From positions 1,207,874-1,271,873 of the forward strand of contig NZ_JACIEF010000003.1 of the NCBI RefSeq assembly GCF_014196715.1: a stretch of DNA of 64,000 nt, read 5' to 3'. This document shows positions 1-64,000 of the stretch, in pieces. Position 1 is the first letter of the stretch, and each line of letters starts with the position of its first letter. Made by a program: the position numbers and the translations under genes. The DNA is from Pedobacter zeae. Its GTDB lineage: Bacteria; Bacteroidota; Bacteroidia; Sphingobacteriales; Sphingobacteriaceae. The notes under the pieces are model-generated. The model was not told the origin of the DNA and did not search any database. It saw only the letters and a list, made by a program, of their open reading frames with translations.

Positions 1-113
1 GGGAGCACGCCTATTATTTAAAATATCAAAATAAACGTCCGGATTACTTAGCCGCAATCTGGAACGTGATTAACTGGGATGCCGTTGCTGAGCTTTACAA
101 AAAAGCATTGTAA
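1..113 (+). CDS. Fe/Mn superoxide dismutase, C-terminal end (partial)
   Basis: The reading frame entering the window encodes 36 residues and ends at TAA 111-113. It contains [16 protein letters not shown] followed by WNVINW, the C-terminal signature of the iron/manganese superoxide dismutase family. The E-H pair of this signature includes the last metal ligand (H of the WEHAYYL motif). The enzyme converts superoxide to oxygen and hydrogen peroxide in the cytoplasm. The N-terminal part, with the other three metal ligands, lies outside the window, so iron or manganese preference cannot be judged. oxyR lies about 0.9 kb downstream on the other strand. Confidence 0.88.
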
Positions 114-136
114 TTAAAACCCGATAAAATTTTAGG

Positions 137-169
137 AAGTCCTGGTGTAAACCGGGACTTTCTTGTTTT
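137..169 (+). terminator. Rho-independent terminator after the superoxide dismutase gene
   Basis: A 10-bp stem, AAGTCCTGGT (137-146) with ACCGGGACTT (151-160), has one G-T pair and a GTAA loop. It is followed by TCTTGTTTT. It lies 23 bases after the stop codon. Confidence 0.75.
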
Positions 170-208
170 AAGATATTTAAGTAACTTCGCATACATTAAA
201 TAGTTAAC

Positions 209-664
209 ATGAAAAGGCTTGTAATTTTATTGGTATTCCTGGTTGGTATAAACGGTTTGGTGCGTGCGCAACAGAATAAAATGCCTACACCTTCAGAAAT
301 TGCACAGAAGAATGTGGAAGATCTGGATAAGCGATTAAAACTGAATGGCACGCAAAAAAGTGTGATATATAGTTTTACCTACAACCAGGCTAAAGAACAA
401 GCCGAATTAATTAAAAGGCAACAGGCAGGTAATTCGAAAGAAGAAGATGTAGATAAATTCTATAAACTGCAGAACGAAACCACTAAAAATATCCGTAACG
501 TTTTAAGGCCTGAGCAACAACTTGAGTACGATAAAGTTATCGAGGAACGTTTAAGCGGAAAAAGCCCTAAAAACAAGAAAAAGAAAAAAGGCGAAGAGGA
601 AGAAGTACAGAGCGATATTAAAGGGTTACTGTCTGCGCCTCCGGTAGAAAAACAAAATCCATAA
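209..664 (+). CDS. Secreted or periplasmic hypothetical protein, Spy/LTXXQ-like
   Basis: The 151-residue protein starts with a clear signal peptide (MKRLVILLVFLVG, cleavage near VRA-QQ at about residue 20). The mature part is helical and charged. It contains LKLNGTQKSVIY and LRPEQQLEYDKV, which recall the two LTxxQ-type segments of Spy/CpxP-like periplasmic chaperones, but the match is weak. The C-terminus has a basic stretch (about residues 118-127), then an acidic one, typical of a disordered tail. A poor -7-like box (TAACTTCG, 182-189) lies just upstream. The next gene starts 29 bases downstream and could be cotranscribed. Function unknown; the Spy-like idea is inference. Confidence 0.7.
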   Translation: MKRLVILLVFLVGINGLVRAQQNKMPTPSEIAQKNVEDLDKRLKLNGTQKSVIYSFTYNQAKEQAELIKRQQAGNSKEEDVDKFYKLQNETTKNIRNVLRPEQQLEYDKVIEERLSGKSPKNKKKKKGEEEEVQSDIKGLLSAPPVEKQNP

Positions 665-693
665 TGGCTTAAGTCGTCCTTCAATAAAAGCAG

Positions 694-936
694 ATGCCTG
701 AAATTATCCTCGGTGTGGTTGTACTAGGGCTATTATTGTCACCCCAGTTACTGGCTGGTTTTTTAGCCAAAAGAACCGGGCGTAAATTCTGGTTCTGGTT
801 TTTGATTTCCTTTTTAATCCCCATTATTTCGCTGATCATCCTGATCTTTTTGGAAGATAAAAATCCTGCTGCAAAAAGCTATAAGCTGGCAGATCATGTG
901 GATAGAGACAAAGGATTAGTTCCAAGGGTGAAATAA
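694..936 (+). CDS. Small two-helix membrane protein
   Basis: The 80-residue protein has two hydrophobic segments (about residues 3-23 and 33-54) separated by AKRTGRKFWFW. This GR(K/S)xxxW turn between two helices is common in small Bacteroidota inner-membrane proteins and in the PLDc_N-like group. The tail after residue 55 is polar and charged. It follows the Spy-like gene by 29 bases in the same direction. I see no catalytic motif and cannot assign a function. Confidence 0.65.
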   Translation: MPEIILGVVVLGLLLSPQLLAGFLAKRTGRKFWFWFLISFLIPIISLIILIFLEDKNPAAKSYKLADHVDRDKGLVPRVK

Positions 937-1050
937 ATCCATTGTAGAAAATCTTCCTGATAAAAGGGGGCGTTGCTTCTTGCAATGAAGACCACCATTA
1001 AAACTTATGGTTTATCCCATCGTTTAGTCTACTGAAATTTGCAACGCAAC

Positions 1051-1983
1051 CTAAATCCCAACCACATCTTTTTTCTTTTTTTGCCTCATGGCTTTGGGGA
1101 TAATCTCCAAAATCTCGTCTTTTAGCGCATTGAGCATTCTTTTCTTGATGAAGTTTTTATGGGTTACCAGGCTGATTTCGCGTACAGGTTCAGGAGATTT
1201 AAAATGCCTGATTTTAGTGGTCTGCTTAGCATTTAATTCAGCGATCGCTAACTCAGGGAGTAAGGTTGCGCCTCCGTTTAAATCGACCATTCGCACTAAA
1301 GTTTCTACACTGCCGGTATTGTATTCTAAACCCGGTAAGCGGTTGTTTTTTGTAGACCGGCAAATGTTTAATACCTGATTGCGCATGCAATGCCCTTCGT
1401 TTAAAAGCCAGATGTTTTCATTGTTGAGGTCTTCGGCATCAACTGCTTTCTTTTTATAAAGCTTGCTGTTTTTGCTAATGTAGCTTACAAAGTTCTCGTA
1501 GTATAATGGCGTTTCGGTAATATTCGGATCGGTTAAGGGTGTAGCCAGAATTCCGCAATCCAATACACCGGTTTTTAAATGATGGATGATGTCTTCAGTA
1601 GTATATTCCCAGATTAAAAGTTTCAGTTCAGGATATTTCTCCAGCATAGACGAAATTACCTCCGGTAATAAATAAGGTGCAACCGTTGGGATTACACCTA
1701 TTCTGAGTTCTCCCAAAATATCCTGCTGCTGGCTGCTGATCAGTTCTTTTATTTTTCCGCTTTCCTGTAAAATAATTCTGGCCTGGGCAATAATCTGTGC
1801 GCCAATTTCGGTGGGGCTTACAGGTTGTTTACTCCTATCGAAAATTTTAACATTGATTAATTCTTCAAGCTTCTGTATCTGCATACTCAAGGTAGGTTGG
1901 GTTACAAAACACTTGTCGGCAGCGGTGACAAAACTTCTGTAGGTATCAACAGCAACGATATATTCTAGCTGAACTAGGGTCAT
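1051..1983 (-). CDS. oxyR: OxyR, peroxide-sensing LysR-family regulator
   Basis: This 310-residue LysR-type regulator has an N-terminal winged helix-turn-helix (about residues 1-60, with TQPTLSMQIQKLE as the recognition region) and a C-terminal sensor domain. The redox pair is present as GHCMRNQVLNIC. The two cysteines fall at residues 199 and 208, the same numbering as the peroxide-sensing disulfide of E. coli OxyR. In this family the oxidised protein activates peroxide defence genes. The tail is lysine-rich. The start is fixed by the conserved MTLVQLEYIV opening. The gene follows fcl on the same strand but has its own promoter and dyad. A superoxide dismutase gene ends about 0.9 kb away. 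Confidence 0.93.
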   Translation of the reverse strand: MTLVQLEYIVAVDTYRSFVTAADKCFVTQPTLSMQIQKLEELINVKIFDRSKQPVSPTEIGAQIIAQARIILQESGKIKELISSQQQDILGELRIGVIPTVAPYLLPEVISSMLEKYPELKLLIWEYTTEDIIHHLKTGVLDCGILATPLTDPNITETPLYYENFVSYISKNSKLYKKKAVDAEDLNNENIWLLNEGHCMRNQVLNICRSTKNNRLPGLEYNTGSVETLVRMVDLNGGATLLPELAIAELNAKQTTKIRHFKSPEPVREISLVTHKNFIKKRMLNALKDEILEIIPKAMRQKKKKDVVGI

Positions 1984-2035
1984 ATAGGTAAAACTTATTT
2001 ATTAAAACAAATATATAAATTTTACCTATATAAAA
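1982..2035 (-). promoter_or_regulatory. oxyR promoter bracketed by a perfect inverted repeat
   Basis: A perfect 12-bp inverted repeat is present: ATATAGGTAAAA at 1982-1993 and TTTTACCTATAT at 2020-2031. Between the arms on the minus strand lies TATATTTG (2015-2008), a perfect Bacteroidota -7 box, with TTTT at 2035-2032 in the -33 position. Each arm can be read as an ATAG-N7-CTAT-like OxyR half operator (ATAG-N7-TTAT at 1984-1998, ATAA-N7-CTAT at 2015-2029). The left arm overlaps the start codon. Binding here should affect oxyR itself. Confidence 0.65.
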
Positions 2036-2098
2036 TTATTAAAGGAGAGGATGAAGCCGTAATTAAAATCTTCAATCACCCTCTCATTCATTGCTTTC

Positions 2099-3025
2099 TC
2101 AATACCGGCTTTCAAAATCCTGGTATGCCATTGCAATACCTTCGGGTAATTCAATTTTATGTTTCCAGCCTAATTGATGAAGTTTGCTAACATCCATTAA
2201 TTTACGTGGCGTTCCATCGGGTTTGCTGGTATCAAATATCAATTCGCCTTTAAAACCCAGTACATCTTTAATTAATAAAGCGAGATCTTTAATCGTTAAA
2301 TCGTGTCCGGTACCAATGTTGATCAGGTGCGGTTCGTTATAGTGCTGCATCAGGAAATAACAGGCATCGGCCAGGTCATCAGCAAATAAAAATTCGCGCA
2401 TAGGTGAGCCGGATCCCCAAACCACGACTTCTTTTTCGTTGTTTGCTTTTGCTTCATGTACCTTACGGATCAAAGCTGGCAAAACATGTGAGTTTTGGGG
2501 ATGGTAGTTATCATTAAAGCCGTATAAATTGGTTGGCATTACCGAGATAAAATTACAACCATACTGATCGCGGTAAGCGTCGCACATTTTAATACCTGCA
2601 ATTTTTGCAATGGCATAAGGCTCGTTGGTATGCTCTAAAGTTCCCGTTAAAAGGTAATCTTCTTTTAAGGGCTGTGGTGCCATTTTAGGATAAATGCAGC
2701 TTGAGCCGAGAAACATCAGTTTTTTAACCTTATTTACATAAGCATTATGGATAACGTTATTCTGGATCGCTAAATTCTCGTAAAGAAAATCGGCTCTGTA
2801 CGTATTGTTTGCTACAATGCCACCAACTTTTGCTGCTGCAAGAAAAACATAATCCGGTTTTTCTTGTGCAAAGAAATCGGTAACTGCCTGCTGGTTGCGG
2901 AGATCCAGTTCATCTGAAGTTTTGGTAATAATATTTTTGTAACCTTCTTTTTGCAGTTTACGGTAAATGGCCGAACCTACCATACCACGATGGCCTGCTA
3001 CATATATCTTAGCTTCTTTTTCCAC
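2099..3025 (-). CDS. fcl: GDP-L-fucose synthase
   Basis: The 308-residue short-chain dehydrogenase fold converts GDP-4-keto-6-deoxy-mannose to GDP-L-fucose by epimerisation and NADPH reduction in the cytoplasm. The nucleotide-binding motif is GHRGMVGS (residues 11-18). The catalytic set is Ser in GSSCIYP (about residue 108), Tyr137 and Lys141 in YAIAK, one off the E. coli WcaG numbering. The length is close to full (E. coli 321). No gmd gene (GDP-mannose dehydratase, the preceding step) lies in the window. The product would feed surface polysaccharide synthesis. Confidence 0.93.
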
Positions 3026-3117
3026 AGTAAATTTTTATAGGCAACAAAAATACGATTCTTAAACAAGATTGACATTAATCTTTCGGACAAAAGAAACATG
3101 GGTTATTGATTTAATTG

Positions 3118-3125
3118 TATTTTTG
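3118..3125 (+). promoter_or_regulatory. -7 box of trmB promoter
   Basis: TATTTTTG matches TAnnTTTG and lies 12 bases before the preferred TTG start of trmB. A -33 box is not convincing (CATG at 3097-3100). Because it falls inside the longest open frame, it argues for the inner start. Confidence 0.45.
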
Positions 3126-3137
3126 CAGAAAAAACTT

Positions 3138-3788
3138 TTGGGTAAAGATAAACTTAGGCGTTTTGCAGAAATCGAAACATTTGCAAACGTATATCAATTA
3201 GATGCTGGAAAAGCCTTAAAAGGCAATTGGGCTTCAGCACATTTTAAAAATGAAAATCCAATCGTGCTCGAACTGGCATGTGGAAAAGGTGAATATTCGG
3301 TAAATCTGGCCAGGTTGTTCCCTGACAAAAATTTTATAGGGGTCGATTATAAGGGCAACCGCATCTGGCGTGGTGCTAAAACCGCTATTGAAGAGCAAAT
3401 AGACAATGTTGCGTTTTTAAGGATTCAGATCGAAAATATCCTTGATTATTTTAATGAAGGAGAAATTGACGAAATCTGGATTACCTTTCCTGATCCTCAA
3501 CCACAGGATAGCCGTGAGAAAAAACGGTTAACTTTTCCTGCATTTTTGAACCGGTATAAAATGGTTTTAAAACCCGGAGGGAAGGTTAATTTAAAAACAG
3601 ATAACGACCAGTTATACGCTTATACCTGCGAAAAAGTTGCAGAATTAAGTTTGCTGGTGCATAAGAACACCGATCATTTATACACTTCTGATCTGGTTGA
3701 CGATGTGCTGTCAATTAAAACCTATTACGAGAAGAAATACCTATTACACGATAAAAATATTAACTATATTCAGTTTTCTTTTGAATAA
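3138..3788 (+). CDS. trmB: tRNA (guanine-N7-)-methyltransferase TrmB
   Basis: The enzyme transfers a methyl group from SAM to N7 of G46 in the tRNA variable loop. The SAM site is visible as LELACGKGEY, then FIGVDYKGNRIWRGAK. The family motif ITFPDPQP is followed by a basic segment and LKPGGKVNLKTDN. The open frame extends back to a TTG at 3069. I prefer the TTG at 3138 because it gives MGKDKLRRFAE, the usual N-terminus in relatives. The extra 23 residues are unlike the family, and a -7 box lies between the two starts. This gives 216 residues. The stop overlaps the next ATG by one base (TAATG), suggesting translational coupling. Confidence 0.9.
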   Translation: MGKDKLRRFAEIETFANVYQLDAGKALKGNWASAHFKNENPIVLELACGKGEYSVNLARLFPDKNFIGVDYKGNRIWRGAKTAIEEQIDNVAFLRIQIENILDYFNEGEIDEIWITFPDPQPQDSREKKRLTFPAFLNRYKMVLKPGGKVNLKTDNDQLYAYTCEKVAELSLLVHKNTDHLYTSDLVDDVLSIKTYYEKKYLLHDKNINYIQFSFE

Positions 3789-4120
3789 TGGATACCAACT
3801 TTTACGAACAGGTTTATGAGATTGCCCGCTTAATTCCGAAAGGCAGGGTAACCTCGTATGGGGCAATTGCCAAAAGTTTGGGGGCAGCCAAATCATCGCG
3901 AATGGTTGGTCATGCCATGCTTTATGCGGGTACTGCCCACCCCAAGGTACCTGCTCACCGTGTAGTAAACAGTAGCGGCCTCCTTACCGGAAAATTTCAT
4001 TTTAAACCACCTGAACTAATGGAAGAGCTGTTAAGACAGGAAGGAGTTGAAGTTAAGAATGATAAAGTGGTCAATTTTAAAATGGTATTCTGGAACCCAT
4101 TGGAAGAAATTACAATATAA
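3788..4120 (+). CDS. Alkyltransferase-like protein (MGMT DNA-binding fold without the cysteine)
   Basis: This 110-residue protein is the C-terminal DNA-binding half of O6-methylguanine methyltransferase. It keeps RVTSYGAIAK (helix-turn-helix, Tyr24) and SSRMVGHAM (Arg38, the arginine finger that flips out the base). The active-site PCHR motif reads PAHR (residues 55-58), so the alkyl-accepting cysteine is alanine. Proteins of this ATL type bind O6-alkylguanine and hand the lesion to nucleotide excision repair instead of repairing it themselves. The start overlaps the trmB stop by one base. uvrB lies elsewhere in the window. The role in repair is known for the family, not shown here. Confidence 0.88.
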   Translation: MDTNFYEQVYEIARLIPKGRVTSYGAIAKSLGAAKSSRMVGHAMLYAGTAHPKVPAHRVVNSSGLLTGKFHFKPPELMEELLRQEGVEVKNDKVVNFKMVFWNPLEEITI

Positions 4121-4475
4121 TGGGTAAACTTCGTTTATAATCAGTAAGGGTAAAAATAATCAAAATCAATAAGCCTGAGCAAGCGTAGAAAATTTCGTCG
4201 ACTAAATTCCCTTTAAACAGCGTAAATGCTAAAATAACAAGTATAATGCTGACGAAAAATTCGATAAGGCCGTGCAGCTTAAGAGGAATGATTTTAAAAA
4301 TTCCCCCGCTAAAATTAGTGCTTATCGTTAATATAAAATGAATGATACCCAGCGCGTAAGCCAGTGTTGCAGCGGTTTTAGAAAGGCCAAAAAGATCAGG
4401 CGAAGCCAATAAAAGCATGACGAGCAGGTAATCTAAAACGGCATGAAATTTTGGAGATATCATTTTCATAATCAA
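4110..4475 (-). CDS. Four-helix membrane protein, SPW-repeat-like
   Basis: The 121-residue protein has four hydrophobic segments (about residues 10-27, 33-52, 64-86 and 93-110) and almost no soluble domain. A short motif, SPKFHAVLDYLL, opens the protein and is partly echoed by PLKLHGLIEFFV. This suggests two copies of a two-helix unit, as in SPW-repeat and related small membrane proteins. Its 3' end overlaps that of the alkyltransferase-like gene by 11 bases on the opposite strand. Its start is 44 bases from the divergent AhpD-like gene. Function unknown. Confidence 0.7.
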   Translation of the reverse strand: MIMKMISPKFHAVLDYLLVMLLLASPDLFGLSKTAATLAYALGIIHFILTISTNFSGGIFKIIPLKLHGLIEFFVSIILVILAFTLFKGNLVDEIFYACSGLLILIIFTLTDYKRSLPIIL

Positions 4476-4519
4476 ATGTTTATAATTCTAACAAATAACA
4501 GTTAAAAAAGATTTAAAAT

Positions 4520-4873
4520 ATGGGAAAGCTTGTAGAAGAATTTAATGGCTATCGCGAAAAAATGAACAATAGGATTATGGAAACGGCAAATACAAACATC
4601 AAACGTTTTTTTGCTTTAGATACCACCTCCTATGCTGATGGCGCCCTCGATGTTAAAACCAAAGAAATGCTGGGCCTGGTGGCCTCAATGGTTTTGCGTT
4701 GTGATGACTGTATCAAATATCATTTGGGCAAATGTTTCGACGCGGGGGTAAATAACGACGAAATGAACGAAATCTTTATGGTCGCCAATCTTGTGGGCGG
4801 TAGCATTGTAATTCCACACTATAGAAGAGCTGTTGAGTATTGGGATGAACTAAGTTCTGAGTTCGGAGTTTAG
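4520..4873 (+). CDS. Carboxymuconolactone decarboxylase / AhpD-like protein
   Basis: The 117-residue helical protein carries CDDCIKYH, the CxxC-x3-H redox motif of the AhpD-like group (Cys61, Cys64, His68). It also has the conserved glutamate region TKEMLGLVAS before the motif. Members reduce disulfides or act as alkylhydroperoxidase partners; true decarboxylases lack the CxxC. A peroxidase-type role would fit the nearby oxyR and superoxide dismutase genes, but that is inference from distance only. It is transcribed divergently from the four-helix membrane protein. Confidence 0.85.
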   Translation: MGKLVEEFNGYREKMNNRIMETANTNIKRFFALDTTSYADGALDVKTKEMLGLVASMVLRCDDCIKYHLGKCFDAGVNNDEMNEIFMVANLVGGSIVIPHYRRAVEYWDELSSEFGV

Positions 4874-4891
4874 TGTTGTTATTAACGCATA

Positions 4892-4968
4892 CGTCATGCT
4901 GAATTTATTTCAGCATCTTTTTGAAAATTAACTTGCAATAAAGACCCTGAAATAAATTCAGGGTGACG
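4892..4968. repeat. Double palindromic intergenic repeat, GTCAnnCTGAATTTATTTCAG type
   Basis: The arm at 4892-4923 (CGTCATGCTGAATTTATTTC...) and the arm at 4936-4968 (...AATAAATTCAGGGTGACG) are imperfect reverse complements over about 32 bases. Each arm also has its own small dyad, TGCTGAA/TTTCAGCA and ACCCTGAA/TTCAGGGT. The nested structure is typical of mobile intergenic repeats rather than a terminator: there is no T tract after the second arm. Confidence 0.7.
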
Positions 4969-5052
4969 GTCGCCATTGGAGATTTTCATTGAGCTGTTTA
5001 CAAATATTGAAGCAAACCTAACTTAAAATAACCACTGCAAAATTCGCATAAT

Positions 5053-5640
5053 ATGACTCAAGACTCTGGACTTAATACTAAGGACTCAAAAATACGCTGT
5101 TCCTGGGCCACTTCCGATCCGCTCTACATTAAATACCACGATGAGGAATGGGGGAAGCCCGTTTATGACGATAAAATACTGTTCGAGTTTTTGATACTGG
5201 AAGGTGCGCAGGCGGGTTTGAGCTGGATTACCATTCTCCGCAGGCGCGAAAATTACCGTAAGGCTTTTGCCGGTTTTGACGTGCAAAAAGTTGCTGCTTT
5301 TACCGATGAAGATGTAGAAAGGTTAATGAACGACGAAGGTATTATCCGCAACCGCTTAAAGATAAATGGCGCTATTATTAATGCCAGGTTGTTTATCGGG
5401 ATCCAAAAGGAGTTTGGTAGTTTTTCCAAATATATGTGGAGTTTTGTTCCAGGCGGCAAGCCGATACAAAATCAGATCAAGAAAATGTCTGATGTCCCGC
5501 CAAGGACTGAACTGTCTGACCAAATCAGTAAAGACATGAAAAAGCGAGGGTTTAAATTTTTTGGCACCACCATCTGTTATGCACACATGCAGGCAACCGG
5601 AATGGTTAATGATCACCTGTTAACCTGCTGTGCAAGGTAA
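5053..5640 (+). CDS. tag: DNA-3-methyladenine glycosylase I
   Basis: The 195-residue glycosylase removes 3-methyladenine from alkylated DNA, starting base-excision repair. All four zinc ligands can be placed: Cys16 (RCSW), His29 (IKYHDEEWG), His188 and Cys192 (NDHLLTC). The spacings of 13 and 4 match E. coli Tag. The catalytic region EEWG and the LEGAQAGLSWITIL helix are intact. The first 12 residues are a variable extension; the family core begins at KIRCSW. It stands alone, but with the ATL gene nearby this region holds two alkylation-damage genes. Confidence 0.95.
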   Translation: MTQDSGLNTKDSKIRCSWATSDPLYIKYHDEEWGKPVYDDKILFEFLILEGAQAGLSWITILRRRENYRKAFAGFDVQKVAAFTDEDVERLMNDEGIIRNRLKINGAIINARLFIGIQKEFGSFSKYMWSFVPGGKPIQNQIKKMSDVPPRTELSDQISKDMKKRGFKFFGTTICYAHMQATGMVNDHLLTCCAR

Positions 5641-5685
5641 CCAGGCGTTTAGATTGTTTTTTCCTAAATGATCCTTTAATCCCCT

Positions 5686-6369
5686 TTATTTCTTAGTTGC
5701 GTTATATTCTTTTACCCATTCCACCACATCACGGCTGTCAAACTCCGTTCCCATTTCTATTTTGGCTTTCAGATCTGCTTGATCGCCCATTTTCTGCAAC
5801 AGGATATTTTTAACCGCCAGCTTTTTGGAATCTTCGGTAATGGCTTTCATAGGAAGTTCCTGTAACGGGCCAGCTCCTGGTTTTTCGATAAAGTAGCGCA
5901 CAACAGGTGCTCCTGCCGGTTTTTCAGGTACAGAATTTTGTCCACCGCCAATACTGATACCGCCGCCCATACCCATGCCGCCAAAACCACCTGTTCCTGT
6001 TCCAATACCAATTGATGGCCTGAATTTTACCTTTTTCTCTTTCACTGGTGGAATCAGAGTTCCTCCGCCAAAAGAGTAAAGATTAACCGTTCCCATTTCG
6101 ATTACCTTAACAAAACGGTATTCGAAATTGCGTCCGTTTGCAAAACCCTTGCTCACAAAGCTGTTCCCGTTCCAAAAGAAATTTTTCACTTCTTTAGCAG
6201 GTAAAATTAGGTCCGCTTCATCATTGGCGCTAATGAAAACCGAAAAATAATCGGTGCCTTTTATGGTTCCGCGTATCACATCATCATTGTTTTTAACAAT
6301 AAAATCCTGCGCAAAAATGGCAGATGCCGATGCAAAAATCAGTAATAACAGGGCTATGACTTTTTTCAT
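5686..6369 (-). CDS. Secreted hypothetical protein with a glycine-rich middle
   Basis: The 227-residue protein has a signal peptide (MKKVIALLLLIFASASAIFA, cut before QDF). An N-terminal beta-rich part follows (DFIVKNNDDVIRGTIKGTDYFSVFI), a pattern seen in Bacteroidota proteins that describe a cell-surface or periplasmic beta fold. Residues about 118-146 are a Gly/Met/Ile-rich run that is probably flexible. The C-terminal part is helical (TEDSKKLAVKNILLQKMG). No catalytic motif is seen. It is divergent from polA, with about 150 bases between the starts. I do not recognise the family. Confidence 0.65.
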   Translation of the reverse strand: MKKVIALLLLIFASASAIFAQDFIVKNNDDVIRGTIKGTDYFSVFISANDEADLILPAKEVKNFFWNGNSFVSKGFANGRNFEYRFVKVIEMGTVNLYSFGGGTLIPPVKEKKVKFRPSIGIGTGTGGFGGMGMGGGISIGGGQNSVPEKPAGAPVVRYFIEKPGAGPLQELPMKAITEDSKKLAVKNILLQKMGDQADLKAKIEMGTEFDSRDVVEWVKEYNATKK

Positions 6370-6453
6370 GTTTATCAGATTTTAAAAACAACGCAATTTA
6401 ACAGGTTTTAAGATACAGTTCATAAAATTTAATGTTATAGTTCTATAGATTAT

Positions 6454-6461
6454 TAACTTTG
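6454..6461 (+). promoter_or_regulatory. -7 box of polA promoter
   Basis: TAACTTTG is a perfect TAnnTTTG box 61 bases before the polA ATG. No good -33 box is at the ideal spacing (nearest TTTA at 6428-6431). It would give a leader of about 55 bases containing the hairpin at 6475-6501. Confidence 0.5.
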
Positions 6462-6474
6462 ATTAATTTATCGG

Positions 6475-6501
6475 TGATTTCACCTGCAAAAGGTGTAATC
6501 A
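6475..6501 (+). promoter_or_regulatory. Leader hairpin upstream of polA
   Basis: TGATTTCACCT (6475-6485) and AGGTGTAATCA (6491-6501) pair over 11 bp with one mismatch around a GCAAA loop. A further TGAAATCA follows at 6511-6518, which could pair with the left arm as an alternative. No T tract follows, so it is not a standard terminator. Confidence 0.5.
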
Positions 6502-6522
6502 TTTAATCAGTGAAATCATAAT

Positions 6523-9327
6523 ATGAAAAAACTCTTTCTTCTAGACGGTATGGCGCTCATGTACAGGGCGCATTTTGCATTAAGTAAAAATCCGCGTTTT
6601 ACCTCAACAGGCATCAATACATCGGCAGTAATGGGCTTTACCAATACCCTGCTTGATGTGCTGAAGAAAGAGAAACCGACGCATATCGCAGTTGTTTTCG
6701 ATACAGAAGCACCAACTGAAAGGCATACGACCTTTGAGGCTTATAAGGCTCAACGCCAGGCCATGCCCGAAGATCTGGCGGCTGCAATGCCTTATGTAAT
6801 TAAACTGATTACCGGTTTCAACATCCCCGTGATTACTTCTGATGGGTATGAAGCCGATGATATTATTGGTACACTGGCCAAAAAAGCCGAGGCCAAAGGT
6901 TATCAGGTGTATTGTATGACTCCCGATAAGGATTTTGCGCAGTTGGTTTCAGAAAATATCTTCATTTACAAACCTGCCCGTATGGGTAACGATATGGAAA
7001 TATTGGGCGTAAAAGAGGTATTGGCCAAATGGGAGATTGAAAATGTATTACAGGTAATCGATATTTTAGGCCTTTGGGGCGATGCTGTTGATAACATTCC
7101 GGGTATCCCGGGTATTGGCGAGAAAACAGCAAAAGCCCTGATTAAACAGTATGGTTCGATAGAGAATATTATTGCCAACTCACATGAATTAAAAGGCAAG
7201 CAGCGCGAAAACGTAGAAAACTTTGCAGAACAGGGATTGATCTCTAAAAAACTGGCAACTATTTTACTGGATGTTCCCGTTGAACTGGATGAAGCAAACC
7301 TGGAACTTTGCGACCCCAACCGCGACTTACTGGAGCCTTTATTCACAGAACTGGAGTTCAGAACTTTAGGGCGCAGGGTATTTGGCGATGAATTTTCAGT
7401 TACTACGGCACGTTTTCAGGAAGGGACCCAAACCGATCTGTTCGGCAACCAGCCTGGTGAGACCATTCAATATACCAATACGCTTGAAGAAGAACCGGCG
7501 GAGAAACTTCCATCCAAAAACATCGGAAATACCGAACACGATTATCAATTGGTTGATACCGCTGAAAAACGTGCAGATTTAATCAAGCTTTTGCTGGCCG
7601 AAAAACGGATCTCGTTTGATACCGAAACCACAGGTACTGATGCTAACATGGCCGATTTGGTAGGTTTATCTTTCTCGATAAAACCAGGCACAGGTTATTA
7701 TATCCCGGTTCCTGCAGAAAGAGAGGAAGCACAGTTAATTGTTGATGAGTTTAGAGCGGTATTGGAAAATGAGGGCATAGAGAAAATTGGTCAGAACACC
7801 AAATACGATATCCTGGTTTTAAAGTGGTATGGAGTCGAAGTAAAAGGAAAACTTTTCGATACTATGCTGGCCCACTACCTGATTGATCCCGATACCCGCC
7901 ATGGTATGGATGTATTGTCAGAAAATTACCTGGGTTATTCGCCCATCTCGATTACTAAGCTGATCGGTGCAAAAGGCAAAAACCAAGGTACCATGCGTGA
8001 TGTTCCGGTTACCGAAGTGGTAGATTATGCCGCTGAAGATGCCGATGTAACCTTACAGCTGGCTCACATTTTTGAACCAAAATTAAAAGAGGTAAATGCC
8101 GCCAAACTGGCCGAAGAAATTGAAAATCCTTTGGTATATGTATTGGCAGATATAGAAAAGGAAGGTGTACGTATTGATATTGAAACCTTAAAGTCTTATT
8201 CCAAAGAGCTCGAAACCGAAATCGTCAAATTCGAACAGAATGTTTACGATAAGGCCGGGGTTAAATTTAACCTGGCCTCGCCAAAGCAGCTCGGCGAGGT
8301 GTTGTTTGATAGACTTCAGCTTGATCCCAAGGCCAAAAAAACCAAAACAGGCCAGTATCAGACCGGGGAAGATGTTTTAACGGCCTTAGCAAGCAAAAGT
8401 GACATTGTACAGGATATTTTAGATTTCCGCCAGTTACAGAAGCTTAAATCAACTTATGTTGATGCTTTACCACTAATGGTTAATCCTAAAACGGGCAGGG
8501 TACACACCTCTTATAACCAGGCCGTGGCGGCTACGGGCAGGTTGAGCTCTAATAACCCAAATTTACAGAATATCCCGATCCGGACCGAGCGGGGAAGGGA
8601 GGTACGTAAAGCCTTTATTGCAAGAGATGAAAACCATATCCTGTTATCGGCCGATTATTCGCAGATTGAATTACGCATCATCGCCGAAATCAGCAAAGAA
8701 GAAAATATGCTCGATGCTTTTAGCAAAGGGATCGATATCCATACGGCTACAGCAGCTAAAGTATATGGAGTAAGTATTGAAGAGGTTGATGCTACGCAGC
8801 GTAGAAATGCAAAAGCAGTTAATTTTGGCATTATTTACGGCCAATCGGCTTTTGGTTTGTCGCAGAATTTAGGTATTCCGCGTAAAGAAGCTGCCGAAAT
8901 TATTGAACAATATTTCATCCAGTATCCTGGCATTAAACGTTACATGAGCGATACCATGAACTTTGCCCGCGAAAATGGTTTTGTAGAAACCATAATGGGC
9001 AGACGCCGCTATTTAAGGGACATTAATTCAGCCAACCAGACTGTAAGGGGATTTGCGGAACGAAATGCCATTAACGCGCCGATACAAGGCTCTGCAGCGG
9101 ATATGATCAAAATCGCCATGATCAATATTCATAAAGAGATGAAAGCACAAAATTTGCAATCAACCATGACCATGCAGGTTCATGACGAGTTGGTGTTTGA
9201 TGTAGTTCGTGCCGAAAAAGAGGTAATGAAAGCCATTATCCAGGATAAAATGGCCAATGCCATTAAATTAACCGTGCCTATTGTAGTAGAAATCGGAGAG
9301 GGAGATAACTGGCTGGCGGCGCATTAA
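6523..9327 (+). CDS. polA: DNA polymerase I
   Basis: The 934-residue enzyme has all three classic domains. The 5'-3' exonuclease/FEN domain (about 1-300) has TSDGYEADDIIGTLA and the helix-hairpin-helix IPGIPGIGEKTA. The 3'-5' proofreading domain (about 340-530) is intact: FDTETTG with Asp366 and Glu368, then NTKYD and YAAEDAD. The polymerase domain has motif A DYSQIELR (Asp711), motif B RRNAKAVNFGIIYG and motif C VHDEL (Asp888). It fills gaps in repair and removes Okazaki primers. It is slightly longer than E. coli Pol I (928). Tag and the ATL gene lie just upstream. Confidence 0.97.
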   Translation: MKKLFLLDGMALMYRAHFALSKNPRFTSTGINTSAVMGFTNTLLDVLKKEKPTHIAVVFDTEAPTERHTTFEAYKAQRQAMPEDLAAAMPYVIKLITGFNIPVITSDGYEADDIIGTLAKKAEAKGYQVYCMTPDKDFAQLVSENIFIYKPARMGNDMEILGVKEVLAKWEIENVLQVIDILGLWGDAVDNIPGIPGIGEKTAKALIKQYGSIENIIANSHELKGKQRENVENFAEQGLISKKLATILLDVPVELDEANLELCDPNRDLLEPLFTELEFRTLGRRVFGDEFSVTTARFQEGTQTDLFGNQPGETIQYTNTLEEEPAEKLPSKNIGNTEHDYQLVDTAEKRADLIKLLLAEKRISFDTETTGTDANMADLVGLSFSIKPGTGYYIPVPAEREEAQLIVDEFRAVLENEGIEKIGQNTKYDILVLKWYGVEVKGKLFDTMLAHYLIDPDTRHGMDVLSENYLGYSPISITKLIGAKGKNQGTMRDVPVTEVVDYAAEDADVTLQLAHIFEPKLKEVNAAKLAEEIENPLVYVLADIEKEGVRIDIETLKSYSKELETEIVKFEQNVYDKAGVKFNLASPKQLGEVLFDRLQLDPKAKKTKTGQYQTGEDVLTALASKSDIVQDILDFRQLQKLKSTYVDALPLMVNPKTGRVHTSYNQAVAATGRLSSNNPNLQNIPIRTERGREVRKAFIARDENHILLSADYSQIELRIIAEISKEENMLDAFSKGIDIHTATAAKVYGVSIEEVDATQRRNAKAVNFGIIYGQSAFGLSQNLGIPRKEAAEIIEQYFIQYPGIKRYMSDTMNFARENGFVETIMGRRRYLRDINSANQTVRGFAERNAINAPIQGSAADMIKIAMINIHKEMKAQNLQSTMTMQVHDELVFDVVRAEKEVMKAIIQDKMANAIKLTVPIVVEIGEGDNWLAAH

Positions 9328-9362
9328 GATGAAGGCATTAGTGTAATCCTGTTAACTTTACC

Positions 9363-9400
9363 ATAACCAATATTTTAATAAAATAAAAAATATTGGTTAT
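9363..9400. repeat. Perfect 14-bp inverted repeat after polA
   Basis: ATAACCAATATTTT (9363-9376) and AAAATATTGGTTAT (9387-9400) are exact reverse complements around a 10-base A-rich loop. It lies 35 bases after the polA stop. It lacks a following T tract on either strand, so it may be an operator for the next gene or an AT-rich 3' hairpin. Confidence 0.6.
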
Positions 9401-9474
9401 CTTCATTAAAACTTCATTCCGATTCATCAATTTTATATCAACAAATAAACGAGTAAAACAAAAATCGAAAAAAC

Positions 9475-9816
9475 ATGAAAAAGTTATTGAGTTTAATCGC
9501 AATCGCAGCATTTGGTTTAACAACAGCATTTGCTCAAACACCAGCAGCAACTACTCCGGCTAAGGCTAAAACCGTTGCTAAAAAAGAAGTAAAAACTACA
9601 ACTGCCCCTGTAAAAGCAGGTGTAAAACAAGAGGCCAAAAAAGTAGAAACTAAAACCACTACTACAGCTGCTAAAGTAAAAGCAGATGGTACTCCGGATA
9701 TGCGTTTTAAAGAAAACAAAGCAAAAGCAGTAACTAAAGTGGCTGGTCCAACCAAAAAAGACGGTACAGCTGATATGCGCTATAAAGTAAACAAAGAAGC
9801 TGCTAAAAAGAATTAG
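9475..9816 (+). CDS. Secreted lysine/alanine/threonine-rich protein with DGTxDMR repeats
   Basis: The 113-residue protein has a signal peptide (MKKLLSLIAIAAFGLTTAFA, cut before QTP). The rest is low-complexity K/A/T/V, strongly basic and probably disordered. Two copies of a short motif end the protein, DGTPDMRFKENK at about 71-82 and DGTADMRYKVNK at about 96-107. The motif recurs in secreted proteins of this order, as I recall, but I know of no function. It has its own terminator. Codon use is strongly biased (AAA, GCT, ACT), suggesting high expression. Confidence 0.75.
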   Translation: MKKLLSLIAIAAFGLTTAFAQTPAATTPAKAKTVAKKEVKTTTAPVKAGVKQEAKKVETKTTTTAAKVKADGTPDMRFKENKAKAVTKVAGPTKKDGTADMRYKVNKEAAKKN

Positions 9817-9836
9817 GTTCAGGTTTATAATTTGAA

Positions 9837-9870
9837 GGGTCTCTAATGAAAAATTAGAGGCCCTTTTTTG
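9837..9870 (+). terminator. Rho-independent terminator
   Basis: GGGTCTCTAAT (9837-9847) pairs with ATTAGAGGCCC (9853-9863) with one mismatch and a GAAAA loop, followed by TTTTTTG. It ends the DGTxDMR-repeat gene. Confidence 0.85.
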
Positions 9871-9921
9871 TTTTTAATGATACCTGTCTGAACGACACAT
9901 TAGGCGGATCCGAAGAGATAT

Positions 9922-10030
9922 CGTCATCTCGACTGAAGTGCAGCGGAACGGAGAGATCTATCTGGACAGATTTAGCTTCGCTGAGCACTTCGTGGTTCTC
10001 GACTACGTTGCGCTTCGCTCGAAATGACGG
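9922..10030. repeat. Dispersed palindromic intergenic repeat, copy A
   Basis: The element begins CGTCATCTCGACTGAAGTGC and ends CTTCGCTCGAAATGACGG. Both ends carry GTCAT in inverted orientation, with imperfect internal dyads. The first ~50 bases match, in reverse complement, the element at 30076-30140 at nearly every position. The 3' half (GCTTCGCTGAGCACTTCGTG...) is a second module. There is no coding potential. Confidence 0.75.
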
Positions 10031-10040
10031 TTCGTCGAGA

Positions 10041-10718
10041 CTATAAACTTATTGTCTCGCCGATTTCCGGCAATAACAAGGTTTTCTTTTCACGATCAAA
10101 TTTATCCACAGCCGCCTTGGTATCAATCTCAATTACAGGGAAGGTATTATAATGTACGCCTATCACCTTATCGCAATCGAAATATTTTGTTGCAATTAAG
10201 GCATCATCTACATCCATGGTATAATTTCCACCGATAGGCAAAATGGCATAATCCAGGTTGTATATCTCAGCTAAAACCTTCATTTCGATGGTTAGGCCTG
10301 TATCACCTGCGAAGTAAATCTGCTTGCCATCAACTTCTAACACAAAACCTGCTGGATTACCACCATAACTTCCATCAGGTAAACCCGACGAATGTGTGGC
10401 GGGTACCATACGTACTGTTCCCCAATCGAAAGTAAATTTACCGAAATTCATTCCATGTACTTTTTCTACGCCTTGTTTTGATACCCAATCGGTAATCTCT
10501 GGCATGGCAATAACAGTTGCCTGGGTTTGTTTAGCCAATGCAACCAGATCGGCTACATGGTCGCCATGTCCGTGGCTTACCAAAATATAATCAGCTTCGA
10601 TCGCCTTAATATCCACATTTTTAGCTAATGGATTGTGTGATATAAACGGGTCGAATAATAATTTTTTGCCGGCAGCTTCAATCAGGAAACAAGACTGGCC
10701 ATAATAGGTGTATTTCAT
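10041..10718 (-). CDS. UPF0173 metal-dependent hydrolase (metallo-beta-lactamase fold)
   Basis: The 225-residue protein carries the metal-binding SHGHGDHVADL motif of the metallo-beta-lactamase superfamily. Further ligands follow in PATHSSG, FAGDTG and the C-terminal GVHYNTFP. The pattern matches the UPF0173 group, whose physiological substrate is unknown. The frame could begin 12 residues earlier, but MKYTYYGQSCFLIE is the family's normal N-terminus. A near-match -7 box (AATCTTTG on the minus strand, 10738-10731) lies between the two starts. No signal peptide; cytoplasmic. Confidence 0.87.
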   Translation of the reverse strand: MKYTYYGQSCFLIEAAGKKLLFDPFISHNPLAKNVDIKAIEADYILVSHGHGDHVADLVALAKQTQATVIAMPEITDWVSKQGVEKVHGMNFGKFTFDWGTVRMVPATHSSGLPDGSYGGNPAGFVLEVDGKQIYFAGDTGLTIEMKVLAEIYNLDYAILPIGGNYTMDVDDALIATKYFDCDKVIGVHYNTFPVIEIDTKAAVDKFDREKKTLLLPEIGETISL

Positions 10719-10819
10719 AATAATAGTATCAAAGATTTGAATAACAGGCAGCAAGATCTGAGTATTGCATATTAAGACTGATTGTTGAAAGTATAAACAG
10801 TTAAGTCTTCTAATGGTTT

Positions 10820-11125
10820 TTATTGGCCGAACATGCCACCTAAACCACCTAGCATATCCTGGGCAGAAGCCTGCATTTCGGCTGCACTAACTTGCTCGGC
10901 ACTTGCCATCGCTTTGTTAATTGCGGTTAATAACAGCTCTTCCAGTTCTTCTTTATCAGCATTTTTTAAAAACTCGTCATCAATGGCAACTGCGGTAATG
11001 GCCTTATTTGCCGTTGCAGTAATTTTAATTGCTCCATTTTCTACTTCGCCATATACCGATATCGTATCGAGGCGTTTTTTAATTTCTTCGGCTTTTTGTT
11101 GAGCCGCAAATAATTTATCGAACAT
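10820..11125 (-). CDS. YbaB/EbfC-family nucleoid-associated protein
   Basis: The 101-residue protein has the YbaB layout. A helix (FAAQQKAEEIKKRLDTI) is followed by beta strands (YGEVENGAIKITATANKAITAVAID), then a helix rich in E and L. The tail is Met/Gly-rich (MLGGLGGMFGQ). YbaB dimers bind DNA and often accompany recR/dnaX, which are not in this window. It is separated from the UPF0173 gene by about 100 bases, on the same strand. The 248 bases upstream of it (11126-11373) show no gene or clear structure. Confidence 0.85.
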   Translation of the reverse strand: MFDKLFAAQQKAEEIKKRLDTISVYGEVENGAIKITATANKAITAVAIDDEFLKNADKEELEELLLTAINKAMASAEQVSAAEMQASAQDMLGGLGGMFGQ

Positions 11126-11373
11126 AATCTTTTTGTTTTATAATAAAACTAAATACGGCCTGATAGCATGTTGGCCTCATCTAGAAAGCGTTGAACTCTT
11201 TTAGTGCCTGTAAAGTTTTTAAGTATTAAAGTAGTTGTTTTGTTTTTGGCAGGCAATAAAATTTATGCCCCAACTTCGGTATCCCAATAAATCAGTTTTT
11301 TTACAGGCACCTGAAAACGGATCAGGTCATCAAATGGATATTTTTTACCAATCCATCTTGTTTTTCCATAAAT

Positions 11374-12603
11374 CTAATCTTCGTCTGAACCCGGCAAACT
11401 GCCATTGCCATGGTATGCACCTTTACGTATAATTGGCATATTCAAATGTTTATAAAGGTCGTCCAGGTGCATTAAACTACCATTTGTTAAATTGCCCAAA
11501 AATATAACTACGATATTTTTACTTAAATCCCTTACATAAATGTGTCGAAAACCGTGCCACCAACCGGTGTGGTAAACTACTTTATCCATGTTTTCGCCGT
11601 CAAACATTCTCCAGCCATAGCCATAGTTAAAATGTCCGTTTACAGGTTTATTCCGGCCCACGTAGGCAGAATCGAGGCTCTTTTTGGTTAACAACCGTCC
11701 ATTTTTAAGGTATTTGTCAAAAAGAACCAAATCGTGAACGGTGCTGTAAATACCTTTATCACCAACAGGCCCATCCAAGAAGTTCTGGGCCACGGAGTAA
11801 CGCCAGGTGCGGTCGTGGCCTACCACATCAACCGGTATTTTTTCGTATTCGGTAGTGCTGTACACATGGGTATGCTTTAAGCCTGCAGGTTTAAAAACGT
11901 GTTCCATCATGTATTGAGAATAACGCTGTCCGGTAACTTTTTCAATAATGGCACCCAATACCATAAAATTAGAGTTGTTATAGTGGAAGCGGTTATCAGG
12001 CTTGGTGTATGGATTAGGTTTTCTTTCAGCAATTACATTCATCACTTCCTGGTTAGTTACGCCCTTTTTCATGTTGCGTTTCTCTTTGCGCCAGATGTCA
12101 TCAATAAAATACACATAGTTCATCATGCCGCTGCGGTGCGAAAGCAAGAGCTTTACCGTAATGCCATCATAAGGGAAATTGGGATAGAATTTTTTAACAT
12201 CATCGTTTAAGGAAAGTTTCCCTGCCTCTACCAATTGCATAATTGCAGTACCTGTAAACGTTTTGGTAATAGAAGCCAGCTCAAATTCCGAATTAATGGT
12301 TAGGCTGTCGCGGTGCAGGTAATCGGCCCAGCCAATGGCTTTTTCGTAAAGGATTTTACCATCTTTGGCCACCAGCATATTGCCATTGAAACCAAACTTT
12401 TTGTGCAGGTTGTCTACGAAATCAGCAATCCATTTATCTCCTTTTTGTGGGTTGTAAACCAGCAGGAGGCTATCCGCTTTATCGTCTTCTTTGGTACGTA
12501 TTTTTTTTTCAGCTGCTTTTTTCTCTTCAGATTTTTTACCCGAGCAGGCTGTAAGTAATGTTGCTGAGAGGGCTAATGCTGAACAGATATATCTAAAATT
12601 CAT
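11374..12603 (-). CDS. Serine hydrolase, class C beta-lactamase/PBP family, lipoprotein
   Basis: The 409-residue protein starts with a lipoprotein signal (LLTAC, lipidated Cys20). A charged lysine-rich linker follows, then a beta-lactamase-like domain. The three active-site motifs are present: SITK (Ser111, Lys114), YNN (Tyr208, Asn210) and HTG (YHTGWW). This family includes penicillin-binding DD-peptidases, esterases and class C beta-lactamases; the sequence alone does not decide which. Membrane anchoring favours a periplasmic peptidase or esterase over a secreted beta-lactamase. The C-terminus is short and acidic. Confidence 0.85.
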   Translation of the reverse strand: MNFRYICSALALSATLLTACSGKKSEEKKAAEKKIRTKEDDKADSLLLVYNPQKGDKWIADFVDNLHKKFGFNGNMLVAKDGKILYEKAIGWADYLHRDSLTINSEFELASITKTFTGTAIMQLVEAGKLSLNDDVKKFYPNFPYDGITVKLLLSHRSGMMNYVYFIDDIWRKEKRNMKKGVTNQEVMNVIAERKPNPYTKPDNRFHYNNSNFMVLGAIIEKVTGQRYSQYMMEHVFKPAGLKHTHVYSTTEYEKIPVDVVGHDRTWRYSVAQNFLDGPVGDKGIYSTVHDLVLFDKYLKNGRLLTKKSLDSAYVGRNKPVNGHFNYGYGWRMFDGENMDKVVYHTGWWHGFRHIYVRDLSKNIVVIFLGNLTNGSLMHLDDLYKHLNMPIIRKGAYHGNGSLPGSDED

Positions 12604-12671
12604 TTATATCAGGGATAGTGTGTTTAAAACCCGAAAATTAAAGAATTTTAGACGGTTGTAACGAAAGAGTT

Positions 12672-13223
12672 TTACACATTTTCGCAATTTTGATTGTACC
12701 AGCATTCGAATAAATGCCCTTTGCTGCCATAAACCGGATCGCTATCGGGATTTTTTACTTTTGCAATGTCCTGATCTGCTTCAGGACGTTCTTTTGCCTC
12801 ACCATATTTGATATTGTATTCGGCACCGTTCGGATATGCACCCACCACCGTGAAATCATCACTGGAATTTAATTTTTTATGAGCTACACCTGCCGGAATG
12901 ATAATTACATCCCCCTTGTCGAGTTCAATGCAAACACCATGATCGCCACCAAACTGAACGTCGGCTTTGCCACAAAATACACCCATTACTTCGTGTGTAT
13001 TGCTATGGTAATGGTGATAATCAAAAATACCATCTACCCAGGAGTTGGTATAACCGTTTTGCGCAAAAACCTTTTTAATTACCTCTTCGTTATCATCGGG
13101 ATGAAGCCTGAGTGCGCCTTTGTAAACCATTAGTGGTAAGACCGGGTTATTTGGAAAGTTTCCGTTTTCTTCGATTTTATGTGCCACTAAATAAGCTTCC
13201 TGTATTAGTTTTTCTTTGTCCAT
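12672..13223 (-). CDS. YjlB-type cupin domain protein
   Basis: The 183-residue protein has a single cupin barrel. Metal-binding motif 1 is YHHYHSNTHEVMGVFCG, and motif 2 follows (KGDVIIIPAGVAHKKLNSS). The order and the flanking sequences match the YjlB group. There is no signal peptide, so it acts in the cytoplasm. The metal and substrate are unknown. It stands alone between two lipoprotein genes. Confidence 0.8.
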   Translation of the reverse strand: MDKEKLIQEAYLVAHKIEENGNFPNNPVLPLMVYKGALRLHPDDNEEVIKKVFAQNGYTNSWVDGIFDYHHYHSNTHEVMGVFCGKADVQFGGDHGVCIELDKGDVIIIPAGVAHKKLNSSDDFTVVGAYPNGAEYNIKYGEAKERPEADQDIAKVKNPDSDPVYGSKGHLFECWYNQNCENV

Positions 13224-13586
13224 AGCTGGGGAGTTTTATGTAATTAACAATACAAGCGCCAAAGGGTTTAAATTTTGTTTTATAGTCCCGTAAGAGGATT
13301 ACTTTAACTGTATTTGTAATGCTGAGAGTCTTTTATTAGCGATACAATCGCTATTCTCGTTCATCCCCGTTACAAACGAGGACGATGCAAGTTGCTGGTC
13401 AATTTTAATTCTTCAAATATTTCACACTCCATCTGGAGGAAAGTAAATAGTCTGTGATATTAGGTAAAGTTGAGGGTAGAAAAATGATAAAATATTTATC
13501 TGCGACCTCTGTGTTATCTCTGGCCAAATAATGAGGTAACGTTCCCGCCAAAAACAAAATTCTTTATTGTCAGCGGGAGCGTTTAA
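13224..13586. other. Intergenic region with two small dyads, no gene seen
   Basis: These 363 bases hold no convincing reading frame. TAGCGAT (13337-13343) and ATCGCTA (13347-13353) form a perfect 7-bp stem. CTCGTT (13356-13361) pairs with AACGAG (13375-13380). The run may be a degraded copy of a palindromic intergenic repeat. No promoter box is clear. Confidence 0.4.
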
Positions 13587-15365
13587 CTATTTCTGGCTTG
13601 CTGCCCAGGCATCCATTTTAGCTTCGAAAACTGATAACGGGAAAGAACCATCTTTTAAAACGGCGGTGTGAAAGGCCGATAATTTGAATTTTGGTCCCAG
13701 TTCCTTTTCGTATCTGCTTCTGAGCTCCCTTATTTTCATAGCCCCTGTTTTGTAACCCAATGCTTGGGCAGGTATCCCCATATAACGTTCAATCTCGGCT
13801 GTTGCACCTTCAGTGCTTATGGCTTCGTTATCGGTCATGTATTTGATGGCTTGCTCGCGGGTCATGTTTTTGGTGTGAATGGCCACGTCAACTACCAGGC
13901 GAATGGCCCGGTGCATTTCATCACCCAAAGCTCCCATATGCTGATATGGATCCTGATATAACCCCAGTTCCTTACCTAACGACTCACAATAAAGCGCCCA
14001 ACCTTCTACATAGGCGTTATGACCACCGAAACGGCGGAAATTAGGTAACGATTTGTTTTCCTGGGTTAACGAAATCTGGTAATGGTGACCAGGAATAGCC
14101 TCGTGGAGGAAGAGAGATTCCATTCCGGAGGTGGTATTGAATTTTTTGGCATCCAGAATGGGTACATAAAAGATTCCCGGACGTTTGCCATCGGCCGAAC
14201 CCTGGTTGTATTCTGCACTGGCAGATGCAGCCCTGAAAGCTTCTGTTTGACGAATTTCGAAAGGGGTTTTGGGCTCTACATCAAACATTTTTTTCAAATT
14301 GGGTTTCATCCGCTGATGGATATCTTCGAAAGCAGCTAGAACTTCTTTCGGAGTTTTATAAGGCGTGAATTTTTTATCGGTTTTCATGTATTCGAAAAAA
14401 GCTTTTAAATCTCCTTTAAAGCCAACCAGGTTTTTGATGCTATCCATCTGCCCTTTTATCCGGGCAACTTCTTTTAAGCCTGTCTGATAAATCTCTTCGG
14501 GTGTTCTATTGGTGGTAGTTTGCTGTTTTACCAGGTAAGTATACCACTCCAGGCCGCCCGGCATGGCAGACCAGCCAGACGTAGTTCTCGCTTTTGGCAG
14601 GTATTCGTTTTGAAGAAAATCGCCCAGTTTTTTATAAGTTGGTACAATAACAGTGGTGATGGTATTCCGGTATGCTTCTGTTAATCTTTGTTTATCTGCT
14701 GCAGAAAAACTAGCAGGTAATGAATTAATAGGGCCATAAAATAAACTTTTTTCAGGATCGGTTACGACCATACTCTGCATTTGCGGAATCATTTTAACTA
14801 CCAAAGCTTTAGGCAAAACAATACCAGCGGCCTCACCTTTTTTAAAGTTGGCTATGGCTGTATCGGCCCAAACGGAAAAAGCGGTAACACGTTTTAACCA
14901 GTTTTCATAATTTTTAACCGTTTTAAATGGCTGTGCTCCTGTACCTGAGCCTAACTGGCCAATGGTTAAGGGGAGAGCAAACATCTGGTTAAATGGAAGG
15001 TATTCTGAATGATATTTTAATCCTTCTAAATTGATGCTCAGCTGGTCTTTAAGATAATCAAAAGAGAGTTTGTCGTTGTCATTCAGGCCTTCCCTATCGT
15101 ATTTGCCTAAACTGTCGAGATAACGTTGGTTAAATGCTTTATATTCCTTTAGGTAAGCTTGTGAACCATCATTTGGCAAGAGGTCGTCATAACGTTCATC
15201 ACCAATATAAGTGGCATTAATTGGGGTGAGTTTTAACCCATCCTGGTAGTATTGCTCGCACATATAGGCAAAAGCTTTGTTTTCTGAGTCTGAATCAGAT
15301 TTGGTGCCCTGCTTACAGGCTGACAAGCAAGCAATGCAAGCAGTAAAAAGAAGTATTTTTTTCAT
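13587..15365 (-). CDS. DUF885 family lipoprotein, probable metallopeptidase
   Basis: The 592-residue protein has a lipoprotein signal ending in CLSAC (Cys17). The large C-terminal domain holds the DUF885 signature: HEAIPGHHYQ (an HExxH-like zinc motif, HEAIPGHH), then NAYVEGWALYCE and a following helix with EMHRAIRLVVDVAIH. Family members are thought to be zinc-dependent peptidases, but few have been tested. It is anchored in the envelope. An 11-bp-arm palindrome overlaps its leader, and a -7 box lies just upstream. Confidence 0.88.
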   Translation of the reverse strand: MKKILLFTACIACLSACKQGTKSDSDSENKAFAYMCEQYYQDGLKLTPINATYIGDERYDDLLPNDGSQAYLKEYKAFNQRYLDSLGKYDREGLNDNDKLSFDYLKDQLSINLEGLKYHSEYLPFNQMFALPLTIGQLGSGTGAQPFKTVKNYENWLKRVTAFSVWADTAIANFKKGEAAGIVLPKALVVKMIPQMQSMVVTDPEKSLFYGPINSLPASFSAADKQRLTEAYRNTITTVIVPTYKKLGDFLQNEYLPKARTTSGWSAMPGGLEWYTYLVKQQTTTNRTPEEIYQTGLKEVARIKGQMDSIKNLVGFKGDLKAFFEYMKTDKKFTPYKTPKEVLAAFEDIHQRMKPNLKKMFDVEPKTPFEIRQTEAFRAASASAEYNQGSADGKRPGIFYVPILDAKKFNTTSGMESLFLHEAIPGHHYQISLTQENKSLPNFRRFGGHNAYVEGWALYCESLGKELGLYQDPYQHMGALGDEMHRAIRLVVDVAIHTKNMTREQAIKYMTDNEAISTEGATAEIERYMGIPAQALGYKTGAMKIRELRSRYEKELGPKFKLSAFHTAVLKDGSFPLSVFEAKMDAWAASQK

Positions 15366-15368
15366 TTG

Positions 15369-15397
15369 TTTGATTTAAGATCCTTAAATCAAAAATA
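15369..15397 (-). promoter_or_regulatory. -7 box and perfect palindrome upstream of the DUF885 gene
   Basis: TTTGATTTAAG (15369-15379) and CTTAAATCAAA (15383-15393) are exact reverse complements around ATC. On the minus strand, TATTTTTG (15397-15390) is a perfect -7 box overlapping the upstream arm. The palindrome would span the transcription start and leader of the lipoprotein gene. Confidence 0.55.
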
Positions 15398-15437
15398 ACA
15401 AATTAAGCCACTATTTATTAAAAGCCTTAAATGCAAA

Positions 15438-15463
15438 AAAGCCATCCTAAAAAGGATGGCTTT
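15438..15463 (-). terminator. Rho-independent terminator after pdhC
   Basis: AAAGCCATCCT (15438-15448) and AGGATGGCTTT (15453-15463) form an 11-bp perfect stem with an AAAA loop. On the minus strand it is followed by TTTTTTGCATTT. It lies 47 bases after the pdhC stop. Confidence 0.8.
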
Positions 15464-15510
15464 AATATATAACCAGTATTGAACTGAAAACTTTGATTTG
15501 CTAACGGTGA

Positions 15511-17166
15511 TTAAGCCAATAGCCTGATTGGTTCTTCTAATAAACCTTTTAAGGTTTGTAAGAATTGAGCTCCGGTTGCACCATCAACCACACGGTGATC
15601 GCAACCTAAAGTTAATTTCATCACATTACCAGGAACAACAGCACCGTTTTTAACAACAGGAATTTGTTGAATTGCACCTACTGATAAAATTGCCCCGTCA
15701 GGAGAGTTAATGATTGATGTAAATTCATCAATACCGAACATTCCCAGGTTAGATACAGTAAAGGTAGATCCTTCCCAATCTGATGGTTGTAATTTTTTAG
15801 CTTTTGCTTTAGCACCAAAATCTTTCACTTCAGCAGAGATATGCGATAAAGATTTGCCATCTGCAAAACGCACTACAGGCACCAATAAGCCATCTTCAAC
15901 AGCTATGGCTACACCGATATTGGTATGTTCGTTGAAACGGATTTTATCGCCACCCCATGATGAGTTAACAGCCGGGTGTTTTTTCAAGGCAACGGCTACT
16001 GCTTTAATTACGATATCGTTGAAAGAAACCTTAACCGGAGCAACTGCATTGATTGCCGTACGGGCAGCCATTGCATTATCCATATCAATGCTAATGGTTA
16101 AATAAAAGTGAGGAGCTGTAAATAAACTTTCTGACAAACGTTTTGCAATCACTTTACGCATTTGCGAAACCGGTTGTTCAGTAAATTTAACTTCACCAAC
16201 AAAGGTTGGAATTACAGGAGCTGCAGCTGGTGCGCTTCCTGTTTTAGGCGCTTCTGCCTGTGGTGCAGCAGCTGGTTTAAAGTTCTCGATATCTTTTTTA
16301 ATGATACGGCCACCTTCAGCACTACCTGATACCTGCGATAAATCGATTCCTTTTTCTTTAGCAATTTTCTTTGCCAGAGGAGATGCTTTTACGCGGCTAT
16401 CAGACGATGAGCTCTGTGCAACTGGAGCAGATGAGCCCGCATCAGCAGTTGTTTTTGGTGCTTCTTCGCTTTTTGGCGCTTCGCTTTCGGCTTTCGGCTT
16501 TGCGCTTTGTGTTCCTCCGGCTAAAATACCGCTAACATCGGTGCCTTCAGGACCAACAATGGCAATAATGCCGTTTACTTTAGCCGCCTGACCTTTTTCT
16601 ACACCAATGTGTAATAAAGTACCGGTTGCATAACCCATTACTTCCATAGTAGCCTTATCGGTTTCTACGTCGGCTAAAACATCATCATCCTTTACTTTAT
16701 CGCCCACTTTTTTATGCCATTCGGCAATTACGCCTTCAGTCATGGTATCGCTTAACAAAGGCATGCGGATTACCGTTACGCCTTTAGCTGCTAATTCTTC
16801 TTCGCTTAAGCCACCACCCTGAGCCGGTGCAGCTTCTTCTTTTTTCTCTTCAGCTTTTGGGGCTGCGCTTTCTGCTTTAGGGGCTTCTGCGCCTTGTTCA
16901 GCTGCTAAAGCTGCTTTATAATCTTCACCTTCTTTACCGATAACGGCCATGATGGCATCAACCGGAACGGCCTGGCCTTCTTCTACACCAACGTATAAAA
17001 GGGTACCATCCCAATAAGATTCCATATCCATGGTTGCCTTGTCAGTTTCTACTTCTGCCAAAACATCGCCGCTTTTCACTTTATCGCCCACTTTTTTATG
17101 CCACTTCGCCAAAACCCCTTCGGTCATGGTGTCGCTCATTTTGGGCATTTTAATTACATCAGCCAT
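15511..17166 (-). CDS. pdhC: Pyruvate dehydrogenase E2, dihydrolipoamide acetyltransferase
   Basis: The 551-residue E2 has two lipoyl domains, with lipoylated lysines in ETDKATM at Lys43 and Lys171. Ala/Pro/Glu-rich linkers separate them. The peripheral subunit-binding domain runs about 260-296 (KASPLAKKIAKEKGIDLSQV). The catalytic domain ends with DHRVVDG (His524, Asp528). It transfers the acetyl group from lipoate to CoA. pdhA lies 30 bases upstream on the same strand; a terminator follows. The E1 beta gene is not here, the usual arrangement in this phylum. Confidence 0.95.
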   Translation of the reverse strand: MADVIKMPKMSDTMTEGVLAKWHKKVGDKVKSGDVLAEVETDKATMDMESYWDGTLLYVGVEEGQAVPVDAIMAVIGKEGEDYKAALAAEQGAEAPKAESAAPKAEEKKEEAAPAQGGGLSEEELAAKGVTVIRMPLLSDTMTEGVIAEWHKKVGDKVKDDDVLADVETDKATMEVMGYATGTLLHIGVEKGQAAKVNGIIAIVGPEGTDVSGILAGGTQSAKPKAESEAPKSEEAPKTTADAGSSAPVAQSSSSDSRVKASPLAKKIAKEKGIDLSQVSGSAEGGRIIKKDIENFKPAAAPQAEAPKTGSAPAAAPVIPTFVGEVKFTEQPVSQMRKVIAKRLSESLFTAPHFYLTISIDMDNAMAARTAINAVAPVKVSFNDIVIKAVAVALKKHPAVNSSWGGDKIRFNEHTNIGVAIAVEDGLLVPVVRFADGKSLSHISAEVKDFGAKAKAKKLQPSDWEGSTFTVSNLGMFGIDEFTSIINSPDGAILSVGAIQQIPVVKNGAVVPGNVMKLTLGCDHRVVDGATGAQFLQTLKGLLEEPIRLLA

Positions 17167-17196
17167 TCTATCTAATTAATTGAAATCTTATTAATA

Positions 17197-18192
17197 TTAG
17201 TCTATTACGTAAGGGTAGTTCTCAGTTACATATACGTCTTTGTATAACTCAGATGCATCTGGCCAAGGAGATTCTTCGGCAAATTTTACTGCCTGATCTA
17301 CTGTAGCTTTAACTTTGGCTTCTACTTCTTCAATCCAGGCCTGATCTGCATATTTTTCTCTCAAAATAGTTTCCCTTGCTAATTCAACCGGATCTTTCGC
17401 TTTGTAATCTTCTAATTCTTCTTTAGTACGGTATTTTGCCGGATCGGACATCGAGTGACCACGGTAACGGTAAGTTCTCATTTCTAAGAAAGTTGGTCCT
17501 TCGCCTTTACGCGCACGTTGGATCGCTTCATCCATGGCATTGTGAACGGCCACCGGATCCATTCCATCAACAGGTGCACAAGGCATATCGAAACCTAAAC
17601 CAATTTTATAGATATCGGTCATGTTGGTAGTACGTTGTACTGAAGTACCCATCGCATAACCATTGTTTTCGCAAACAAAAACTACAGGTAATTTCCACAA
17701 CATGGCCATGTTAAACGTTTCGTTTAATGCACCCTGGCGTACAGCGCCATCGCCCATATAACAAATGTTAACATTGTCTGTTCCTTTATATTTTTCTGCA
17801 AAAGCAACACCAGCACCTAATGGAATCTGGCCGCCAACAATGGCGTGGCCACCATAAAAGTTATGCTCTTTACTGAACATGTGCATTGAACCACCTTTAC
17901 CTTTAGAACAGCCGGTAGCTTTACCATACATTTCGGCCATAATGCTATCTGCACTAACACCTAAAGCTAAAGCATGAGCATGATCACGGTAAGTCGTAAT
18001 CATTGAATCGCCTTTTTTCATTGCAGATATAGCACCTGCAACTACAGCTTCTTGTCCAATGTATAAATGACAAAAGCCACGTATTTTTTGTTGTCCGTAT
18101 AACTGGCCAGTTTTTTCTTCGAATTTACGCATCAGTAACATCGACTCAAACCACTTTAACCAGGTATCTTTATTTATTTCTACTGCACTCAT
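17197..18192 (-). CDS. pdhA: Pyruvate dehydrogenase E1 alpha subunit
   Basis: The 331-residue protein carries the thiamine diphosphate motif GDGAVRQGALNETFNMA and ends it with VFVCENN. Family blocks include FCHLYIGQEAVVAGA and the phosphorylation-loop region YRYRGHSMSDPAKYR. With an E1 beta partner it decarboxylates pyruvate. An in-frame ATG lies 31 residues upstream (18285). I prefer 18192 because MSAVEINKDTW is normal for relatives and a -7 box lies between the two. It is followed by pdhC after 30 bases. Confidence 0.94.
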   Translation of the reverse strand: MSAVEINKDTWLKWFESMLLMRKFEEKTGQLYGQQKIRGFCHLYIGQEAVVAGAISAMKKGDSMITTYRDHAHALALGVSADSIMAEMYGKATGCSKGKGGSMHMFSKEHNFYGGHAIVGGQIPLGAGVAFAEKYKGTDNVNICYMGDGAVRQGALNETFNMAMLWKLPVVFVCENNGYAMGTSVQRTTNMTDIYKIGLGFDMPCAPVDGMDPVAVHNAMDEAIQRARKGEGPTFLEMRTYRYRGHSMSDPAKYRTKEELEDYKAKDPVELARETILREKYADQAWIEEVEAKVKATVDQAVKFAEESPWPDASELYKDVYVTENYPYVID

Positions 18193-18219
18193 TTTAGGGT
18201 ATTTGTTTTTTTGCGACAG

Positions 18220-18227
18220 CAAATCTA
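18220..18227 (-). promoter_or_regulatory. -7 box of the pdhA-pdhC operon
   Basis: On the minus strand this reads TAGATTTG, a perfect TAnnTTTG box 27 bases before the preferred pdhA start. No clear -33 box at 17 bases. It supports the inner start codon. Confidence 0.5.
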
Positions 18228-18600
18228 ATTTTTTTATTGTAATTTTTGGCACTTTCGGGTGGAAAAACATCATATTCCCGGGCATAAAATTACATTTAAC
18301 ACTTGTTTTACAATTGAATAGGATATGGAAACGGCCTTTCTGTTTTTAAGAAGATTTAAAGCCAATTTCTTATAATTAAAACAACACCCTTTATCATAAT
18401 CCGGAATTAAATTATCCTGAAATTTAATTTTGCATATAACCCCATCTACCTAATTTAAAATACTTCCCCGCTTTACGCTTAAACAGGCTGGTAAAAACGA
18501 AAAAAATTTGTGACAAAACTGATTTTGTGGCTATTATCAGCTGAAAAAATGGGCTCATAAAGTCAAAATGTTAATAACTTTTGTTTTTTAACACCTAACA
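18228..18600. other. Intergenic region between pdhA and the NlpC/P60 gene
   Basis: The region is AT-rich and holds no gene that I can support. I see no strong hairpin, repeat or tRNA. It presumably carries upstream control sites for the two divergent genes. Confidence 0.4.
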
Positions 18601-18632
18601 TTTGGATAACATTTGTATAATTAATACTTTTG
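18601..18632 (+). promoter_or_regulatory. Promoter of the NlpC/P60 gene
   Basis: TTTG (18601-18604) is followed after 20 bases by TACTTTTG (18625-18632), a perfect -7 box. The leader to the ATG at 18701 would be about 60 bases. Confidence 0.6.
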
Positions 18633-18700
18633 GCAACCAACAATAAGCCCAGGTGGTGTACGTTAATGTGTAAGTGAATACCCAAACATAACTGTATAAC

Positions 18701-19258
18701 ATGATTAAAAAAATTTTGTTTTCTACTCTAATCGCTATTTGCACGCTCTCAACCGCATTTGCGCAAACTAAAACAAAAGAATCTGGTAAAGAGTTAAACG
18801 ACCCTGATAATCTTGCATCGCAATATTTCTCGCAGGTAATGGGGGTTGCGGTAGACGCGACTTCGAATTTAAAACTTTACAAATTTATATACGAGTGGAT
18901 CGGAACACCATATAGTTATGGCGGAAACACAAAAAGAGGAATCGATTGCTCGGCTTTTACTAAAGCAATTTACGATAAAGTTTTCAACACTACCATCAGA
19001 AGAAATTCGCGCGATATTTTTAGCATGGTAGATCCCTTATCAAAAGAAGATTTAAAAGAAGGCGACCTGGTTTTCTTTAAAATCAAAAGCAGGAGTATTT
19101 CACACGTGGGTATTTACCTCGGCGATAATAGATTTGCACATGCATCCAGCTCACGCGGTGTTGTAATCAGCAACCTGAACGAGCCTTATTACAGCCGGTA
19201 TTTTTATAAGGGTGGGCGTGTGCTCGAATCGTTTAAGAAAGAATTTACCGTAGAATAA
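18701..19258 (+). CDS. NlpC/P60 family cell-wall endopeptidase
   Basis: The 185-residue protein has a signal peptide (cut near AFA-QTK, about residue 22) and one NlpC/P60 domain (about 60-178). The nucleophile is Cys83 in GIDCSAFTK. The catalytic histidine is His135 in ISHVGIYLG; His147 in FAHASS is the likely third polar residue. These enzymes cut peptide stems of peptidoglycan in the periplasm. No extra SH3 or LysM domain is present, so targeting must come from elsewhere. It has a good promoter and its own terminator. Confidence 0.92.
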   Translation: MIKKILFSTLIAICTLSTAFAQTKTKESGKELNDPDNLASQYFSQVMGVAVDATSNLKLYKFIYEWIGTPYSYGGNTKRGIDCSAFTKAIYDKVFNTTIRRNSRDIFSMVDPLSKEDLKEGDLVFFKIKSRSISHVGIYLGDNRFAHASSSRGVVISNLNEPYYSRYFYKGGRVLESFKKEFTVE

Positions 19259-19298
19259 TTCAGTTGACGGTTTTCAGTTAACAGTCAAAAAAATATAG

Positions 19299-19332
19299 AA
19301 TCCTCCTAAAGAAATTTCGGAGGATTTTTTTT
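19299..19332 (+). terminator. Rho-independent terminator after the NlpC/P60 gene
   Basis: AATCCTCC (19299-19306) pairs with GGAGGATT (19319-19326), followed by eight T residues in all. It lies about 40 bases after the stop and just before the CapA-like gene. Confidence 0.8.
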
Positions 19333-19350
19333 ATCCCGTAAGAATCTAAA

Positions 19351-20448
19351 ATGAAATTTTTCAACACCTTAATATTAGCCGCTTTTACCATCATTATTTT
19401 AATCAGCTGCACCAGTAATAATGCACAGGTTAACACTCCGGTTGTAAAAAAAGATACAGTAGGCAGGAAAATAAAAGATACGATATCGATAACCGCGGTT
19501 GGTGATATCATGCTTGGCTCTGCTTTCCCTTCCAAAACCAATCTTCCACCGGATGATGCCGTAAACAGCTTTCAGGCTGTAGACAGTTTATTAAAGGGCG
19601 ATATCGTATTTGGAAACCTGGAAGGTTGTTTTCTGAATTCAGGCAACTCCAATAAATGCAACGGTATTAATCCGAACAGCTGTTACGCTTTCAGAATGCC
19701 TGAGCGTTATGCCGGCATATATAAAAATGCCGGATTTAATGTGTTAAGCATTGCCAATAACCACGTGGGCGATTTTGACGCAAGGGGAAGAAAAAATACC
19801 GCACGGGTATTGGACTCGTTGCAGATTCATTATGCAGGGCAGGTAAATAAACCTTTCGAGGTTTTTGAAAAAGATAGTGTTAAATATGCTTTTTGCGCAT
19901 TTGCACCTAACGAAAACACCGTTTCCATTAACAAAATCGACAGTGCTAAAGCTTTGGTTTCGCGTTTGAAAACAATGGCCGATATTGTGATCGTTTCCTT
20001 TCACGGAGGAGGTGAAGGGGCCAGATTTGAACATGTTCCCCGCAGAAATGAGATCTTTTACAAAGAAAACAGGGGTAATGTTTATGCCTTTGCTCACGCC
20101 GTGATTGATGCGGGCGCTGATGTAGTTTTAGGGCACGGACCACATGTAACCAGGGCCGTTGAAGTGTATAAAAATAAATTTATCGCTTACAGTTTGGGTA
20201 ATTTCTGTACCTATGGCATGTTCAGCTTAAAAGGCAATAACGGCATTGCCCCTTTGCTCCGGTTAAAAATAGATGCCAAAGGCAATTTTCTATATGCTGA
20301 TGTGGTATCCGTTCAGCAGGATAAAATTAACCGTTTAACCATTGATGATAACCACAGGGCTTTTAAGCGGATGAAAGAATTAACCGATACTGATTTTATT
20401 GGGCACCAGCTTAAATTTGAACACAATAAAATCAGTTTAAAAGATTAG
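19351..20448 (+). CDS. CapA-like metallophosphatase-fold lipoprotein
   Basis: The 365-residue protein has a lipobox ending in LISC (Cys20). The PGA_cap domain covers most of the rest. Metal-site motifs are AVGDIMLGS, GNLEGCF, SIANNHVGDF, VSFHGGGEG and GHGPHVTRAVEVY. CapA proteins take part in poly-gamma-glutamate capsule export, but many single-gene relatives have no capB/capC partners and their role is unknown. No capB or capC is in the window, so a capsule role should not be assumed. A small two-helix protein follows after 44 bases. Confidence 0.87.
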   Translation: MKFFNTLILAAFTIIILISCTSNNAQVNTPVVKKDTVGRKIKDTISITAVGDIMLGSAFPSKTNLPPDDAVNSFQAVDSLLKGDIVFGNLEGCFLNSGNSNKCNGINPNSCYAFRMPERYAGIYKNAGFNVLSIANNHVGDFDARGRKNTARVLDSLQIHYAGQVNKPFEVFEKDSVKYAFCAFAPNENTVSINKIDSAKALVSRLKTMADIVIVSFHGGGEGARFEHVPRRNEIFYKENRGNVYAFAHAVIDAGADVVLGHGPHVTRAVEVYKNKFIAYSLGNFCTYGMFSLKGNNGIAPLLRLKIDAKGNFLYADVVSVQQDKINRLTIDDNHRAFKRMKELTDTDFIGHQLKFEHNKISLKD

Positions 20449-20492
20449 TTTTCTGCGACATCAATTTCATTTAATTTCAGAATATTTGCCTT

Positions 20493-20678
20493 ATGAAAAC
20501 GGGATTAATCATTCATTATATAATCGGAATTGCAGCTGCGCTTTTAGTTTTGGCCGCTGCATATTACATCAATCAAAACCCAGATAACTTGTTGTCTGCG
20601 GGGATTATCATTTTAGCAGGCTGCCTGGTAGCTTTTAGTCAATACCAGATCATCAAACAGAAAAAGAAACAAAAATAA
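20493..20678 (+). CDS. Small two-helix membrane protein
   Basis: The 61-residue protein has two hydrophobic segments (about 4-24 and 31-52) and ends in a basic tail (KQKKKQK), so the C-terminus should be cytoplasmic. A near-consensus -7 box (AATATTTG, 20481-20488) lies 4 bases before the ATG. A terminator begins at the stop codon. No family is recognised. Confidence 0.65.
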   Translation: MKTGLIIHYIIGIAAALLVLAAAYYINQNPDNLLSAGIIILAGCLVAFSQYQIIKQKKKQK

Positions 20679-20717
20679 CCGCCATTCTTCCAGAAGCGGC
20701 GGTTACACTTTTTCTTT
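20677..20717 (+). terminator. Rho-independent terminator
   Basis: AACCGCC (20677-20683) pairs with GGCGGTT (20698-20704), and CTTC with GAAG inside the loop, extending the stem. ACACTTTTTCTTTT follows. The first bases of the stem overlap the stop codon of the small gene. Confidence 0.75.
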
Positions 20718-20732
20718 TATGGAGAAGGTTTC

Positions 20733-20918
20733 CTAACTCTCATCCTTGGTATTCTTTACCAGCCCGATTCCGGATACAAAGAAAATTAATCCGATTATTC
20801 CATAAACCAGCAATCCCCTCGTGTTTTGACTATGGTTTACAAAACCGTACCCGGCATAAATTAAACCGATAATGCCCAATATGGTTAATATCGTTCCGAA
20901 AGTGCGTTTTACGTTCAT
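20733..20918 (-). CDS. Small two-helix membrane protein
   Basis: The 61-residue protein opens MNVKRTFGTILTILGIIGLIYAGYGFV, with a second helix at about 37-54, and ends in a charged tail. This short pattern is common in Bacteroidota inner-membrane proteins of unknown role. The open frame runs back to 21038, but that start would overlap the SPFH gene on the other strand and adds 40 polar residues unlike a membrane protein. I therefore choose the ATG at 20918. It is divergent from the SPFH gene. Confidence 0.65.
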   Translation of the reverse strand: MNVKRTFGTILTILGIIGLIYAGYGFVNHSQNTRGLLVYGIIGLIFFVSGIGLVKNTKDES

Positions 20919-21027
20919 GATCTGTTTTTTAACATAAGACAAAGAAAACAGGCTTTTGTTTGAAAACCGGAAAATAGAGTTTAATTGTTTGCATTTATTT
21001 TTTATAACTTCATAAAAAAATCTAATT

Positions 21028-21966
21028 ATGCAATACACCGTTTACATTTTAGTAGTGATAGGAGTTATTATACTGCTAAGTTCGTTCGTTACCGTTAAAC
21101 AGGGCACCATTGCGGTTGTTACCGTTTTTGGTAAGTACCAAAGGCTGTTAAGACCGGGTTTAAATTTTAAAATCCCTTTAATAGAGCAGATTTATTCGCG
21201 GATATCGATCCAAAACCGCTCTGTAGAACTATCGTTTCAGGCGGTAACACAAGATCAGGCAAATGTTTACTTCAAGGCTATGCTGCTTTATTCCGTAATT
21301 AACCAGGATGAAGAAACTATCAAAAATGTAGCTTTTAAGTTTGTAGATGCGACCAACTTAATGCAGGCATTAATCAGGACCATTGAAGGCTCTATCCGTG
21401 CTTATGTAGCTACCCAAAAACAAGCCAATGTACTGGCGCAACGTAATGAAATTGTACTTCATGTTAAAGAACAGATCGATCAGGTGTTAGATGGCTGGGG
21501 TTACCACCTTCAGGATTTGCAGTTGAACGATATTACGTTCGATGAAGAAATTATGCGCTCGATGAGTCGTGTGGTGGCATCAAACAATTTAAAGGCAGCG
21601 GCCGAAAACGAGGGTCAGGCATTATTGATTACTAAAACCAAAGCTGCGGAAGCTGATGGTAATGCCATTAAAATTGCTGCGACCGCCGAACGTGAGGCTG
21701 CCCAGTTACGCGGACAGGGAATCGCTTTGTTTAGGGAGGAAGTTGCAAAAGGTATGACCAATGCCGCACACGAAATGCAACAGGCTAACCTGGATACCTC
21801 TGTAATTTTATTTACCATGTGGACAGAAGCCATTAAGCAGTTTGCGGAATATAGCGAAGGCAATGTAATCTTTTTAGATGGTAGTACAGAGGGAATGAAT
21901 AAAACCATGAAAGAGATGATGGCCATGCAATTAAGCAAACAGAATGATCCTGCCGGAAAGAATTAA
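21028..21966 (+). CDS. SPFH/band 7 membrane protein
   Basis: The 312-residue protein has one N-terminal membrane helix (about 4-22) followed by an SPFH domain (VKQGTIAVVTVFGKYQRLLRPGLNFKIP and onward to about residue 190). An Ala/Glu-rich coiled coil follows (about 190-240), with KAAEADGNAIKIAATAEREAAQ. The layout matches flotillin/stomatin/HflK-type proteins that form rings and organise membrane microdomains or proteases. No NfeD partner is next to it. The C-terminus is a short polar tail. A bidirectional terminator lies downstream. Confidence 0.88.
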   Translation: MQYTVYILVVIGVIILLSSFVTVKQGTIAVVTVFGKYQRLLRPGLNFKIPLIEQIYSRISIQNRSVELSFQAVTQDQANVYFKAMLLYSVINQDEETIKNVAFKFVDATNLMQALIRTIEGSIRAYVATQKQANVLAQRNEIVLHVKEQIDQVLDGWGYHLQDLQLNDITFDEEIMRSMSRVVASNNLKAAAENEGQALLITKTKAAEADGNAIKIAATAEREAAQLRGQGIALFREEVAKGMTNAAHEMQQANLDTSVILFTMWTEAIKQFAEYSEGNVIFLDGSTEGMNKTMKEMMAMQLSKQNDPAGKN

Positions 21967-22146
21967 GTAATTTAGATCCCAAAAGGTGATTTGTTGTGCT
22001 GTTAGATGTTACCATCTGACACTTAAAATAGATTAAAGATAGAATTAAATAGTGTTAGATAGAATATCTGATACCCCGAAACTATTTTAGACCTCATGGG
22101 TTTGATAGCCCCCTGCCTGTTAAACCTATGAGATTTTTAAAAGACA

Positions 22147-22187
22147 AAAAAGGCCGCTTTAGTTTAACTAAAGCGGCCTTTTATTTT
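22147..22187. terminator. Strong bidirectional terminator
   Basis: AAGGCCGCTTTAGTT (22150-22164) and AACTAAAGCGGCCTT (22166-22180) are exact reverse complements. The stem is flanked by A runs on the left and TTTATTTT on the right. It separates the SPFH gene from the convergent prc gene. Confidence 0.85.
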
Positions 22188-22205
22188 GAATGATATTATT
22201 TCTGA

Positions 22206-24371
22206 TTAATTATTCTTTGGCATCGCACCTAAGTTCATCACATAGTTGCCAGATTGCTGCATAAAATCGCCCATTACTTTTAACGATTCATCTTCAATGA
22301 AATCGAAAGCATCTTTCTTGGTTACTTTATCACCTTTTTTAATGGCAGGCAATCCTCTCAAAGCGCGTAATTCATTTTGCCTGGCCAGGGCTTTAGCTTC
22401 CTGGGCATCGCGTTCTGCTTTAAGCTTGGCTTCGTTCAAGGTTACCGAAACTTCTGTATCGCGTTTTTTAAGATCTGCCATGTCCTGTTTAAGGTACTTG
22501 AAATCCAAAGAGTTTGCAATGCGCTGCTCGCTATTTTTTGTTAACTGTGCTTTAACAGCAGTTAAATTGGCAACAGCTTTAAAGTTAGAGCTTGGAATTA
22601 CATCCCATGGTAAAGCAGAGGGCTCTGTATCTTCACCAATTTTATCCATTGGATAGATAGAAGGGAAAACAACATCAGGTGTTACCCCTTTGTGCTGTGT
22701 ACTGCTCCCTGCTACGCGATAAAACTTGGCCATGGTTAAATTGATCTGTCCTAAATTAACATCAGCCGGATTGGTACCGCTAGGTGATGTTCCTACAGTT
22801 TTATCTTTTGATATTAAGCCAGCTACCCGTTGTAGCATACTCGGGTTTACCAGTTTGTTTAAATCGATAGAAGATTGAACGGTACCTTTACCATAAGTTT
22901 GGCTGCCCATAATAATACCGCGACCGTAATCCTGGATTGCCCCGGCAAAAATTTCAGATGCAGATGCACTTAAACGATCTACCATTACACCCAATGGGCC
23001 ATCCCATACTACACCACTGTTTTCGTCTTCATCTACCTCGATTTTGCCCCTTAAATCTTTTACCTGCACTACGGGACCTCTGTCGATAAACAGGCCGGTT
23101 AGTGATATTGCTTCAACTAAAGAACCACCACCGTTTCCGCGCAAATCCATTACAATGGCATTTACTTTATCGTAATTTTTTAACGAATCGATCAGTTTTC
23201 TTACATCGCGTGTAGTACTTTTATAATTTTTATCGCCAGCATTTGCAGCTTTAAAGTCAGCATAGAAAGCCGGTAAGGTGATAATACCTATTTTGATATC
23301 CTTACCGTTACTGCTGATGGTTTTTACTTTTTTCTTGGCAGAAGTTTCTTCAAGTACAATTTTATCGCGTACCAATTCTATAATTACCGGTTTCGACGAC
23401 ATTTCTTTTCCAACCGGGATTACTTTTAAACGTACTTTAGTTCCTTTCGGACCTTTAATTTTAGCTACGGTGTTATCGAGTCTCCATCCTACCACATCAA
23501 CAAATTCTCCGTCACCTTGCGCTACAGCAATAATCCTGTCGCCGGCACTTAACTGCTTGCCCTTAAAAGCAGGTCCGCCTGCAATGATCTCCGAAATTTT
23601 AACCACTTCGTTCTCTAACTGTAAACGGGCACCAATACCTTCGAAAGAGCGCGACATATCTTCGTTAAAAGCTGCGGCGTTGGTTGGATTGAAATAGTTG
23701 GTGTGTGGATCGATAGATTCGGTGAATGCATCCATTAAAATCTGAAAAACATCCTGGTTGTTCATTTTTGAGGTTTGCGACTGTAAATTCTGGTAACGCT
23801 TGGTTAAAGTCTCTACATTTTTTGCCTCCGGGGTTCCGGCCAGATTAAGGTTGATCAGCTCGTATTTAACCCTTTTTTTCCAGGTATCGTTTAAAGCTGC
23901 AGAAGAAACTGCCCAAGGCAATTTTTCCCTGTCGTAAACATAGGTGTCGTTTTGGTTAAAATCGAATTTGGTTTTAATCTGCGCCAGAGAATAGCTGAAA
24001 TAATCATTTAGCCTTTTGGCGTATACATTATAAATATAAAATGGGCCACTTAGATCGCCATTTTTAAAGTCATCGTCCAAAGTGTACCTGTATTTTTCAA
24101 ATTCTTTGATATCCGATGCAAGGAAATAATTTTTGCCCTGATCCAGCGATTTGATGTACCTGTCCAAAATGATGGAGGATATGGAATCGTTGATCTGGAT
24201 TTTCTTGTAATTATAGCTTTCGATCAGGTTCACAACTTCTTTGATCACAAGCTGTTGCTGCTGATCTGGCTTTATATTAGTAATCCCCTCAACAACCGGT
24301 TGAGGCTTAGGCGCGGCATGGCAGGCAAGTACAGCTCCGGTAAAAATTACAAAAAATATTCTCTTTAACAT
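22206..24371 (-). CDS. prc: Carboxy-terminal processing protease (tail-specific protease)
   Basis: The 721-residue protein starts with a lipoprotein-like signal (MLKRIFFVIFTGAVLAC). A Prc-type N-terminal domain precedes a PDZ domain (EISEIIAGGPAFKGKQLSAGDRI). The S41 protease domain has the Ser-Lys dyad: Ser in SASASEIFAGA and Lys in YGKGTVQ. A long C-terminal DUF3340-like region ends the protein, as in E. coli Prc (682 residues). It degrades or trims periplasmic proteins. Longer in-frame starts exist at 24395 and 24434; I choose 24371 because it begins the signal peptide. Confidence 0.93.
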   Translation of the reverse strand: MLKRIFFVIFTGAVLACHAAPKPQPVVEGITNIKPDQQQQLVIKEVVNLIESYNYKKIQINDSISSIILDRYIKSLDQGKNYFLASDIKEFEKYRYTLDDDFKNGDLSGPFYIYNVYAKRLNDYFSYSLAQIKTKFDFNQNDTYVYDREKLPWAVSSAALNDTWKKRVKYELINLNLAGTPEAKNVETLTKRYQNLQSQTSKMNNQDVFQILMDAFTESIDPHTNYFNPTNAAAFNEDMSRSFEGIGARLQLENEVVKISEIIAGGPAFKGKQLSAGDRIIAVAQGDGEFVDVVGWRLDNTVAKIKGPKGTKVRLKVIPVGKEMSSKPVIIELVRDKIVLEETSAKKKVKTISSNGKDIKIGIITLPAFYADFKAANAGDKNYKSTTRDVRKLIDSLKNYDKVNAIVMDLRGNGGGSLVEAISLTGLFIDRGPVVQVKDLRGKIEVDEDENSGVVWDGPLGVMVDRLSASASEIFAGAIQDYGRGIIMGSQTYGKGTVQSSIDLNKLVNPSMLQRVAGLISKDKTVGTSPSGTNPADVNLGQINLTMAKFYRVAGSSTQHKGVTPDVVFPSIYPMDKIGEDTEPSALPWDVIPSSNFKAVANLTAVKAQLTKNSEQRIANSLDFKYLKQDMADLKKRDTEVSVTLNEAKLKAERDAQEAKALARQNELRALRGLPAIKKGDKVTKKDAFDFIEDESLKVMGDFMQQSGNYVMNLGAMPKNN

Positions 24372-24436
24372 CTCTTTAAATGATTTAAAATCCATTTTCA
24401 ATTCTATATAGCCAATATGATACCATTTTAGCAAAA

Positions 24437-24470
24437 AAACAAAAAAGAGACAGCATTATTACTGTCTCTT
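24437..24470 (-). terminator. Rho-independent terminator after the TPR gene
   Basis: AAGAGACAG (24445-24453) pairs with CTGTCTCTT (24462-24470) around an 8-base loop. On the minus strand TTTTGTTTTTTTGC follows. It lies 167 bases after the TPR gene stop and just before prc. Confidence 0.65.
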
Positions 24471-24636
24471 GTTAAAACTTTCTCAAATCTAACTAAAAGC
24501 TTTTTATTTAACAATTTCTTATGAAGAACGTTGCGGGTTATTTTTTGTTTTAGACGACATTTGAAATTTGACCAAATACAGACGTATTATGCCTTTTTGG
24601 AGTGTTTATCGACGTGATTTAAAGAAATTAAGCTTT

Positions 24637-25329
24637 TTAGCTCGGGTTTACTTTTTTGGTGGCGGTCTTGCTGGCGATCATTTCCCTTGCATCTTTAATC
24701 TGCGTTTTATATTGGGTGGTTTTGATCGAATTGGCCAGCCACTCTGCAGATTTTAAATCCCTTAGGGCAAGCGTAAAATCTTTCTTTTTGATCTTAACCT
24801 GAACAATGCCCAGGATGGATTCGATATAGGCATTATTACTTTTTAATTGTTTTGCCAATATGCCCTGCTGGGTAAAAAACCACATTGATTGGGTATACTT
24901 GGTATTGGCAAGGTAAACTTTACCTAGAAGGTTATAGGTATTCATTATACCGGTACGGTTACCGGTTTTGGAATAATTTTTTAAGGCTACGTTTAAGAGG
25001 ATTTGTTCGGCATCATTGTAGCGTCCCAATTGGTAATGCATGTTGCTCATTTTTATGATGGCCTGCCCATACCTGTTGAAATTCTTTACCGAGTTATACT
25101 CGAAAGCCGCTTTCCCAAATAATGTTAAGGCTTCATTATAATCACCTTTCCGCTCTAAGTCTTCAGCTTCTTCAAAAAAAGAATTTCCATCTTCCAGGTC
25201 AAATTTAGATACCGCTATCGTAATAGCACTACCTCCATTGGGTTCCTGGATTTCTGATCGTTCTATATTTTGAGCCTGAAGTTGTAATGATGCAAAAAGG
25301 CCGGTTAAAGCCAATACAATTTTGGTCAT
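24637..25329 (-). CDS. Secreted TPR-repeat protein
   Basis: The 230-residue protein has a signal peptide (cut near LQAQ-NIE, about 19). TPR-like helical pairs run from about residue 48 to 215. Examples are FFEEAEDLERKGDYNEALTLF, YGQAIIKMSNMHYQLGRYNDA and TYNLLGKVYLANTKYTQSMWF. Such repeats bind partner proteins. A perfect -7 box lies only 4 bases before the ATG, so the message may be leaderless. It follows the isoaspartyl peptidase gene by 29 bases on the same strand. Nothing in it points to cyanophycin. Confidence 0.8.
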   Translation of the reverse strand: MTKIVLALTGLFASLQLQAQNIERSEIQEPNGGSAITIAVSKFDLEDGNSFFEEAEDLERKGDYNEALTLFGKAAFEYNSVKNFNRYGQAIIKMSNMHYQLGRYNDAEQILLNVALKNYSKTGNRTGIMNTYNLLGKVYLANTKYTQSMWFFTQQGILAKQLKSNNAYIESILGIVQVKIKKKDFTLALRDLKSAEWLANSIKTTQYKTQIKDAREMIASKTATKKVNPS

Positions 25330-25333
25330 GCAA

Positions 25334-25341
25334 CAAAAATA
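25334..25341 (-). promoter_or_regulatory. -7 box of the TPR gene
   Basis: On the minus strand this reads TATTTTTG, a perfect TAnnTTTG box ending 4 bases before the ATG (25329). Transcription would begin at or next to the start codon. Confidence 0.45.
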
Positions 25342-25358
25342 ATACTTTAATTTTAATT

Positions 25359-26201
25359 TTAGCTAAATATCTGTAAATTAACATCAAAAGCTGCCCAAAC
25401 CATGTAAGGATGCGAGTCGCAATGGTATATTTTGCCATCAGCTGTGATGCCGATAACGCCCGCAAAACCATCAAAAGCCTTTAATTCGGCAAAAGACTTA
25501 TCACAGGCATCTTTTAAAGAAAAGCCATCAGTAACGCGCGTAACGATTTTAGCCGCCAAAGCACCGCTCACAATATCTTCGCCCACCCCTGTACATGAAA
25601 TGCCGGCATATTGATTGGCATAATTGCCTGCAACAGTTGCCGAATCACTCACACGGCAGGGAATTTCAAATCCCTTCCCCCCTGTAGAAGTGGCTACAGC
25701 TAGATTTCCGTTTGCATCAAGGGCCACACATCCCACGGTCCCTTTATTGTTTCTTTGGTTTAACTTTGCTTCATATTCCGCCTGGCGCTGCGGCGAGATG
25801 GGATTAAAATAGTCGAAACCATTATTCCGGGCAAACTGTTGTGCACCCTCACCGCTTAAAACACGGTCATCGTAAGTTAAAAGTTGCTGTGCAACCTGGA
25901 TCGGGTTTTTAATATCTTCTACATTGATCACCCCACTGAATTTTTCAGTTTTGCCGTCCATTAAGGCAGCACTTAACCTTACCTTCCCATCGCTTTGGAT
26001 CTGCGAGCCAATACCGGCATTGAACAACTCGTTATCTTCCAGTAAAGCAACGGTATAAACCACGGTTTCTAAGGCCGTGTGCGTTTTCAGGTATTCGTGA
26101 CCAAGGCTAACAATCGATGCTAAAGCATCTTGTTTTGCTTTTTTTGTTTCCTGATTGGTAGACGATTCGCTAAAAAAGCCACCATGTATGATAAGTTTCA
26201 T
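25359..26201 (-). CDS. Isoaspartyl peptidase / plant-type L-asparaginase
   Basis: The 280-residue Ntn hydrolase matures by self-cleavage before the threonine of NKGTVGCVALDANG, which becomes the nucleophile. The downstream GNLAVATSTGG and GEDIVSGALAAKIV match the beta subunit. The N-terminal MKLIIHGG and ELFNAGIGS fit the alpha subunit. The enzyme cleaves beta-aspartyl peptide bonds, including beta-Asp-Arg. It follows cphB by 64 bases on the same strand. In that context it should split the dipeptides released by cyanophycinase into Asp and Arg. No signal peptide. Confidence 0.9.
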   Translation of the reverse strand: MKLIIHGGFFSESSTNQETKKAKQDALASIVSLGHEYLKTHTALETVVYTVALLEDNELFNAGIGSQIQSDGKVRLSAALMDGKTEKFSGVINVEDIKNPIQVAQQLLTYDDRVLSGEGAQQFARNNGFDYFNPISPQRQAEYEAKLNQRNNKGTVGCVALDANGNLAVATSTGGKGFEIPCRVSDSATVAGNYANQYAGISCTGVGEDIVSGALAAKIVTRVTDGFSLKDACDKSFAELKAFDGFAGVIGITADGKIYHCDSHPYMVWAAFDVNLQIFS

Positions 26202-26265
26202 TTTTTTTGGGATTGAGTATGGAGATTTGGGAAGTGAGGTACTAGACCTTTTACACCCAAAACCT

Positions 26266-27141
26266 TTAAGCTATAGGAACAACCTTAGGGTGGTGGATCA
26301 CCAAACTGTGGTCATTTAAATCATAAACATCGCCATCGCACATCACGTGTACCACCATGTTTTTGATGGAAACCGGCTGCCCCATTTCTACATCGGTTAG
26401 ATTCGTATCGGCCATGTTGCGGCCATCAACCAAAATAACCATGCCCGAGCCAATGGCTTCCATGGTATGCCCATCAGATATGAAAAGACCGGTATCCTCG
26501 CCAAGGCCAATACCCAAAATACCAGGATTGCTGGCCGCGGCATATAATAAGCGCCCTATTCTGCCACGCTGAACAAAATGTGTATCTACAATAACATCGT
26601 CGATAAAACCTAATCCCCCGGTAATTTTAACTTCACCTTTAAGTAAGGCATCTTTACTGCTGCCCTGGTAAATCATATTTTTGGAACTTGCTGCCGCGCC
26701 GGCAGAAGTACCTGCAATAACTACGGGTTCGTTTTTATATTTTTCGAGTAAAATCTGGTGGGTTTTTGTACCGCCAAAAATAGAAGAAAGACGGAGTTGA
26801 TCGCCACCGGTAAAAATGATTACCTCGGCTGCTTTGATACGTTCATAATTTTCATCCGAATTGGCCTCCTCTCGATTGGTAATATTTAACACCCCCAGGT
26901 TATGTACATCCAACTGTGCATAGGCCTTGATGTATTCTTCGCCAACTTTTTCGGGCATTAATGATGCTGTAGTAATGATTTCGAAACGCGATTGGGTATC
27001 CCTGACTGACTCCGTGGTAATCCGTTTTAAAATTCCACGCTCAAAAAAGTTCATGTTTTCTGGCAGCCCGAATTGCGTTTCTGCAAAGCTACCGGTGTTT
27101 ATTGCGCCACCAATGATGATGAGTTTACCTTTCGGAACCAT
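26266..27141 (-). CDS. cphB: Cyanophycinase
   Basis: The 291-residue S51-family serine peptidase hydrolyses cyanophycin to beta-Asp-Arg dipeptides. The nucleophile serine sits in VIAGTSAGAAASS. Other family blocks are KGKLIIIGGAIN, IFTGGDQLRLS, GGLGFIDDVIVDTHFVQRGR and GLGEDTG. There is no signal peptide, so it is the intracellular type. A start 11 residues upstream (27174) lies inside a perfect -7 box and is rejected; MVPKGKLIIIGG is the normal opening. It is divergent from cphA and leads into the isoaspartyl peptidase gene. Confidence 0.94.
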   Translation of the reverse strand: MVPKGKLIIIGGAINTGSFAETQFGLPENMNFFERGILKRITTESVRDTQSRFEIITTASLMPEKVGEEYIKAYAQLDVHNLGVLNITNREEANSDENYERIKAAEVIIFTGGDQLRLSSIFGGTKTHQILLEKYKNEPVVIAGTSAGAAASSKNMIYQGSSKDALLKGEVKITGGLGFIDDVIVDTHFVQRGRIGRLLYAAASNPGILGIGLGEDTGLFISDGHTMEAIGSGMVILVDGRNMADTNLTDVEMGQPVSIKNMVVHVMCDGDVYDLNDHSLVIHHPKVVPIA

Positions 27142-27171
27142 TCTTTGTGTATATAATTGTATCAAAAAACC

Positions 27172-27179
27172 CAAATATA
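27172..27179 (-). promoter_or_regulatory. -7 box of the cphB operon
   Basis: On the minus strand this reads TATATTTG, 30 bases before the cphB ATG. A TTTT run (27193-27196) lies in place of a -33 box. The remaining 255 bases to cphA hold a short palindrome, ATTTACGTAAAT (27307-27318), but no clear cphA promoter. Confidence 0.5.
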
Positions 27180-27434
27180 TAGGCTTAAGATAAAAAACAC
27201 GACTTTTTTTGTCAATAATATTCGATTTATTAACAAACGTTAAAATAATCTAACTTAAAATTAACATAATAGTGCTTGAAAATAAAACAAATAGACCTTA
27301 AAATTGATTTACGTAAATAGGAAGCCTAATTTCAAAATAAATGTATATTTTACAGTCATCAATTTCATTCTGAAAACAGCATTAAAAAGGCTGTCCCAAA
27401 TCCTTTTTACCATTAAAAATTGACAAAATAGTAC

Positions 27435-30050
27435 ATGAAGATATTAAACATACAAGTATTGAGAGGGCCTAATATTTGGTCGATCAACCGGAAGAAATTG
27501 ATCCAGATGCGATTGGATTTAGAGGATTTAGAGCAAAAACCAACCAATGTGATAGAGGGCTTTAGCGAAAGGATAGAAAAACTGTTGCCGAGCATGTTTA
27601 CACACCGTTGCTCAAAAGGTGTTGAGGGCGGTTTTTTTACCCGCGTAAAAGAAGGCACCTGGATGGGGCATGTGATTGAACATATAGCACTTGAAATACA
27701 GACGCTTGCAGGTATGGACACCGGTTTTGGAAGAACGCGGATGACTAAAACCGAGGGCATTTATAATGTAGTTTTCAGTTATCTTGAAGAGAAAGTTGGG
27801 GTTTATGCAGCAGAAGCCGCGGTAAGGATTGCCGAGGCCTTGATCAACGATGTGGAATACGATTTAGAGCACGATATCAGAAGAATGAAAGAAATCCGTG
27901 AGCTGGAAGCTTTGGGGCCAAGTACTGCCTCAATTGTAGAAGAGGCGGTAAAAAGAAGTATTCCGTGGATCAGATTGAACAAAAGTTCGTTGGTACAATT
28001 GGGTTATGGCAAAAACCAGGTCCGTTTTAGGGCCACGATGACCGAAAAAACCAGCAGCATTGCGGTTGATATTGCCAGTAACAAGGAAGAAACCAAACGT
28101 TTACTTACTGAAGCCGCTATCCCGGTAGCTTCGGGTGTAACCATTTCCAATCCTGATGATCTTGAAGCTTCGGTAAATAAAGTGGGCTTCCCTTTGGTAT
28201 TTAAACCTTTAGACGGGAACCATGGCAAAGGCGCAACCATTAACGTAAAAACAATGGAAGATGCGGTTGCAGCTTTTGAATATGCCAAAACCTACTCGAG
28301 AAGGGTGATTATTGAAAAATTTATCAGCGGATACGATTTTCGCGTACTGGTGATCGATCATAAAGTGGTTGCTGCGGCACAGCGCGATCCGGCTCATGTA
28401 AGAGGAAATGGTATCCATACCATCCAGGAGTTAATTGATAAAGAAAATGAAGATCCGCGGCGTGGTTATGGCCACGAAAATGTGTTAACGGAAATTGCTG
28501 TTGATCGTGATACGCTGGATTTGCTGGCCAAAAAAGAATATACGCTGGAAACGATTCCTGAAAAAGGAGAGATCGTTTACCTAAAGTCTACTGCCAATTT
28601 AAGTACTGGGGGTACTTCTATAGATGTTACCGATATTGTACATCCACAGAATATTTTTATCTGCGAAAGGATTTCGAGGGTGATCGGACTGGATATCTGT
28701 GGTATCGATATCATGGCACAGAACCTTACCCAGCCTTTAACCGAAAATGGCGGTGTGGTTTTAGAAGTTAATGCTGCTCCGGGCTTCAGGATGCACCTGG
28801 CACCTAGTGAAGGTTTACCGCGCAACGTTGCGGCACCGGTGATCGATATGCTTTATCCACAGGGTAAATTATCGCAGATTCCGATCATTGCTGTAACCGG
28901 AACCAACGGAAAAACCACTACTACCCGTTTAATTGCGCACATAATCCGCAGTAACGGTAAACGTGTTGGTTTTACCACGAGCGATGGTGTTTATGTACAT
29001 AACACCATGTTGATGAAAGGAGATACCACTGGTCCGGTGAGTGCAGAATTTATTTTAAAAGACCCAACAGTAGAATTTGCCGTTTTAGAAACTGCGCGTG
29101 GAGGGATTTTAAGGGCTGGATTAGGCTTTAATGCCTGCGATATCGGTGTGGTAACCAATATCCAGGAAGATCACCTGGGCCTATCGGACATCCACAATCT
29201 CGATGATTTAACCCGCGTTAAAGCGGTTGTGATTGGCGCAGTGCGCCGTAAAGGCTGGGCAGTATTAAATGCAGATAATGGATATTGCGTTCGCATCGCC
29301 AAAGATGCCCGTTGTAATGTTGCTTACTTTAGTATGGATGAAAACAATCCGGTTATTAAAGAACATTGCAGGAAAGGTGGAATTGCAGCAATCTATGAAA
29401 ACGGATTTATTACCATCAAAACCGGCGATTGGAAACTAAGAGTTGATAAAGCCTCGCACGTTCCTTTAACTTTTGGCGGTTCGGTAAACTTCATGATCCA
29501 GAATGTACTCGCTGCTACCTTGGCAGCTTATTTATGGGGTTATAAGCCTGAAGATATCCGCTTATCGTTAGAAACTTTTATCCCTTCAACTGCCCACACC
29601 CCGGGACGGATGAATATCTTTAGGTTTAAGGATTTTAAAGTCCTGGTAGATTTTGCGCACAATCCTGATGGGTTTAACGGCGTAAAAGCTTTCTTACAGG
29701 GGGTAGAAGCTACTGAACATGTGGGAATTATTTCAGCAACCGGCGACAGAAGGGATGAAGACATTATTGAAACAGCCCGTATTTCTGCGCAGATGTTCGA
29801 TAAAATTTATATATGCCAGGAAAAATATTTACGTGGCAGACAACAACAGGAGCTTATTGATTTGTTGATTAAAGGCATCAGGGAAGTTGATCCTGATAAA
29901 GAGATCATTGTAAACAATAAAAGCACCGAATGTTTAAGGGCGGCGATTGAATCAGCGCAGAAAGGTTCTTATTTAACCATTTTAAGCAATACGATCGATA
30001 ATACCATCCAACGTGTTACCGAACATCTGGATAAGGAACTGGAAGCATAG
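27435..30050 (+). CDS. cphA: Cyanophycin synthetase
   Basis: The 871-residue enzyme makes the Asp-Arg storage polymer from aspartate, arginine and ATP. It has three parts: an N-terminal domain (1-160), an ATP-grasp domain that adds Asp (about 210-470, with FPLVFKPLDGNHGKG and VVLEVNAAPGFRMH), and a Mur-ligase-like domain that adds Arg. The Mur P-loop is AVTGTNGKTTTTRL (glycine at residue 489), followed by HTPGRMN and DFAHNPDGF. The length equals that of cyanobacterial CphA. It is divergent from cphB and followed by a palindromic repeat and a bidirectional terminator. Confidence 0.96.
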   Translation: MKILNIQVLRGPNIWSINRKKLIQMRLDLEDLEQKPTNVIEGFSERIEKLLPSMFTHRCSKGVEGGFFTRVKEGTWMGHVIEHIALEIQTLAGMDTGFGRTRMTKTEGIYNVVFSYLEEKVGVYAAEAAVRIAEALINDVEYDLEHDIRRMKEIRELEALGPSTASIVEEAVKRSIPWIRLNKSSLVQLGYGKNQVRFRATMTEKTSSIAVDIASNKEETKRLLTEAAIPVASGVTISNPDDLEASVNKVGFPLVFKPLDGNHGKGATINVKTMEDAVAAFEYAKTYSRRVIIEKFISGYDFRVLVIDHKVVAAAQRDPAHVRGNGIHTIQELIDKENEDPRRGYGHENVLTEIAVDRDTLDLLAKKEYTLETIPEKGEIVYLKSTANLSTGGTSIDVTDIVHPQNIFICERISRVIGLDICGIDIMAQNLTQPLTENGGVVLEVNAAPGFRMHLAPSEGLPRNVAAPVIDMLYPQGKLSQIPIIAVTGTNGKTTTTRLIAHIIRSNGKRVGFTTSDGVYVHNTMLMKGDTTGPVSAEFILKDPTVEFAVLETARGGILRAGLGFNACDIGVVTNIQEDHLGLSDIHNLDDLTRVKAVVIGAVRRKGWAVLNADNGYCVRIAKDARCNVAYFSMDENNPVIKEHCRKGGIAAIYENGFITIKTGDWKLRVDKASHVPLTFGGSVNFMIQNVLAATLAAYLWGYKPEDIRLSLETFIPSTAHTPGRMNIFRFKDFKVLVDFAHNPDGFNGVKAFLQGVEATEHVGIISATGDRRDEDIIETARISAQMFDKIYICQEKYLRGRQQQELIDLLIKGIREVDPDKEIIVNNKSTECLRAAIESAQKGSYLTILSNTIDNTIQRVTEHLDKELEA

Positions 30051-30075
30051 CTTTTCGCCATTTCTAGCGAAATGA

Positions 30076-30140
30076 AATGAAGCCGAGAAATATGTTTAGA
30101 TAGATCTCTCCATTCCGCTTTGCTACAGTCGAGATGACGG
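30076..30140. repeat. Dispersed palindromic intergenic repeat, copy B (inverted)
   Basis: Read in reverse complement it begins CCGTCATCTCGACTGTAGCA and continues GCGGAATGGAGAGATCTATCT. This matches the element at 9922-9973 at nearly all of about 50 positions, in opposite orientation. It sits between the cphA stop and its terminator. Confidence 0.75.
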
Positions 30141-30149
30141 CTACAATAA

Positions 30150-30187
30150 AAAACCCTCCTCTGATTTATAAATCGAAGGAGGGTTTT
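30150..30187. terminator. Bidirectional terminator between cphA and the DUF2383 gene
   Basis: AAAACCCTCCT (30150-30160) and AGGAGGGTTTT (30177-30187) form an 11-bp stem. An inner GATTT/AAATC pair extends it. A and T runs flank both sides. Confidence 0.85.
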
Positions 30188-30207
30188 CTGTTATTATTCT
30201 TGTTTAA

Positions 30208-30663
30208 TTATGCCTGGCTATCACGCAATCTTTTAATTTCATCGTGTGATACTCTTAACGATGCTTTCTGATCAGAAATTAATTCCCTGATGTTCGAAGG
30301 GAGATCCTCTTCTTCTAAGGCCATTTTATAGGCACTTTGTGCGGCATCCTCTCCAAATTCACAGTTATTTAATACGGTTTTACGGTCGTGACCGGTGAAA
30401 ATAGCTTTTACGTCCATCCAGGCCCTGTAAATTTTACCGGAGTTGGTGGTTCCTGTTTCTACTTCCTCTCCCAGGGCAGTTACCTCAGTAGCCAAAGCCA
30501 TTTTATATTTGCGGCTTTCGTCAATCATATTTAAGAAAAGCGATTTCAGATCTGCATCACCGTCTTTTAATTCTTGGCGGGCTCTTTCATAACCTTCAAT
30601 ACGGTCGTTATTGATCTGGATCAGGTCATTCAATACTTCTGCTGTTGCTGTTGTTGTTTTCAT
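30208..30663 (-). CDS. PA2169/DUF2383 family four-helix protein
   Basis: The 151-residue helical protein matches the DUF2383 (PA2169-family) ferritin-like fold: VLNDLIQINNDRIEGYERA, then LKSLFLNMIDESRKYKMAL and the C-terminal LRVSHDEIKRLRD. Members are often induced under stress, and a role as a small ferritin-like or protective protein has been proposed, without proof. The open frame extends 15 residues upstream; MKTTTATAEVLND is the better start. It is convergent with cphA. Confidence 0.82.
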   Translation of the reverse strand: MKTTTATAEVLNDLIQINNDRIEGYERARQELKDGDADLKSLFLNMIDESRKYKMALATEVTALGEEVETGTTNSGKIYRAWMDVKAIFTGHDRKTVLNNCEFGEDAAQSAYKMALEEEDLPSNIRELISDQKASLRVSHDEIKRLRDSQA

Positions 30664-30762
30664 GTTATTATTTTTTATAGTTTCGATGTATAAAAGCAAC
30701 AAGGGCAATCAAAAAAAGGTTTGTCATTTTTTTAATAGCTCACAACAGGCAGGAATATCAGG

Positions 30763-31680
30763 TTATTTTTTTGAAAAATACTGAGCCAGTTTTTCTTTAA
30801 CGAAACGGCGCACACGGGTTACCATATTGCCTTTACGTTTGGTTAAAAATAATTTGATGGCTTTATAAGCCGCAGTATCTTCTTTAATTGTGGTGGGGAA
30901 TTCGACAATTGGCTTAGGGTTAATGATGACGTTATAGATATCGTTTATTCCCGAATGTACCCCCGTACCATCATGCCCGATATTGTTGACCAGCGATTGT
31001 GATGGATTAAGAGTTAGGCCTCCTTTTAAGAAAATAGAAGCATACCACCTGATGGCCCAGCTATTATTTTTTCCTTTTTTAAATTCCAGCATCTGCTTCC
31101 AGAAATTCATTTTATTATCAATGGAAAAAGCGGCTTTTTTCTTTTTATCAAACTGTTTTATCAGAACATCGATATCGGGCTCGAAGTTTTTCCAGGCCCT
31201 GCCCCAGGTTGCCCATCCCCAGCTGGTGGCCGCCCTGTAAAAAAACGACTGAGGTAGTTCTTCTGCCTTTAAAGGATACATATAGGCACCAATGTGCATT
31301 ACTTTTTCTTCTTCCCTGTAGCGGTTTAGTGCTTCGTTGAAATAGTGCAAAGTATGCGGAGAAGTAACCAGGTCATCTTCGAAAACAATTACCTGGTCGT
31401 ATTCGTCAATTAACCTGGTAACACCTGCAATTACCGAATTGGCCAAGCCTGCGTTATCTTTTCTCTCGATTACTTTAACGGATTTAAACCCTTTTGTTTT
31501 ATTGATAATTTTTCTCACCTCAGCCACATTTTCTTCATCACGAATGGTTTTTGCTCCATCAGAAAAGATGTACAAATGGCTTTCGGCAGCCAGTTCGTTC
31601 TGTTGCAGGAATTTTAACGTACGCTCGGTATGCTGCGGGCGGTTATATACGAAAAGTGCTATGGGCGCAAGGTTTTGCAT
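30763..31680 (-). CDS. Glycosyltransferase, GT-A fold (GNT-I/family 2-like)
   Basis: The protein opens APIALFVYNRPQHTERTL, a nucleotide-sugar-binding start seen in GT-A transferases. The metal-binding acidic motif is VIVFEDDLVTSP (EDD). RAATSWGWATWGRAW follows, a conserved block of this group. No membrane helix is present, so it acts at the cytoplasmic face. It is the last gene of the flippase-methyltransferase cluster. I choose the ATG at 31680 (305 residues); further in-frame starts are at 31695 and 31719. Substrate unknown. Confidence 0.82.
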   Translation of the reverse strand: MQNLAPIALFVYNRPQHTERTLKFLQQNELAAESHLYIFSDGAKTIRDEENVAEVRKIINKTKGFKSVKVIERKDNAGLANSVIAGVTRLIDEYDQVIVFEDDLVTSPHTLHYFNEALNRYREEEKVMHIGAYMYPLKAEELPQSFFYRAATSWGWATWGRAWKNFEPDIDVLIKQFDKKKKAAFSIDNKMNFWKQMLEFKKGKNNSWAIRWYASIFLKGGLTLNPSQSLVNNIGHDGTGVHSGINDIYNVIINPKPIVEFPTTIKEDTAAYKAIKLFLTKRKGNMVTRVRRFVKEKLAQYFSKK

Positions 31681-31782
31681 GTTTGTTTTTACCATTAAAG
31701 GAAGATCAGGTTTAAGCACCTTACCTTAATTTATTTGCCATATAAGGCAAATGAGTTCCATTTAAGTTATTAGTGGACAATA

Positions 31783-32193
31783 TTAAGAAATTGATTCATA
31801 TATTTCATTCACATATGTTTTTTGCCCTTCTGAAAAGATATGCAAACAATTAAAATTTATCATTAGTCCAAGAGGTAATTTTAGTAGCTTCATATAAGTT
31901 AAAAGCTGGGCAGTGTGGATTGGAGATACATTTTCTACAGACTTCAGTTCAACAACCAACGAATCTTCAACTAATAAATCGCACCTCAAATTTGCATCAA
32001 TTTCCAATCCTTTATAATTTATGGGGATAATGAGTTCAGATTTGAAACTAATGTTTCTTAACTTAAGTTCATGCACCATGCACTTATGATAAGTACCTTC
32101 TAACAATACTGGTCCTAGCACTTTATGTACTTCAATAGCCGCTCCATTTACCCTGTAAACAAGGTCTTTTAAATAATTCTTTGTTAATAACAT
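31783..32193 (-). CDS. GxxExxY family protein (PDDEXK-like nuclease fold)
   Basis: The 136-residue protein has the GxxExxY signature as GPVLLEGTYHKCM. It keeps PDDEXK-like residues in ANLRCDLLVEDSLVVELKSVE (D and ExK). This family is widespread in Bacteroidota, often as lone genes between unrelated operons, and its role is not known. Here it sits between a methyltransferase and a glycosyltransferase gene of the polysaccharide cluster, with gaps of over 100 bases on both sides. It is more AT-rich than its neighbours, which suggests later insertion. Confidence 0.85.
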   Translation of the reverse strand: MLLTKNYLKDLVYRVNGAAIEVHKVLGPVLLEGTYHKCMVHELKLRNISFKSELIIPINYKGLEIDANLRCDLLVEDSLVVELKSVENVSPIHTAQLLTYMKLLKLPLGLMINFNCLHIFSEGQKTYVNEIYESIS

Positions 32194-32320
32194 TCCTTCA
32201 TAAATTAAATAGATAATTAATTAGGGGATGATTTTAACGCGTAATTATAAGGGGTTGGGCAATTTACTAAGCTTATATTACCTTATTATGTCTTATATGC
32301 TTAAATATATTGATTTAAAC

Positions 32321-33082
32321 CTAAAATATCTGGAGGTTATGATCTGATTTTTTGGTTAATACCGTATAGGCATTAGCAAATTGTTCCTGTTTTTTTCTTC
32401 CGAACAGATTACCCAGGGTTTTCTTAATGCGGTATTCCAATTCAATTTTTAAGTTCTTGGTAAATGTTTTTGGTGCCTTCCTATTGATAAATTCATTAAA
32501 CTTTACCGTTTCAGGCGCGGTGATCGAAATTTTATCTTCCAGAATTTCCAATCCTTCACTCTGCAGCAAAAACCTTAAAGATGTTGGTGTATACATGTTG
32601 ATATGGCCATAATCCAAAAAGTGTTTCATCCTTTGATCCACACCATAACGGTAATCTTTAGGTACCTCAACCACAATGTATTTCGCAACCCTCTTTAGTT
32701 CGCGTATCAGGATCCTTTCGTGTTCTACATGTTCTAAAACATGAGCAAGGATAATCAGGTCGAAAGTATCATCGCCATAAGGAATTTTATAGCCATCAAA
32801 AGTCTGAACCTCTTTTAAGCCTGCTAGGTTACGGTCTTTAATAATGTCGACACCACTCTGTGCAATTTCCAAAGCATAAAACTCCGGTGCAAATTTCCAT
32901 TCGTTTAAAAAATGCAAAATGCTGCCATCGCCAGCACCCACTTCAAGCACTTTTTTAGGTTTTAGCCCTTTGCATACCTCAACAATATTCTGGGCTTTAT
33001 ATTTGGCACCCAGCATGCGCCAGGCCACGTCGCTGTTGGTATAAAAATTATCGTATGCTGTTTTTACTTCTTCGCTTAACAT
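32321..33082 (-). CDS. SAM-dependent methyltransferase
   Basis: The 253-residue class I methyltransferase has motif I VLEVGAGDGSILHFL, motif II at FYALEIAQ and the block LAHVLEHVEHERILIRELKRV. In this gene order it may modify a sugar or lipid intermediate. The C-terminal 60 residues are basic. It lies 13 bases after the preceding methyltransferase on the same strand. The acceptor is unknown. Confidence 0.85.
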   Translation of the reverse strand: MLSEEVKTAYDNFYTNSDVAWRMLGAKYKAQNIVEVCKGLKPKKVLEVGAGDGSILHFLNEWKFAPEFYALEIAQSGVDIIKDRNLAGLKEVQTFDGYKIPYGDDTFDLIILAHVLEHVEHERILIRELKRVAKYIVVEVPKDYRYGVDQRMKHFLDYGHINMYTPTSLRFLLQSEGLEILEDKISITAPETVKFNEFINRKAPKTFTKNLKIELEYRIKKTLGNLFGRKKQEQFANAYTVLTKKSDHNLQIF

Positions 33083-33095
33083 GGTTCCAACTGTA

Positions 33096-33743
33096 TTAAA
33101 TGCCTAAACAATTATCCTGTTTATAAAAAACCGAAGTTGCTTTTTCGTAAAAAAGTCCGGGTGAAATTCCGCTAAAACTGATTTCTTTAAATCCCTGCTC
33201 TTTTAACAGCACACGCGCCGGATGATACACTTCGCGTTCACTGTCATCTAACACCAGCACGCCATTGGAGGAAAGTGCTTCAACACTGTATTTACAACAG
33301 TTTACACGGTCGCGGCCATCTACAATAATAATGTCGAATTTGCGGTTAAGCAAAGTTGCTTTTTTAGCATATTCTCCATTCTTTTCCAGCTGGCAAAATA
33401 TCATTTCGGCATTGGCCGGACTGGTATTTTTCACCTTATCATACCAGCCTTTATCGTGCTCTACGGAGGTAACTGAAGCTGCCCGCTCTGCATAAAACAG
33501 TGTAGAGCTGCCCGATCCATATTCGAAAATATGCTGTGTTTTGTTGATACGTTCTTTAATAAAATCGATAAAGGAATAGGTTACCCAGGGCAATGCTTTC
33601 CCATTTCCATCTACAGCCTGTTTTTTATCAAAGGCGGTAAACCAGCCAATACTGCTTAAATATCCTTTATGTCCGTATGATAATAATGCTTTAAGCCTGT
33701 TTGGCTTGGCAATTAGTGTTGTTAATGCTTTAAGAGTACTCAA
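33096..33743 (-). CDS. SAM-dependent methyltransferase-like protein
   Basis: The 215-residue protein has motif I IFEYGSGSSTLFYAE and then SVEHDKGWYDKV, the acidic residue that binds the ribose. FDIIIVDGRDRVNCC is the post-motif block. This layout matches a methyltransferase-fold group found in polysaccharide clusters. Its start overlaps the flippase gene by 4 bases (ATGA type), so the two are translationally coupled. Substrate unknown. Confidence 0.8.
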   Translation of the reverse strand: MSTLKALTTLIAKPNRLKALLSYGHKGYLSSIGWFTAFDKKQAVDGNGKALPWVTYSFIDFIKERINKTQHIFEYGSGSSTLFYAERAASVTSVEHDKGWYDKVKNTSPANAEMIFCQLEKNGEYAKKATLLNRKFDIIIVDGRDRVNCCKYSVEALSSNGVLVLDDSEREVYHPARVLLKEQGFKEISFSGISPGLFYEKATSVFYKQDNCLGI

Positions 33744-35068
33744 CGTTTAAATATTTTTTGAAATGCCGTAACCAAAAGTAATGATTTTAACATCATTATA
33801 CCCTGTTGACGGGTTTTAGGGATGAATAAAATAAAGAAAGTTGCTATAAAATAGGCAATCAGGGTAGCTAACGCGGCACCCATGATGCCAAATTTTGGTA
33901 TCCATAGGATGTTTAACACAATGTTTGCCAAAGCGCCCATCCCAGTACGCAACATAGATAGTTTGGTATAACCTTCGGCAATAAGATATTGTCCGCTGGC
34001 ACTGCCTAAGAAAACAAATATTCCTGCCCAAACATGAACGGTTAAAACATGGGCACCATCCCAAAATTCAGGGGTGTAAACAATATGATAAATGATTGGC
34101 GAGGCAAAAGTCATGAAAATAGCAACACTCAAACTGATCCACACCATCAGGTCATACATATTTTGCAATCGCTTGATATATCTTTCTGGATTATCCCTTT
34201 TGGCATTCATTATTGCCGGAAATACAGAAGTTACGATAGCAACAGGGATAAAATACCAACTTTCACTAAGCTGCACTACAGTCGAGTAAATTCCTAAAGC
34301 ATCCGTTCCTAAATAATTTTCTACCATAAGCTGGTCTATTTTCATATATATTGAAACAAGAACTGCAGACAATGCAAGCGGCCACGAATGTTTGATAAGG
34401 TGTTTAGCTAGTGTGGAATCAAATATCCACTTGAAAATACTTCCAGCTTTTATGTTGTAAAAATAGATATAACCAGTTGCCAGAATTATGGTATCAAGCA
34501 ACAGTGCAAAAACAAACCATCCAACACTTAATTTTAAAAAGATAAATATCAATTTTATTAAGGCCGAAATAATATTTCCAAATACCTGAACGCGCATTAC
34601 GTATTTGGCTTGCACTTTAGACTGAAAATAGCTGTCTGTTATATAGAACGCTTGGGTAATTCCAGTGAGGCCTACAATGAGTACATAAGCAAGAGGTGTT
34701 TCTATAGGCTTGTTTGTGTTCCAAAGTATATAAGCAAAGTATATTAATGGAATGATTGCGATACCCCCGATAAGCTTAAGCCAAAATGCTGTTCCGAGTA
34801 AACGATCTCTATTTTCGGGTGTGCGAAGAAGTTCACGGGTTGTAAAGCCGTCCAAACCAAGAGCGGCCGCAGCTACAAAAAAGGTTGTAAATGCCGTTGG
34901 ATAATTTAAAATACCATTTTGGGTTTTGCCTAAATAGTTTGTAATGATGAACCCCACTAGGATTTTAATTACTAAACTTCCAACTCTGGCCAACATCAAC
35001 CATCCCGTATTTTTTAAATACTTGTTAAATGCTTCCTCATCAAAACCTTTTATGGCGGGTAATTTCAT
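33740..35068 (-). CDS. Polysaccharide flippase (Wzx/MATE-like)
   Basis: The 442-residue integral membrane protein has about 12-14 hydrophobic segments and the flippase N-terminus (LKNTGWLMLARVGSLVIKILVGFIITNYLGK). It belongs to the polysaccharide transport family (PST/MOP), which moves lipid-linked sugar units across the inner membrane. It is the first gene of a run of four polysaccharide genes on the minus strand. No polymerase (Wzy) or priming transferase is in the window. An 8-bp inverted repeat overlaps its start. Confidence 0.88.
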   Translation of the reverse strand: MKLPAIKGFDEEAFNKYLKNTGWLMLARVGSLVIKILVGFIITNYLGKTQNGILNYPTAFTTFFVAAAALGLDGFTTRELLRTPENRDRLLGTAFWLKLIGGIAIIPLIYFAYILWNTNKPIETPLAYVLIVGLTGITQAFYITDSYFQSKVQAKYVMRVQVFGNIISALIKLIFIFLKLSVGWFVFALLLDTIILATGYIYFYNIKAGSIFKWIFDSTLAKHLIKHSWPLALSAVLVSIYMKIDQLMVENYLGTDALGIYSTVVQLSESWYFIPVAIVTSVFPAIMNAKRDNPERYIKRLQNMYDLMVWISLSVAIFMTFASPIIYHIVYTPEFWDGAHVLTVHVWAGIFVFLGSASGQYLIAEGYTKLSMLRTGMGALANIVLNILWIPKFGIMGAALATLIAYFIATFFILFIPKTRQQGIMMLKSLLLVTAFQKIFKR

Positions 35069-35099
35069 TAACGCAAAGATGTAAAAAAATGTGCGTTAA
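35068..35099 (-). promoter_or_regulatory. Inverted repeat at the flippase start
   Basis: TTAACGCA (35068-35075) and TGCGTTAA (35092-35099) are exact reverse complements with a 16-base spacer. Between them a near-consensus -7 box (CATCTTTG on the minus strand) lies next to the ATG. The layout resembles the oxyR site and could be an operator. Confidence 0.4.
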
Positions 35100-35143
35100 G
35101 TAGGGTACTCTAAATTCAAATATTTTTGTTGCCTATTTCTCCA

Positions 35144-35764
35144 TTAGCCCTCACTTTTTGTTTCCAGCACTTTTGTTTCGGTAGTTTTAGCTTCAGGTAT
35201 TGGAGTTGGCGCTGGGTTTGCAATTGGTGCAGGCTTGCTGTTCAGTGGTGCACCAACGGCAAGATCGCACCTGTGGTTAGGCTGGCCGTGAGGTGGATTT
35301 AAACCTTTACCTACTTTTACGCCTGATACCTGGGTAACCGGCGGTTGGGTAGTGGTAACCACTTGCGTTGGTTTACTATCCAAAGGTGCGCCAACGGCTA
35401 TATCACATCTGTGGCCAGGCTCGCCATGTTTAGGGTTTAGCTTTTTTCCTGGAGTATTTACTACCGCCGATGCTGGAGCTGGTGTTGGCTGCGGATTTGC
35501 ATTTGGTTGGGGCTGCACCCTGGCCGTGGGGTTTAATGGAGCGCCAACAGCCAATGCACAGGTATGCCCGGCCTCCCCATGGGGCGGATTGAAAATAAGA
35601 TTACTTTTTGTAGTAACAGCCGGTGTTGCTGCCGCCGTTGTATTACCTTTTTGCAGTCCCTGCATTCCTGCCGGCGTTGGGATCATCACCTGGGCGGGTT
35701 GTTGTTTTTCGCCCTGGCAGGCGAAGCACAAAGCTATAGCCAGAAGGTAAAAAGCGTTTTTCAT
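35144..35764 (-). CDS. Lipoprotein or secreted protein with three HGEPGHRC repeats
   Basis: The 206-residue protein has a short signal (MKNAFYLLAIALCFAC); Cys16 may be lipidated, though Cys at -3 is unusual. Three copies of a 20-residue unit occur at about 59-78, 110-129 and 156-175. Each reads NPPHGEPGHRC-D-AVGAPLN with small changes and keeps H-G-x-x-x-H-x-C. Linkers are Pro/Thr/Ala/Gln-rich and probably disordered. The spaced histidine and cysteine suggest metal or haem binding, but that is inference. I recall the unit from other Bacteroidota without a known function. Confidence 0.8.
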   Translation of the reverse strand: MKNAFYLLAIALCFACQGEKQQPAQVMIPTPAGMQGLQKGNTTAAATPAVTTKSNLIFNPPHGEAGHTCALAVGAPLNPTARVQPQPNANPQPTPAPASAVVNTPGKKLNPKHGEPGHRCDIAVGAPLDSKPTQVVTTTQPPVTQVSGVKVGKGLNPPHGQPNHRCDLAVGAPLNSKPAPIANPAPTPIPEAKTTETKVLETKSEG

Positions 35765-35807
35765 GAGAATTGAGTGTTAAGTATCACTCAAATATGGCGA
35801 AATTAAT

Positions 35808-36323
35808 TTACGCTCGAAAACTCTTTTCTATTCTTTCTAATTGTTTGAGGTGGTGTTCTAAATGGATTTCAATAAACCTTAACCATTGTTTGGCATTCAG
35901 ATAACCTAGCCGTGGATGTTTGATTTTAGAATGGGCAGTTGCAGAGGCCACCGAGGGATAGTTCTGGTCTAAAGCCTCTTCAAATGCTAAAATAAGGTCA
36001 AGGGCTTCTGTTTTACTGGTTTTTTTTACTCGGTCGGCCAGTTTTTTAGGGACTTTAAATTGCCCGGGTGGCAATATACCTAATAACAAAATGAGCCTCA
36101 CGGCCAAAGCAGTTGGTTTATCTTCTCCTTTACTTTTTGCTGCGTGATCTAGAGCCCTGAGCGACAACAGGCTCGAATCGAAAATGTGCGAATACACCTC
36201 GCTGTAACTCCATCCGCCTATAGGTGGTTGCTGCTGAAAAACCTCATCAGCATAAGCAGATAGTTTCGATTTATAAGCATTTATAGTCTTGTGTATCGAT
36301 GCCTTTATTTTTGCAGCCCTCAT
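35808..36323 (-). CDS. DinB-like four-helix protein
   Basis: The 171-residue helical protein has GGWSYSEVYSHIFDSS near the N-terminus and IEIHLEHHLKQLERI near the C-terminus. These are the histidine sites of the DinB/YfiT-like metal-binding bundle. Members include thiol transferases and stress-induced proteins. A central loop (GILPPGQFKVPKKLADRVKK) is longer than usual. It is alone on its strand. Function unknown. Confidence 0.75.
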   Translation of the reverse strand: MRAAKIKASIHKTINAYKSKLSAYADEVFQQQPPIGGWSYSEVYSHIFDSSLLSLRALDHAAKSKGEDKPTALAVRLILLLGILPPGQFKVPKKLADRVKKTSKTEALDLILAFEEALDQNYPSVASATAHSKIKHPRLGYLNAKQWLRFIEIHLEHHLKQLERIEKSFRA

Positions 36324-36428
36324 AACATAAAGATAAGTTGAATTACCAGTTCTCCAAGTATTTTAAAAATTCGATGTTTCAGCGGGGTTAAAGTAATTTT
36401 GCAATAGATCAATAAAAAAGAAGCCGGA

Positions 36429-37118
36429 TTAAAAAAGTTTCAGTAATTCTTCTAAATGAACAATCTGCTGTTTTACATCCTGGGGTTTTTCTTTTTGCAA
36501 AGGATTAAAAAAAATGGCCTCCATACCAAAATTTAATGCGCCATAAATATCAGCTTCCAAGCTGTCGCCGATCATGATACTTTCTGCCTTTAAAGCCTTT
36601 GCTTTATCTAATGCATATTCAAAAATAATGGGGTTGGGTTTGTTTACGCCCACATCTTCCGAAATAATCACGTTTTTGAAATAGGGATTCAGGTTTGACA
36701 GGTGCATTTTGGTTAAGGTAGTTTCCTTAAAACCGTTAGAGATGATGTGAAGCGTATATTTTTGTTGCAGATAAGCGAGCACATTTTCTGCCCCTTCGAA
36801 CAGGTTGGTTTTAGTGGGCGAAATATTTACATAATCATCCTCAAACTGATGAGGAACCGCATCAGGATGTACGCCCAACTGAATAAACGTTTTGCTAAAA
36901 CGCTCCGATCTTAAAAAATCTTTGGTTATTTTACCCAAGTGGTAATCAGCCCATAACTGATGATTGTTCCGGGTATAGGTATGGATAAAATCAGTACAGG
37001 ATTTAAGGCCAAGTTCGTCCAGTTTATAAATATGATAAAGCTCGTGTAATGTTTCTTCAGCATTGCGGTCAAAATCCCAGATGGTATGATCGAGATCGAA
37101 GAAGATATGTTTTTTCAT
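36429..37118 (-). CDS. yjjG: YjjG-family HAD nucleotidase
   Basis: The 229-residue HAD hydrolase opens with FFDLDHTIWDFD, the catalytic DxD (Asp8, Asp10). Motif II is HIISNGFKETT, motif III a lysine in VGVNKPNPIIFEYAL, and motif IV IGDSLEADIYGA. The helical cap and these motifs match YjjG, which removes phosphate from non-canonical pyrimidine nucleotides (housecleaning). A perfect -7 box (TACCTTTG, minus strand) lies 15 bases before the start. upp, a pyrimidine salvage gene, lies one gene upstream. Confidence 0.88.
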   Translation of the reverse strand: MKKHIFFDLDHTIWDFDRNAEETLHELYHIYKLDELGLKSCTDFIHTYTRNNHQLWADYHLGKITKDFLRSERFSKTFIQLGVHPDAVPHQFEDDYVNISPTKTNLFEGAENVLAYLQQKYTLHIISNGFKETTLTKMHLSNLNPYFKNVIISEDVGVNKPNPIIFEYALDKAKALKAESIMIGDSLEADIYGALNFGMEAIFFNPLQKEKPQDVKQQIVHLEELLKLF

Positions 37119-37133
37119 TTGTGATGTTTTTCA

Positions 37134-37141
37134 CAAAGGTA
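37134..37141 (-). promoter_or_regulatory. -7 box of yjjG
   Basis: On the minus strand this reads TACCTTTG, 15 bases before the ATG at 37118. No clear -33 box at the expected spacing. Confidence 0.5.
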
Positions 37142-37229
37142 ACTTAATGATTGTTGATTATAAATTCTTCGAAAGATTTGAATTTAAACTGTTCCATTAT
37201 ACAGTTCATTTATTTGCGGTACGAATCTG

Positions 37230-37547
37230 CTATAAATATTCTCCTGTCTTTGCGTTAATCTCCTCGATAAGCTCCTCATCCATATACTGATAATCGTCTT
37301 GAATATCGAGTATAATCATATCCTTTCCATTGCACTCTTCAGGGAAACGCTCCATAATTCTTTGTTTATGTTTTTTCTCCATCACAAAGATCAGATCAGC
37401 CCAGATAATCAGCTTGGCACTGATTTTAATCCTTGCCGATGGTTCTGTGCCTGCTGAGCGTACCTGGTGCTCAGCATGGTTTTTGTATATGGTTTCGGCA
37501 GTAGCACTACGCCATTTATTCCTGCTGCATATAAAGAGTATATTCAA
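37230..37547 (-). CDS. Small low-molecular-weight tyrosine phosphatase-like protein
   Basis: The 105-residue protein has the P-loop CSRNKWRSATAE (Cys7, Arg13, the CX5R motif). It also has the acidic block ILDIQDDYQYMDEELIE in place of the usual DPxxxx loop. At 105 residues it is shorter than classic LMW-PTPs (about 150). It fits the short family with this exact P-loop found across bacteria. Whether it acts on phosphotyrosine or is a regulator is not known. It lies 57 bases from upp on the same strand. Confidence 0.82.
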   Translation of the reverse strand: MNILFICSRNKWRSATAETIYKNHAEHQVRSAGTEPSARIKISAKLIIWADLIFVMEKKHKQRIMERFPEECNGKDMIILDIQDDYQYMDEELIEEINAKTGEYL

Positions 37548-37604
37548 TTTTTATTTCATGAGGGATAAGAACCCTGGATTAAAGACTTCAGCCTGAAGAC
37601 TAAC

Positions 37605-38249
37605 TTAAACCTTCTCTCCATAAGCCAGGTCGCCTGCATCGCCAAGTCCCGGAACGATGTAAGATTTGCTGGTCATTTCTTCATCAATGGCGCCCAGCCA
37701 AAGTTTGGCTTTTGGCAGATTGGCTCGTACATGGGCAACCCCTTCTGTACTGGCTATTGCAGCAACAATATGAAGTTCTTCAATTTTGTAGCGGTTAATC
37801 AATTCTTTGCAGCACATCACCATGCTCTGGCCTGTTGCCAGCATAGGATCGGCCATAATCAGTACCTTGCCATCCAAATCGGGCGTAGAAATATAATCCA
37901 TCTGGATTACGAAATCACCGCTCTTTTTTACTTTTCTGTAAGCAGAAATAAAACAACATTCAGCCCTGTCGAAAATATTGAGCAAACCCTGCTGTAAAGG
38001 CAATCCGGCCCTGAGTATAGTAGCAAGAACGGGTTGTTGTACCAGGACCTCGCAAGGTGATACCCCTAAAGGAGTCGTGATATCTTTGGTCGTATATTTT
38101 AACGATTTGCTGATTTCATAAGCAAAAAAACCGCCAAGCCTTTCCATATTTTTACGGAAACGCATCGAATCTTTCTGAATGTTTTCGTCCCGTAACTCTG
38201 TAATAAAAGTATTGGCAATAGATTTGGTTTTACTTACATCAAAAATCAT
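37605..38249 (-). CDS. upp: Uracil phosphoribosyltransferase
   Basis: The 214-residue enzyme makes UMP from uracil and PRPP. The PRPP loop is VLIMADPMLATGQSM. Uracil-binding residues fall in the C-terminal block YIVPGLGDAGDLAYGE, which ends the protein. TILRAGLPLQQGLL and AYRKVKKSGD are further family blocks. Full length, cytoplasmic, no near partner except yjjG (nucleotide housecleaning). Confidence 0.95.
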   Translation of the reverse strand: MIFDVSKTKSIANTFITELRDENIQKDSMRFRKNMERLGGFFAYEISKSLKYTTKDITTPLGVSPCEVLVQQPVLATILRAGLPLQQGLLNIFDRAECCFISAYRKVKKSGDFVIQMDYISTPDLDGKVLIMADPMLATGQSMVMCCKELINRYKIEELHIVAAIASTEGVAHVRANLPKAKLWLGAIDEEMTSKSYIVPGLGDAGDLAYGEKV

Positions 38250-38434
38250 CGTTCATTCTTTAGTTTCAGGTGTTATAAATGCAGCCCGGTGCAGGGTTAC
38301 TGGTTAAAATTAGTGATTTTAAAGCAGATAACTTAAAAAAAAACGGTTCTGTTTTAGATAAATGACCAAATACAGGCCCGTAATTAATGGTAAAAATACC
38401 ACAATGGGGCTGCTATTTGGTTATTTATAACTAA

Positions 38435-39703
38435 TCAATTTCCTGAATAGCTGAGCATTTCGATAAAGAGCAACCGCAGTTTTTTATATTTAGGCAGGTT
38501 TGATAAATTTTTTAAATTCCAACAGCTATAAAATGTTCCGTTTACAACCTTAACCGCATCGATATATTGGTGCAGGATTTTCACTGCCGAATCTCTTGTT
38601 AAGTATTGAAGCGTATCGTCGGTTAAACAGTAAGAATTTACCACCAAGGGTGTTACTTTTTCGAGCTGGAGATCGTACCAGTTAAAAGGTGTACAGGTTC
38701 CGGCCCTAAAGCCCGGTACGTTGCTATACCCCATGGAATAATCGGCGGTAATGCCCGAATTGAGAATATTCAGGTAACAGATCGGAAATTTTAAGGTTTC
38801 TAATTGCTGACTGGTTAAGGGAATGGCAACCGGATGGATTTTTTTAAGTTTGATCAGCCCTTCTTTAATTTCATTCATTTTCTGCTTGTCGCTTACACAG
38901 GGCCTTAACAAACCAACAGATTGGTCTTTAAAATGCTTAGAAACACCATTCACTTCAGTAAAATGAATAGAAACATTTGGAAAATCGATAAAATAAAGGG
39001 GTTTATCTTTTTTAGTGGCGGCAATTTTATTTATTTCTTCCAGTACCTGCTCATTATTTAACCCAATTCCGGTGAGCTGATCGAATTTTGAACTCAGGTA
39101 ATTATTCTCTTTCTTAAAAAGCGCACTAAAAACAAATTTAGTCCGGTTTAAAAATCCTTTTGGTATGCCTGGTAAAATATTAAAATGAATGGTAGGTTGA
39201 TGATGGAATTTTTTTTCGTGAAACTTAAAACTGGGATATTTTTTCTTGATGATGCTTTTAATCATCAATGCCCACTCATCAATAACAGGTTTGTTCAAAA
39301 CCTTCCATTTGTGTTGAAGGCTTTTTAAGGGCCTAAATTCTTCTTCCGTATTTTTTTGATGCAGGTATTCCTCATAACGGCTTAACATAAAAAAGGAAGC
39401 GGCAAAAACATCGAAAGGCAAAGCCGATTGCTCTACCGGAAAAGGAACCAGGTACTCGCCAAATGCAATGGTTTTTGGCTTAAGTTCTTCCAGTTTATTG
39501 GAAAAGAGCAAAGCGGTACTCTTAAAAAAAATCTCATCACCTAATTGTTTATTGCCATAGCTGATCTTAACCTGTTCACTCTGCAGAAAATATTGACTAT
39601 TGCCTGTAAATTCTATTTCAGCTTTAAGAATATCCTTAAAAATAAAATTAAAGGTATATTTTATCCTTGGGGTTAATATATCGGAGAAGATGATTAGATG
39701 CAT
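38435..39703 (-). CDS. DUF7033 / polysaccharide-deacetylase-like protein, probably inactive
   Basis: The 422-residue protein has the DUF7033 N-terminal block (LPFDVFAASFFMLSRYEEYL). It also has the C-terminal block YSMGYSNVPGFRAGTCTPFNWYDL of Bacteroidota deacetylase-like proteins. In those, the catalytic aspartate pair sits in a T(F/Y)DIDxA motif and a metal histidine in an HPSY motif. Here the equivalent positions appear to read TIHFNILPG and LRPCVSD. The acidic pair and the histidine are gone. I infer a non-catalytic relative. The alignment is by eye, and no partner gene is near. Confidence 0.7.
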   Translation of the reverse strand: MHLIIFSDILTPRIKYTFNFIFKDILKAEIEFTGNSQYFLQSEQVKISYGNKQLGDEIFFKSTALLFSNKLEELKPKTIAFGEYLVPFPVEQSALPFDVFAASFFMLSRYEEYLHQKNTEEEFRPLKSLQHKWKVLNKPVIDEWALMIKSIIKKKYPSFKFHEKKFHHQPTIHFNILPGIPKGFLNRTKFVFSALFKKENNYLSSKFDQLTGIGLNNEQVLEEINKIAATKKDKPLYFIDFPNVSIHFTEVNGVSKHFKDQSVGLLRPCVSDKQKMNEIKEGLIKLKKIHPVAIPLTSQQLETLKFPICYLNILNSGITADYSMGYSNVPGFRAGTCTPFNWYDLQLEKVTPLVVNSYCLTDDTLQYLTRDSAVKILHQYIDAVKVVNGTFYSCWNLKNLSNLPKYKKLRLLFIEMLSYSGN

Positions 39704-39836
39704 AACTTAATTTAACAACACGGAATTTAAAAAAAGATGACAAGAAATATTTCTCAGCTTATATTAACCTATAATATAGCCTTTTAAAATTAACTGTAAT
39801 TTAATATTGAACGATTATCTAATACAAAAATTACAA

Positions 39837-40343
39837 TTAAAAGTTTGCAGTGAACTTCTTTTCAGGGTATAGTATTTTGGTACTTTTGCGCATGCTGCCC
39901 TTTACAACATGTACAATGCTCATCTGATCGTCAAACATGTCGTATAAAATGGTGTCGTTAACTTCAACCGACCTGATAGCCGTTATTTTTTCGACTTCGA
40001 GGTAGATATTGGTTGCTTCATGATCAATTTCGAACCCAATGTAATTCAGGACGGCAGCTTTGCCATTGGCTTTTAACTGCAAATGGGAGAGCAGGTACTT
40101 TTTAACCAGCCCATCCATTTCTGTTTTCATATCCGCATTACCTAAATCAATTTTCTGCTTGTAGAGTTTAGCTAAAATGGCTTCAAAATCGTCTGAAAAA
40201 ATCCGGCAGCTTACCTCTAAACTTTTATCCTTGGCATTAAAATTTATTTCGGTGGTGCTAACATGCAAAGGGTGTTTTATGCCGGCTTTAACAGTGTAGC
40301 AGGCACAGCATAATAGTAATAAGATATATTTTAATTTATACAT
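39837..40343 (-). CDS. DUF6702 family secreted protein
   Basis: The 168-residue protein has a signal peptide (MYKLKYILLLLCCACYTVKA). The mature part begins with KHPLHVSTTEINFN, the DUF6702 signature, and continues as a beta-sandwich-like domain (EVSCRIFSDDFEAIL). It is divergent from the HupE-like and M1 peptidase genes, which often accompany this family in Bacteroidota. A perfect promoter lies just upstream. Function unknown. Confidence 0.85.
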   Translation of the reverse strand: MYKLKYILLLLCCACYTVKAGIKHPLHVSTTEINFNAKDKSLEVSCRIFSDDFEAILAKLYKQKIDLGNADMKTEMDGLVKKYLLSHLQLKANGKAAVLNYIGFEIDHEATNIYLEVEKITAIRSVEVNDTILYDMFDDQMSIVHVVKGSMRKSTKILYPEKKFTANF

Positions 40344-40366
40344 TAATGTTAAAGTGTTAGGGTAAA

Positions 40367-40395
40367 CAAAGTTATAATTTATAGCTTAAACCAAA
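40367..40395 (-). promoter_or_regulatory. Promoter of the DUF6702 gene
   Basis: On the minus strand TTTG (40395-40392), a 17-base gap and TAACTTTG (40374-40367) form an ideal Bacteroidota promoter. The transcription start would be about 20 bases before the ATG. Confidence 0.7.
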
Positions 40396-40536
40396 TAATT
40401 GCCTAAATAATATAAAAAATGGTAACAAATTTGGTATTTATTGTTTTGATTGAAAGATATTTGGGCTTTTTGCAATTAAAAACATAATTTTAAGCGTTTT
40501 AAACTATTTTAACTTTAATAGTTAGCTTATTAGTTC

Positions 40537-41124
40537 ATGCCATTGCAGGATTTTGTCTTTTATTTTAAATTAGGTTGGGAGCACATTATAAGCCTCGATG
40601 CTTTGGATCATCAACTTTTTATTTTAGCATTGGTAGCTATTTACAGTTATGTGAATTTAAAACAGGTGCTCATATTGGTTACGGCTTTTACCATAGGCCA
40701 TTCACTTACCTTGCTGCTCAGTGTACTGGATATTATTCGGTTTGATAGTAAATGGATAGAGTTCCTCATTCCCTGCACCATTGTAATTACCGCCATCAGC
40801 AATCTTTTTAGAAAGAATTTCTCCTTAAAATCAATTAAGATCAATTACTTTTTGGCATTGGGCTTTGGATTGATTCACGGTATGGGGTTCGCCAATTCAA
40901 TCAGGATCATGCTGGCTAAAGACCAAAACATTGGCTGGGGATTATTCGGCTTTAATTTAGGGCTTGAGGCAGGACAGATTTTTATGGTCATCATTATTTT
41001 ATTGATTACTTTTTTTATTTTTAACTATACCCGCATCAAACGCCTGAGCTGGGTTTTATTTATATCAGCAGCCGTATTTAGCCTGGCTTTAAAAATGGCT
41101 TTAGAACGAATCCCTTTTAACTAA
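40537..41124 (+). CDS. HupE/UreJ-like membrane protein
   Basis: The 195-residue protein has about six hydrophobic segments and matches the HupE/UreJ_2 type. Conserved histidines occur in ALDHQLFILAL, IGHSLTLLLS and LIHGMGFANS. HupE and UreJ are nickel or cobalt permease-like; this branch lacks a hydrogenase or urease here, so metal transport is only a guess. The M1 peptidase gene begins 7 bases after its stop, giving tight cotranscription. Confidence 0.85.
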   Translation: MPLQDFVFYFKLGWEHIISLDALDHQLFILALVAIYSYVNLKQVLILVTAFTIGHSLTLLLSVLDIIRFDSKWIEFLIPCTIVITAISNLFRKNFSLKSIKINYFLALGFGLIHGMGFANSIRIMLAKDQNIGWGLFGFNLGLEAGQIFMVIIILLITFFIFNYTRIKRLSWVLFISAAVFSLALKMALERIPFN

Positions 41125-41131
41125 CATCATA

Positions 41132-43504
41132 ATGAATAAACTGTTTACTTTAACCGGCTTACTGCTTTTTTCTGGTAGCTTAGCTTTTGCCCAAAATATT
41201 CAGAATAACCCTGGCAGCAACCATGGCAACAAATTCGAACAGTTGGGTACCATTTTACCAACACCTAACGAACAACGTACAGCCAGTGGTGCACCGGGTG
41301 TTAAATATTGGCAGCAGCGTGCCGATTATAATATTAAGTGCGAACTGGATGAAAAAAACCTGTTGCTTACCGGATCTGAAACCATCACCTATACCAATAA
41401 TTCCCCTGATCCGTTAACCTATATCTGGTTGCAGCTTGATGAAAACGAGCATAGTACGGATAGAAACGCAAACTATCAGGATGCGACCAGAATGCCTGTC
41501 TCAGCCACGACCAAAACCCTCGATCAGTTAAGTACAACAGCCAACAATGGCAATGGAATCAACATTGTCAAGTTAACGGATGCAACAGGTAAGAACCTAA
41601 AGTATACGATTAATAAAACCATGATGAGGGTCGATTTGCCCGTTGCGCTAAGAACAGGCCAGAAATTGATCTTCAACATTGATTGGAACTATAAAATTAC
41701 AGACCGGATGTCGGTTGGTGGCCGTGGAGGTTACGAATATTTCCCGGCAGATGGGAACTATTTGTTTACCATGACCCAATGGTACCCTCGTTTATGTGTA
41801 TACAGCGATTTTCAGGGATGGCAGAACCACCAGTTTACCGGTAGAGGCGAGTTTGCCTTAACCTTTGGCGATTTTAAAGTGCAGATGACGGTTCCTGCCG
41901 ATCACCTGGTGGGCTCAACAGGAGAATGTATAAACTACAGCGCAGTATTAAGCCCAACCCAGTTAAGCCGTTATAATGCGGCCAAAACGGCTTCGGCCCC
42001 TGTTGAAATCCAGACTTTAGCAGAAGCTAAAGCGGCAGAAACTAAAAAATCAACAGCTAAAAAGACCTGGGTTTTTAATGCTAACAATGTGCGCGATTTC
42101 GCCTGGACTTCTTCACGTAAGTTTATCTGGGATGCAATGCCTCAAAAAATACAGGCCAATAACAATACGGTAATGTGTATGAGCTTTTATGGAAAAGAGG
42201 CTTATAACCTTTACAGCAAATTTTCTACCCGCGCAGTAGCCCATACCATTAAAACCTATTCAGATTTTACCATCCCTTATCCATATCCGGTTGCCCAGAG
42301 TATTGAGGCGGCTAATGGAATGGAATATCCGATGATCTGCTTTAACTACGGCCGTACAGATACAGATGGTACATACAGCGAAAGTACCAAAAATGGAATG
42401 TTAGGGGTAATTATTCACGAGGTTGGGCACAACTTTTTCCCGATGATCGTAAACAGCGACGAGCGCCAGTGGACCTGGATGGATGAGGGGTTAAACTCTT
42501 TTGTTGAATATTTAACCGAAGAACTTTGGGACAATAAATTTCCAAGCAAAAAAGGACCGGCTTACACCATTGTAGATTACATGAAACTGCCAAAAGATGA
42601 GCTGGAACCAATTATGACCAACTCTGAAAACATTGCGCGTTTTGGCCCGAATGCCTATTCGAAACCGGCTACAGGCTTAAATATCCTCCGCGAAACCATT
42701 ATGGGCAGGGAACTTTTCGATTATGCGTTTAAAGAGTATGCCAGAAGATGGGCCTTTAAACACCCTGAACCTGCCGATCTTTTCCGTACGATGGAAGATG
42801 CCAGTGGCGAGGATTTAGATTGGTTTTGGAGAGGCTGGTTTTATGGAACAGATCCCTGCGATATCTCATTGGATAGCGTGGAATTTGCTAAGGTAGATTT
42901 TCCTAAAGAAGTTCCTGCGGCAAGATCGCGCATGGTTAAAATTGATAAACCTGCTGTAAATGCATTTGAAGATATTTCAAAAATCAGAAACCGTGAGGAT
43001 AAAAAAATCAACTTTTATGTAGATAAGAATACTGCTGCACAGGATTTTTATTATAAATACGACAGGGGAATGGTAAGCATTGATACTACTGTAGCCACCA
43101 AAGTAGAAGGTAGTTTGCCCATAGAAGTAGTCCCTTCTGATGAGCAGGATAAATATAAAAATAAATTCCTTTATGAGTTAAGTTTCAGCAATAAGGGCGG
43201 TTTGGTGATGCCAATCATTGTAGAGTTTACCTATAAAGATGGTACCAAAGAAATCGACCGCATCCCGGCGCAGATTTGGCGACACAATGAATTGAAAACG
43301 TCTAAGTTTTATGTAAAAGATAAAGAAGTAGCCTCTATTATGATCGATCCGTTACGCGAAACGGCCGACATCGATACCAGCAACAATAGCTGGGGCGGTA
43401 AAGCTAAAGAGAGTAAATTTAGAGCTTACAAAGCAAAAGCCGGTGGTGCAGTCAGGGGCCAGTCGGTTGGTAAAAACCCAATGCAGCAGGCTGCAGGTAA
43501 ATAA
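41132..43504 (+). CDS. M1-family metallopeptidase
   Basis: The 790-residue protein has a signal peptide (MNKLFTLTGLLLFSGSLAFA). The gluzincin site is HEVGH (His429, Glu430, His433), and the third ligand Glu452 is in WMDEGLNSF. The spacing HExxH-X18-E is correct for M1. The N-terminal beta domain (residues 50-350) fits an aminopeptidase N fold, but there is no clear GxMEN motif; the equivalent is AANGMEYPM. The C-terminal 200 residues are a Bacteroidota-specific region. It is exported, so it acts in the periplasm or outer membrane. It lies 7 bases after the HupE-like gene. Confidence 0.92.
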   Translation: MNKLFTLTGLLLFSGSLAFAQNIQNNPGSNHGNKFEQLGTILPTPNEQRTASGAPGVKYWQQRADYNIKCELDEKNLLLTGSETITYTNNSPDPLTYIWLQLDENEHSTDRNANYQDATRMPVSATTKTLDQLSTTANNGNGINIVKLTDATGKNLKYTINKTMMRVDLPVALRTGQKLIFNIDWNYKITDRMSVGGRGGYEYFPADGNYLFTMTQWYPRLCVYSDFQGWQNHQFTGRGEFALTFGDFKVQMTVPADHLVGSTGECINYSAVLSPTQLSRYNAAKTASAPVEIQTLAEAKAAETKKSTAKKTWVFNANNVRDFAWTSSRKFIWDAMPQKIQANNNTVMCMSFYGKEAYNLYSKFSTRAVAHTIKTYSDFTIPYPYPVAQSIEAANGMEYPMICFNYGRTDTDGTYSESTKNGMLGVIIHEVGHNFFPMIVNSDERQWTWMDEGLNSFVEYLTEELWDNKFPSKKGPAYTIVDYMKLPKDELEPIMTNSENIARFGPNAYSKPATGLNILRETIMGRELFDYAFKEYARRWAFKHPEPADLFRTMEDASGEDLDWFWRGWFYGTDPCDISLDSVEFAKVDFPKEVPAARSRMVKIDKPAVNAFEDISKIRNREDKKINFYVDKNTAAQDFYYKYDRGMVSIDTTVATKVEGSLPIEVVPSDEQDKYKNKFLYELSFSNKGGLVMPIIVEFTYKDGTKEIDRIPAQIWRHNELKTSKFYVKDKEVASIMIDPLRETADIDTSNNSWGGKAKESKFRAYKAKAGGAVRGQSVGKNPMQQAAGK

Positions 43505-43506
43505 CA

Positions 43507-43540
43507 AAAAATCCCCGTTGAGTTTTCAGCGGGGATTTTT
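43507..43540. terminator. Bidirectional terminator after the M1 peptidase gene
   Basis: AAAAATCCCCGTTGA (43507-43521) pairs with TCAGCGGGGATTTTT (43526-43540), with one G-T pair. A/T runs on both sides serve both the M1 gene and the convergent ATPase gene. Confidence 0.85.
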
Positions 43541-44701
43541 TTATTGAATTTCCGGAAGTATATTTAATAGAAAATGCCTAAGATTCGTGACTACAATATT
43601 GTTTGAAGTGTGGTATGTTTCACTCTTTGGGGTAATTATATATTTATACTTAGGTTCAAGATCCTGCGTGCAATTGATGAAACCTTTTGAAACAGTTGGT
43701 GCGTTTGATAGCTTAATCTCAATACAGGCAATTGGTGTAATGCCCTGAGCCAATAGCAAATCACATTCTGCACCAGTTTGAGTGCGATAAAAGAACAGTT
43801 CTGTTTGTTTTGTTTTAAGCTGATAAATCTGCTCAATTACATATCCTTCCCATGAGGCGCCTATCGCTGGATGACCAAATAAATCATTATAGCTTGGAAT
43901 ATTTAGCAAACGATGTAAGATCCCTGTATCGCGAATGTAAGTTTTAGGAGATTTAATTAATCTTTTTTTTGCATTCACAAACCAAGAAGGTAAACGCCTG
44001 ATCAAATATCCACCTTCCAAAAAGTCCAGATATCTGTTCACAGTGGGAGCGCTAACCCCTAACGATCTCGCAAACGATTCGCCATTAAATAAATTTCCAT
44101 TTAAATGTGCAAGCATACTCCAAAAATTCTTTAGTAAAATTGGGGCTAATTCTATGCCTAACATTTTAGCTAAGTCCCTTTCTATATAACTCACAATAAA
44201 GTCATCTGTCCATTCTTTGCTTAAGGTATCAGTTTCAGATAAAAGTGCTTCTGGAAAGCCTCCCCGAAACCAATGTTGGTCATCTGCTATCTCTTTTGGT
44301 AGCTCAGTTAGCCCAATAGGACATAGTTCGTTGTATAAAATTCTGCCAGCCAGTGTTTCAGAAACTCCCTTAACCAATTCTAGTGATGCTGAGCCAAGGA
44401 GTATAAATCTTCCTGGCGTTCTTTTTGCATCAATTAAAGGCCTTAGTAAAGAAAATAATTCTGGCAGTAATTGTACTTCATCAATAATTACAGTTTGATC
44501 CTGTAGATTTTCTAAAAAAGTATAAGCATCCTGTAATTTGGCCAGATCCCTGGGGTTTTCCATGTCCAGATAACTGTAATGACTTTCAAGTTGCCTGGCC
44601 AGCGTAGTTTTGCCAACTTGCCTGGGGCCCAAAATGGCTATTGCCGGCGATTTTTTTAGCCGACTTCGCAACTGTGAAGCTAGATTTCTGGTAATTAACA
44701 T
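43541..44701 (-). CDS. AAA_14-DUF4143 ATPase
   Basis: The 386-residue protein has a P-loop GPRQVGKTT (25-33) and Walker B TVIIDEVQLL (Asp74, Glu75), giving the AAA_14 domain (about 1-200). The C-terminal DUF4143 region includes AGAECDLLLAQGITPIACIEIKLS, a PDDEXK-like DxnExK site. Such proteins are common lone genes in bacteria with no confirmed role; some were proposed as regulators or mobile genes. Its stop lies just beside a bidirectional terminator. A perfect 45-base palindrome sits 15 bases before its ATG. Its base use is more AT-rich than the flanking M1 and uvrB genes, hinting at transfer. Confidence 0.87.
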   Translation of the reverse strand: MLITRNLASQLRSRLKKSPAIAILGPRQVGKTTLARQLESHYSYLDMENPRDLAKLQDAYTFLENLQDQTVIIDEVQLLPELFSLLRPLIDAKRTPGRFILLGSASLELVKGVSETLAGRILYNELCPIGLTELPKEIADDQHWFRGGFPEALLSETDTLSKEWTDDFIVSYIERDLAKMLGIELAPILLKNFWSMLAHLNGNLFNGESFARSLGVSAPTVNRYLDFLEGGYLIRRLPSWFVNAKKRLIKSPKTYIRDTGILHRLLNIPSYNDLFGHPAIGASWEGYVIEQIYQLKTKQTELFFYRTQTGAECDLLLAQGITPIACIEIKLSNAPTVSKGFINCTQDLEPKYKYIITPKSETYHTSNNIVVTNLRHFLLNILPEIQ

Positions 44702-44716
44702 ACACAGATATATAAA

Positions 44717-44761
44717 TTAACCTAGTAAATCAAAAGTTTAACTTTTGATTTACTAGGTTAA
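44717..44761. repeat. Perfect 45-base palindrome upstream of the DUF4143 ATPase
   Basis: The left arm (44717-44737, TTAACCTAGTAAATCAAAAG plus T) and the right arm (44741-44761) are exact reverse complements, 21 bases each, with a TTA centre. It lies 15 bases before the ATPase ATG. No T tract follows, so it is unlikely to be a terminator. It could be an operator, a leader hairpin or a mobile-element end. Confidence 0.8.
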
Positions 44762-44893
44762 GTGCTGTTTAAATGGGGTGGGTACGTGTTTAAGAAAGTG
44801 GATGAATTTTTTTAAAGCTTTATCTCAAACTGTTTTTTCAATCTATCCACACAAAATTACTTTTCGATGGTTGAATAAAGCATGCTAAAACGT

Positions 44894-44922
44894 TTAGCAT
44901 TATAAAAATTTCAGTAAATTTG
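44894..44922 (+). promoter_or_regulatory. Promoter of uvrB
   Basis: TTAG (44894-44897) is followed after 17 bases by TAAATTTG (44915-44922). The uvrB ATG lies 7 bases after the box, so the start site would be almost at the ATG (leaderless). Confidence 0.6.
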
Positions 44923-44929
44923 GGTACCG

Positions 44930-46972
44930 ATGAAATTTAAAATCACTTCAGAATATAAGCCTACCGGAGATCAGCCAAGTGCCATTAAGCAATTGGTTGA
45001 CGGCGTAAACGCCAACGAACATTATCAAACCTTATTGGGTGTTACCGGATCAGGAAAAACCTTTACCATCGCCAATGTAATTGAGCAGACCCAGCGGCCA
45101 ACACTAATTTTAAGTCATAATAAAACCTTGGCTGCACAGCTTTATGGCGAGTTTAAGAATTTTTTCCCCGAAAATTCTGTCAATTACTTTGTTTCTTATT
45201 ACGACTATTATCAGCCAGAAGCTTTTATAGCATCCAGCAATACCTATATTGAAAAAGACCTGAGTATTAATGAGGAAATCGAAAAATTACGTCTGCGCAC
45301 CACATCGTCTTTAATGAGTGGCCGACGTGATATCATCGTGGTATCATCTATTTCCTGTATTTATGGTATGGGTAACCCCGAAGATTTCTCTAAAATGGTT
45401 TTCCGTTTTGGTGTCGGACTCAGGATTTCGCGCAATGCTTTTTTACACAGCCTGGTAGAAATTTTATATTCGCGCACCACAACAGATTTTAAACGCGGAA
45501 CATTCAGGGTTAAAGGCGATACGGTGGATGTTTTTCCGGCTTACCTTGATCACGCCTATCGCATTTCGTTTTTTGGCGATGACATTGAAGAACTTTCAAC
45601 CATCGATCCGGTATCGGGTAAAACCATTGAAAAATTGGAAGACATGGCCATTTATCCGGCCAACCTTTTTGTGACCCCTAAAGATCGTTTCAATGCCTCT
45701 ATCTGGGGTATCCAGGAAGAATTGGAAGTCCGGAAAAACCAGTTGATTGCCGACAGGCATCTGCTGGAAGCCAAGCGTTTAGAAGAAAGGACCAATTTCG
45801 ATATCGAAATGATGAAAGAGCTGGGCTATTGTTCTGGTATTGAGAATTACTCCCGTTTCTTCGATGGCCGGCAGCCGGGGATGCGTCCCTTCTGTTTGCT
45901 GGATTATTTCCCGGATGATTATTTAATGGTGATCGATGAAAGCCATGTTACTGTGCCACAGATCAGGGCCATGTATGGCGGCGACAGGTCGCGCAAGCTT
46001 TCGTTGGTTGAATATGGTTTCCGTTTACCGGCTGCGCTGGATAACAGGCCCCTAAACTTTAACGAATTTGAAGCCCTTGCGCCACAAACCATTTACGTAA
46101 GTGCAACGCCTGCTGAGTATGAACTCGAAAAATCAGAAGGGGTAGTAGTTGAACAGGTAATCAGGCCAACAGGTTTGTTGGATCCCGTAATTGAAATAAG
46201 GCCTGCCATTAACCAGGTTGATGACCTGCTTGACGAGATAGACCTGACTATAAAAGATGGGGGCCGTGTACTGGTTACAACCTTAACTAAACGGATGGCA
46301 GAGGAACTAACCAAATACCTGGACCGGTTAAACATTAAAACGCGCTATATCCACTCTGAAATCAAAACCTTGGAACGGGTTGAAATCCTTCGTGGTTTGC
46401 GTTTGGGTGAATTTGATGTGCTGGTGGGTATTAACCTTTTACGGGAAGGATTGGACTTACCTGAGGTAACACTTGTGGCCATTTTGGATGCCGATAAAGA
46501 AGGTTTCTTACGTTCAGAAAAATCGCTGATCCAGACTATAGGACGTGCGGCCCGTAATGATAGAGGGCGTGTAATTATGTATGCTGATGGCATGACTGAA
46601 AGCATGGAGAAAACGATAGATGAAACCAACCGCCGCCGGGAAAAACAGATTGCTTATAACCTTGAAAATGGTATCACACCAAAAACCGTGGGCAAATCGC
46701 GCGAAGCCATCTTAGAACAGACCTCAGTACTCGATTTCTCGCAAAAAGCAAGCGATAATAAAGCCAGGGCTTACATCGAAAATGCCGAAATCAGTATTGC
46801 TGCCGATCCGATTGTACAGTATATGGGCAAGGCAGAGCTGCAGCGCGCCATTGATAATACCCGTAAAGATATGCAGAAAGCTGCTAAAGAGATGGACTTT
46901 TTACAAGCTGCAAAACTGCGTGATGAAATGTTTGCACTGGAGAAAATGTTCAATGAAAAATTCGGCAAGTAA
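44930..46972 (+). CDS. uvrB: Excinuclease ABC subunit B
   Basis: The 680-residue UvrB loads onto damaged DNA and holds it for UvrC. The P-loop is GVTGSGKT (37-44), and the damage-wedging beta-hairpin lies in YYDYYQPEAFIASSNTYIEKD. Helicase motifs follow (VIDESHVT, then YVSATPAEYEL, and TIGRAARN for motif VI). The C-terminal UVR domain (RKDMQKAAKEMDFLQAAKLRDEM) binds UvrC. Length and order match the family (E. coli 673). The alkyltransferase-like gene at 3.8 kb is a possible damage-recognition partner. Confidence 0.97.
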   Translation: MKFKITSEYKPTGDQPSAIKQLVDGVNANEHYQTLLGVTGSGKTFTIANVIEQTQRPTLILSHNKTLAAQLYGEFKNFFPENSVNYFVSYYDYYQPEAFIASSNTYIEKDLSINEEIEKLRLRTTSSLMSGRRDIIVVSSISCIYGMGNPEDFSKMVFRFGVGLRISRNAFLHSLVEILYSRTTTDFKRGTFRVKGDTVDVFPAYLDHAYRISFFGDDIEELSTIDPVSGKTIEKLEDMAIYPANLFVTPKDRFNASIWGIQEELEVRKNQLIADRHLLEAKRLEERTNFDIEMMKELGYCSGIENYSRFFDGRQPGMRPFCLLDYFPDDYLMVIDESHVTVPQIRAMYGGDRSRKLSLVEYGFRLPAALDNRPLNFNEFEALAPQTIYVSATPAEYELEKSEGVVVEQVIRPTGLLDPVIEIRPAINQVDDLLDEIDLTIKDGGRVLVTTLTKRMAEELTKYLDRLNIKTRYIHSEIKTLERVEILRGLRLGEFDVLVGINLLREGLDLPEVTLVAILDADKEGFLRSEKSLIQTIGRAARNDRGRVIMYADGMTESMEKTIDETNRRREKQIAYNLENGITPKTVGKSREAILEQTSVLDFSQKASDNKARAYIENAEISIAADPIVQYMGKAELQRAIDNTRKDMQKAAKEMDFLQAAKLRDEMFALEKMFNEKFGK

Positions 46973-46976
46973 TGGA

Positions 46977-47861
46977 TTAACCTAATTCTTTAGGGGGATT
47001 GTTCGGTGATTTTTTCATAACCTTTACCACATAAGTATTTGCAATGCGGTCGTGCCATCCTCTTTCTCCAAATAAAAAAGAAAGTGCATCAAAAGGAATT
47101 ATCCGGGCGAAAGTCCGGCCGATTCTTTGTATGATGGACGGCTTTTCTGCAACATTATTAACAACCATGTTACCCATAATGGTTTTTCCAATTGATGTGT
47201 TAAAAACACCTTCAAAGATCAAGTAATAAAGAAAACCAAATAATGTTAATGGGAAATAAGCTTTAGTTTCAAAAAAAACAAGATAATTTCTATTCTCATC
47301 AAAACGGATCCTATAATAAGACCCAATTTTAAGATAGAAATAATAAATCATTATAATTGATAAAAGATCGAATAGCCTATGAAGAAAACGATTAGGTTTG
47401 TTTACATCATCAAATGTAAAACTGCCATCTTCTTGTGACCGTAAAACAGGGATTAAGTTATTTTGAAGTGTGATTAAGACATAAATTTCAAAAATCAGAT
47501 AGGCATAGCCAATAAAATCTAAGACTCCTAGTGGGCTATTTGCATGTTCCAACGGTTCAAGATTAGGAAATATCTTCCTATAGGCGTTAAAAATGTGAAA
47601 AATAAGCGCTAAAAGAATATTAAACTGTAAAAATGCCCTTAATATACCCGAACGTTCATATTTGCTTAGCACAAACTGCATAAGGCCTGCCAGATTCAAG
47701 ATAAGCAGAATCGGAGTAACATACTCTGCCCAACTAAAATCTATTGTACCATCACTCCTTTTGATGACTGAATAAAGTTCAATCAGATATCTGATATACT
47801 GGAAACTATAAAAAGCGAACGTTAAACTGAGAACAACAGCGATAATTAGATTTTTTTTCAT
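46977..47861 (-). CDS. RDD family membrane protein
   Basis: The protein has about six to seven hydrophobic segments and the RDD motifs. These are NRFLHRLFDLLSI (R..D), GKTIMGNMVVN, and RTFARIIPFDALSFLFGERGWHDR. The role of RDD proteins is mostly unknown; some help with sodium or osmotic tolerance. The last stop is 4 bases from the convergent uvrB stop. I choose ATG 47861 (MKKNLIIAVVL); 47885 is also in frame. Base composition is AT-rich, with long runs of hydrophobic codons. Confidence 0.82.
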   Translation of the reverse strand: MKKNLIIAVVLSLTFAFYSFQYIRYLIELYSVIKRSDGTIDFSWAEYVTPILLILNLAGLMQFVLSKYERSGILRAFLQFNILLALIFHIFNAYRKIFPNLEPLEHANSPLGVLDFIGYAYLIFEIYVLITLQNNLIPVLRSQEDGSFTFDDVNKPNRFLHRLFDLLSIIMIYYFYLKIGSYYRIRFDENRNYLVFFETKAYFPLTLFGFLYYLIFEGVFNTSIGKTIMGNMVVNNVAEKPSIIQRIGRTFARIIPFDALSFLFGERGWHDRIANTYVVKVMKKSPNNPPKELG

Positions 47862-48010
47862 TTGAGCGATTTTGAGTAGGACCAAGATATGTTTTTAAAC
47901 TTTATTAATCTTAATAAAATATTTATTTGGTAACGTTTTGGTTTTAATGGACAAATTTTAGATAATTTAAATTAGAATTGTGGCTCAATAAGTTATCTAA
48001 AAATTATTAA

Positions 48011-49303
48011 ATGAAATCTTTAAAACTAGTAACGCTGATCGTACTCGGCGCTATCTGGCTGGAGGGTTATGCCCAAAGCCAGGAAAACATTACACTTCCA
48101 CTTGGAGGCAATGCCTACAGTTCATTACACCAGGACTCAGAAAGAACTTTATCCAACAGGGGAATTGTAAACTGGTCAAATCCAAACGAATATTTTACAG
48201 CCTACTTCAGGGTTTCGAAACCAGGTACAATCAGTGTTTCCATGGGTGATAAACCCCTTGTAGAAGGTAAGGCGACGGTAGAATTTTCTATCCATAACCA
48301 ACCTAAAAAAATAGACTTTGATCAAAGTCAGGCTTTTGAGGGCAAAATTGGTGAATGGACAGTTAAAGATACCGGTTATGTGGCCATAATCATTAAAGGT
48401 TTAAGCAAAAGCGGAGCAAAATTCCCTTCCATTACAAGTCTAATCATCGGAGGGTCGGCTATTGAAGGCAAAACAGCCTATGTTAAAAATAATGATGGCA
48501 ACTTCTTTCACTGGGGGCGCCGTGGACCTTCCGTTCACTTAAACTACCTGCAGCCCGAAAACGTAAATGCCGAGTGGTACTACAACGAAGTTACGGTGCC
48601 AAAGGGTGAAGATATCCTGGGTTCTTATTTTATGGCCAATGGTTTTGGTGAGGGGTATTTCGGTATGCAGGTAAATAGTCCTACAGAACGCCACATCCTG
48701 TTTTCAGTTTGGAGCCCTTTCAATACTGACGATCCTAAAAGTATTCCCGATTCGCACAAAATTAAAATGTTAAAGAAAGGCGAAAATGTACATACAGGTG
48801 AGTTTGGTAATGAGGGTTCGGGCGGACAGAGTTATTTAAATTACATGTGGAAAGCGGGAAATACCTATAAATTTTTATTACATGGTATTCCCGGTACAGA
48901 CAGTACTACCACATATACGGCCTACTTTTTTGCCCCTGAAACCAATAAATGGCAGTTAATTGCCAGCTTTACCCGGCCAAAAACTAAAACCTACCTAAAG
49001 CGTTTCCATTCCTTCTTAGAGAATTTCTCACCGGTACAGGGCGATTTATCCAGGAAAGTTTTATTTAACAACCAGTGGATTTGCGATGACAAAGGCGTTT
49101 GGACAGAATTAAAATCGGCCAGGTTTACTACAGACAATACCGGCATGAAAGGTTACCGGATGGATTACCAGGGAGGGATAGACAAAGGCACCTTTTACCT
49201 GAAAAATGGTGGTTTTTTTAACGATTATACCCCTCCAAGAAAAATACTGAACAGAACCACTGCAGGTAAGCAACCAGAAATAGATTTCAATAAATTGCCA
49301 TAG
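48011..49303 (+). CDS. DUF3472 protein with DUF5077 N-terminal domain
   Basis: The 430-residue protein has a signal peptide (cut near EGYA-QSQ, about 21). The N-terminal region ENITLPLGGNAYSSLHQDSERTLSNRGI matches DUF5077. The core, with GRRGPSVHLNY, FGEGYFGMQVNS and GEGS-like loops, matches DUF3472. Both are beta-rich domains of exported Bacteroidota proteins, possibly carbohydrate-binding, but this is not established. No SusC/D pair is next to it. Function unknown. Confidence 0.8.
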   Translation: MKSLKLVTLIVLGAIWLEGYAQSQENITLPLGGNAYSSLHQDSERTLSNRGIVNWSNPNEYFTAYFRVSKPGTISVSMGDKPLVEGKATVEFSIHNQPKKIDFDQSQAFEGKIGEWTVKDTGYVAIIIKGLSKSGAKFPSITSLIIGGSAIEGKTAYVKNNDGNFFHWGRRGPSVHLNYLQPENVNAEWYYNEVTVPKGEDILGSYFMANGFGEGYFGMQVNSPTERHILFSVWSPFNTDDPKSIPDSHKIKMLKKGENVHTGEFGNEGSGGQSYLNYMWKAGNTYKFLLHGIPGTDSTTTYTAYFFAPETNKWQLIASFTRPKTKTYLKRFHSFLENFSPVQGDLSRKVLFNNQWICDDKGVWTELKSARFTTDNTGMKGYRMDYQGGIDKGTFYLKNGGFFNDYTPPRKILNRTTAGKQPEIDFNKLP

Positions 49304-49359
49304 ATATTCAAAATTATTATGGAATTTTGGTGTTTCATTCATCATTACCAAACAGCACA

Positions 49360-49557
49360 ATGGACGGGCAGAACAGAAAAGATATTTATCCGGGCTTAGA
49401 AGTCGGAATTATTTTGAAGAAAGATCAAAGATCAGGGAACATTACTTACGGTGTAGTAAAAGATCTGCTTACTTCATCCGCATTCCACTCCAGGGGGATA
49501 AAAGTTCGGCTTGAAGATGGCCAAGTAGGCCGCGTAGCTGAAATTGTAGGAGACTGA
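49360..49557 (+). CDS. ywbE: YwbE-family protein
   Basis: The 65-residue protein MDGQNRKDIYPGLEVGI... through KVRLEDGQVGRV matches the small YwbE family. An extension to 49327 exists in the same frame, but the usual start is the MDGQ methionine, and a near-consensus -7 box (GAATTTTG) lies in that extension. The stop overlaps the next ATG by one base (TGATG), so the two are coupled. Function unknown. Confidence 0.85.
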   Translation: MDGQNRKDIYPGLEVGIILKKDQRSGNITYGVVKDLLTSSAFHSRGIKVRLEDGQVGRVAEIVGD

Positions 49558-50099
49558 TGAAACAACTTTATTTTTCCTTTTTAATTTTTGCATTTGCAGT
49601 TCCTGCTTTTGCACAGGAGGCTGATGTAGTAAACAAAGTTCCTGGTGTACCAAAGCAAATAACTGATCCAAAAACGATCCGCATTTGCGTACCATCAAGA
49701 GCAGGTATAATAGCCAATCCCCCATTATGGGTTGTAAATGATGTTTTAATGAATGGGGATGTGGTAACTAATTTTATCCGCCCAGCCAGCATCGAGTCGA
49801 TTGATGTGCGGAAAGATGCATCTACCACAGCACGATATGGAACCAGCGGGCAAAACGGAGTGGTTATCATTAAATTAAAAAAGGACCTGCAGCTTTGGAA
49901 CTTAAAAGAATTGTTTAAAAACTTCGGGATTAGAAATAAGAACCAGGACTTTCCTGTATTTATCGATAAAAAAGAATTGGTTAACCGTACAGATTTTTTT
50001 ATTGTTAACGATATTGTAGCAAGTGTTAAAGTGGTTACCGTTAATGATATGCCTTCGCGTAAAAACAAGGTTATTCAGGTCACTTTAAAACCTTTATAG
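49557..50099 (+). CDS. Small secreted TonB-receptor-plug-like protein
   Basis: The 180-residue protein has a signal peptide (MKQLYFSFLIFAFAVPAFA). It carries a plug-like block: PLWVVNDVLMNGD, then RPASIESIDVRKDASTTARY, then GTSGQNGVVIIKLK. This is the pattern seen at the plug of SusC/TonB-dependent receptors (PLYVIDGV... IESIDVLKDASATAIYGSRGANGVI). Here it is a free protein with no barrel. The C-terminal 65 residues are not recognised. It is coupled to ywbE by a one-base overlap. Role unknown. Confidence 0.75.
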   Translation: MKQLYFSFLIFAFAVPAFAQEADVVNKVPGVPKQITDPKTIRICVPSRAGIIANPPLWVVNDVLMNGDVVTNFIRPASIESIDVRKDASTTARYGTSGQNGVVIIKLKKDLQLWNLKELFKNFGIRNKNQDFPVFIDKKELVNRTDFFIVNDIVASVKVVTVNDMPSRKNKVIQVTLKPL

Positions 50100-50113
50100 C
50101 CTTTTATACGTTT

Positions 50114-50183
50114 TATATTTGTAATCAAATTGCAATTATAGGCTTAAAAAGTAACAAAATAAATTTTGTGTCGTCTATATTTG
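50114..50183 (+). promoter_or_regulatory. Two TATATTTG boxes upstream of the DUF4834 gene
   Basis: TATATTTG occurs at 50114-50121 and again at 50176-50183. The first has TTTA (50093-50096) 17 bases upstream, overlapping the preceding stop region. The second lies 21 bases before the ATG (50205). They may be tandem promoters. Confidence 0.5.
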
Positions 50184-50204
50184 TATTAACCGTAAATTAA
50201 TAGC

Positions 50205-50453
50205 ATGACATTAATAAAATTCATATTCATAACAATATTGGTGCTTTGGCTGATCAGAATGTTGATCAGGTTAATACTCCCAATGCTGTTTAATAACCTG
50301 GCAAGTAAAATGCAAAGTCAGGCTAGCGGGCAGCAGCAACAGAGAAAGCGTAGGCCGGAGGGTTCTATTTCAATAGATTATATGCCGCCTAGGCCAGATC
50401 AAAGTAAAACAGATAAACTAGGCGATTTTGTCGATTACGAAGAGATTAAATAA
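50205..50453 (+). CDS. DUF4834 family small membrane protein
   Basis: The 82-residue protein has one membrane helix (about 4-30) and a charged, Gln/Arg-rich tail ending GDFVDYEEIK, the DUF4834 pattern. It is anchored in the inner membrane with a cytoplasmic tail. No function is known. Two TATATTTG boxes lie upstream and a terminator follows. Confidence 0.8.
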   Translation: MTLIKFIFITILVLWLIRMLIRLILPMLFNNLASKMQSQASGQQQQRKRRPEGSISIDYMPPRPDQSKTDKLGDFVDYEEIK

Positions 50454-50457
50454 AGCT

Positions 50458-50484
50458 AACCCTGAACTTGTTCAGGGTTTTTTG
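50458..50484 (+). terminator. Rho-independent terminator after the DUF4834 gene
   Basis: AACCCTGAA (50458-50466) pairs with TTCAGGGTT (50471-50479) around CTTG, followed by TTTTGTTT. It also precedes the convergent SRPBCC gene. Confidence 0.8.
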
Positions 50485-50485
50485 T

Positions 50486-50938
50486 TTAAGGTAGTTCTGC
50501 TACTGATTTTATTGCCTGATTTCTGATGGTTAATAATCTGTTCAGGTAACGTTTCAAAAACAGTGAATCTATGATCCTGCCAATTAAACCCATGGGCGAT
50601 CTAAATGTAAAGATATCGGTCATTTCTGTGCCTGCACCTGCAGCGGTGAAATGATGTTGGTGATGCAATACCTTAAACGGCCCGTTAAGCATTTCATCAA
50701 CAAAATAAAATGGCTTTTTCATTGCCGTGATTTTATTTGTCATCTTAAAATTTATCCCAAAATGCCTGGCCTGCCAGGTAACCTGCTCTCCGCTACCGAT
50801 TAAGCCTGTTAGTTTTCCCCCAATAGCCTTTTCCTTATGGCCCTTCATCGATTCTGTGTGTAAATCCAAACTTCTGGATAAATCGAAACACTTTTCTCTT
50901 GGTGCATTAATCCTTGTTTTTAAAATCAGGGTTGGCAT
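50486..50938 (-). CDS. SRPBCC (START-like) family protein
   Basis: The 150-residue protein has the SRPBCC pattern: INAPREKCFDLSRSLDLHTESM at the start, FYFVDEMLNGPFKVLHHQHHF and TDIFTFRSPMG. The fold has a deep hydrophobic pocket. Its C-terminus (ILNRLLTIR-like) matches the group that accompanies TIGR01777 epimerases. It lies 5 bases after the epimerase pseudogene, same strand. Ligand unknown. Confidence 0.85.
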   Translation of the reverse strand: MPTLILKTRINAPREKCFDLSRSLDLHTESMKGHKEKAIGGKLTGLIGSGEQVTWQARHFGINFKMTNKITAMKKPFYFVDEMLNGPFKVLHHQHHFTAAGAGTEMTDIFTFRSPMGLIGRIIDSLFLKRYLNRLLTIRNQAIKSVAELP

Positions 50939-50943
50939 GACAT

Positions 50944-51862
50944 CTATTTTAAAATATCTTCAACAGCAGCCCCAATGGTTGGGTAGTTAAACTCAAAGCC
51001 ACTATTGAGCAGTATTGTTGGTTTAACCCATCTGCTTTTTAAAATCAGTTCGGTTTCTGTACCGATCATTTTGGCACCAATTGTCAGCATCCAAACAGGC
51101 GTAGGTAAGCCAAAATTTATTCCATAAGTTTTCCGGATTACTGACATTAAAACATCATTTTTAACCGGATCTGGTGCTGTACAATTAATAATTCCGGCAA
51201 TTTTATCCTGTTTCAGTAACCATTCTATACTTAAAGCCACATCCTGTTCGTGTACCCAACTTACATACTGCTGGCCATTACCCTGTTTACCACCCATGCC
51301 CGCTTTTACCAGGTTAAGCAAACGTGGAAAGGCACCATCTGTTTTACCCAGTACAATGCCCATCCTCAGGGCAATTCCGGGTTTTGGGCGTAATGCTTTC
51401 AAAAAAGCAGCTCTCCCAGGCTTTGCAAACCTCTGCTGAAAAGCCTGTATCAATTTCACCATTTAGTTCATCCTGATAATGGTCTTCTGCATGGCGGTAT
51501 ATCGTGGCGGAGGTAATATTGATCCAAAGTTTTGGCTGATCTTTTATCCCTTCGATCGCTTTGCCCAGTAAACGGGTGGGCTTCAGTCTTGAATTGAAAA
51601 TTTCTTTCTTGTTTTTTTCAGTGTACCTGCAGTTTACATTTTTGCCACAGAGGTTTACAAGTAGGTCGGCATTTTGGAGTGCGCGGGTCCAGTTGCCTGT
51701 TGTTTTTCCATCCCAGACCATTGTTTTAATATTGCCTTGTGCAGATTGAGATTTCCGGGAAAGGATTACGATTTCGTCTGTTACCGGACTAAAATGTTTG
51801 GCCAGTACATGTCCTAAATAACCATTGCCACCTGCAAGAACAACTTTCTTGTATTTTATCAT
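50944..51862 (-). pseudogene. TIGR01777-family NAD-dependent epimerase, frameshifted
   Basis: Two frames together make a 305-residue SDR of the TIGR01777 (YfcH-like) family. The N-terminal part (51862 to about 51376) has the GGNGYLG nucleotide motif, NLCGKNVNCRYTEKNKKEI and NITSATIYR. The C-terminal part (to 50944) has IALRMGIVLGK, YVSWVHEQD and the final domain. One extra A at 51375-51376 breaks the frame. Removing it restores TPKTR-IALRMG. Both halves are otherwise intact and look conserved, so the break is recent or a sequencing error. Neighbours are SRPBCC and a DCC-family gene. Confidence 0.85.
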
Positions 51863-51863
51863 T

Positions 51864-52679
51864 TTAGTACAATAAGATTAAACCCAAAACAATTAAACGG
51901 TAAAGTACCCAGGTAAGGCTCATGGTCCAGCCCAGGTTTAAAATTTTGCTCCGGCGCAGGTGTTCTAAAAACATCAATCCAGCAACGGTTAAAAAGTAGA
52001 GCATAAATAATAAGGGGCTGACTTGAAGATAGTGGGAAACAACCAGTGCTGGCAAAAGCAAAAGTGAACCGGCAAAAGAAATGGTCATCATGTTGCCCAG
52101 GTAATCCCAAAGTTTGTCTTTCCCGTAAAACAGGATAACGATTCCCTGAAAAAGCATTTGCCCGCCACAGATCAAATATTCGCGATAACTGGCACCCAGG
52201 GGCACAAAATGGGTTAACAGGTGGGCATAAGCAGTTAATATATATGCCGTAACCATCCAGGTGAACAGTAAATAAACCAGCCGGTATTGAATTTTAAAAG
52301 CAGGCTGTATGGTATTTGCTTTAATTTTTGCCGGGATAATAATTTTTCTATTGTAAGAAATAAAGGCATAAAGCTTCTGCATGAAATAAACGAAAGGGCT
52401 GAATGAAAAGAGCTTTTTAAATGCTGGCAGGGCATGGCCAATGATCTTAAAAAGGCTTTGGATGCCATAAGTTACCTCGCCGGTTTCGGTATTGATAAGT
52501 GCAATTTCGTTGGCGGCTTTTTGTTCATCAATGAAGGGGCAAACGTTTGCAGGCATACGTTGGTAAGCTTCCCTGCCATTTTGATCCAGCATCCCGGTTT
52601 TAATAAATGTTTTGGTATAAACATAACACATGGGGCATTCATCATCGAACAGAATAATGTGATTTTGCAGTGTTTTCAT
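51864..52679 (-). CDS. DCC1-like thiol-disulfide oxidoreductase domain protein with membrane tail
   Basis: The 271-residue protein has an N-terminal DUF393 (DCC) domain with FDDECPMCYVYT (Cys15, Cys18, the CxxC motif). From about residue 135 it has about four to five hydrophobic segments, with LLFTWMVTAYILTAYAHLL as the first. Fusion of a soluble redox-like domain to a membrane part is unusual. It begins about 220 bases from the GbsR-type regulator, same strand, and ends 1 base before the epimerase pseudogene start codon. The partner is unknown. Confidence 0.82.
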   Translation of the reverse strand: MKTLQNHIILFDDECPMCYVYTKTFIKTGMLDQNGREAYQRMPANVCPFIDEQKAANEIALINTETGEVTYGIQSLFKIIGHALPAFKKLFSFSPFVYFMQKLYAFISYNRKIIIPAKIKANTIQPAFKIQYRLVYLLFTWMVTAYILTAYAHLLTHFVPLGASYREYLICGGQMLFQGIVILFYGKDKLWDYLGNMMTISFAGSLLLLPALVVSHYLQVSPLLFMLYFLTVAGLMFLEHLRRSKILNLGWTMSLTWVLYRLIVLGLILLY

Positions 52680-52762
52680 TTTCTTTAAATTTTGTATTTT
52701 CAGTAAAATATGAAAGTTTGAGTTAAAAAATAAAGCCGAACATTAGGTAAGGCTTTTTAATT

Positions 52763-52881
52763 GTTAGGGTTTAGTGGATAGGGTTTAGCGATTGGCGTTT
52801 AATGGTTAGCGTTTAAGATGAATATGTCTTGCTACTCGCTACTTACTACTCGATACTTACTACTCATATCTCGCTACTCCT
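52763..52881. repeat. Low-complexity short-repeat intergenic region
   Basis: Part one (52763-52815) repeats GTTTAG-like units: TTAGGGTTTAGTGGATAGGG, then TTTAGCG, GGCGTTTA and GGTTAGCGTTTA. Part two (52830-52881) repeats CTACTC/ACTTACTACTC units. The units are inexact. It lies between the DCC gene and the GbsR-type gene. There is no coding potential. Confidence 0.6.
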
Positions 52882-52900
52882 ATTTCACATCACCCCTCAT

Positions 52901-53407
52901 CTATTTAAACACTTTTAATATTGATCCCCAAAACCAGTTCTCTTCCGCTTTAAGCATGGTCTCCAGCGTTTTGTCAACATTAACGGCCAGTTTGTTTATA
53001 TCGGTGATTGATTTTTTGAACGTTTTAAATTCAGGATCCTTTTCATCACCAGCAACGTTCGAGAGTTCATTTAAAACTTTTAAAACGGGTTCCAGCTCTC
53101 TTTTCTTTCTTTCTTTAGCCACCTGTCGCGCAATATTCCATACATCTTTATCCGCAAAAAAGTATTCTTTGCGTTCGCCGGCTTTGTGTTGCTTTTCAAT
53201 TAATCCCCAGCCGATTAAATCGCGGAGGGTCATGTTGGCATTTCCTCTCGAAATGCTCAGGTTTTCCATAATTTCTTCGGTAGTAAGTGCTTCAGCTGAA
53301 ATTAGCAACAAGGCATGCACCTGCGCCATGGTGCGGTTAATGCCCCATTCTGAACCCAGTTTACCCCAGGCTTCTATAAATTTTAATTTTGCTGCTGCCA
53401 ATTCCAT
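52901..53407 (-). CDS. GbsR/MarR-type transcriptional regulator
   Basis: The 168-residue protein has a winged helix (about 20-90): INRTMAQVHALLLIS, then LTTEEIMENLSISRGNANMTLRDLIGWGLI. A helical C-terminus follows. This matches GbsR-like MarR regulators, many of which sense osmolytes or choline. A TTG two codons upstream (53413) is in frame, but MELAAAKLKF is the natural start, and the -7 box covers the TTG. An 18-base dyad overlaps its -33 box. Target genes may be the DCC, epimerase and SRPBCC genes on the same strand. Confidence 0.85.
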   Translation of the reverse strand: MELAAAKLKFIEAWGKLGSEWGINRTMAQVHALLLISAEALTTEEIMENLSISRGNANMTLRDLIGWGLIEKQHKAGERKEYFFADKDVWNIARQVAKERKKRELEPVLKVLNELSNVAGDEKDPEFKTFKKSITDINKLAVNVDKTLETMLKAEENWFWGSILKVFK

Positions 53408-53410
53408 ACA

Positions 53411-53451
53411 CAAATATAAGATTTTTATTAAACTTTCAAAAATTATTGAAA
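53411..53451 (-). promoter_or_regulatory. GbsR-type gene promoter with overlapping dyad
   Basis: On the minus strand, TATATTTG (53418-53411) is the -7 box and TTGA (53439-53436) the -33 box, 17 bases apart. The dyad TTTCAA-N6-TTGAAA (53434-53451) overlaps the -33 box. A third TTGAAAA lies at 53463-53469. The layout suits autorepression. Confidence 0.5.
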
Positions 53452-53473
53452 ATTTATTTAGTTTGAAAAGATT

Positions 53474-54559
53474 TTATTGTTTGTGCTTTAATTCCTCGAT
53501 CACATTTTGCCAGCTACCGGAATTTCCGCTTACGCTTTTTAACAGTTCATTTTGTGCCGGATCAAAATAAACCGATAACCTCAATACAGGCAACGCAAGT
53601 GCAGGTTTAAACATCGTTCCGGGAGCAAAACCGGGTTCGTTGTTCTTCGCCCGGTCCCGATCGAATTTAACGGTGGTATTTACATATTCTTCATGCTGTT
53701 TTTCGCCTCTGATGTAAGGGAACAGCCATTCTACAGATTTTTTAATCGACGAACCCTTGGGCGATTCGTAGGTATAAAAATCAGGCCCCTTTGCGCGGTC
53801 GATGATTATGGCCAGCTTTAACATGGGTTCCAGATCGTAAATGTGGTAATGCATGGCATCACGCTCCTTAAAATCCAAACTGGTGCCATCAGGATATAGG
53901 TTAGTGTTAATGTGACTTTTCAGGTTTTCGATTGTCCAGTTGATCAATTCCTGGTTATGGAGTGCATAACCAATTTCGCCAACCACTTTTAAACGGTGTG
54001 CATTCCAGTTGTTAATGGCAGTGGCCCTTCCGGCTTTCATTCGCTTGCTGTTGATTTCGGTCCAGGCAGTTTCACTCAGCCATTGTTCAATCTGTTTTTT
54101 ATGATCGCTTGGAATGTCTTGTTTGATCAGGTCGTAAGCCTCAACCGCCGGATCGAGGTTGGTATCATCGATTGGATCGCCATTGGGTTTGTTGGTTTTG
54201 GCCCATGCTAAAAGAAATTCTACACATTTGTTCAAATATCTCTGATCATGGGTAATCCGGTATTGCAAGGCCAATGCAAACATTTTGCCCATATCGGCAA
54301 GGGCCGCCTGAGTTTTTACTTTCTTCGGATTTCCTTTCAGTAAACCTTCCGTTCTGATGGTATCGAGAGGGTTGGGCTGTTCGCCCAGGTAGGTTAAAGC
54401 CGATTTTTCGAAGTCCTGGTATCGTTTTTTGGTTTCTTCATCGTTTTTAATCCTGCTTTTCAGCTTTGCGGTTTCGGTACTGGTTAAACTTACAACCTGC
54501 CCAAAAGCAACAAAAGATAGTGAAGCGAGTGCGATGGTAACAACAAACTTTCTCATCAT
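53474..54559 (-). CDS. Alginate-lyase-family protein (polysaccharide lyase fold)
   Basis: The 361-residue protein has a signal peptide (cut near AFG-QVV, about 21). The alpha/alpha-barrel domain shows NNWNAHRLKVVGEIG (Asn and His/Arg of the active site) and RDAMHYHIYDLEPML (Tyr). These are the catalytic blocks of the alginate-lyase superfamily (PF05426, including PL5 and PL38). The substrate could be alginate or another uronic polymer. It is exported to the periplasm. No SusC/D pair or other lyase is near. Both ATG codons at 54559 and 54556 are possible. Confidence 0.85.
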   Translation of the reverse strand: MMRKFVVTIALASLSFVAFGQVVSLTSTETAKLKSRIKNDEETKKRYQDFEKSALTYLGEQPNPLDTIRTEGLLKGNPKKVKTQAALADMGKMFALALQYRITHDQRYLNKCVEFLLAWAKTNKPNGDPIDDTNLDPAVEAYDLIKQDIPSDHKKQIEQWLSETAWTEINSKRMKAGRATAINNWNAHRLKVVGEIGYALHNQELINWTIENLKSHINTNLYPDGTSLDFKERDAMHYHIYDLEPMLKLAIIIDRAKGPDFYTYESPKGSSIKKSVEWLFPYIRGEKQHEEYVNTTVKFDRDRAKNNEPGFAPGTMFKPALALPVLRLSVYFDPAQNELLKSVSGNSGSWQNVIEELKHKQ

Positions 54560-54649
54560 AAATGGATTGAATTTTTATTCCTTGTTACAAATCTAATTTT
54601 TTATTCAGCATGCATTTAATTTATTCCTTTTTTATACCAGCCAAATTTT

Positions 54650-54657
54650 TATTTTTG
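54650..54657 (+). promoter_or_regulatory. -7 box of the YfhO gene
   Basis: TATTTTTG lies 28 bases before the ATG (54686). TTTT at 54629-54632 sits at the 17-base -33 position. Confidence 0.45.
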
Positions 54658-54685
54658 ACGTTCGTTTAAACTTAAACAAACCTTG

Positions 54686-57181
54686 ATGAATAACTGGTTT
54701 AATAAAAATGGCATTCACTTAGCCATTATTGCATTTTTTGTAGTCATTACATTTGCCTACTTCAGTCCTGTTCTGCAGGGTAAGGCACCACAGCAGGGTG
54801 ATGTTTTGCAGGCCAAAGCCATGCAAAAAGAAATTATGGATATTAAGGAGAAAGATGGCAAAGGCCCACTTTGGACCAACCAGATGTTCGGTGGTATGCC
54901 AGCTTACCAGATCTGGGTACAGTATCCGCTCAATATTACAACCTATGGCATTGATGTAATTAAAGGCATATTCCCCGATCCTGTTGGAACAGTCTTATTA
55001 TATCTTTTAGGCGCGTACCTGTTATTCTGTGTATTAAAAATTAATCCATGGCTTGCTGCTGCGGGAGCAATCGCTTTTGCATTTACATCCTATAATTTTA
55101 TTATAATAGCAGCCGGACATAGCAATAAGGCTTTGGCCATTGGCTTTTTTGCCCCTATCTTGGCAGCCATTATCATTACCCTGAGGGGCCGTTATCTGAT
55201 TGGTGGAAGTTTACTGGCCCTTTTTATGGCTTTAGAGATCCGCTCTAACCATATTCAAATGACCTATTATTTATTTATTGCGTTGTTTATCCTGGCCTGT
55301 ATAGAGTTTTACCATGCGTTTAAAGCGAAGCAGCTTCCGGCTTTTGGTAAATCAATCGCTTACATTGTTTCAGGTATTTTGTTATCTGTTTTAGTGAATG
55401 CAGGCACCTTGTGGACTACCTACGAGTATGGTAAGGAGACCATTCGTGGTAAATCTAACTTAACAACCGACAAAGCCGAACCTGCAAATGGTTTGGATAA
55501 AGCGTATGCTTACCAGTGGAGCCAGGGTGTTGGCGAGAGTTTCTCGTTCCTGATCCCAAATATTTATGGTGGTGCAAGCAGTATTGATGAAATGATCAAA
55601 CCTGAAAGCAATACTTATAAAGCGGTAGAGAAAAATCTTCAAGGTGTAGATCCACGTCAGGCCATTGGTTATGTTGCACAAAATTTGGGTACTAACCAGT
55701 ATTGGGGCAATAAACCCGGTACCTCTGGGCCATATTATTTTGGGGCGATTATCTGTTTCTTATTTATATTCGGATTGTTTATTGTAAAACACCGTTGGAA
55801 ATGGTGGATTTTAGGCACCAGTATTTTGTTATTGTTCTTATCATTCGGACAAAACCTGCCATTTATTTCTGACATCTTTTTTGATTATCTGCCGGGTTAC
55901 AATAAATTCAGGGCTGTTGAATCAATATTGGCAGTTGTAGGCCTCTTGGTTCCTTTATTGGCAATATTGGCCATTAAGGAGGCTCAGGATGGAAAATACG
56001 ATCAAAAATATTTAGTAAAGCGTTTAACATGGTCAGCAGGTATAACAGGCGGTTTTGCATTGATCATTGCCGTAATCCCAACCGCGTTTTTCAGCTTTAC
56101 GCAGGCTAACCAGGCACAGGTTTTAGATGCTTTAACACAAACATTACAAAATAACCGCGCCGCGGCGATGGATATTTTAAATGGCATTGTTGCTGATCGT
56201 GTCGCTCTGGCCCGTGCCGATGCTTTACGTTCGTTATTATTTATTGTGGTAGGTTTTGGTATTACCTGGGCTTTCATTACCAAAAAGATGAATATGCAAC
56301 TGGCTTTTGGTTTACTGGCTTTATTTACACTGATTGATTTATGGCAGGTAGACCGCCGTTATTTGAACAACCAGAATTTTGTAAGTAAATCTGATTTGGA
56401 TAACCACTACCAGCCAAGGGATGTTGATAATTTTATTTCGGCAGATAAAGATCCAAACTTCAGGGTTTTCGATCTGTCGTTGGGCGATCCGTTTAAAAGT
56501 GCTGAAACTTCTTATTTCCACAAAACCGTTGGTGGCTTCCATTCGGCGAGGCTTAAACGTTTCCAGGAACTGGTAGATAACCAGATGACGAAAAGCATCA
56601 ACCAGGACGTTCTTGATATGTTAAATACCAAGTATATCATTACACAGGATCCTCAAAACGGATCGTACAAAATGCAGCGTAATGCAACAGCAGCTGGTAA
56701 TGCCTGGTTTGTACAGAGTGTGCAGTTTGCTAAAAATGCCGATGAGGAAATGAAAGCGATCAGCAGCTTCGATGCCAAAAAAGAAGCCATTGTTGATGAA
56801 AGTTTCAAAAGCTTGATCGATACTAAGCGCTTAGGAACCGGTCAGGAAGGTTTTATCAAGTTAACCAGCTATAATCCTGATCATTTAACCTACGAATACT
56901 CTACCGCTAAAGATGCAATTGCTGTATTTTCTGAGATTTATTATGATAAGGGTTGGAAAATGTACATTGATGGTGTAGAAAAGCCGTATTTCAGGGCTGA
57001 TTATATTTTACGTGCGGCTCAGCTGGAAGCAGGTAACCATAAACTTGAGTTTATTTTCCATCCAACTTCGTATTACACAGGAGAAAAAATCTCTTTAGCT
57101 GGATCGATTTTATTATTGGCCGGCTTAGGTTTCGGTTTTTACAGCGAAGAAAAGAAGAAAAAGAAAGCGGTTAAAGCTTAG
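54686..57181 (+). CDS. YfhO family membrane glycosyltransferase-like protein
   Basis: The 831-residue protein has an N-terminal membrane segment (AIIAFFVVITFAYFSPVL). A periplasmic loop with DVLQAKAMQKEIMDIKEKDGKGPLW follows, then more than ten further membrane helices. The C-terminal soluble domain (about 560-790) is periplasmic. This is the YfhO architecture (GT-C-like fold); YfhO of Bacillus is linked to lipoteichoic acid glycosylation, but the Bacteroidota role is unknown. The ATG at 54686 is preferred over the TTG at 54683. A terminator follows. Confidence 0.87.
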   Translation: MNNWFNKNGIHLAIIAFFVVITFAYFSPVLQGKAPQQGDVLQAKAMQKEIMDIKEKDGKGPLWTNQMFGGMPAYQIWVQYPLNITTYGIDVIKGIFPDPVGTVLLYLLGAYLLFCVLKINPWLAAAGAIAFAFTSYNFIIIAAGHSNKALAIGFFAPILAAIIITLRGRYLIGGSLLALFMALEIRSNHIQMTYYLFIALFILACIEFYHAFKAKQLPAFGKSIAYIVSGILLSVLVNAGTLWTTYEYGKETIRGKSNLTTDKAEPANGLDKAYAYQWSQGVGESFSFLIPNIYGGASSIDEMIKPESNTYKAVEKNLQGVDPRQAIGYVAQNLGTNQYWGNKPGTSGPYYFGAIICFLFIFGLFIVKHRWKWWILGTSILLLFLSFGQNLPFISDIFFDYLPGYNKFRAVESILAVVGLLVPLLAILAIKEAQDGKYDQKYLVKRLTWSAGITGGFALIIAVIPTAFFSFTQANQAQVLDALTQTLQNNRAAAMDILNGIVADRVALARADALRSLLFIVVGFGITWAFITKKMNMQLAFGLLALFTLIDLWQVDRRYLNNQNFVSKSDLDNHYQPRDVDNFISADKDPNFRVFDLSLGDPFKSAETSYFHKTVGGFHSARLKRFQELVDNQMTKSINQDVLDMLNTKYIITQDPQNGSYKMQRNATAAGNAWFVQSVQFAKNADEEMKAISSFDAKKEAIVDESFKSLIDTKRLGTGQEGFIKLTSYNPDHLTYEYSTAKDAIAVFSEIYYDKGWKMYIDGVEKPYFRADYILRAAQLEAGNHKLEFIFHPTSYYTGEKISLAGSILLLAGLGFGFYSEEKKKKKAVKA

Positions 57182-57203
57182 GCATTTCTTTAAATAGATT
57201 TAC

Positions 57204-57240
57204 ACCCCGTAGGATTTTAATCTTACGGGGTTTTTGTTTT
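57204..57240 (+). terminator. Rho-independent terminator after the YfhO gene
   Basis: ACCCCGTAGGAT (57204-57215) pairs with ATCTTACGGGGT (57220-57231), with one G-T pair, followed by TTTTGTTTT. Confidence 0.85.
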
Positions 57241-57370
57241 ATGGTTTTTACCACGGAAACACAGAAGGCACAGAATATCCTTCAGCCAGTCTTCCCTACG
57301 ATTCGTCTTACTGAACTTGTTTCTGTATCTTATAAAGCAAAATCAACCCAACGCCCATCTCATGCCATGT

Positions 57371-57452
57371 GTCATCCTGAGCGCAGTCGAAGGATCTGCA
57401 GTCATTTCGAACGCCATGGTGAATGAAGTTTGGAAATCTGTCGAGATGACGA
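57371..57452. repeat. GTCATCCTGA-type intergenic repeat, copy C
   Basis: GTCATCCTGAGCGCAGTCGA (57371-57390) followed by AGGATC, then GTCATTTCGAACGCC and a closing TCGAGATGACG form an inverted pair. The first 28 bases match the repeat at 59683-59710 at 25 positions. The rest of 57241-57558 holds no supported gene. Confidence 0.65.
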
Positions 57453-57558
57453 CTTTGAATTCAAGCCCGGCTTTTAATTTGCTTTTGGCATAACCAATAC
57501 ATCAATGGCAAATGAACCATTGAACTGTAGTGTAATAAAATTTAACAATGTCGTAACA

Positions 57559-57587
57559 TTTGGTTGATAAACAGCGTCTTACCTTTG
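57559..57587 (+). promoter_or_regulatory. Promoter of the 31-residue gene
   Basis: TTTG (57559-57562), a 17-base gap and TACCTTTG (57580-57587) form an ideal promoter. GAGGTGAT just before the ATG (57606) is a plausible Shine-Dalgarno site. Confidence 0.7.
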
Positions 57588-57605
57588 TATTATTAATGAG
57601 GTGAT

Positions 57606-57701
57606 ATGTTAGAATCATTTTTTGCCGTGTGTTTGTTGATTGTTATACTTTATTTCTTTAGCCCCTTTGAGGTAAAACTCGATGAGGAAGAAGAGTGGTA
57701 G
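57606..57701 (+). CDS. 31-residue single-helix membrane peptide
   Basis: The frame from ATG 57606 to TAG 57701 encodes MLESFFAVCLLIVILYFFSP followed by FEVKLDEEEEW. One membrane helix (about 4-20) is followed by an acidic tail ending in Trp. An ideal promoter lies just upstream and a GAGG site precedes the ATG. The LpxH-like gene begins 71 bases downstream, so it could be the first gene of that operon. It is too short for most annotation. Function unknown. Confidence 0.6.
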   Translation: MLESFFAVCLLIVILYFFSPFEVKLDEEEEW

Positions 57702-57772
57702 CACATCTATTTTATACCGGAACTGCTTAAACCGAGCGGTAATAAGATTCTTCCCCCTAAAATTTCCCGTTT

Positions 57773-58627
57773 ATGAATAAAAGAAATGTTGATGTAGTCG
57801 TGATCTCCGACGTGCATTTGGGCACCTATGGCTGCCATGCTAAAGAACTTTTAAAGTACCTTAAAAGCATTAAACCCAAAACATTAATTTTAAACGGCGA
57901 TATTATCGATATCTGGCAGTTTAGCAAAAGTTACTGGCCCGAATCGCACATGAAAATCATCCGTAAACTGATGAAATTCGTTTCAGAAGGTGTTCAGGTG
58001 CACTACCTCACAGGCAACCATGATGAGATGCTTCGCAAGTTCGACGGCATGGAGATGGGAACTTTCCACCTGCAAAATAAACTTATTTTAGAGCTCGACG
58101 GCAAAAAGGCCTGGTTTTTTCATGGTGATGTTTTTGACGTAACCATGCAGCATTCTAAATGGCTGGCCAAGCTGGGAGCCGTTGGATACGACACACTGAT
58201 CCTCATTAACAGTTTTGTAAACTGGGTGCTTACGGCCTTTGGAAAGGAAAAAATGAGCTTTTCGAAAAAAATTAAGGCAAAATTTAAAGATGCGGTTAAG
58301 TTCATCAATAGTTTCGAGCAAACAGCAGCCGAACTGGCCATAGAAAAAGGTTATGAGTATGTGGTCTGTGGTCACATCCACCAGGCCGAGCAAAGGGAAA
58401 TTGCAACTGAACATGGAAAAGTTACTTACCTGAACAGTGGCGATTGGGTAGAAAGTTTAACGGCTTTGGAGTACCAGGATAAAAAATGGACGGTATTTAA
58501 ATATGAGCATCAACATTTTACAAAGGATGAATTGGATGAAGGAATCCTTTCTGATGCTGAAGATTTAAAAAGCAAACTGGATATAAATATTCTTTTACAG
58601 AATATAAAATATGAAATTGCCCAATAA
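57773..58627 (+). CDS. LpxH-like metallophosphoesterase (UDP-2,3-diacylglucosamine diphosphatase)
   Basis: The 284-residue calcineurin-like protein has the metal motifs VISDVHLGT, LNGDIIDIWQ, LTGNHDEML, FHGDVFD and VCGHIHQAE. This order and the length match LpxH, which cleaves UDP-2,3-diacylglucosamine in lipid A synthesis. No lpxA-lpxC or lpxB is near, and Bacteroidota carry several such phosphoesterases, so the lipid A role is likely but not proven. A glycosyltransferase gene begins 20 bases later. Confidence 0.8.
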   Translation: MNKRNVDVVVISDVHLGTYGCHAKELLKYLKSIKPKTLILNGDIIDIWQFSKSYWPESHMKIIRKLMKFVSEGVQVHYLTGNHDEMLRKFDGMEMGTFHLQNKLILELDGKKAWFFHGDVFDVTMQHSKWLAKLGAVGYDTLILINSFVNWVLTAFGKEKMSFSKKIKAKFKDAVKFINSFEQTAAELAIEKGYEYVVCGHIHQAEQREIATEHGKVTYLNSGDWVESLTALEYQDKKWTVFKYEHQHFTKDELDEGILSDAEDLKSKLDINILLQNIKYEIAQ

Positions 58628-58647
58628 TTTTAGATATTCGGGCACAA

Positions 58648-59649
58648 ATGAGGATACTTTACGCAATACAGGGGACGGGAAACGGCCATATCAGCAGGGC
58701 TAGGGAAATTATTCCTCTGCTTCAAAAATATGGCGAATTGGATATTTTGGTTAGCGGAACACAGGCTGATGTCAAATTAAGTCAGCCGGTTAAATATCAG
58801 TTACATGGTTTTAGCTTCATTTTTGGGAAAAAAGGTGGTGTAGATCATTATAAAACCTGGCTGAACATGAATCTTTTCCGTTTCAGGAAAGACATGAAGA
58901 AACTGCCGCTCAAAGAATACGACTTAATTGTTAACGATTTTGAACCTGTAAGCGCCTGGGCCTGTAAACTGCAGGGGATCGACTGTGTATCATTAAGCCA
59001 CCAGGCAGCATTTAAATCAAAAAAAGTACCCCGTCCAAGAACGTTAGACTGGGGAAAGCTTATTTTGAGCCGTTATGCGCCCACTAAATACCACATTGGT
59101 TTCCATTTCGACCGGTATGATACTTTTATCCATACCCCGGTAATCAGGGCAGAGATCAGAAACCTGAAAAGTGAAAATTTAGGGCATTATACCGTATACC
59201 TCCCTGCCATTGATGATAAGCGCCTGGTAAAACTGTTTACCCAATTGCCGGATATTACCTGGCAGGTTTTCTCTAAACACAGCAAGGTTGCCTATCAGCA
59301 AGGTAATGTTTTTGTAGAGCCTGTAAACAACGAAAAGTTTAATAAAAGTTTGGCTACCTGCGAAGGTCTTTTTACCGGAGGTGGCTTCGAAGGGCCGGCT
59401 GAGGCGCTTTATTTAAAGAAAAAGCTGCTTGTAGCCCCTATGCGTTTTCAGTTTGAACAGCAGTGTAATGCTTATGCCTTAAAGCAGTTTGGCTTACCGG
59501 TAATCTGGGGCAGTACGCGCAACTGGTTACCTATTGTTAAAAACTGGGTGGAAAATCCTCAGAAACACGAATTCGATTTTCCGGATGAAACCGCACAGAT
59601 TATCGATGATATGGTGAGGAAATACGCAAGGGTTGGTCCGAAGTCTTGA
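58648..59649 (+). CDS. Glycosyltransferase, GT-B fold (MurG-like)
   Basis: The 333-residue protein opens MRILYAIQGTGNGHISRAREI, the GT-B start of MurG/UGT-like transferases. The C-terminal sugar-nucleotide site is GLFTGGGFEGPAEALYLKKKLLVAP, then FEQQCNAYALKQFG. There is no membrane helix, so it acts at the inner face. The substrate is unknown. It lies 20 bases after the LpxH-like gene, which suggests a glycolipid role; this is inference. Confidence 0.82.
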   Translation: MRILYAIQGTGNGHISRAREIIPLLQKYGELDILVSGTQADVKLSQPVKYQLHGFSFIFGKKGGVDHYKTWLNMNLFRFRKDMKKLPLKEYDLIVNDFEPVSAWACKLQGIDCVSLSHQAAFKSKKVPRPRTLDWGKLILSRYAPTKYHIGFHFDRYDTFIHTPVIRAEIRNLKSENLGHYTVYLPAIDDKRLVKLFTQLPDITWQVFSKHSKVAYQQGNVFVEPVNNEKFNKSLATCEGLFTGGGFEGPAEALYLKKKLLVAPMRFQFEQQCNAYALKQFGLPVIWGSTRNWLPIVKNWVENPQKHEFDFPDETAQIIDDMVRKYARVGPKS

Positions 59650-59682
59650 GTTCTCAGTCCAAAGTCAATGCTCTTTGATTTT

Positions 59683-59712
59683 GTCATCCTGAACGTAGTC
59701 GAAGGATCCCGG
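59683..59712. repeat. GTCATCCTGA-type intergenic repeat, copy D
   Basis: GTCATCCTGAACGTAGTCGA then AGGATCCC is a near copy of the start of the element at 57371. The region then continues with AGCAGTGAACGCAGTGAGGT (59775-59794), which may be a second repeat fragment. No gene is seen between 59650 and 59909. Confidence 0.6.
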
Positions 59713-59909
59713 CGTTTTAGCTCTCGCAAGGGTTATTTCATTTAATGCAAGATACTGCGTAACCTAAACCAGACAGCAGTGAACGCAGTGAGGTAAAGCG
59801 GATGGCAGGACGATCAGGACCTAAAAGAAGGCCCTCTCTTTAGTCTTTCCGTTTTAGTCTTACGCACTCTTAAATTATTTTCTTTACTTTGTCTACTCTT
59901 TAAAAAGGC

Positions 59910-60890
59910 ATGATAAATCAGTTTAGAAAGCTAAATCCAATTAACCTCGTATTCTTGCTGGCGTACACTTTCTTTTTGCGTATTGCCATTTTTCACGAAA
60001 CGCACGATAAACTGAATTTTGATTTTTTAGAACCCTTTGCCCGCTTGCTGATCAATATCGATTTAGATAATGCTTTTACACCTTATACCAATATTTTTAT
60101 TGCATCGGTTCTGGTTTACATACAGGCCTTAATTTTTAACCGGATCGTAAATAATCATAATTTATTGGGTAAGCCGAGTTTTCTTCCGGGTCTGATGCTC
60201 ATTACCGGAACAAGTTTATTCATGCCCTTTATGATCCTTTCGCCAGCACTGATCTGCAATTTTTTGTTGATCTGGATTATCGATAAATTTTTAAAACTCG
60301 GTAAAAGTGCTAACTCGATAACCAACGTATTCGATATCGGGATGATTATTGCTGTGGGAACATTAATCTATTTTCCGTTTATGGCCATGTTGCTTATGAT
60401 CTTTTTAGCTTTATTGCTTTTCAGATCGTTCAGCTGGCGCGAGTGGGTGGCCGGATTGGTCGGATTTATTACCGTATTCTTTTTTCTTGCCGTATTTTAT
60501 TACTGGAATGACAATTTGAGCTCATTTTATCAGATCTGGAAGCCATTGGGTAATAAGTTTCCTTCGGTATTTAAAATCAATTATAACGATTACCTGGTAC
60601 TCATTCCTGTTGCAGTAATTATCATACTGGCCTCCCTCCAGCTGCGCGAAAATTTCTTCAGGAGTTTTATCAGTACACGGAAAGGCTTTCAGCTGTTGTT
60701 TTTCATGTTTGTTGTTTCGGCGGCTAGTTTTTACCTTAAACCCGATTTTAGAACATGGCACTTTCTGCTCTGCGTGCCGCCTGGAGCAGTACTCCTGGCT
60801 TACTATTTCAGCAATGCCAAAAAACGCTGGTTTTATGAAACGTTGTTCCTTTTATTTGTGCTTTCAATACAGTATTTTCTGTTTGTTTAA
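59910..60890 (+). CDS. DUF6427 multi-pass membrane protein
   Basis: The 326-residue protein opens MINQFRKLNPINLVFLLAYT and has about eight to nine hydrophobic segments, including LLRSFSWREWVAGLVGF in mid-sequence. It matches DUF6427, a family restricted to Bacteroidota. No partner is known. A weak -7-like TACTTTG (59884-59890) precedes it. Function unknown. Confidence 0.8.
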   Translation: MINQFRKLNPINLVFLLAYTFFLRIAIFHETHDKLNFDFLEPFARLLINIDLDNAFTPYTNIFIASVLVYIQALIFNRIVNNHNLLGKPSFLPGLMLITGTSLFMPFMILSPALICNFLLIWIIDKFLKLGKSANSITNVFDIGMIIAVGTLIYFPFMAMLLMIFLALLLFRSFSWREWVAGLVGFITVFFFLAVFYYWNDNLSSFYQIWKPLGNKFPSVFKINYNDYLVLIPVAVIIILASLQLRENFFRSFISTRKGFQLLFFMFVVSAASFYLKPDFRTWHFLLCVPPGAVLLAYYFSNAKKRWFYETLFLLFVLSIQYFLFV

Positions 60891-60922
60891 CCTTTTTTAA
60901 CAAATAACTAGAACGAAACTTG

Positions 60923-60942
60923 ACAAAGATTAATAGCTTTGT
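60923..60942 (+). promoter_or_regulatory. -7 box and dyad upstream of coaX
   Basis: TAGCTTTG (60934-60941) is a perfect -7 box. ACAAAG (60923-60928) and CTTTGT (60937-60942) form a 6-bp inverted repeat around it. A TTGACA (60920-60925) overlaps. The leader to the ATG at 61042 would be about 95 bases. AGAAGGAG (61027-61034) is a good ribosome site. Confidence 0.5.
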
Positions 60943-61041
60943 GCATGATTTTGGGTTAAAGCTTTTTAGGTTTTAATCAGATGGATAAAAAATGGAGTCA
61001 TTGGAATTTCTAAAAAACATATTGGCAGAAGGAGATTTTAA

Positions 61042-61776
61042 ATGCGCCGGCTAAGCATTGATATTGGAAATTCTTCTGCAAAGGTTGCCGTTTTTGCAAA
61101 TAAGGAAATTGTTCACCACCAACGTTTCAATAAACTGGGCATAATTGACTTAGCGCAGCTGATCGAAAAATTTTCGCCAGCAAAATCCATCATCAGCAGT
61201 GTAAACCAGGAAATTGGTCAGCTGGAAATATATTTAAAAAAGCATACCGAGTATACGCGTTTTTCAACCCTATTAACCAACGGCGTCCAAAACAGGTATA
61301 AAACGCCACTTACCCTGGGATTAGACAGATGGGCAGCGGTTTTAGGAGCAAACGGATTATACCCTGAAAGTGCAAGTTTGGTGGTGGATGCAGGAACCTG
61401 TATTACTTACGATGTATTGAGCCGGTCAAAAGAATATTTTGGCGGAAGCATAAGCCCGGGCATAAAAATGCGTTTTAGGGCGGTACATGAGTATACCGGA
61501 CGCTTACCTCTGATAGAGTGGGATGAGCGTGAGGATATAACAGAAGGAACCGACACCTTATCGGCAATTAAGAATGGTGTTTTGCAGGGAATTATAAATG
61601 AAATTGAAGGCTTTATTGCCCTTAATAATAAAAAAGAAAGTGCCTTAAGGGTAATTTTAACGGGTGGTGATGCTAATTTTTTGTATAAGCAATTACAAAA
61701 CAGCATCTTTGCGCCTCAAATTATAAAAGATCCTTACTTGGTATTAAAAGGATTAAATGAAGCTATTGCAGATTAA
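61042..61776 (+). CDS. coaX: Type III pantothenate kinase
   Basis: The 244-residue enzyme phosphorylates pantothenate, the first step of coenzyme A synthesis. Family motifs are SIDIGNSSAKVAVF (phosphate site), GLDRWAAVLGA, VVDAGTCITYDV and GGSISPGIKMRF. The C-terminal VILTGGDANF completes the actin-like fold. The stop is 1 base before the next ATG. It is preceded by a strong AGAAGGAG ribosome site, rare in this window. Confidence 0.95.
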   Translation: MRRLSIDIGNSSAKVAVFANKEIVHHQRFNKLGIIDLAQLIEKFSPAKSIISSVNQEIGQLEIYLKKHTEYTRFSTLLTNGVQNRYKTPLTLGLDRWAAVLGANGLYPESASLVVDAGTCITYDVLSRSKEYFGGSISPGIKMRFRAVHEYTGRLPLIEWDEREDITEGTDTLSAIKNGVLQGIINEIEGFIALNNKKESALRVILTGGDANFLYKQLQNSIFAPQIIKDPYLVLKGLNEAIAD

Positions 61777-61777
61777 A

Positions 61778-63070
61778 ATGTACAGAAGAATAAATTATAT
61801 TGCAGCCATACTCGTTCTAGTTTGTGGTTTTGGTGCGCAGGCACAGGTTACCACATCGTCTCCATATTCAAGATATGGGCTTGGAAATATAAAAGGATCT
61901 TTATTGCCCCAGTTTAGGGCAATGGGCGGAATTGCTACTGCAGTAGGTAAAGTTACCGGATTCAATAATATCAATATGCAAAATCCCGCGTCTTACGCCG
62001 GTATTTCGTTAACAACGATTGATATTGGTATGAGTGCAAGTGTGATTAACCTTTCGCGCAACAACCTAAGCGAATCAAGTTTCAATTCTACTTTCAGTCA
62101 CCTTGCATTTGCCGCACCGGTTAACAGGAGATCGGCACTCAGTTTTGGTATTCTGCCTTATTCAGACCTCGGGTACTCTTATAAAAACACTACCAAAGTT
62201 GATACTACAACACTAAATCAGCTTTATGAGGGTGAAGGTGGCTTATCAAAAGCCTATTTGGGTTATGCTTACCGCTTTGGTGATCACTTAAAAATTGGTG
62301 GTAACTTAGAGTATATTTTTGGTAACCTTCAGACCACGAGGGCGACTGAATTCCAATCTTTGGGTGCTATAAATGCAAAACTACAGAATAAAAACAGTGT
62401 GGCAGGGTTAAATTACTCTTACGGTATCCAGTACGATTTTAATGTAGGCAAGAAAACCTTAATTACTTTAGGGTATTCGGGTAGCACTTCGGGCAGAATA
62501 AATTCGACACAAACATTTTTTGCTACACAATACACAAGAGATCAGGATGGTAACGAAAATACGGCGATTGATACATTAAGTTCAATCAATAATGGAAAAT
62601 CTAACCTTACCCTGCCATTAGCGCATAATTTTGGTATCGCTATTCAACAGAACGACAAATGGTTAATTGGTGCCGATTTTAGAATGAGCAAATGGTCTAA
62701 AACCACGATCAATAATGTGAGCCAGGGCTTGCAGGATAGCTGGGGTGCATCACTGGGTGGCCAGTGGACGCCAGACGCTTATTCTTATAACAGTTATTTA
62801 AAACGTATCGATTACCGTTTGGGTGTAAGTTACGATAAGACCTATATCAAAATCAATAGCCAGGATATTAAACAAATGGGCGCATCGTTAGGTTTTGGTT
62901 TCCCATTGCCTACTGCTAATGGTGGTACAGCGTTTTATAAAATCAACTTTACAACCGAATTCGGACAAAGGGGGACTTTAAATAATGGTCTCGTAAAAGA
63001 GCAGTATATTAACTTCCATTTAGGGTTTACTTTGAACGATACCTGGTTCCGTAAGTACAGGGTTGACTAA
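61778..63070 (+). CDS. Outer-membrane beta-barrel-type protein
   Basis: The 430-residue protein has a signal peptide (cut near GAQA-QVT, about 23). The mature start SSPYSRYGLGNIKGS and the AMGGIATA repeat-like pattern recall the OmpP1/FadL-like Bacteroidota barrels. Many beta strands end in aromatic residues, and the C-terminus is WFRKYRVD. It may be a transporter or porin; substrate unknown. The start at 61778 is used, one base after the coaX stop. lptC overlaps its stop by one base. Confidence 0.8.
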   Translation: MYRRINYIAAILVLVCGFGAQAQVTTSSPYSRYGLGNIKGSLLPQFRAMGGIATAVGKVTGFNNINMQNPASYAGISLTTIDIGMSASVINLSRNNLSESSFNSTFSHLAFAAPVNRRSALSFGILPYSDLGYSYKNTTKVDTTTLNQLYEGEGGLSKAYLGYAYRFGDHLKIGGNLEYIFGNLQTTRATEFQSLGAINAKLQNKNSVAGLNYSYGIQYDFNVGKKTLITLGYSGSTSGRINSTQTFFATQYTRDQDGNENTAIDTLSSINNGKSNLTLPLAHNFGIAIQQNDKWLIGADFRMSKWSKTTINNVSQGLQDSWGASLGGQWTPDAYSYNSYLKRIDYRLGVSYDKTYIKINSQDIKQMGASLGFGFPLPTANGGTAFYKINFTTEFGQRGTLNNGLVKEQYINFHLGFTLNDTWFRKYRVD

Positions 63071-63642
63071 TGAAACTTAAGACATTTTTATATGGTCTGC
63101 TTTTAGTGTTGCCTTTGTTTTTGGCTTCATGTGGAGACGACGATCTGAAAAATGCAAGTTCGGTTGCTATAAATAAGACAATTTTATCGCGCGATAGAAC
63201 TATTGGTGTTGATATCACTTATAGCGATTCGGCAAGGGTTAAAGCCAGAGGGCTTGCGCCAATATTGGATAAAGTAACCCCTGCAAACGGGAGTGCTTAC
63301 CAGGAAATGGTTAAAGGTGTAAGCATCGACTTTTATAACCCCAACGGAACCATTGATGGAAACCTGGTTTGCGATTATGCCATCAGGAAAGATGCTGAGC
63401 TTAAAACCGAGTTCAGGAAAAATGTGGTGGTAAAAAACAGTAAAGGCGATACATTCTCCTCTCAGGAACTGATCTGGGACGAATCAAAGAAATATTTCTA
63501 TTCCAACCAGCGTGTTTATGTAAAAGGTGCCGATGGCAGTATTGGAGAAGGCATCAATTTTAAAGCTCCTGAGGATTTTAGTACCTACGAAATGGATAGT
63601 GGCAATGGAGAATTGAATATGAAAGAGGGTGTAGCACCCTAG
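63070..63642 (+). CDS. lptC: LPS export protein LptC
   Basis: The 190-residue protein has a lipobox ending in LASC (Cys21) and an LptC-type beta-jellyroll. The family block KGVSIDFYNPNGTIDGNLVCDYA is followed by ELKTEFRKNVVVKNSKGDTFSSQELIWDESKKYFYSN. LptC passes LPS from LptBFG to LptA in the periplasm. Lipid anchoring replaces the usual helix, as in many Bacteroidota. No lptA or lptB is in the window. The start overlaps the preceding stop by one base. Confidence 0.88.
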   Translation: MKLKTFLYGLLLVLPLFLASCGDDDLKNASSVAINKTILSRDRTIGVDITYSDSARVKARGLAPILDKVTPANGSAYQEMVKGVSIDFYNPNGTIDGNLVCDYAIRKDAELKTEFRKNVVVKNSKGDTFSSQELIWDESKKYFYSNQRVYVKGADGSIGEGINFKAPEDFSTYEMDSGNGELNMKEGVAP

Positions 63643-63889
63643 CGTGATGTAAACCGGACGATGTAAAATGGATGAAATGAAGGGATAATATTGTGAGCAA
63701 TCCATTGAAATAGCTTCGGCGTTAAGGCTAATTTTTAGCTAAATATCCCATCTTCCATGAACCCTGTTACCCATTACATCCCCTTAATAATTAGGCGCTT
63801 GATAAATAAAATTTTGTGTTTTCTTTTTTAAGGCAAATTTGTATCTTGCGCCCTCTTAAAAAAGAACTAAATAAATTTATAATTACAAT
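63643..63889. other. Intergenic region between lptC and the PpiD-like gene
   Basis: GATGTAAACCGG (63646-63657) and GATGTAAAATGG (63660-63671) are near tandem copies. CCCATCTTCCATG and CCCATTACATCC downstream appear as partial reverse complements of such units. A weak -7 box (TATCTTGC, 63842-63849) lies before the PpiD-like gene. No gene is seen. Confidence 0.45.
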
Positions 63890-64000
63890 ATGGGATTAAT
63901 GACATTTTTGCGTAACCGTGCGGGCTACATTCTGGTCTTCGCAATCGGTTTTGCAATTGTTGCATTTTTAGTAGGTGATGCAATTAACGTGGGTAAACCT
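63890..64000 (+). CDS. PpiD-like periplasmic peptidylprolyl isomerase/chaperone (partial)
   Basis: The first 37 residues, MGLMTFLRNRAGYILVFAIG..., form a membrane anchor of the SurA_N_3/PpiD type: a short basic N-terminus then one helix (about 13-29). In this phylum this opening belongs to SurA/PpiD-like chaperones of about 700 residues that help outer-membrane proteins fold. The rest lies past the window end. It fits the envelope theme of the preceding genes. Confidence 0.8.
   Translation, partial: MGLMTFLRNRAGYILVFAIGFAIVAFLVGDAINVGKP

What the first reader, a model, noticed from the sequence alone, without database searches (positions are those of the whole stretch)
44699..44761. Perfect 45-base palindrome directly before a DUF4143 ATPase
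Arms of 21 bases at 44717-44737 and 44741-44761 are exact reverse complements with a 3-base centre, 15 bases before the ATG of an AAA_14-DUF4143 ATPase (43541-44701). No T tract follows. DUF4143 ATPases are frequent lone genes with no agreed function, and this one is more AT-rich than its neighbours. The palindrome could be an autoregulatory operator, a target that the ATPase or its DxnExK site recognises, or an element end. The same TGATTTA core occurs in the DUF885 palindrome (15369-15393).
Basis: partly seen in the sequence, partly recalled or inferred. Interest (0 to 1): 0.6.

Follow-up and report, generated by a model that had tools for sequence, protein, structure and literature searches.

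The report
Self-recognition site of an ATPase-nuclease gene
A perfect DNA palindrome in front of a common but unexplained bacterial ATPase gene is most likely the on/off switch that the gene's own protein reads, because the protein's DNA-reading parts and the palindrome change together across many relatives.

Summary
The palindrome is real (44717-44761; 22-base arms, 1-base centre; longest arm in 20 shuffles 11) and belongs to the gene. Of 271 AAA_14-DUF4143 genes (PDC-S01 candidate defence family), 141 have a strong palindrome near the start codon, against under 1% of shuffles; in an earlier set, 84 of 179 against 8 of 335 neighbouring genes. Half-site register is conserved across phyla; the letters vary but stay symmetric. 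They co-vary with the ATPase's own residues: 217-219, at the presumed recognition helix, with bases 5-7; 309 and 311, in the nuclease-like domain, with bases 16 and 18 (z up to 11.8). Residue 219 predicts base 6 in 89% of 121 cases from proteins under 45% identical. Relatives with direct repeats instead fit the inner rule. In the window and its relatives the site overlaps or adjoins a nearly leaderless promoter.

Best reading: the ATPase-nuclease binds its own promoter and represses itself. Binding is strongly inferred, repression less so. About 15 relatives lack the ATPase at this locus yet keep the palindrome. Catalytic residues are nearly invariant, so cutting at the site stays open. My paper searches found no description of it.

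The parts
44717..44761 (.). Perfect 45-base palindrome, proposed self-operator (22-base arms, centre at 44739)
   Evidence: palindromes at the same place in close relatives
44720..44726 (.). Outer half-site, left copy (positions 19-13 from the centre; ACCTAGT); mirror copy at 44752-44758
   Evidence: position 16 co-varies with residue 309, 18 with 311, 19 with 339; 13 with 308 in the query's clade only
44731..44734 (.). Inner half-site, left copy (positions 8-5; CAAA); mirror copy at 44744-44747; on the minus strand 44731-44734 reads TTTG, a -33-like element
   Evidence: positions 5-7 co-vary with residues 217-219; -33 assignment from the consensus in PMC7366714 (passages)
44705..44712 (-). 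-7-like promoter box TATATCTG (one mismatch to TAnnTTTG), 3 bases before the ATG; implies an almost leaderless mRNA
   Evidence: sequence; exact TAnnTTTG in this stretch in 19 of 36 same-phylum relatives versus 2.8% of shuffles
43541..44701 (-). AAA_14-DUF4143 ATPase with PD-(D/E)XK-like motif, 386 aa; PADLOC candidate PDC-S01
   Evidence: structure model pLDDT 95.8, pTM 0.93
44606..44629 (-). Walker A motif, residues 25-32 (GPRQVGKT)
   Evidence: translation; K31 in 271 of 271
44036..44053 (-). Start of the presumed recognition helix, residues 217-222 (SAPTVN), proposed reader of the inner half-site
   Evidence: helix 218-230 in the model; co-variation
43769..43786 (-). Hairpin loop, residues 306-311 (RTQTGA), of the nuclease-like domain, proposed reader of the outer half-site
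   Evidence: between strands 301-307 and 312-319 in the model; co-variation
43712..43768 (-). Presumed PD-(D/E)XK catalytic residues E312, D314, E328, K330 (E285 is encoded outside this stretch)
   Evidence: present in 270, 268, 266 and 268 (E285 in 270) of 271 proteins; catalytic role recalled for the fold
43506..43541 (+). Terminator-like hairpin of the upstream M1 peptidase gene; in 11 of 15 relatives that lack the ATPase it lies within about 0-11 bases of the palindrome
   Evidence: junctions by inspection

Best explanation
Two subunits bind symmetrically. In each, the winged-helix recognition helix (residues 217-219) reads the inner bases 5-7 from the centre, and the hairpin loop of the PD-(D/E)XK-like domain (residues 309 and 311, with 339) reads the outer bases 16-19. 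The site overlaps or adjoins the core promoter of an almost leaderless mRNA, so a bound protein would block RNA polymerase and keep expression low; an ATP- or invader-driven change of state would release it. Shown by computation: the site, its conservation in about half of the family, its position at promoter-like boxes, the residue-base co-variation, and one exact site per genome in the genus. Inferred: direct binding, dimer stoichiometry, repression rather than activation, and the release signal.
For: Family-wide: palindrome score >=10 in 141 of 271 genes versus 0.5-0.8% of shuffles; earlier set 84 of 179 versus 8 of 335 neighbouring genes. Register conserved: G at 14 and A at 12 and 11 almost fixed in the clade of the query, while position 16 varies yet is 96% symmetric. 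Co-variation (141 genes): base 6-P219 z 11.8; base 5-P219 and S217 z 8.1; base 10-E208 z 7.9; base 16-T309 z 7.8; base 18-A311 z 6.6; nine positions outside the site reach at most 4.9. Swapping sites among near relatives (25 rounds; positions 18, 16, 10, 8, 7, 6, 5) gives maxima of 4.7-6.1. Bases 5, 6, 7 and 16 recur in both subsets (n=95, n=46; A218 second at base 7 in the larger). Residue 219 predicts base 6 in 89% (n=121) from proteins under 45% identical, versus 45% for the nearest allowed relative and 52% for the majority base. Genes with direct repeats, outside the fit, show CAAA with P219 in seven, and TGGAAT with K219 in one. Promoter: exact TAnnTTTG ending 3-5 bases before ATG in 18 of 36 same-phylum genes (19 of 36 in the whole stretch scanned, versus 2.8% of shuffles). 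Single site: 26 of 145 same-genus genomes carry the pattern, each once.
Against: No binding or expression data. 130 of 271 genes stay below score 10. Two intact same-locus ATPases have imperfect sites, 3 mismatches of 18 each (G634, G597). About 15 genomes keep the palindrome without the ATPase at this locus, and 13 of these have no match to it at E<=1e-60 anywhere. In the 46 genes outside the query's clade, positions 18, 17, 13, 10 and 8 have other top columns. Positions 13, 17 and 19 were not put through the swap test, and 13 (z 4.1) and 17 (z 3.7) lie within the outside-site range in the full set. Residue 208 predicts base 8 no better than the majority base (72% against 77%). Leaderless mRNAs are rare in Bacteroides (about 3.7% of 5' UTRs under 10 nt; passage of PMC7366714). 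The window's own -7 box has one mismatch. In the -19 group the promoter-like letters are also half-site letters, so they are not independent evidence. The Thermus homologue has only a 17-base palindrome.
Confidence: 0.78

Rival explanations
1. The palindrome is chiefly a nuclease target: the PD-(D/E)XK-like domain, whose loop reads the outer half-site, cleaves or nicks there under some condition (invading DNA with the same site, or its own locus), like a homing or site-specific nuclease.
For: Presumed catalytic residues nearly invariant: E285 270, E312 270, D314 268, E328 266, K330 268 of 271. Outer bases 16 and 18 co-vary with the loop directly before E312. In 11 of 15 orphans the palindrome lies within about 0-11 bases of the upstream terminator, and orphans fall on about ten branches of the uvrB tree.
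Against: A homing nuclease's site is normally split by its gene (recalled); here it is uninterrupted beside the gene. ATPase and uvrB distances correlate (r 0.71, p 0.0005, n=15), which argues for descent and loss. The site sits at promoter-like boxes. G660 and, by inspection, G645 keep ATPase remnants, as ordinary deletion would leave.
Confidence: 0.12
2. The site is an operator for activation, or a parking site that holds the ATPase-nuclease inactive on DNA, with transcription control secondary.
For: Residues 1-267 align best with archaeal Walker-type ATPases (VIA-align Z 16.8 to 2qen, 15.9 to 2fna), then CED-4, NLR and Avs5 chains among others, which are switch proteins (recalled). The nuclease-like domain itself co-varies with the site.
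Against: In the -19 group the half-sites coincide with the -35 and -10 positions, where binding normally blocks polymerase (recalled).
Confidence: 0.1
3. The palindrome works as an RNA hairpin (attenuator, terminator or translation control).
For: It can form a hairpin; weak terminator-like pattern; nine sub-threshold Rfam matches to unrelated hairpin families.
Against: The promoter-like boxes put the start of transcription at or next to the ATG, so the palindrome would not be in the mRNA. None of the Rfam matches reaches its gathering score. The few arm mismatches inspected are G-T on one strand or the other, without preference. An RNA hairpin does not explain residue-base co-variation.
Confidence: 0.03
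4. Another regulator of the cell binds the palindrome.
For: Palindromes persist in genomes without the ATPase.
Against: Site letters follow the neighbouring ATPase's residues in many phyla; one exact site per genome.
Confidence: 0.04

Closest known systems
PDC-S01 phage defence candidate (PADLOC; AAA_14 + DUF4143)
   Same: The protein matches seven PDC-S01 models (best 3.6e-87); PMC12988326 describes S01 as an ATPase fused to PD-(D/E)XK (passages).
   Different: No operator, recognition site or regulation is described in the passages and listings seen.
Regulators of defence loci that act on their own locus (for example BrxR of BREX, PMC9122589: listing and start of abstract only; the rest recalled)
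   Same: A protein acts at a site by its own locus and limits expression.
Archaeal Walker-type ATPases 2qen (PABY2304) and 2fna (SSO1545)
   Same: Best structural matches, residues 1-267 (Z 16.8 and 15.9, rmsd 2.9 and 3.1, 246 and 245 aligned).
   Different: The nuclease-like part (about 281-386) lies outside these matches; I know of no operator for them (recalled, not searched).
Phage-repressor and C-protein type operators over promoters (recalled)
   Same: A palindrome over the promoter gives steric repression.
   Different: Symmetry runs to the centre with arms up to 29 bases, and some relatives have direct-repeat arrays of the same half-site.

Membership tests
AAA_14-DUF4143 (Pfam) | Matches to PF13173 and PF13635 above cut-off | tested here: met
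   87.6 bits (cut-off 27) and 134.2 bits (cut-off 28.1)
PDC-S01 (PADLOC) | Match to PDC-S01 models | tested here: met
   seven models, best 3.6e-87
PDC-S01 (PADLOC) | Protects against phage | not testable with these tools
PD-(D/E)XK nuclease | Acidic residues and E-x-K lysine of the active site | tested here: met
   E285, E312, D314, E328, K330 in 266-270 of 271; assignment of the motif is mine
PD-(D/E)XK nuclease | Cuts DNA | not testable with these tools
   needs an enzyme assay
STAND ATPase | Nucleotide-binding and winged-helix domains in STAND arrangement | tested here: inconclusive
   Z 16.8 to 2qen, about 13-14 to NLR and CED-4 chains; Foldseek also lists Apaf-1 and Avs4/Avs5; p97 and dynein chains score nearly as high, often over a shorter stretch
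Autoregulatory operator | Symmetric site at the gene's own promoter | tested here: met
   promoter by consensus only
Autoregulatory operator | Own product reads the site | tested here: inconclusive
   strong co-variation, but binding is untested
Autoregulatory operator | Expression changes with the product | not testable with these tools
   no expression data
Homing endonuclease gene | Gene interrupts its own recognition site | tested here: not met
   site uninterrupted beside the gene in the ATPase-bearing loci whose site was resolved
Insertion element end | Paired terminal repeats or target duplication around the gene | tested here: not met
   one palindrome, on one side only; no duplication seen by inspection of loci with and without the gene

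The most novel reading that the evidence does not exclude
A self-addressed ATPase-nuclease: the catalytic PD-(D/E)XK-like domain is itself part of the specificity reader, with a simple residue-to-base code (Pro to A and Lys to G at base 6; Asp to C, Asn to A, Ala to T, Lys to G at base 16). The protein is held switched off on its own promoter and, when released, attacks DNA, possibly at copies or half-sites of the same sequence on rival elements; repeated loss of the gene up to the palindrome edge would be a footprint of cutting there.
Probability: 0.15. Interest if true: 0.92.

Novelty: new variant of a known kind. Interest (0 to 1): 0.8.

Why it matters
PDC-S01 is reported as the fourth most common defence across prokaryotes (29,494 cases in bacteria, 9,986 in archaea; PMC12988326, passages) and as the most frequent individual locus in rumen genomes (10,358; PMC13356809, passages). 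[quoted passage not shown] The passages seen do not say what these proteins recognise. The finding gives about half of the surveyed members a predicted binding site beside their own gene, and a residue-to-base code, so binding, regulation and cutting become testable with short DNA.

Tried and rejected
RNA reading: nine Rfam matches, all far below gathering scores and to unrelated hairpin families; promoter-like boxes put the palindrome upstream of the transcript. Terminator: flagged by pattern only. Mobile element: in the own genome a 17-base piece of the arm has no match with 0 or 1 mismatch outside this site, and the total with up to 3 mismatches (25 and 30) is like the reversed-pattern control (27 and 24); ATPase and uvrB distances agree. 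DUF885 link: a common 7-mer. Fold search: the nuclease part is barely covered, so I say nothing on its nearest fold. No model coordinates were in the Python box, so the distance between the two reading surfaces was not measured. NCBIfam gave no family; PDB sequence search gave weak ATPase matches, 2fna at 3e-6 among them.

Literature (open-licence library only): DUF4143 with palindrom* 0 papers; DUF4143 1; PDC-S01 3; DEXX-box ATPase with operator 0; PF13635 0; PF13173 with inverted repeat 0. Listings of two broad searches showed nothing on the family by title. Of papers cited, I saw passages (PMC12988326, PMC13356809, PMC7366714), one section plus a passage (PMC4406477), or a listing (PMC9122589); passages of PMC11514479 held no PDC-S01.

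Rows dropped: 192 loci gave 179 genes (9 without a usable start, 4 duplicates); 291 HMM hits gave 271 genes (14 no start, 4 duplicates, 1 fragment, 1 low score). Start codons were chosen by rule (ATG nearest 23.5 codons before Walker A, else GTG/TTG), so distances to ATG depend on it. The co-variation set holds only genes with palindrome score >=8 and a single central base, thinned at 80% (141). Prediction counts leave out asymmetric cells, and residues with fewer than 3 training cases. Orphans were found mostly with a pattern that allows changes only at positions 15 and 7 of each arm and at the centre, so their mismatch counts are biased. My count of perfect arms (10 of 17 with the ATPase) left out G634 and G597, both imperfect; with them it is 10 of 19. 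G009, with a broken ATPase, is in neither group. The ten direct-repeat genes were picked by hand; the pattern used fixed positions 14-8 loosely and left 6 and 5 free.

Full report
What is there. The window holds an M1-type peptidase gene (41132-43504, plus), its terminator-like hairpin (43506-43541), an AAA_14-DUF4143 ATPase on the minus strand (43541-44701), 15 bases of spacer, a perfect palindrome (44717-44761) and then uvrB (44930-46972, plus). The palindrome has 22-base arms around one central base; 20 shuffles of the window reach 8 to 11.

Is it tied to the gene? Six same-genus ATPases of 83-87% identity (L022-L027) have a palindrome at the same place, and more distant relatives carry palindromes with other letters there. 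In a set of 179 genes, 84 have a palindrome of score >=10 centred between 60 bases before and 5 bases after the start, against 8 of 335 other genes in the same loci and 0.5% of shuffles. In a larger set it is 141 of 271: 83 of 155 in the clade of the query (at least 200 bits to it) and 58 of 116 in the rest, against 0.8% and 0.5% of shuffles. After thinning at 65% identity, 62 of 118 and 37 of 79 remain. About half of the genes therefore lack a strong palindrome by this measure. Among titled records outside Bacteroidota, score >=9 is seen in Pseudomonadota 9 of 26 genes, Gemmatimonadota 4 of 6, Acidobacteriota 3 of 6, Verrucomicrobiota 2 of 5, Nitrospirota 1 of 3 and eight further groups with one each; seven groups with one gene each had none (labels typed from the titles).

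Geometry. Among thinned genes with score >=9, 70 of 76 and 31 of 40 have a single central base. Counted from the centre, the clade of the query reads about A T C C T T G N A A W T T T A A A A T (positions 20 to 2). Positions 14 (G), 12 and 11 (A) are nearly fixed. Position 16 varies (T, A or C) yet is symmetric in 96%. Twenty distinct arm pairs from close homologues show 10 symmetric double changes and 10 asymmetric cells of 300 in positions 4-18, so symmetry is favoured, not absolute.

Promoter. Among 36 genes of same-phylum genomes (unnamed; taken as Bacteroidota because the nearest titled relatives are) with the palindrome centred 29-46 bases upstream, 19 have an exact TAnnTTTG in the stretch next to the ATG, 18 of them ending 3-5 bases before it, versus 2.8% of shuffles; with one mismatch allowed it is 27 of 36 versus 29%. 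TAnnTTTG and TTTG are the -7 and -33 consensus of the phylum (PMC7366714, passages). The window's own box, TATATCTG, has one mismatch. In 18 genes from other collections with the centre at -18 to -20, aligned on the centre, TTGCAA is the consensus at -35 to -30, A is commonest at -11 (12 of 18), T is at -7 in 18 of 18, and the A of ATG falls at +1 in 16 of 18. Sixteen of these 18 are from titled records of other phyla, one is a viral contig and one an unnamed bacterium. A caution: these letters are also half-site letters (T at -7 mirrors the fixed A at 12), so only their fixed distance to the ATG is independent. Both patterns suggest a nearly leaderless mRNA that does not contain the palindrome. 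Such mRNAs are rare in Bacteroides (about 3.7% of 5' UTRs under 10 nt; same paper), which speaks mildly against this.

Who reads it? For 141 genes under 80% identical I asked which protein columns differ when a site position differs, after removing overall protein distance, with all other columns as background. The top columns form a ladder: 19-K339 (z 6.3), 18-A311 (6.6), 17-A311 (3.7), 16-T309 (7.8), 13-Q308 (4.1), 10 and 8-E208 (7.9, 6.4), 7-F205 and A218 (5.5), 6-P219 (11.8), 5-P219 and S217 (8.1). Nine positions outside the site reach at most 4.9, so 17 and 13 are not clear in the full set. Positions 20, 15, 14, 12, 11, 9 and 4 to 1 gave no clear winner (best z 3.1-5.2). In the query's clade alone (n=95) the same columns lead at 19, 18, 17, 16, 13, 10, 8, 6 and 5 (13-Q308 z 7.2, 16-T309 z 8.5), while at 7 A218 is second. 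In the rest (n=46) the same columns lead at 19, 16, 7, 6 and 5, but other columns lead at 18, 17, 13, 10 and 8. Swapping sites among near relatives (25 rounds, seven positions) gave maxima of 4.7-6.1; position 18 (6.6 against 6.0) and position 7 (5.5 against 4.8) clear this narrowly, 5, 6, 8, 10 and 16 by more. The structure model (pLDDT 95.8, pTM 0.93) puts residues 217-219 at the start of helix 218-230, by its setting the recognition helix of a winged helix (my reading), and 308-311 in the hairpin between strands 301-307 and 312-319 of the nuclease-like domain.

The code. P219 goes with A at 6 (43 of 47) and A at 5 (42 of 47); K219 with G at 6 (29 of 32) and G at 5 (28 of 32); D217 with G at 5 (26 of 29); at position 16, A309 goes with T (31 of 37), D with C (20 of 25), N with A (15 of 16), K with G (3 of 3). 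Weaker: residue 308 for base 13 61% (nearest 45%), 311 for base 18 69% (56%), 218 for base 7 71% (42%), 208 for base 10 75% (49%; majority 64%), and 208 for base 8 72%, below the majority's 77%. The window's own pair fits: P219 with AA, A311 with CC, T309 with T (the commonest base for T309, 12 of 20).

Direct repeats. Of 59 thinned genes with no palindrome (score under 8), 10 have direct repeats of score >=12 upstream (0 in shuffles); 14 of 115 genes with a palindrome do too (1% in shuffles). Several have a 22- or 23-base period. Their unit, for example TGTAATTTCAAA, is the same half-site in the same register. Of ten such genes picked by hand, seven with P219 carry CAAA, as the rule says; L297, with K219, carries TGGAAT on the other strand; for L323 and L222 the pattern found no forward unit. 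Whether these genes form one clade was not tested.

Uniqueness and loss. The pattern CTNGTAAATCNAAAGTTNAACTTTNGATTTACNAG occurs in 26 of 145 same-genus genomes, once in each. Twenty-five lie just upstream of uvrB; one (G666) lies elsewhere with no match to the ATPase in its 3-kb locus. At the uvrB locus, besides genomes with the ATPase (some broken), 15 of those examined keep a palindrome without it: G005, G007, G008, G025, G599, G602, G617, G618, G620, G637, G644, G645, G663, G667, and G660 with remnants; others have neither. Thirteen of the 15 have no match to the ATPase at E<=1e-60 anywhere; G637 and G645 have 50% and 44% identical relatives elsewhere, that of G637 with a different palindrome (L397). 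On a uvrB tree of 44 genomes the orphans fall on about ten separate branches, some nodes being weakly supported (G667 is not in it). ATPase and uvrB distances agree (r 0.71, p 0.0005, n=15), so I read this as inheritance with repeated loss. In 11 of 15 orphans the palindrome sits about 0-11 bases from the peptidase terminator, by inspection. Perfect arms over 18 positions: 10 of 19 with the ATPase, 1 of 15 without; the search pattern biases this. Two close orphans differ by a symmetric change (L338, L343). Why the palindrome outlives the gene is not explained.

Enzyme. The presumed catalytic residues E285, E312, D314, E328 and K330 are present in 266-270 of 271, so the nuclease is probably active. 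PADLOC lists the family as PDC-S01. The best solved relatives by fold are the archaeal Walker-type ATPases 2qen and 2fna.

Conclusion. The best-supported mechanism is a self-operator read by the ATPase-nuclease, most likely for repression. Direct binding and repression are inferences awaiting tests. The boldest reading that remains is that the nuclease domain also acts at such sites.

Noticed in passing
L109/L340 (G007), L335 (G599), L376 (G631), L405 (G639): interval upstream of uvrB: A second, about 30% identical DUF4143 gene with direct-repeat type upstream sequence occupies the same interval in four relatives, in two of them beside an orphan palindrome; the interval looks like a preferred place for this family.
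   Followed up: partly
L351 1497-1539 (G666): Perfect orphan palindrome a few bases after the stop codon of an unrelated gene, with no match to the ATPase in the 3-kb locus.
   Followed up: partly
L111 / L333 (G005), between M1 peptidase and uvrB: The end of the peptidase gene and its terminator are repeated several times in tandem before an orphan palindrome.
   Followed up: no
L051 (own genome, G000:C1 about 101000) and L033: A paralogue of the same genome has two copies of a 26-base palindromic unit before its start; L033 has two different palindromes in a row.
   Followed up: no
L140, upstream of a control gene: A 47-base palindrome (score 18.5) lies before a gene other than the ATPase in a Desulfobacteraceae locus.
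   Followed up: no
window 22148-22182, 1982-2031, 9363-9400: Other long inverted repeats of the window (17-base perfect arms at 22148-22182); not examined.
   Followed up: no
L423 (Thermus thermophilus pTT27), 4854-6074: A gene of this family with a 17-base palindrome 3 bases before its ATG; probably TT_P0211, reported to rise 6.6-fold with plasmid when Argonaute is present, but the locus tag was not matched.
   Followed up: partly
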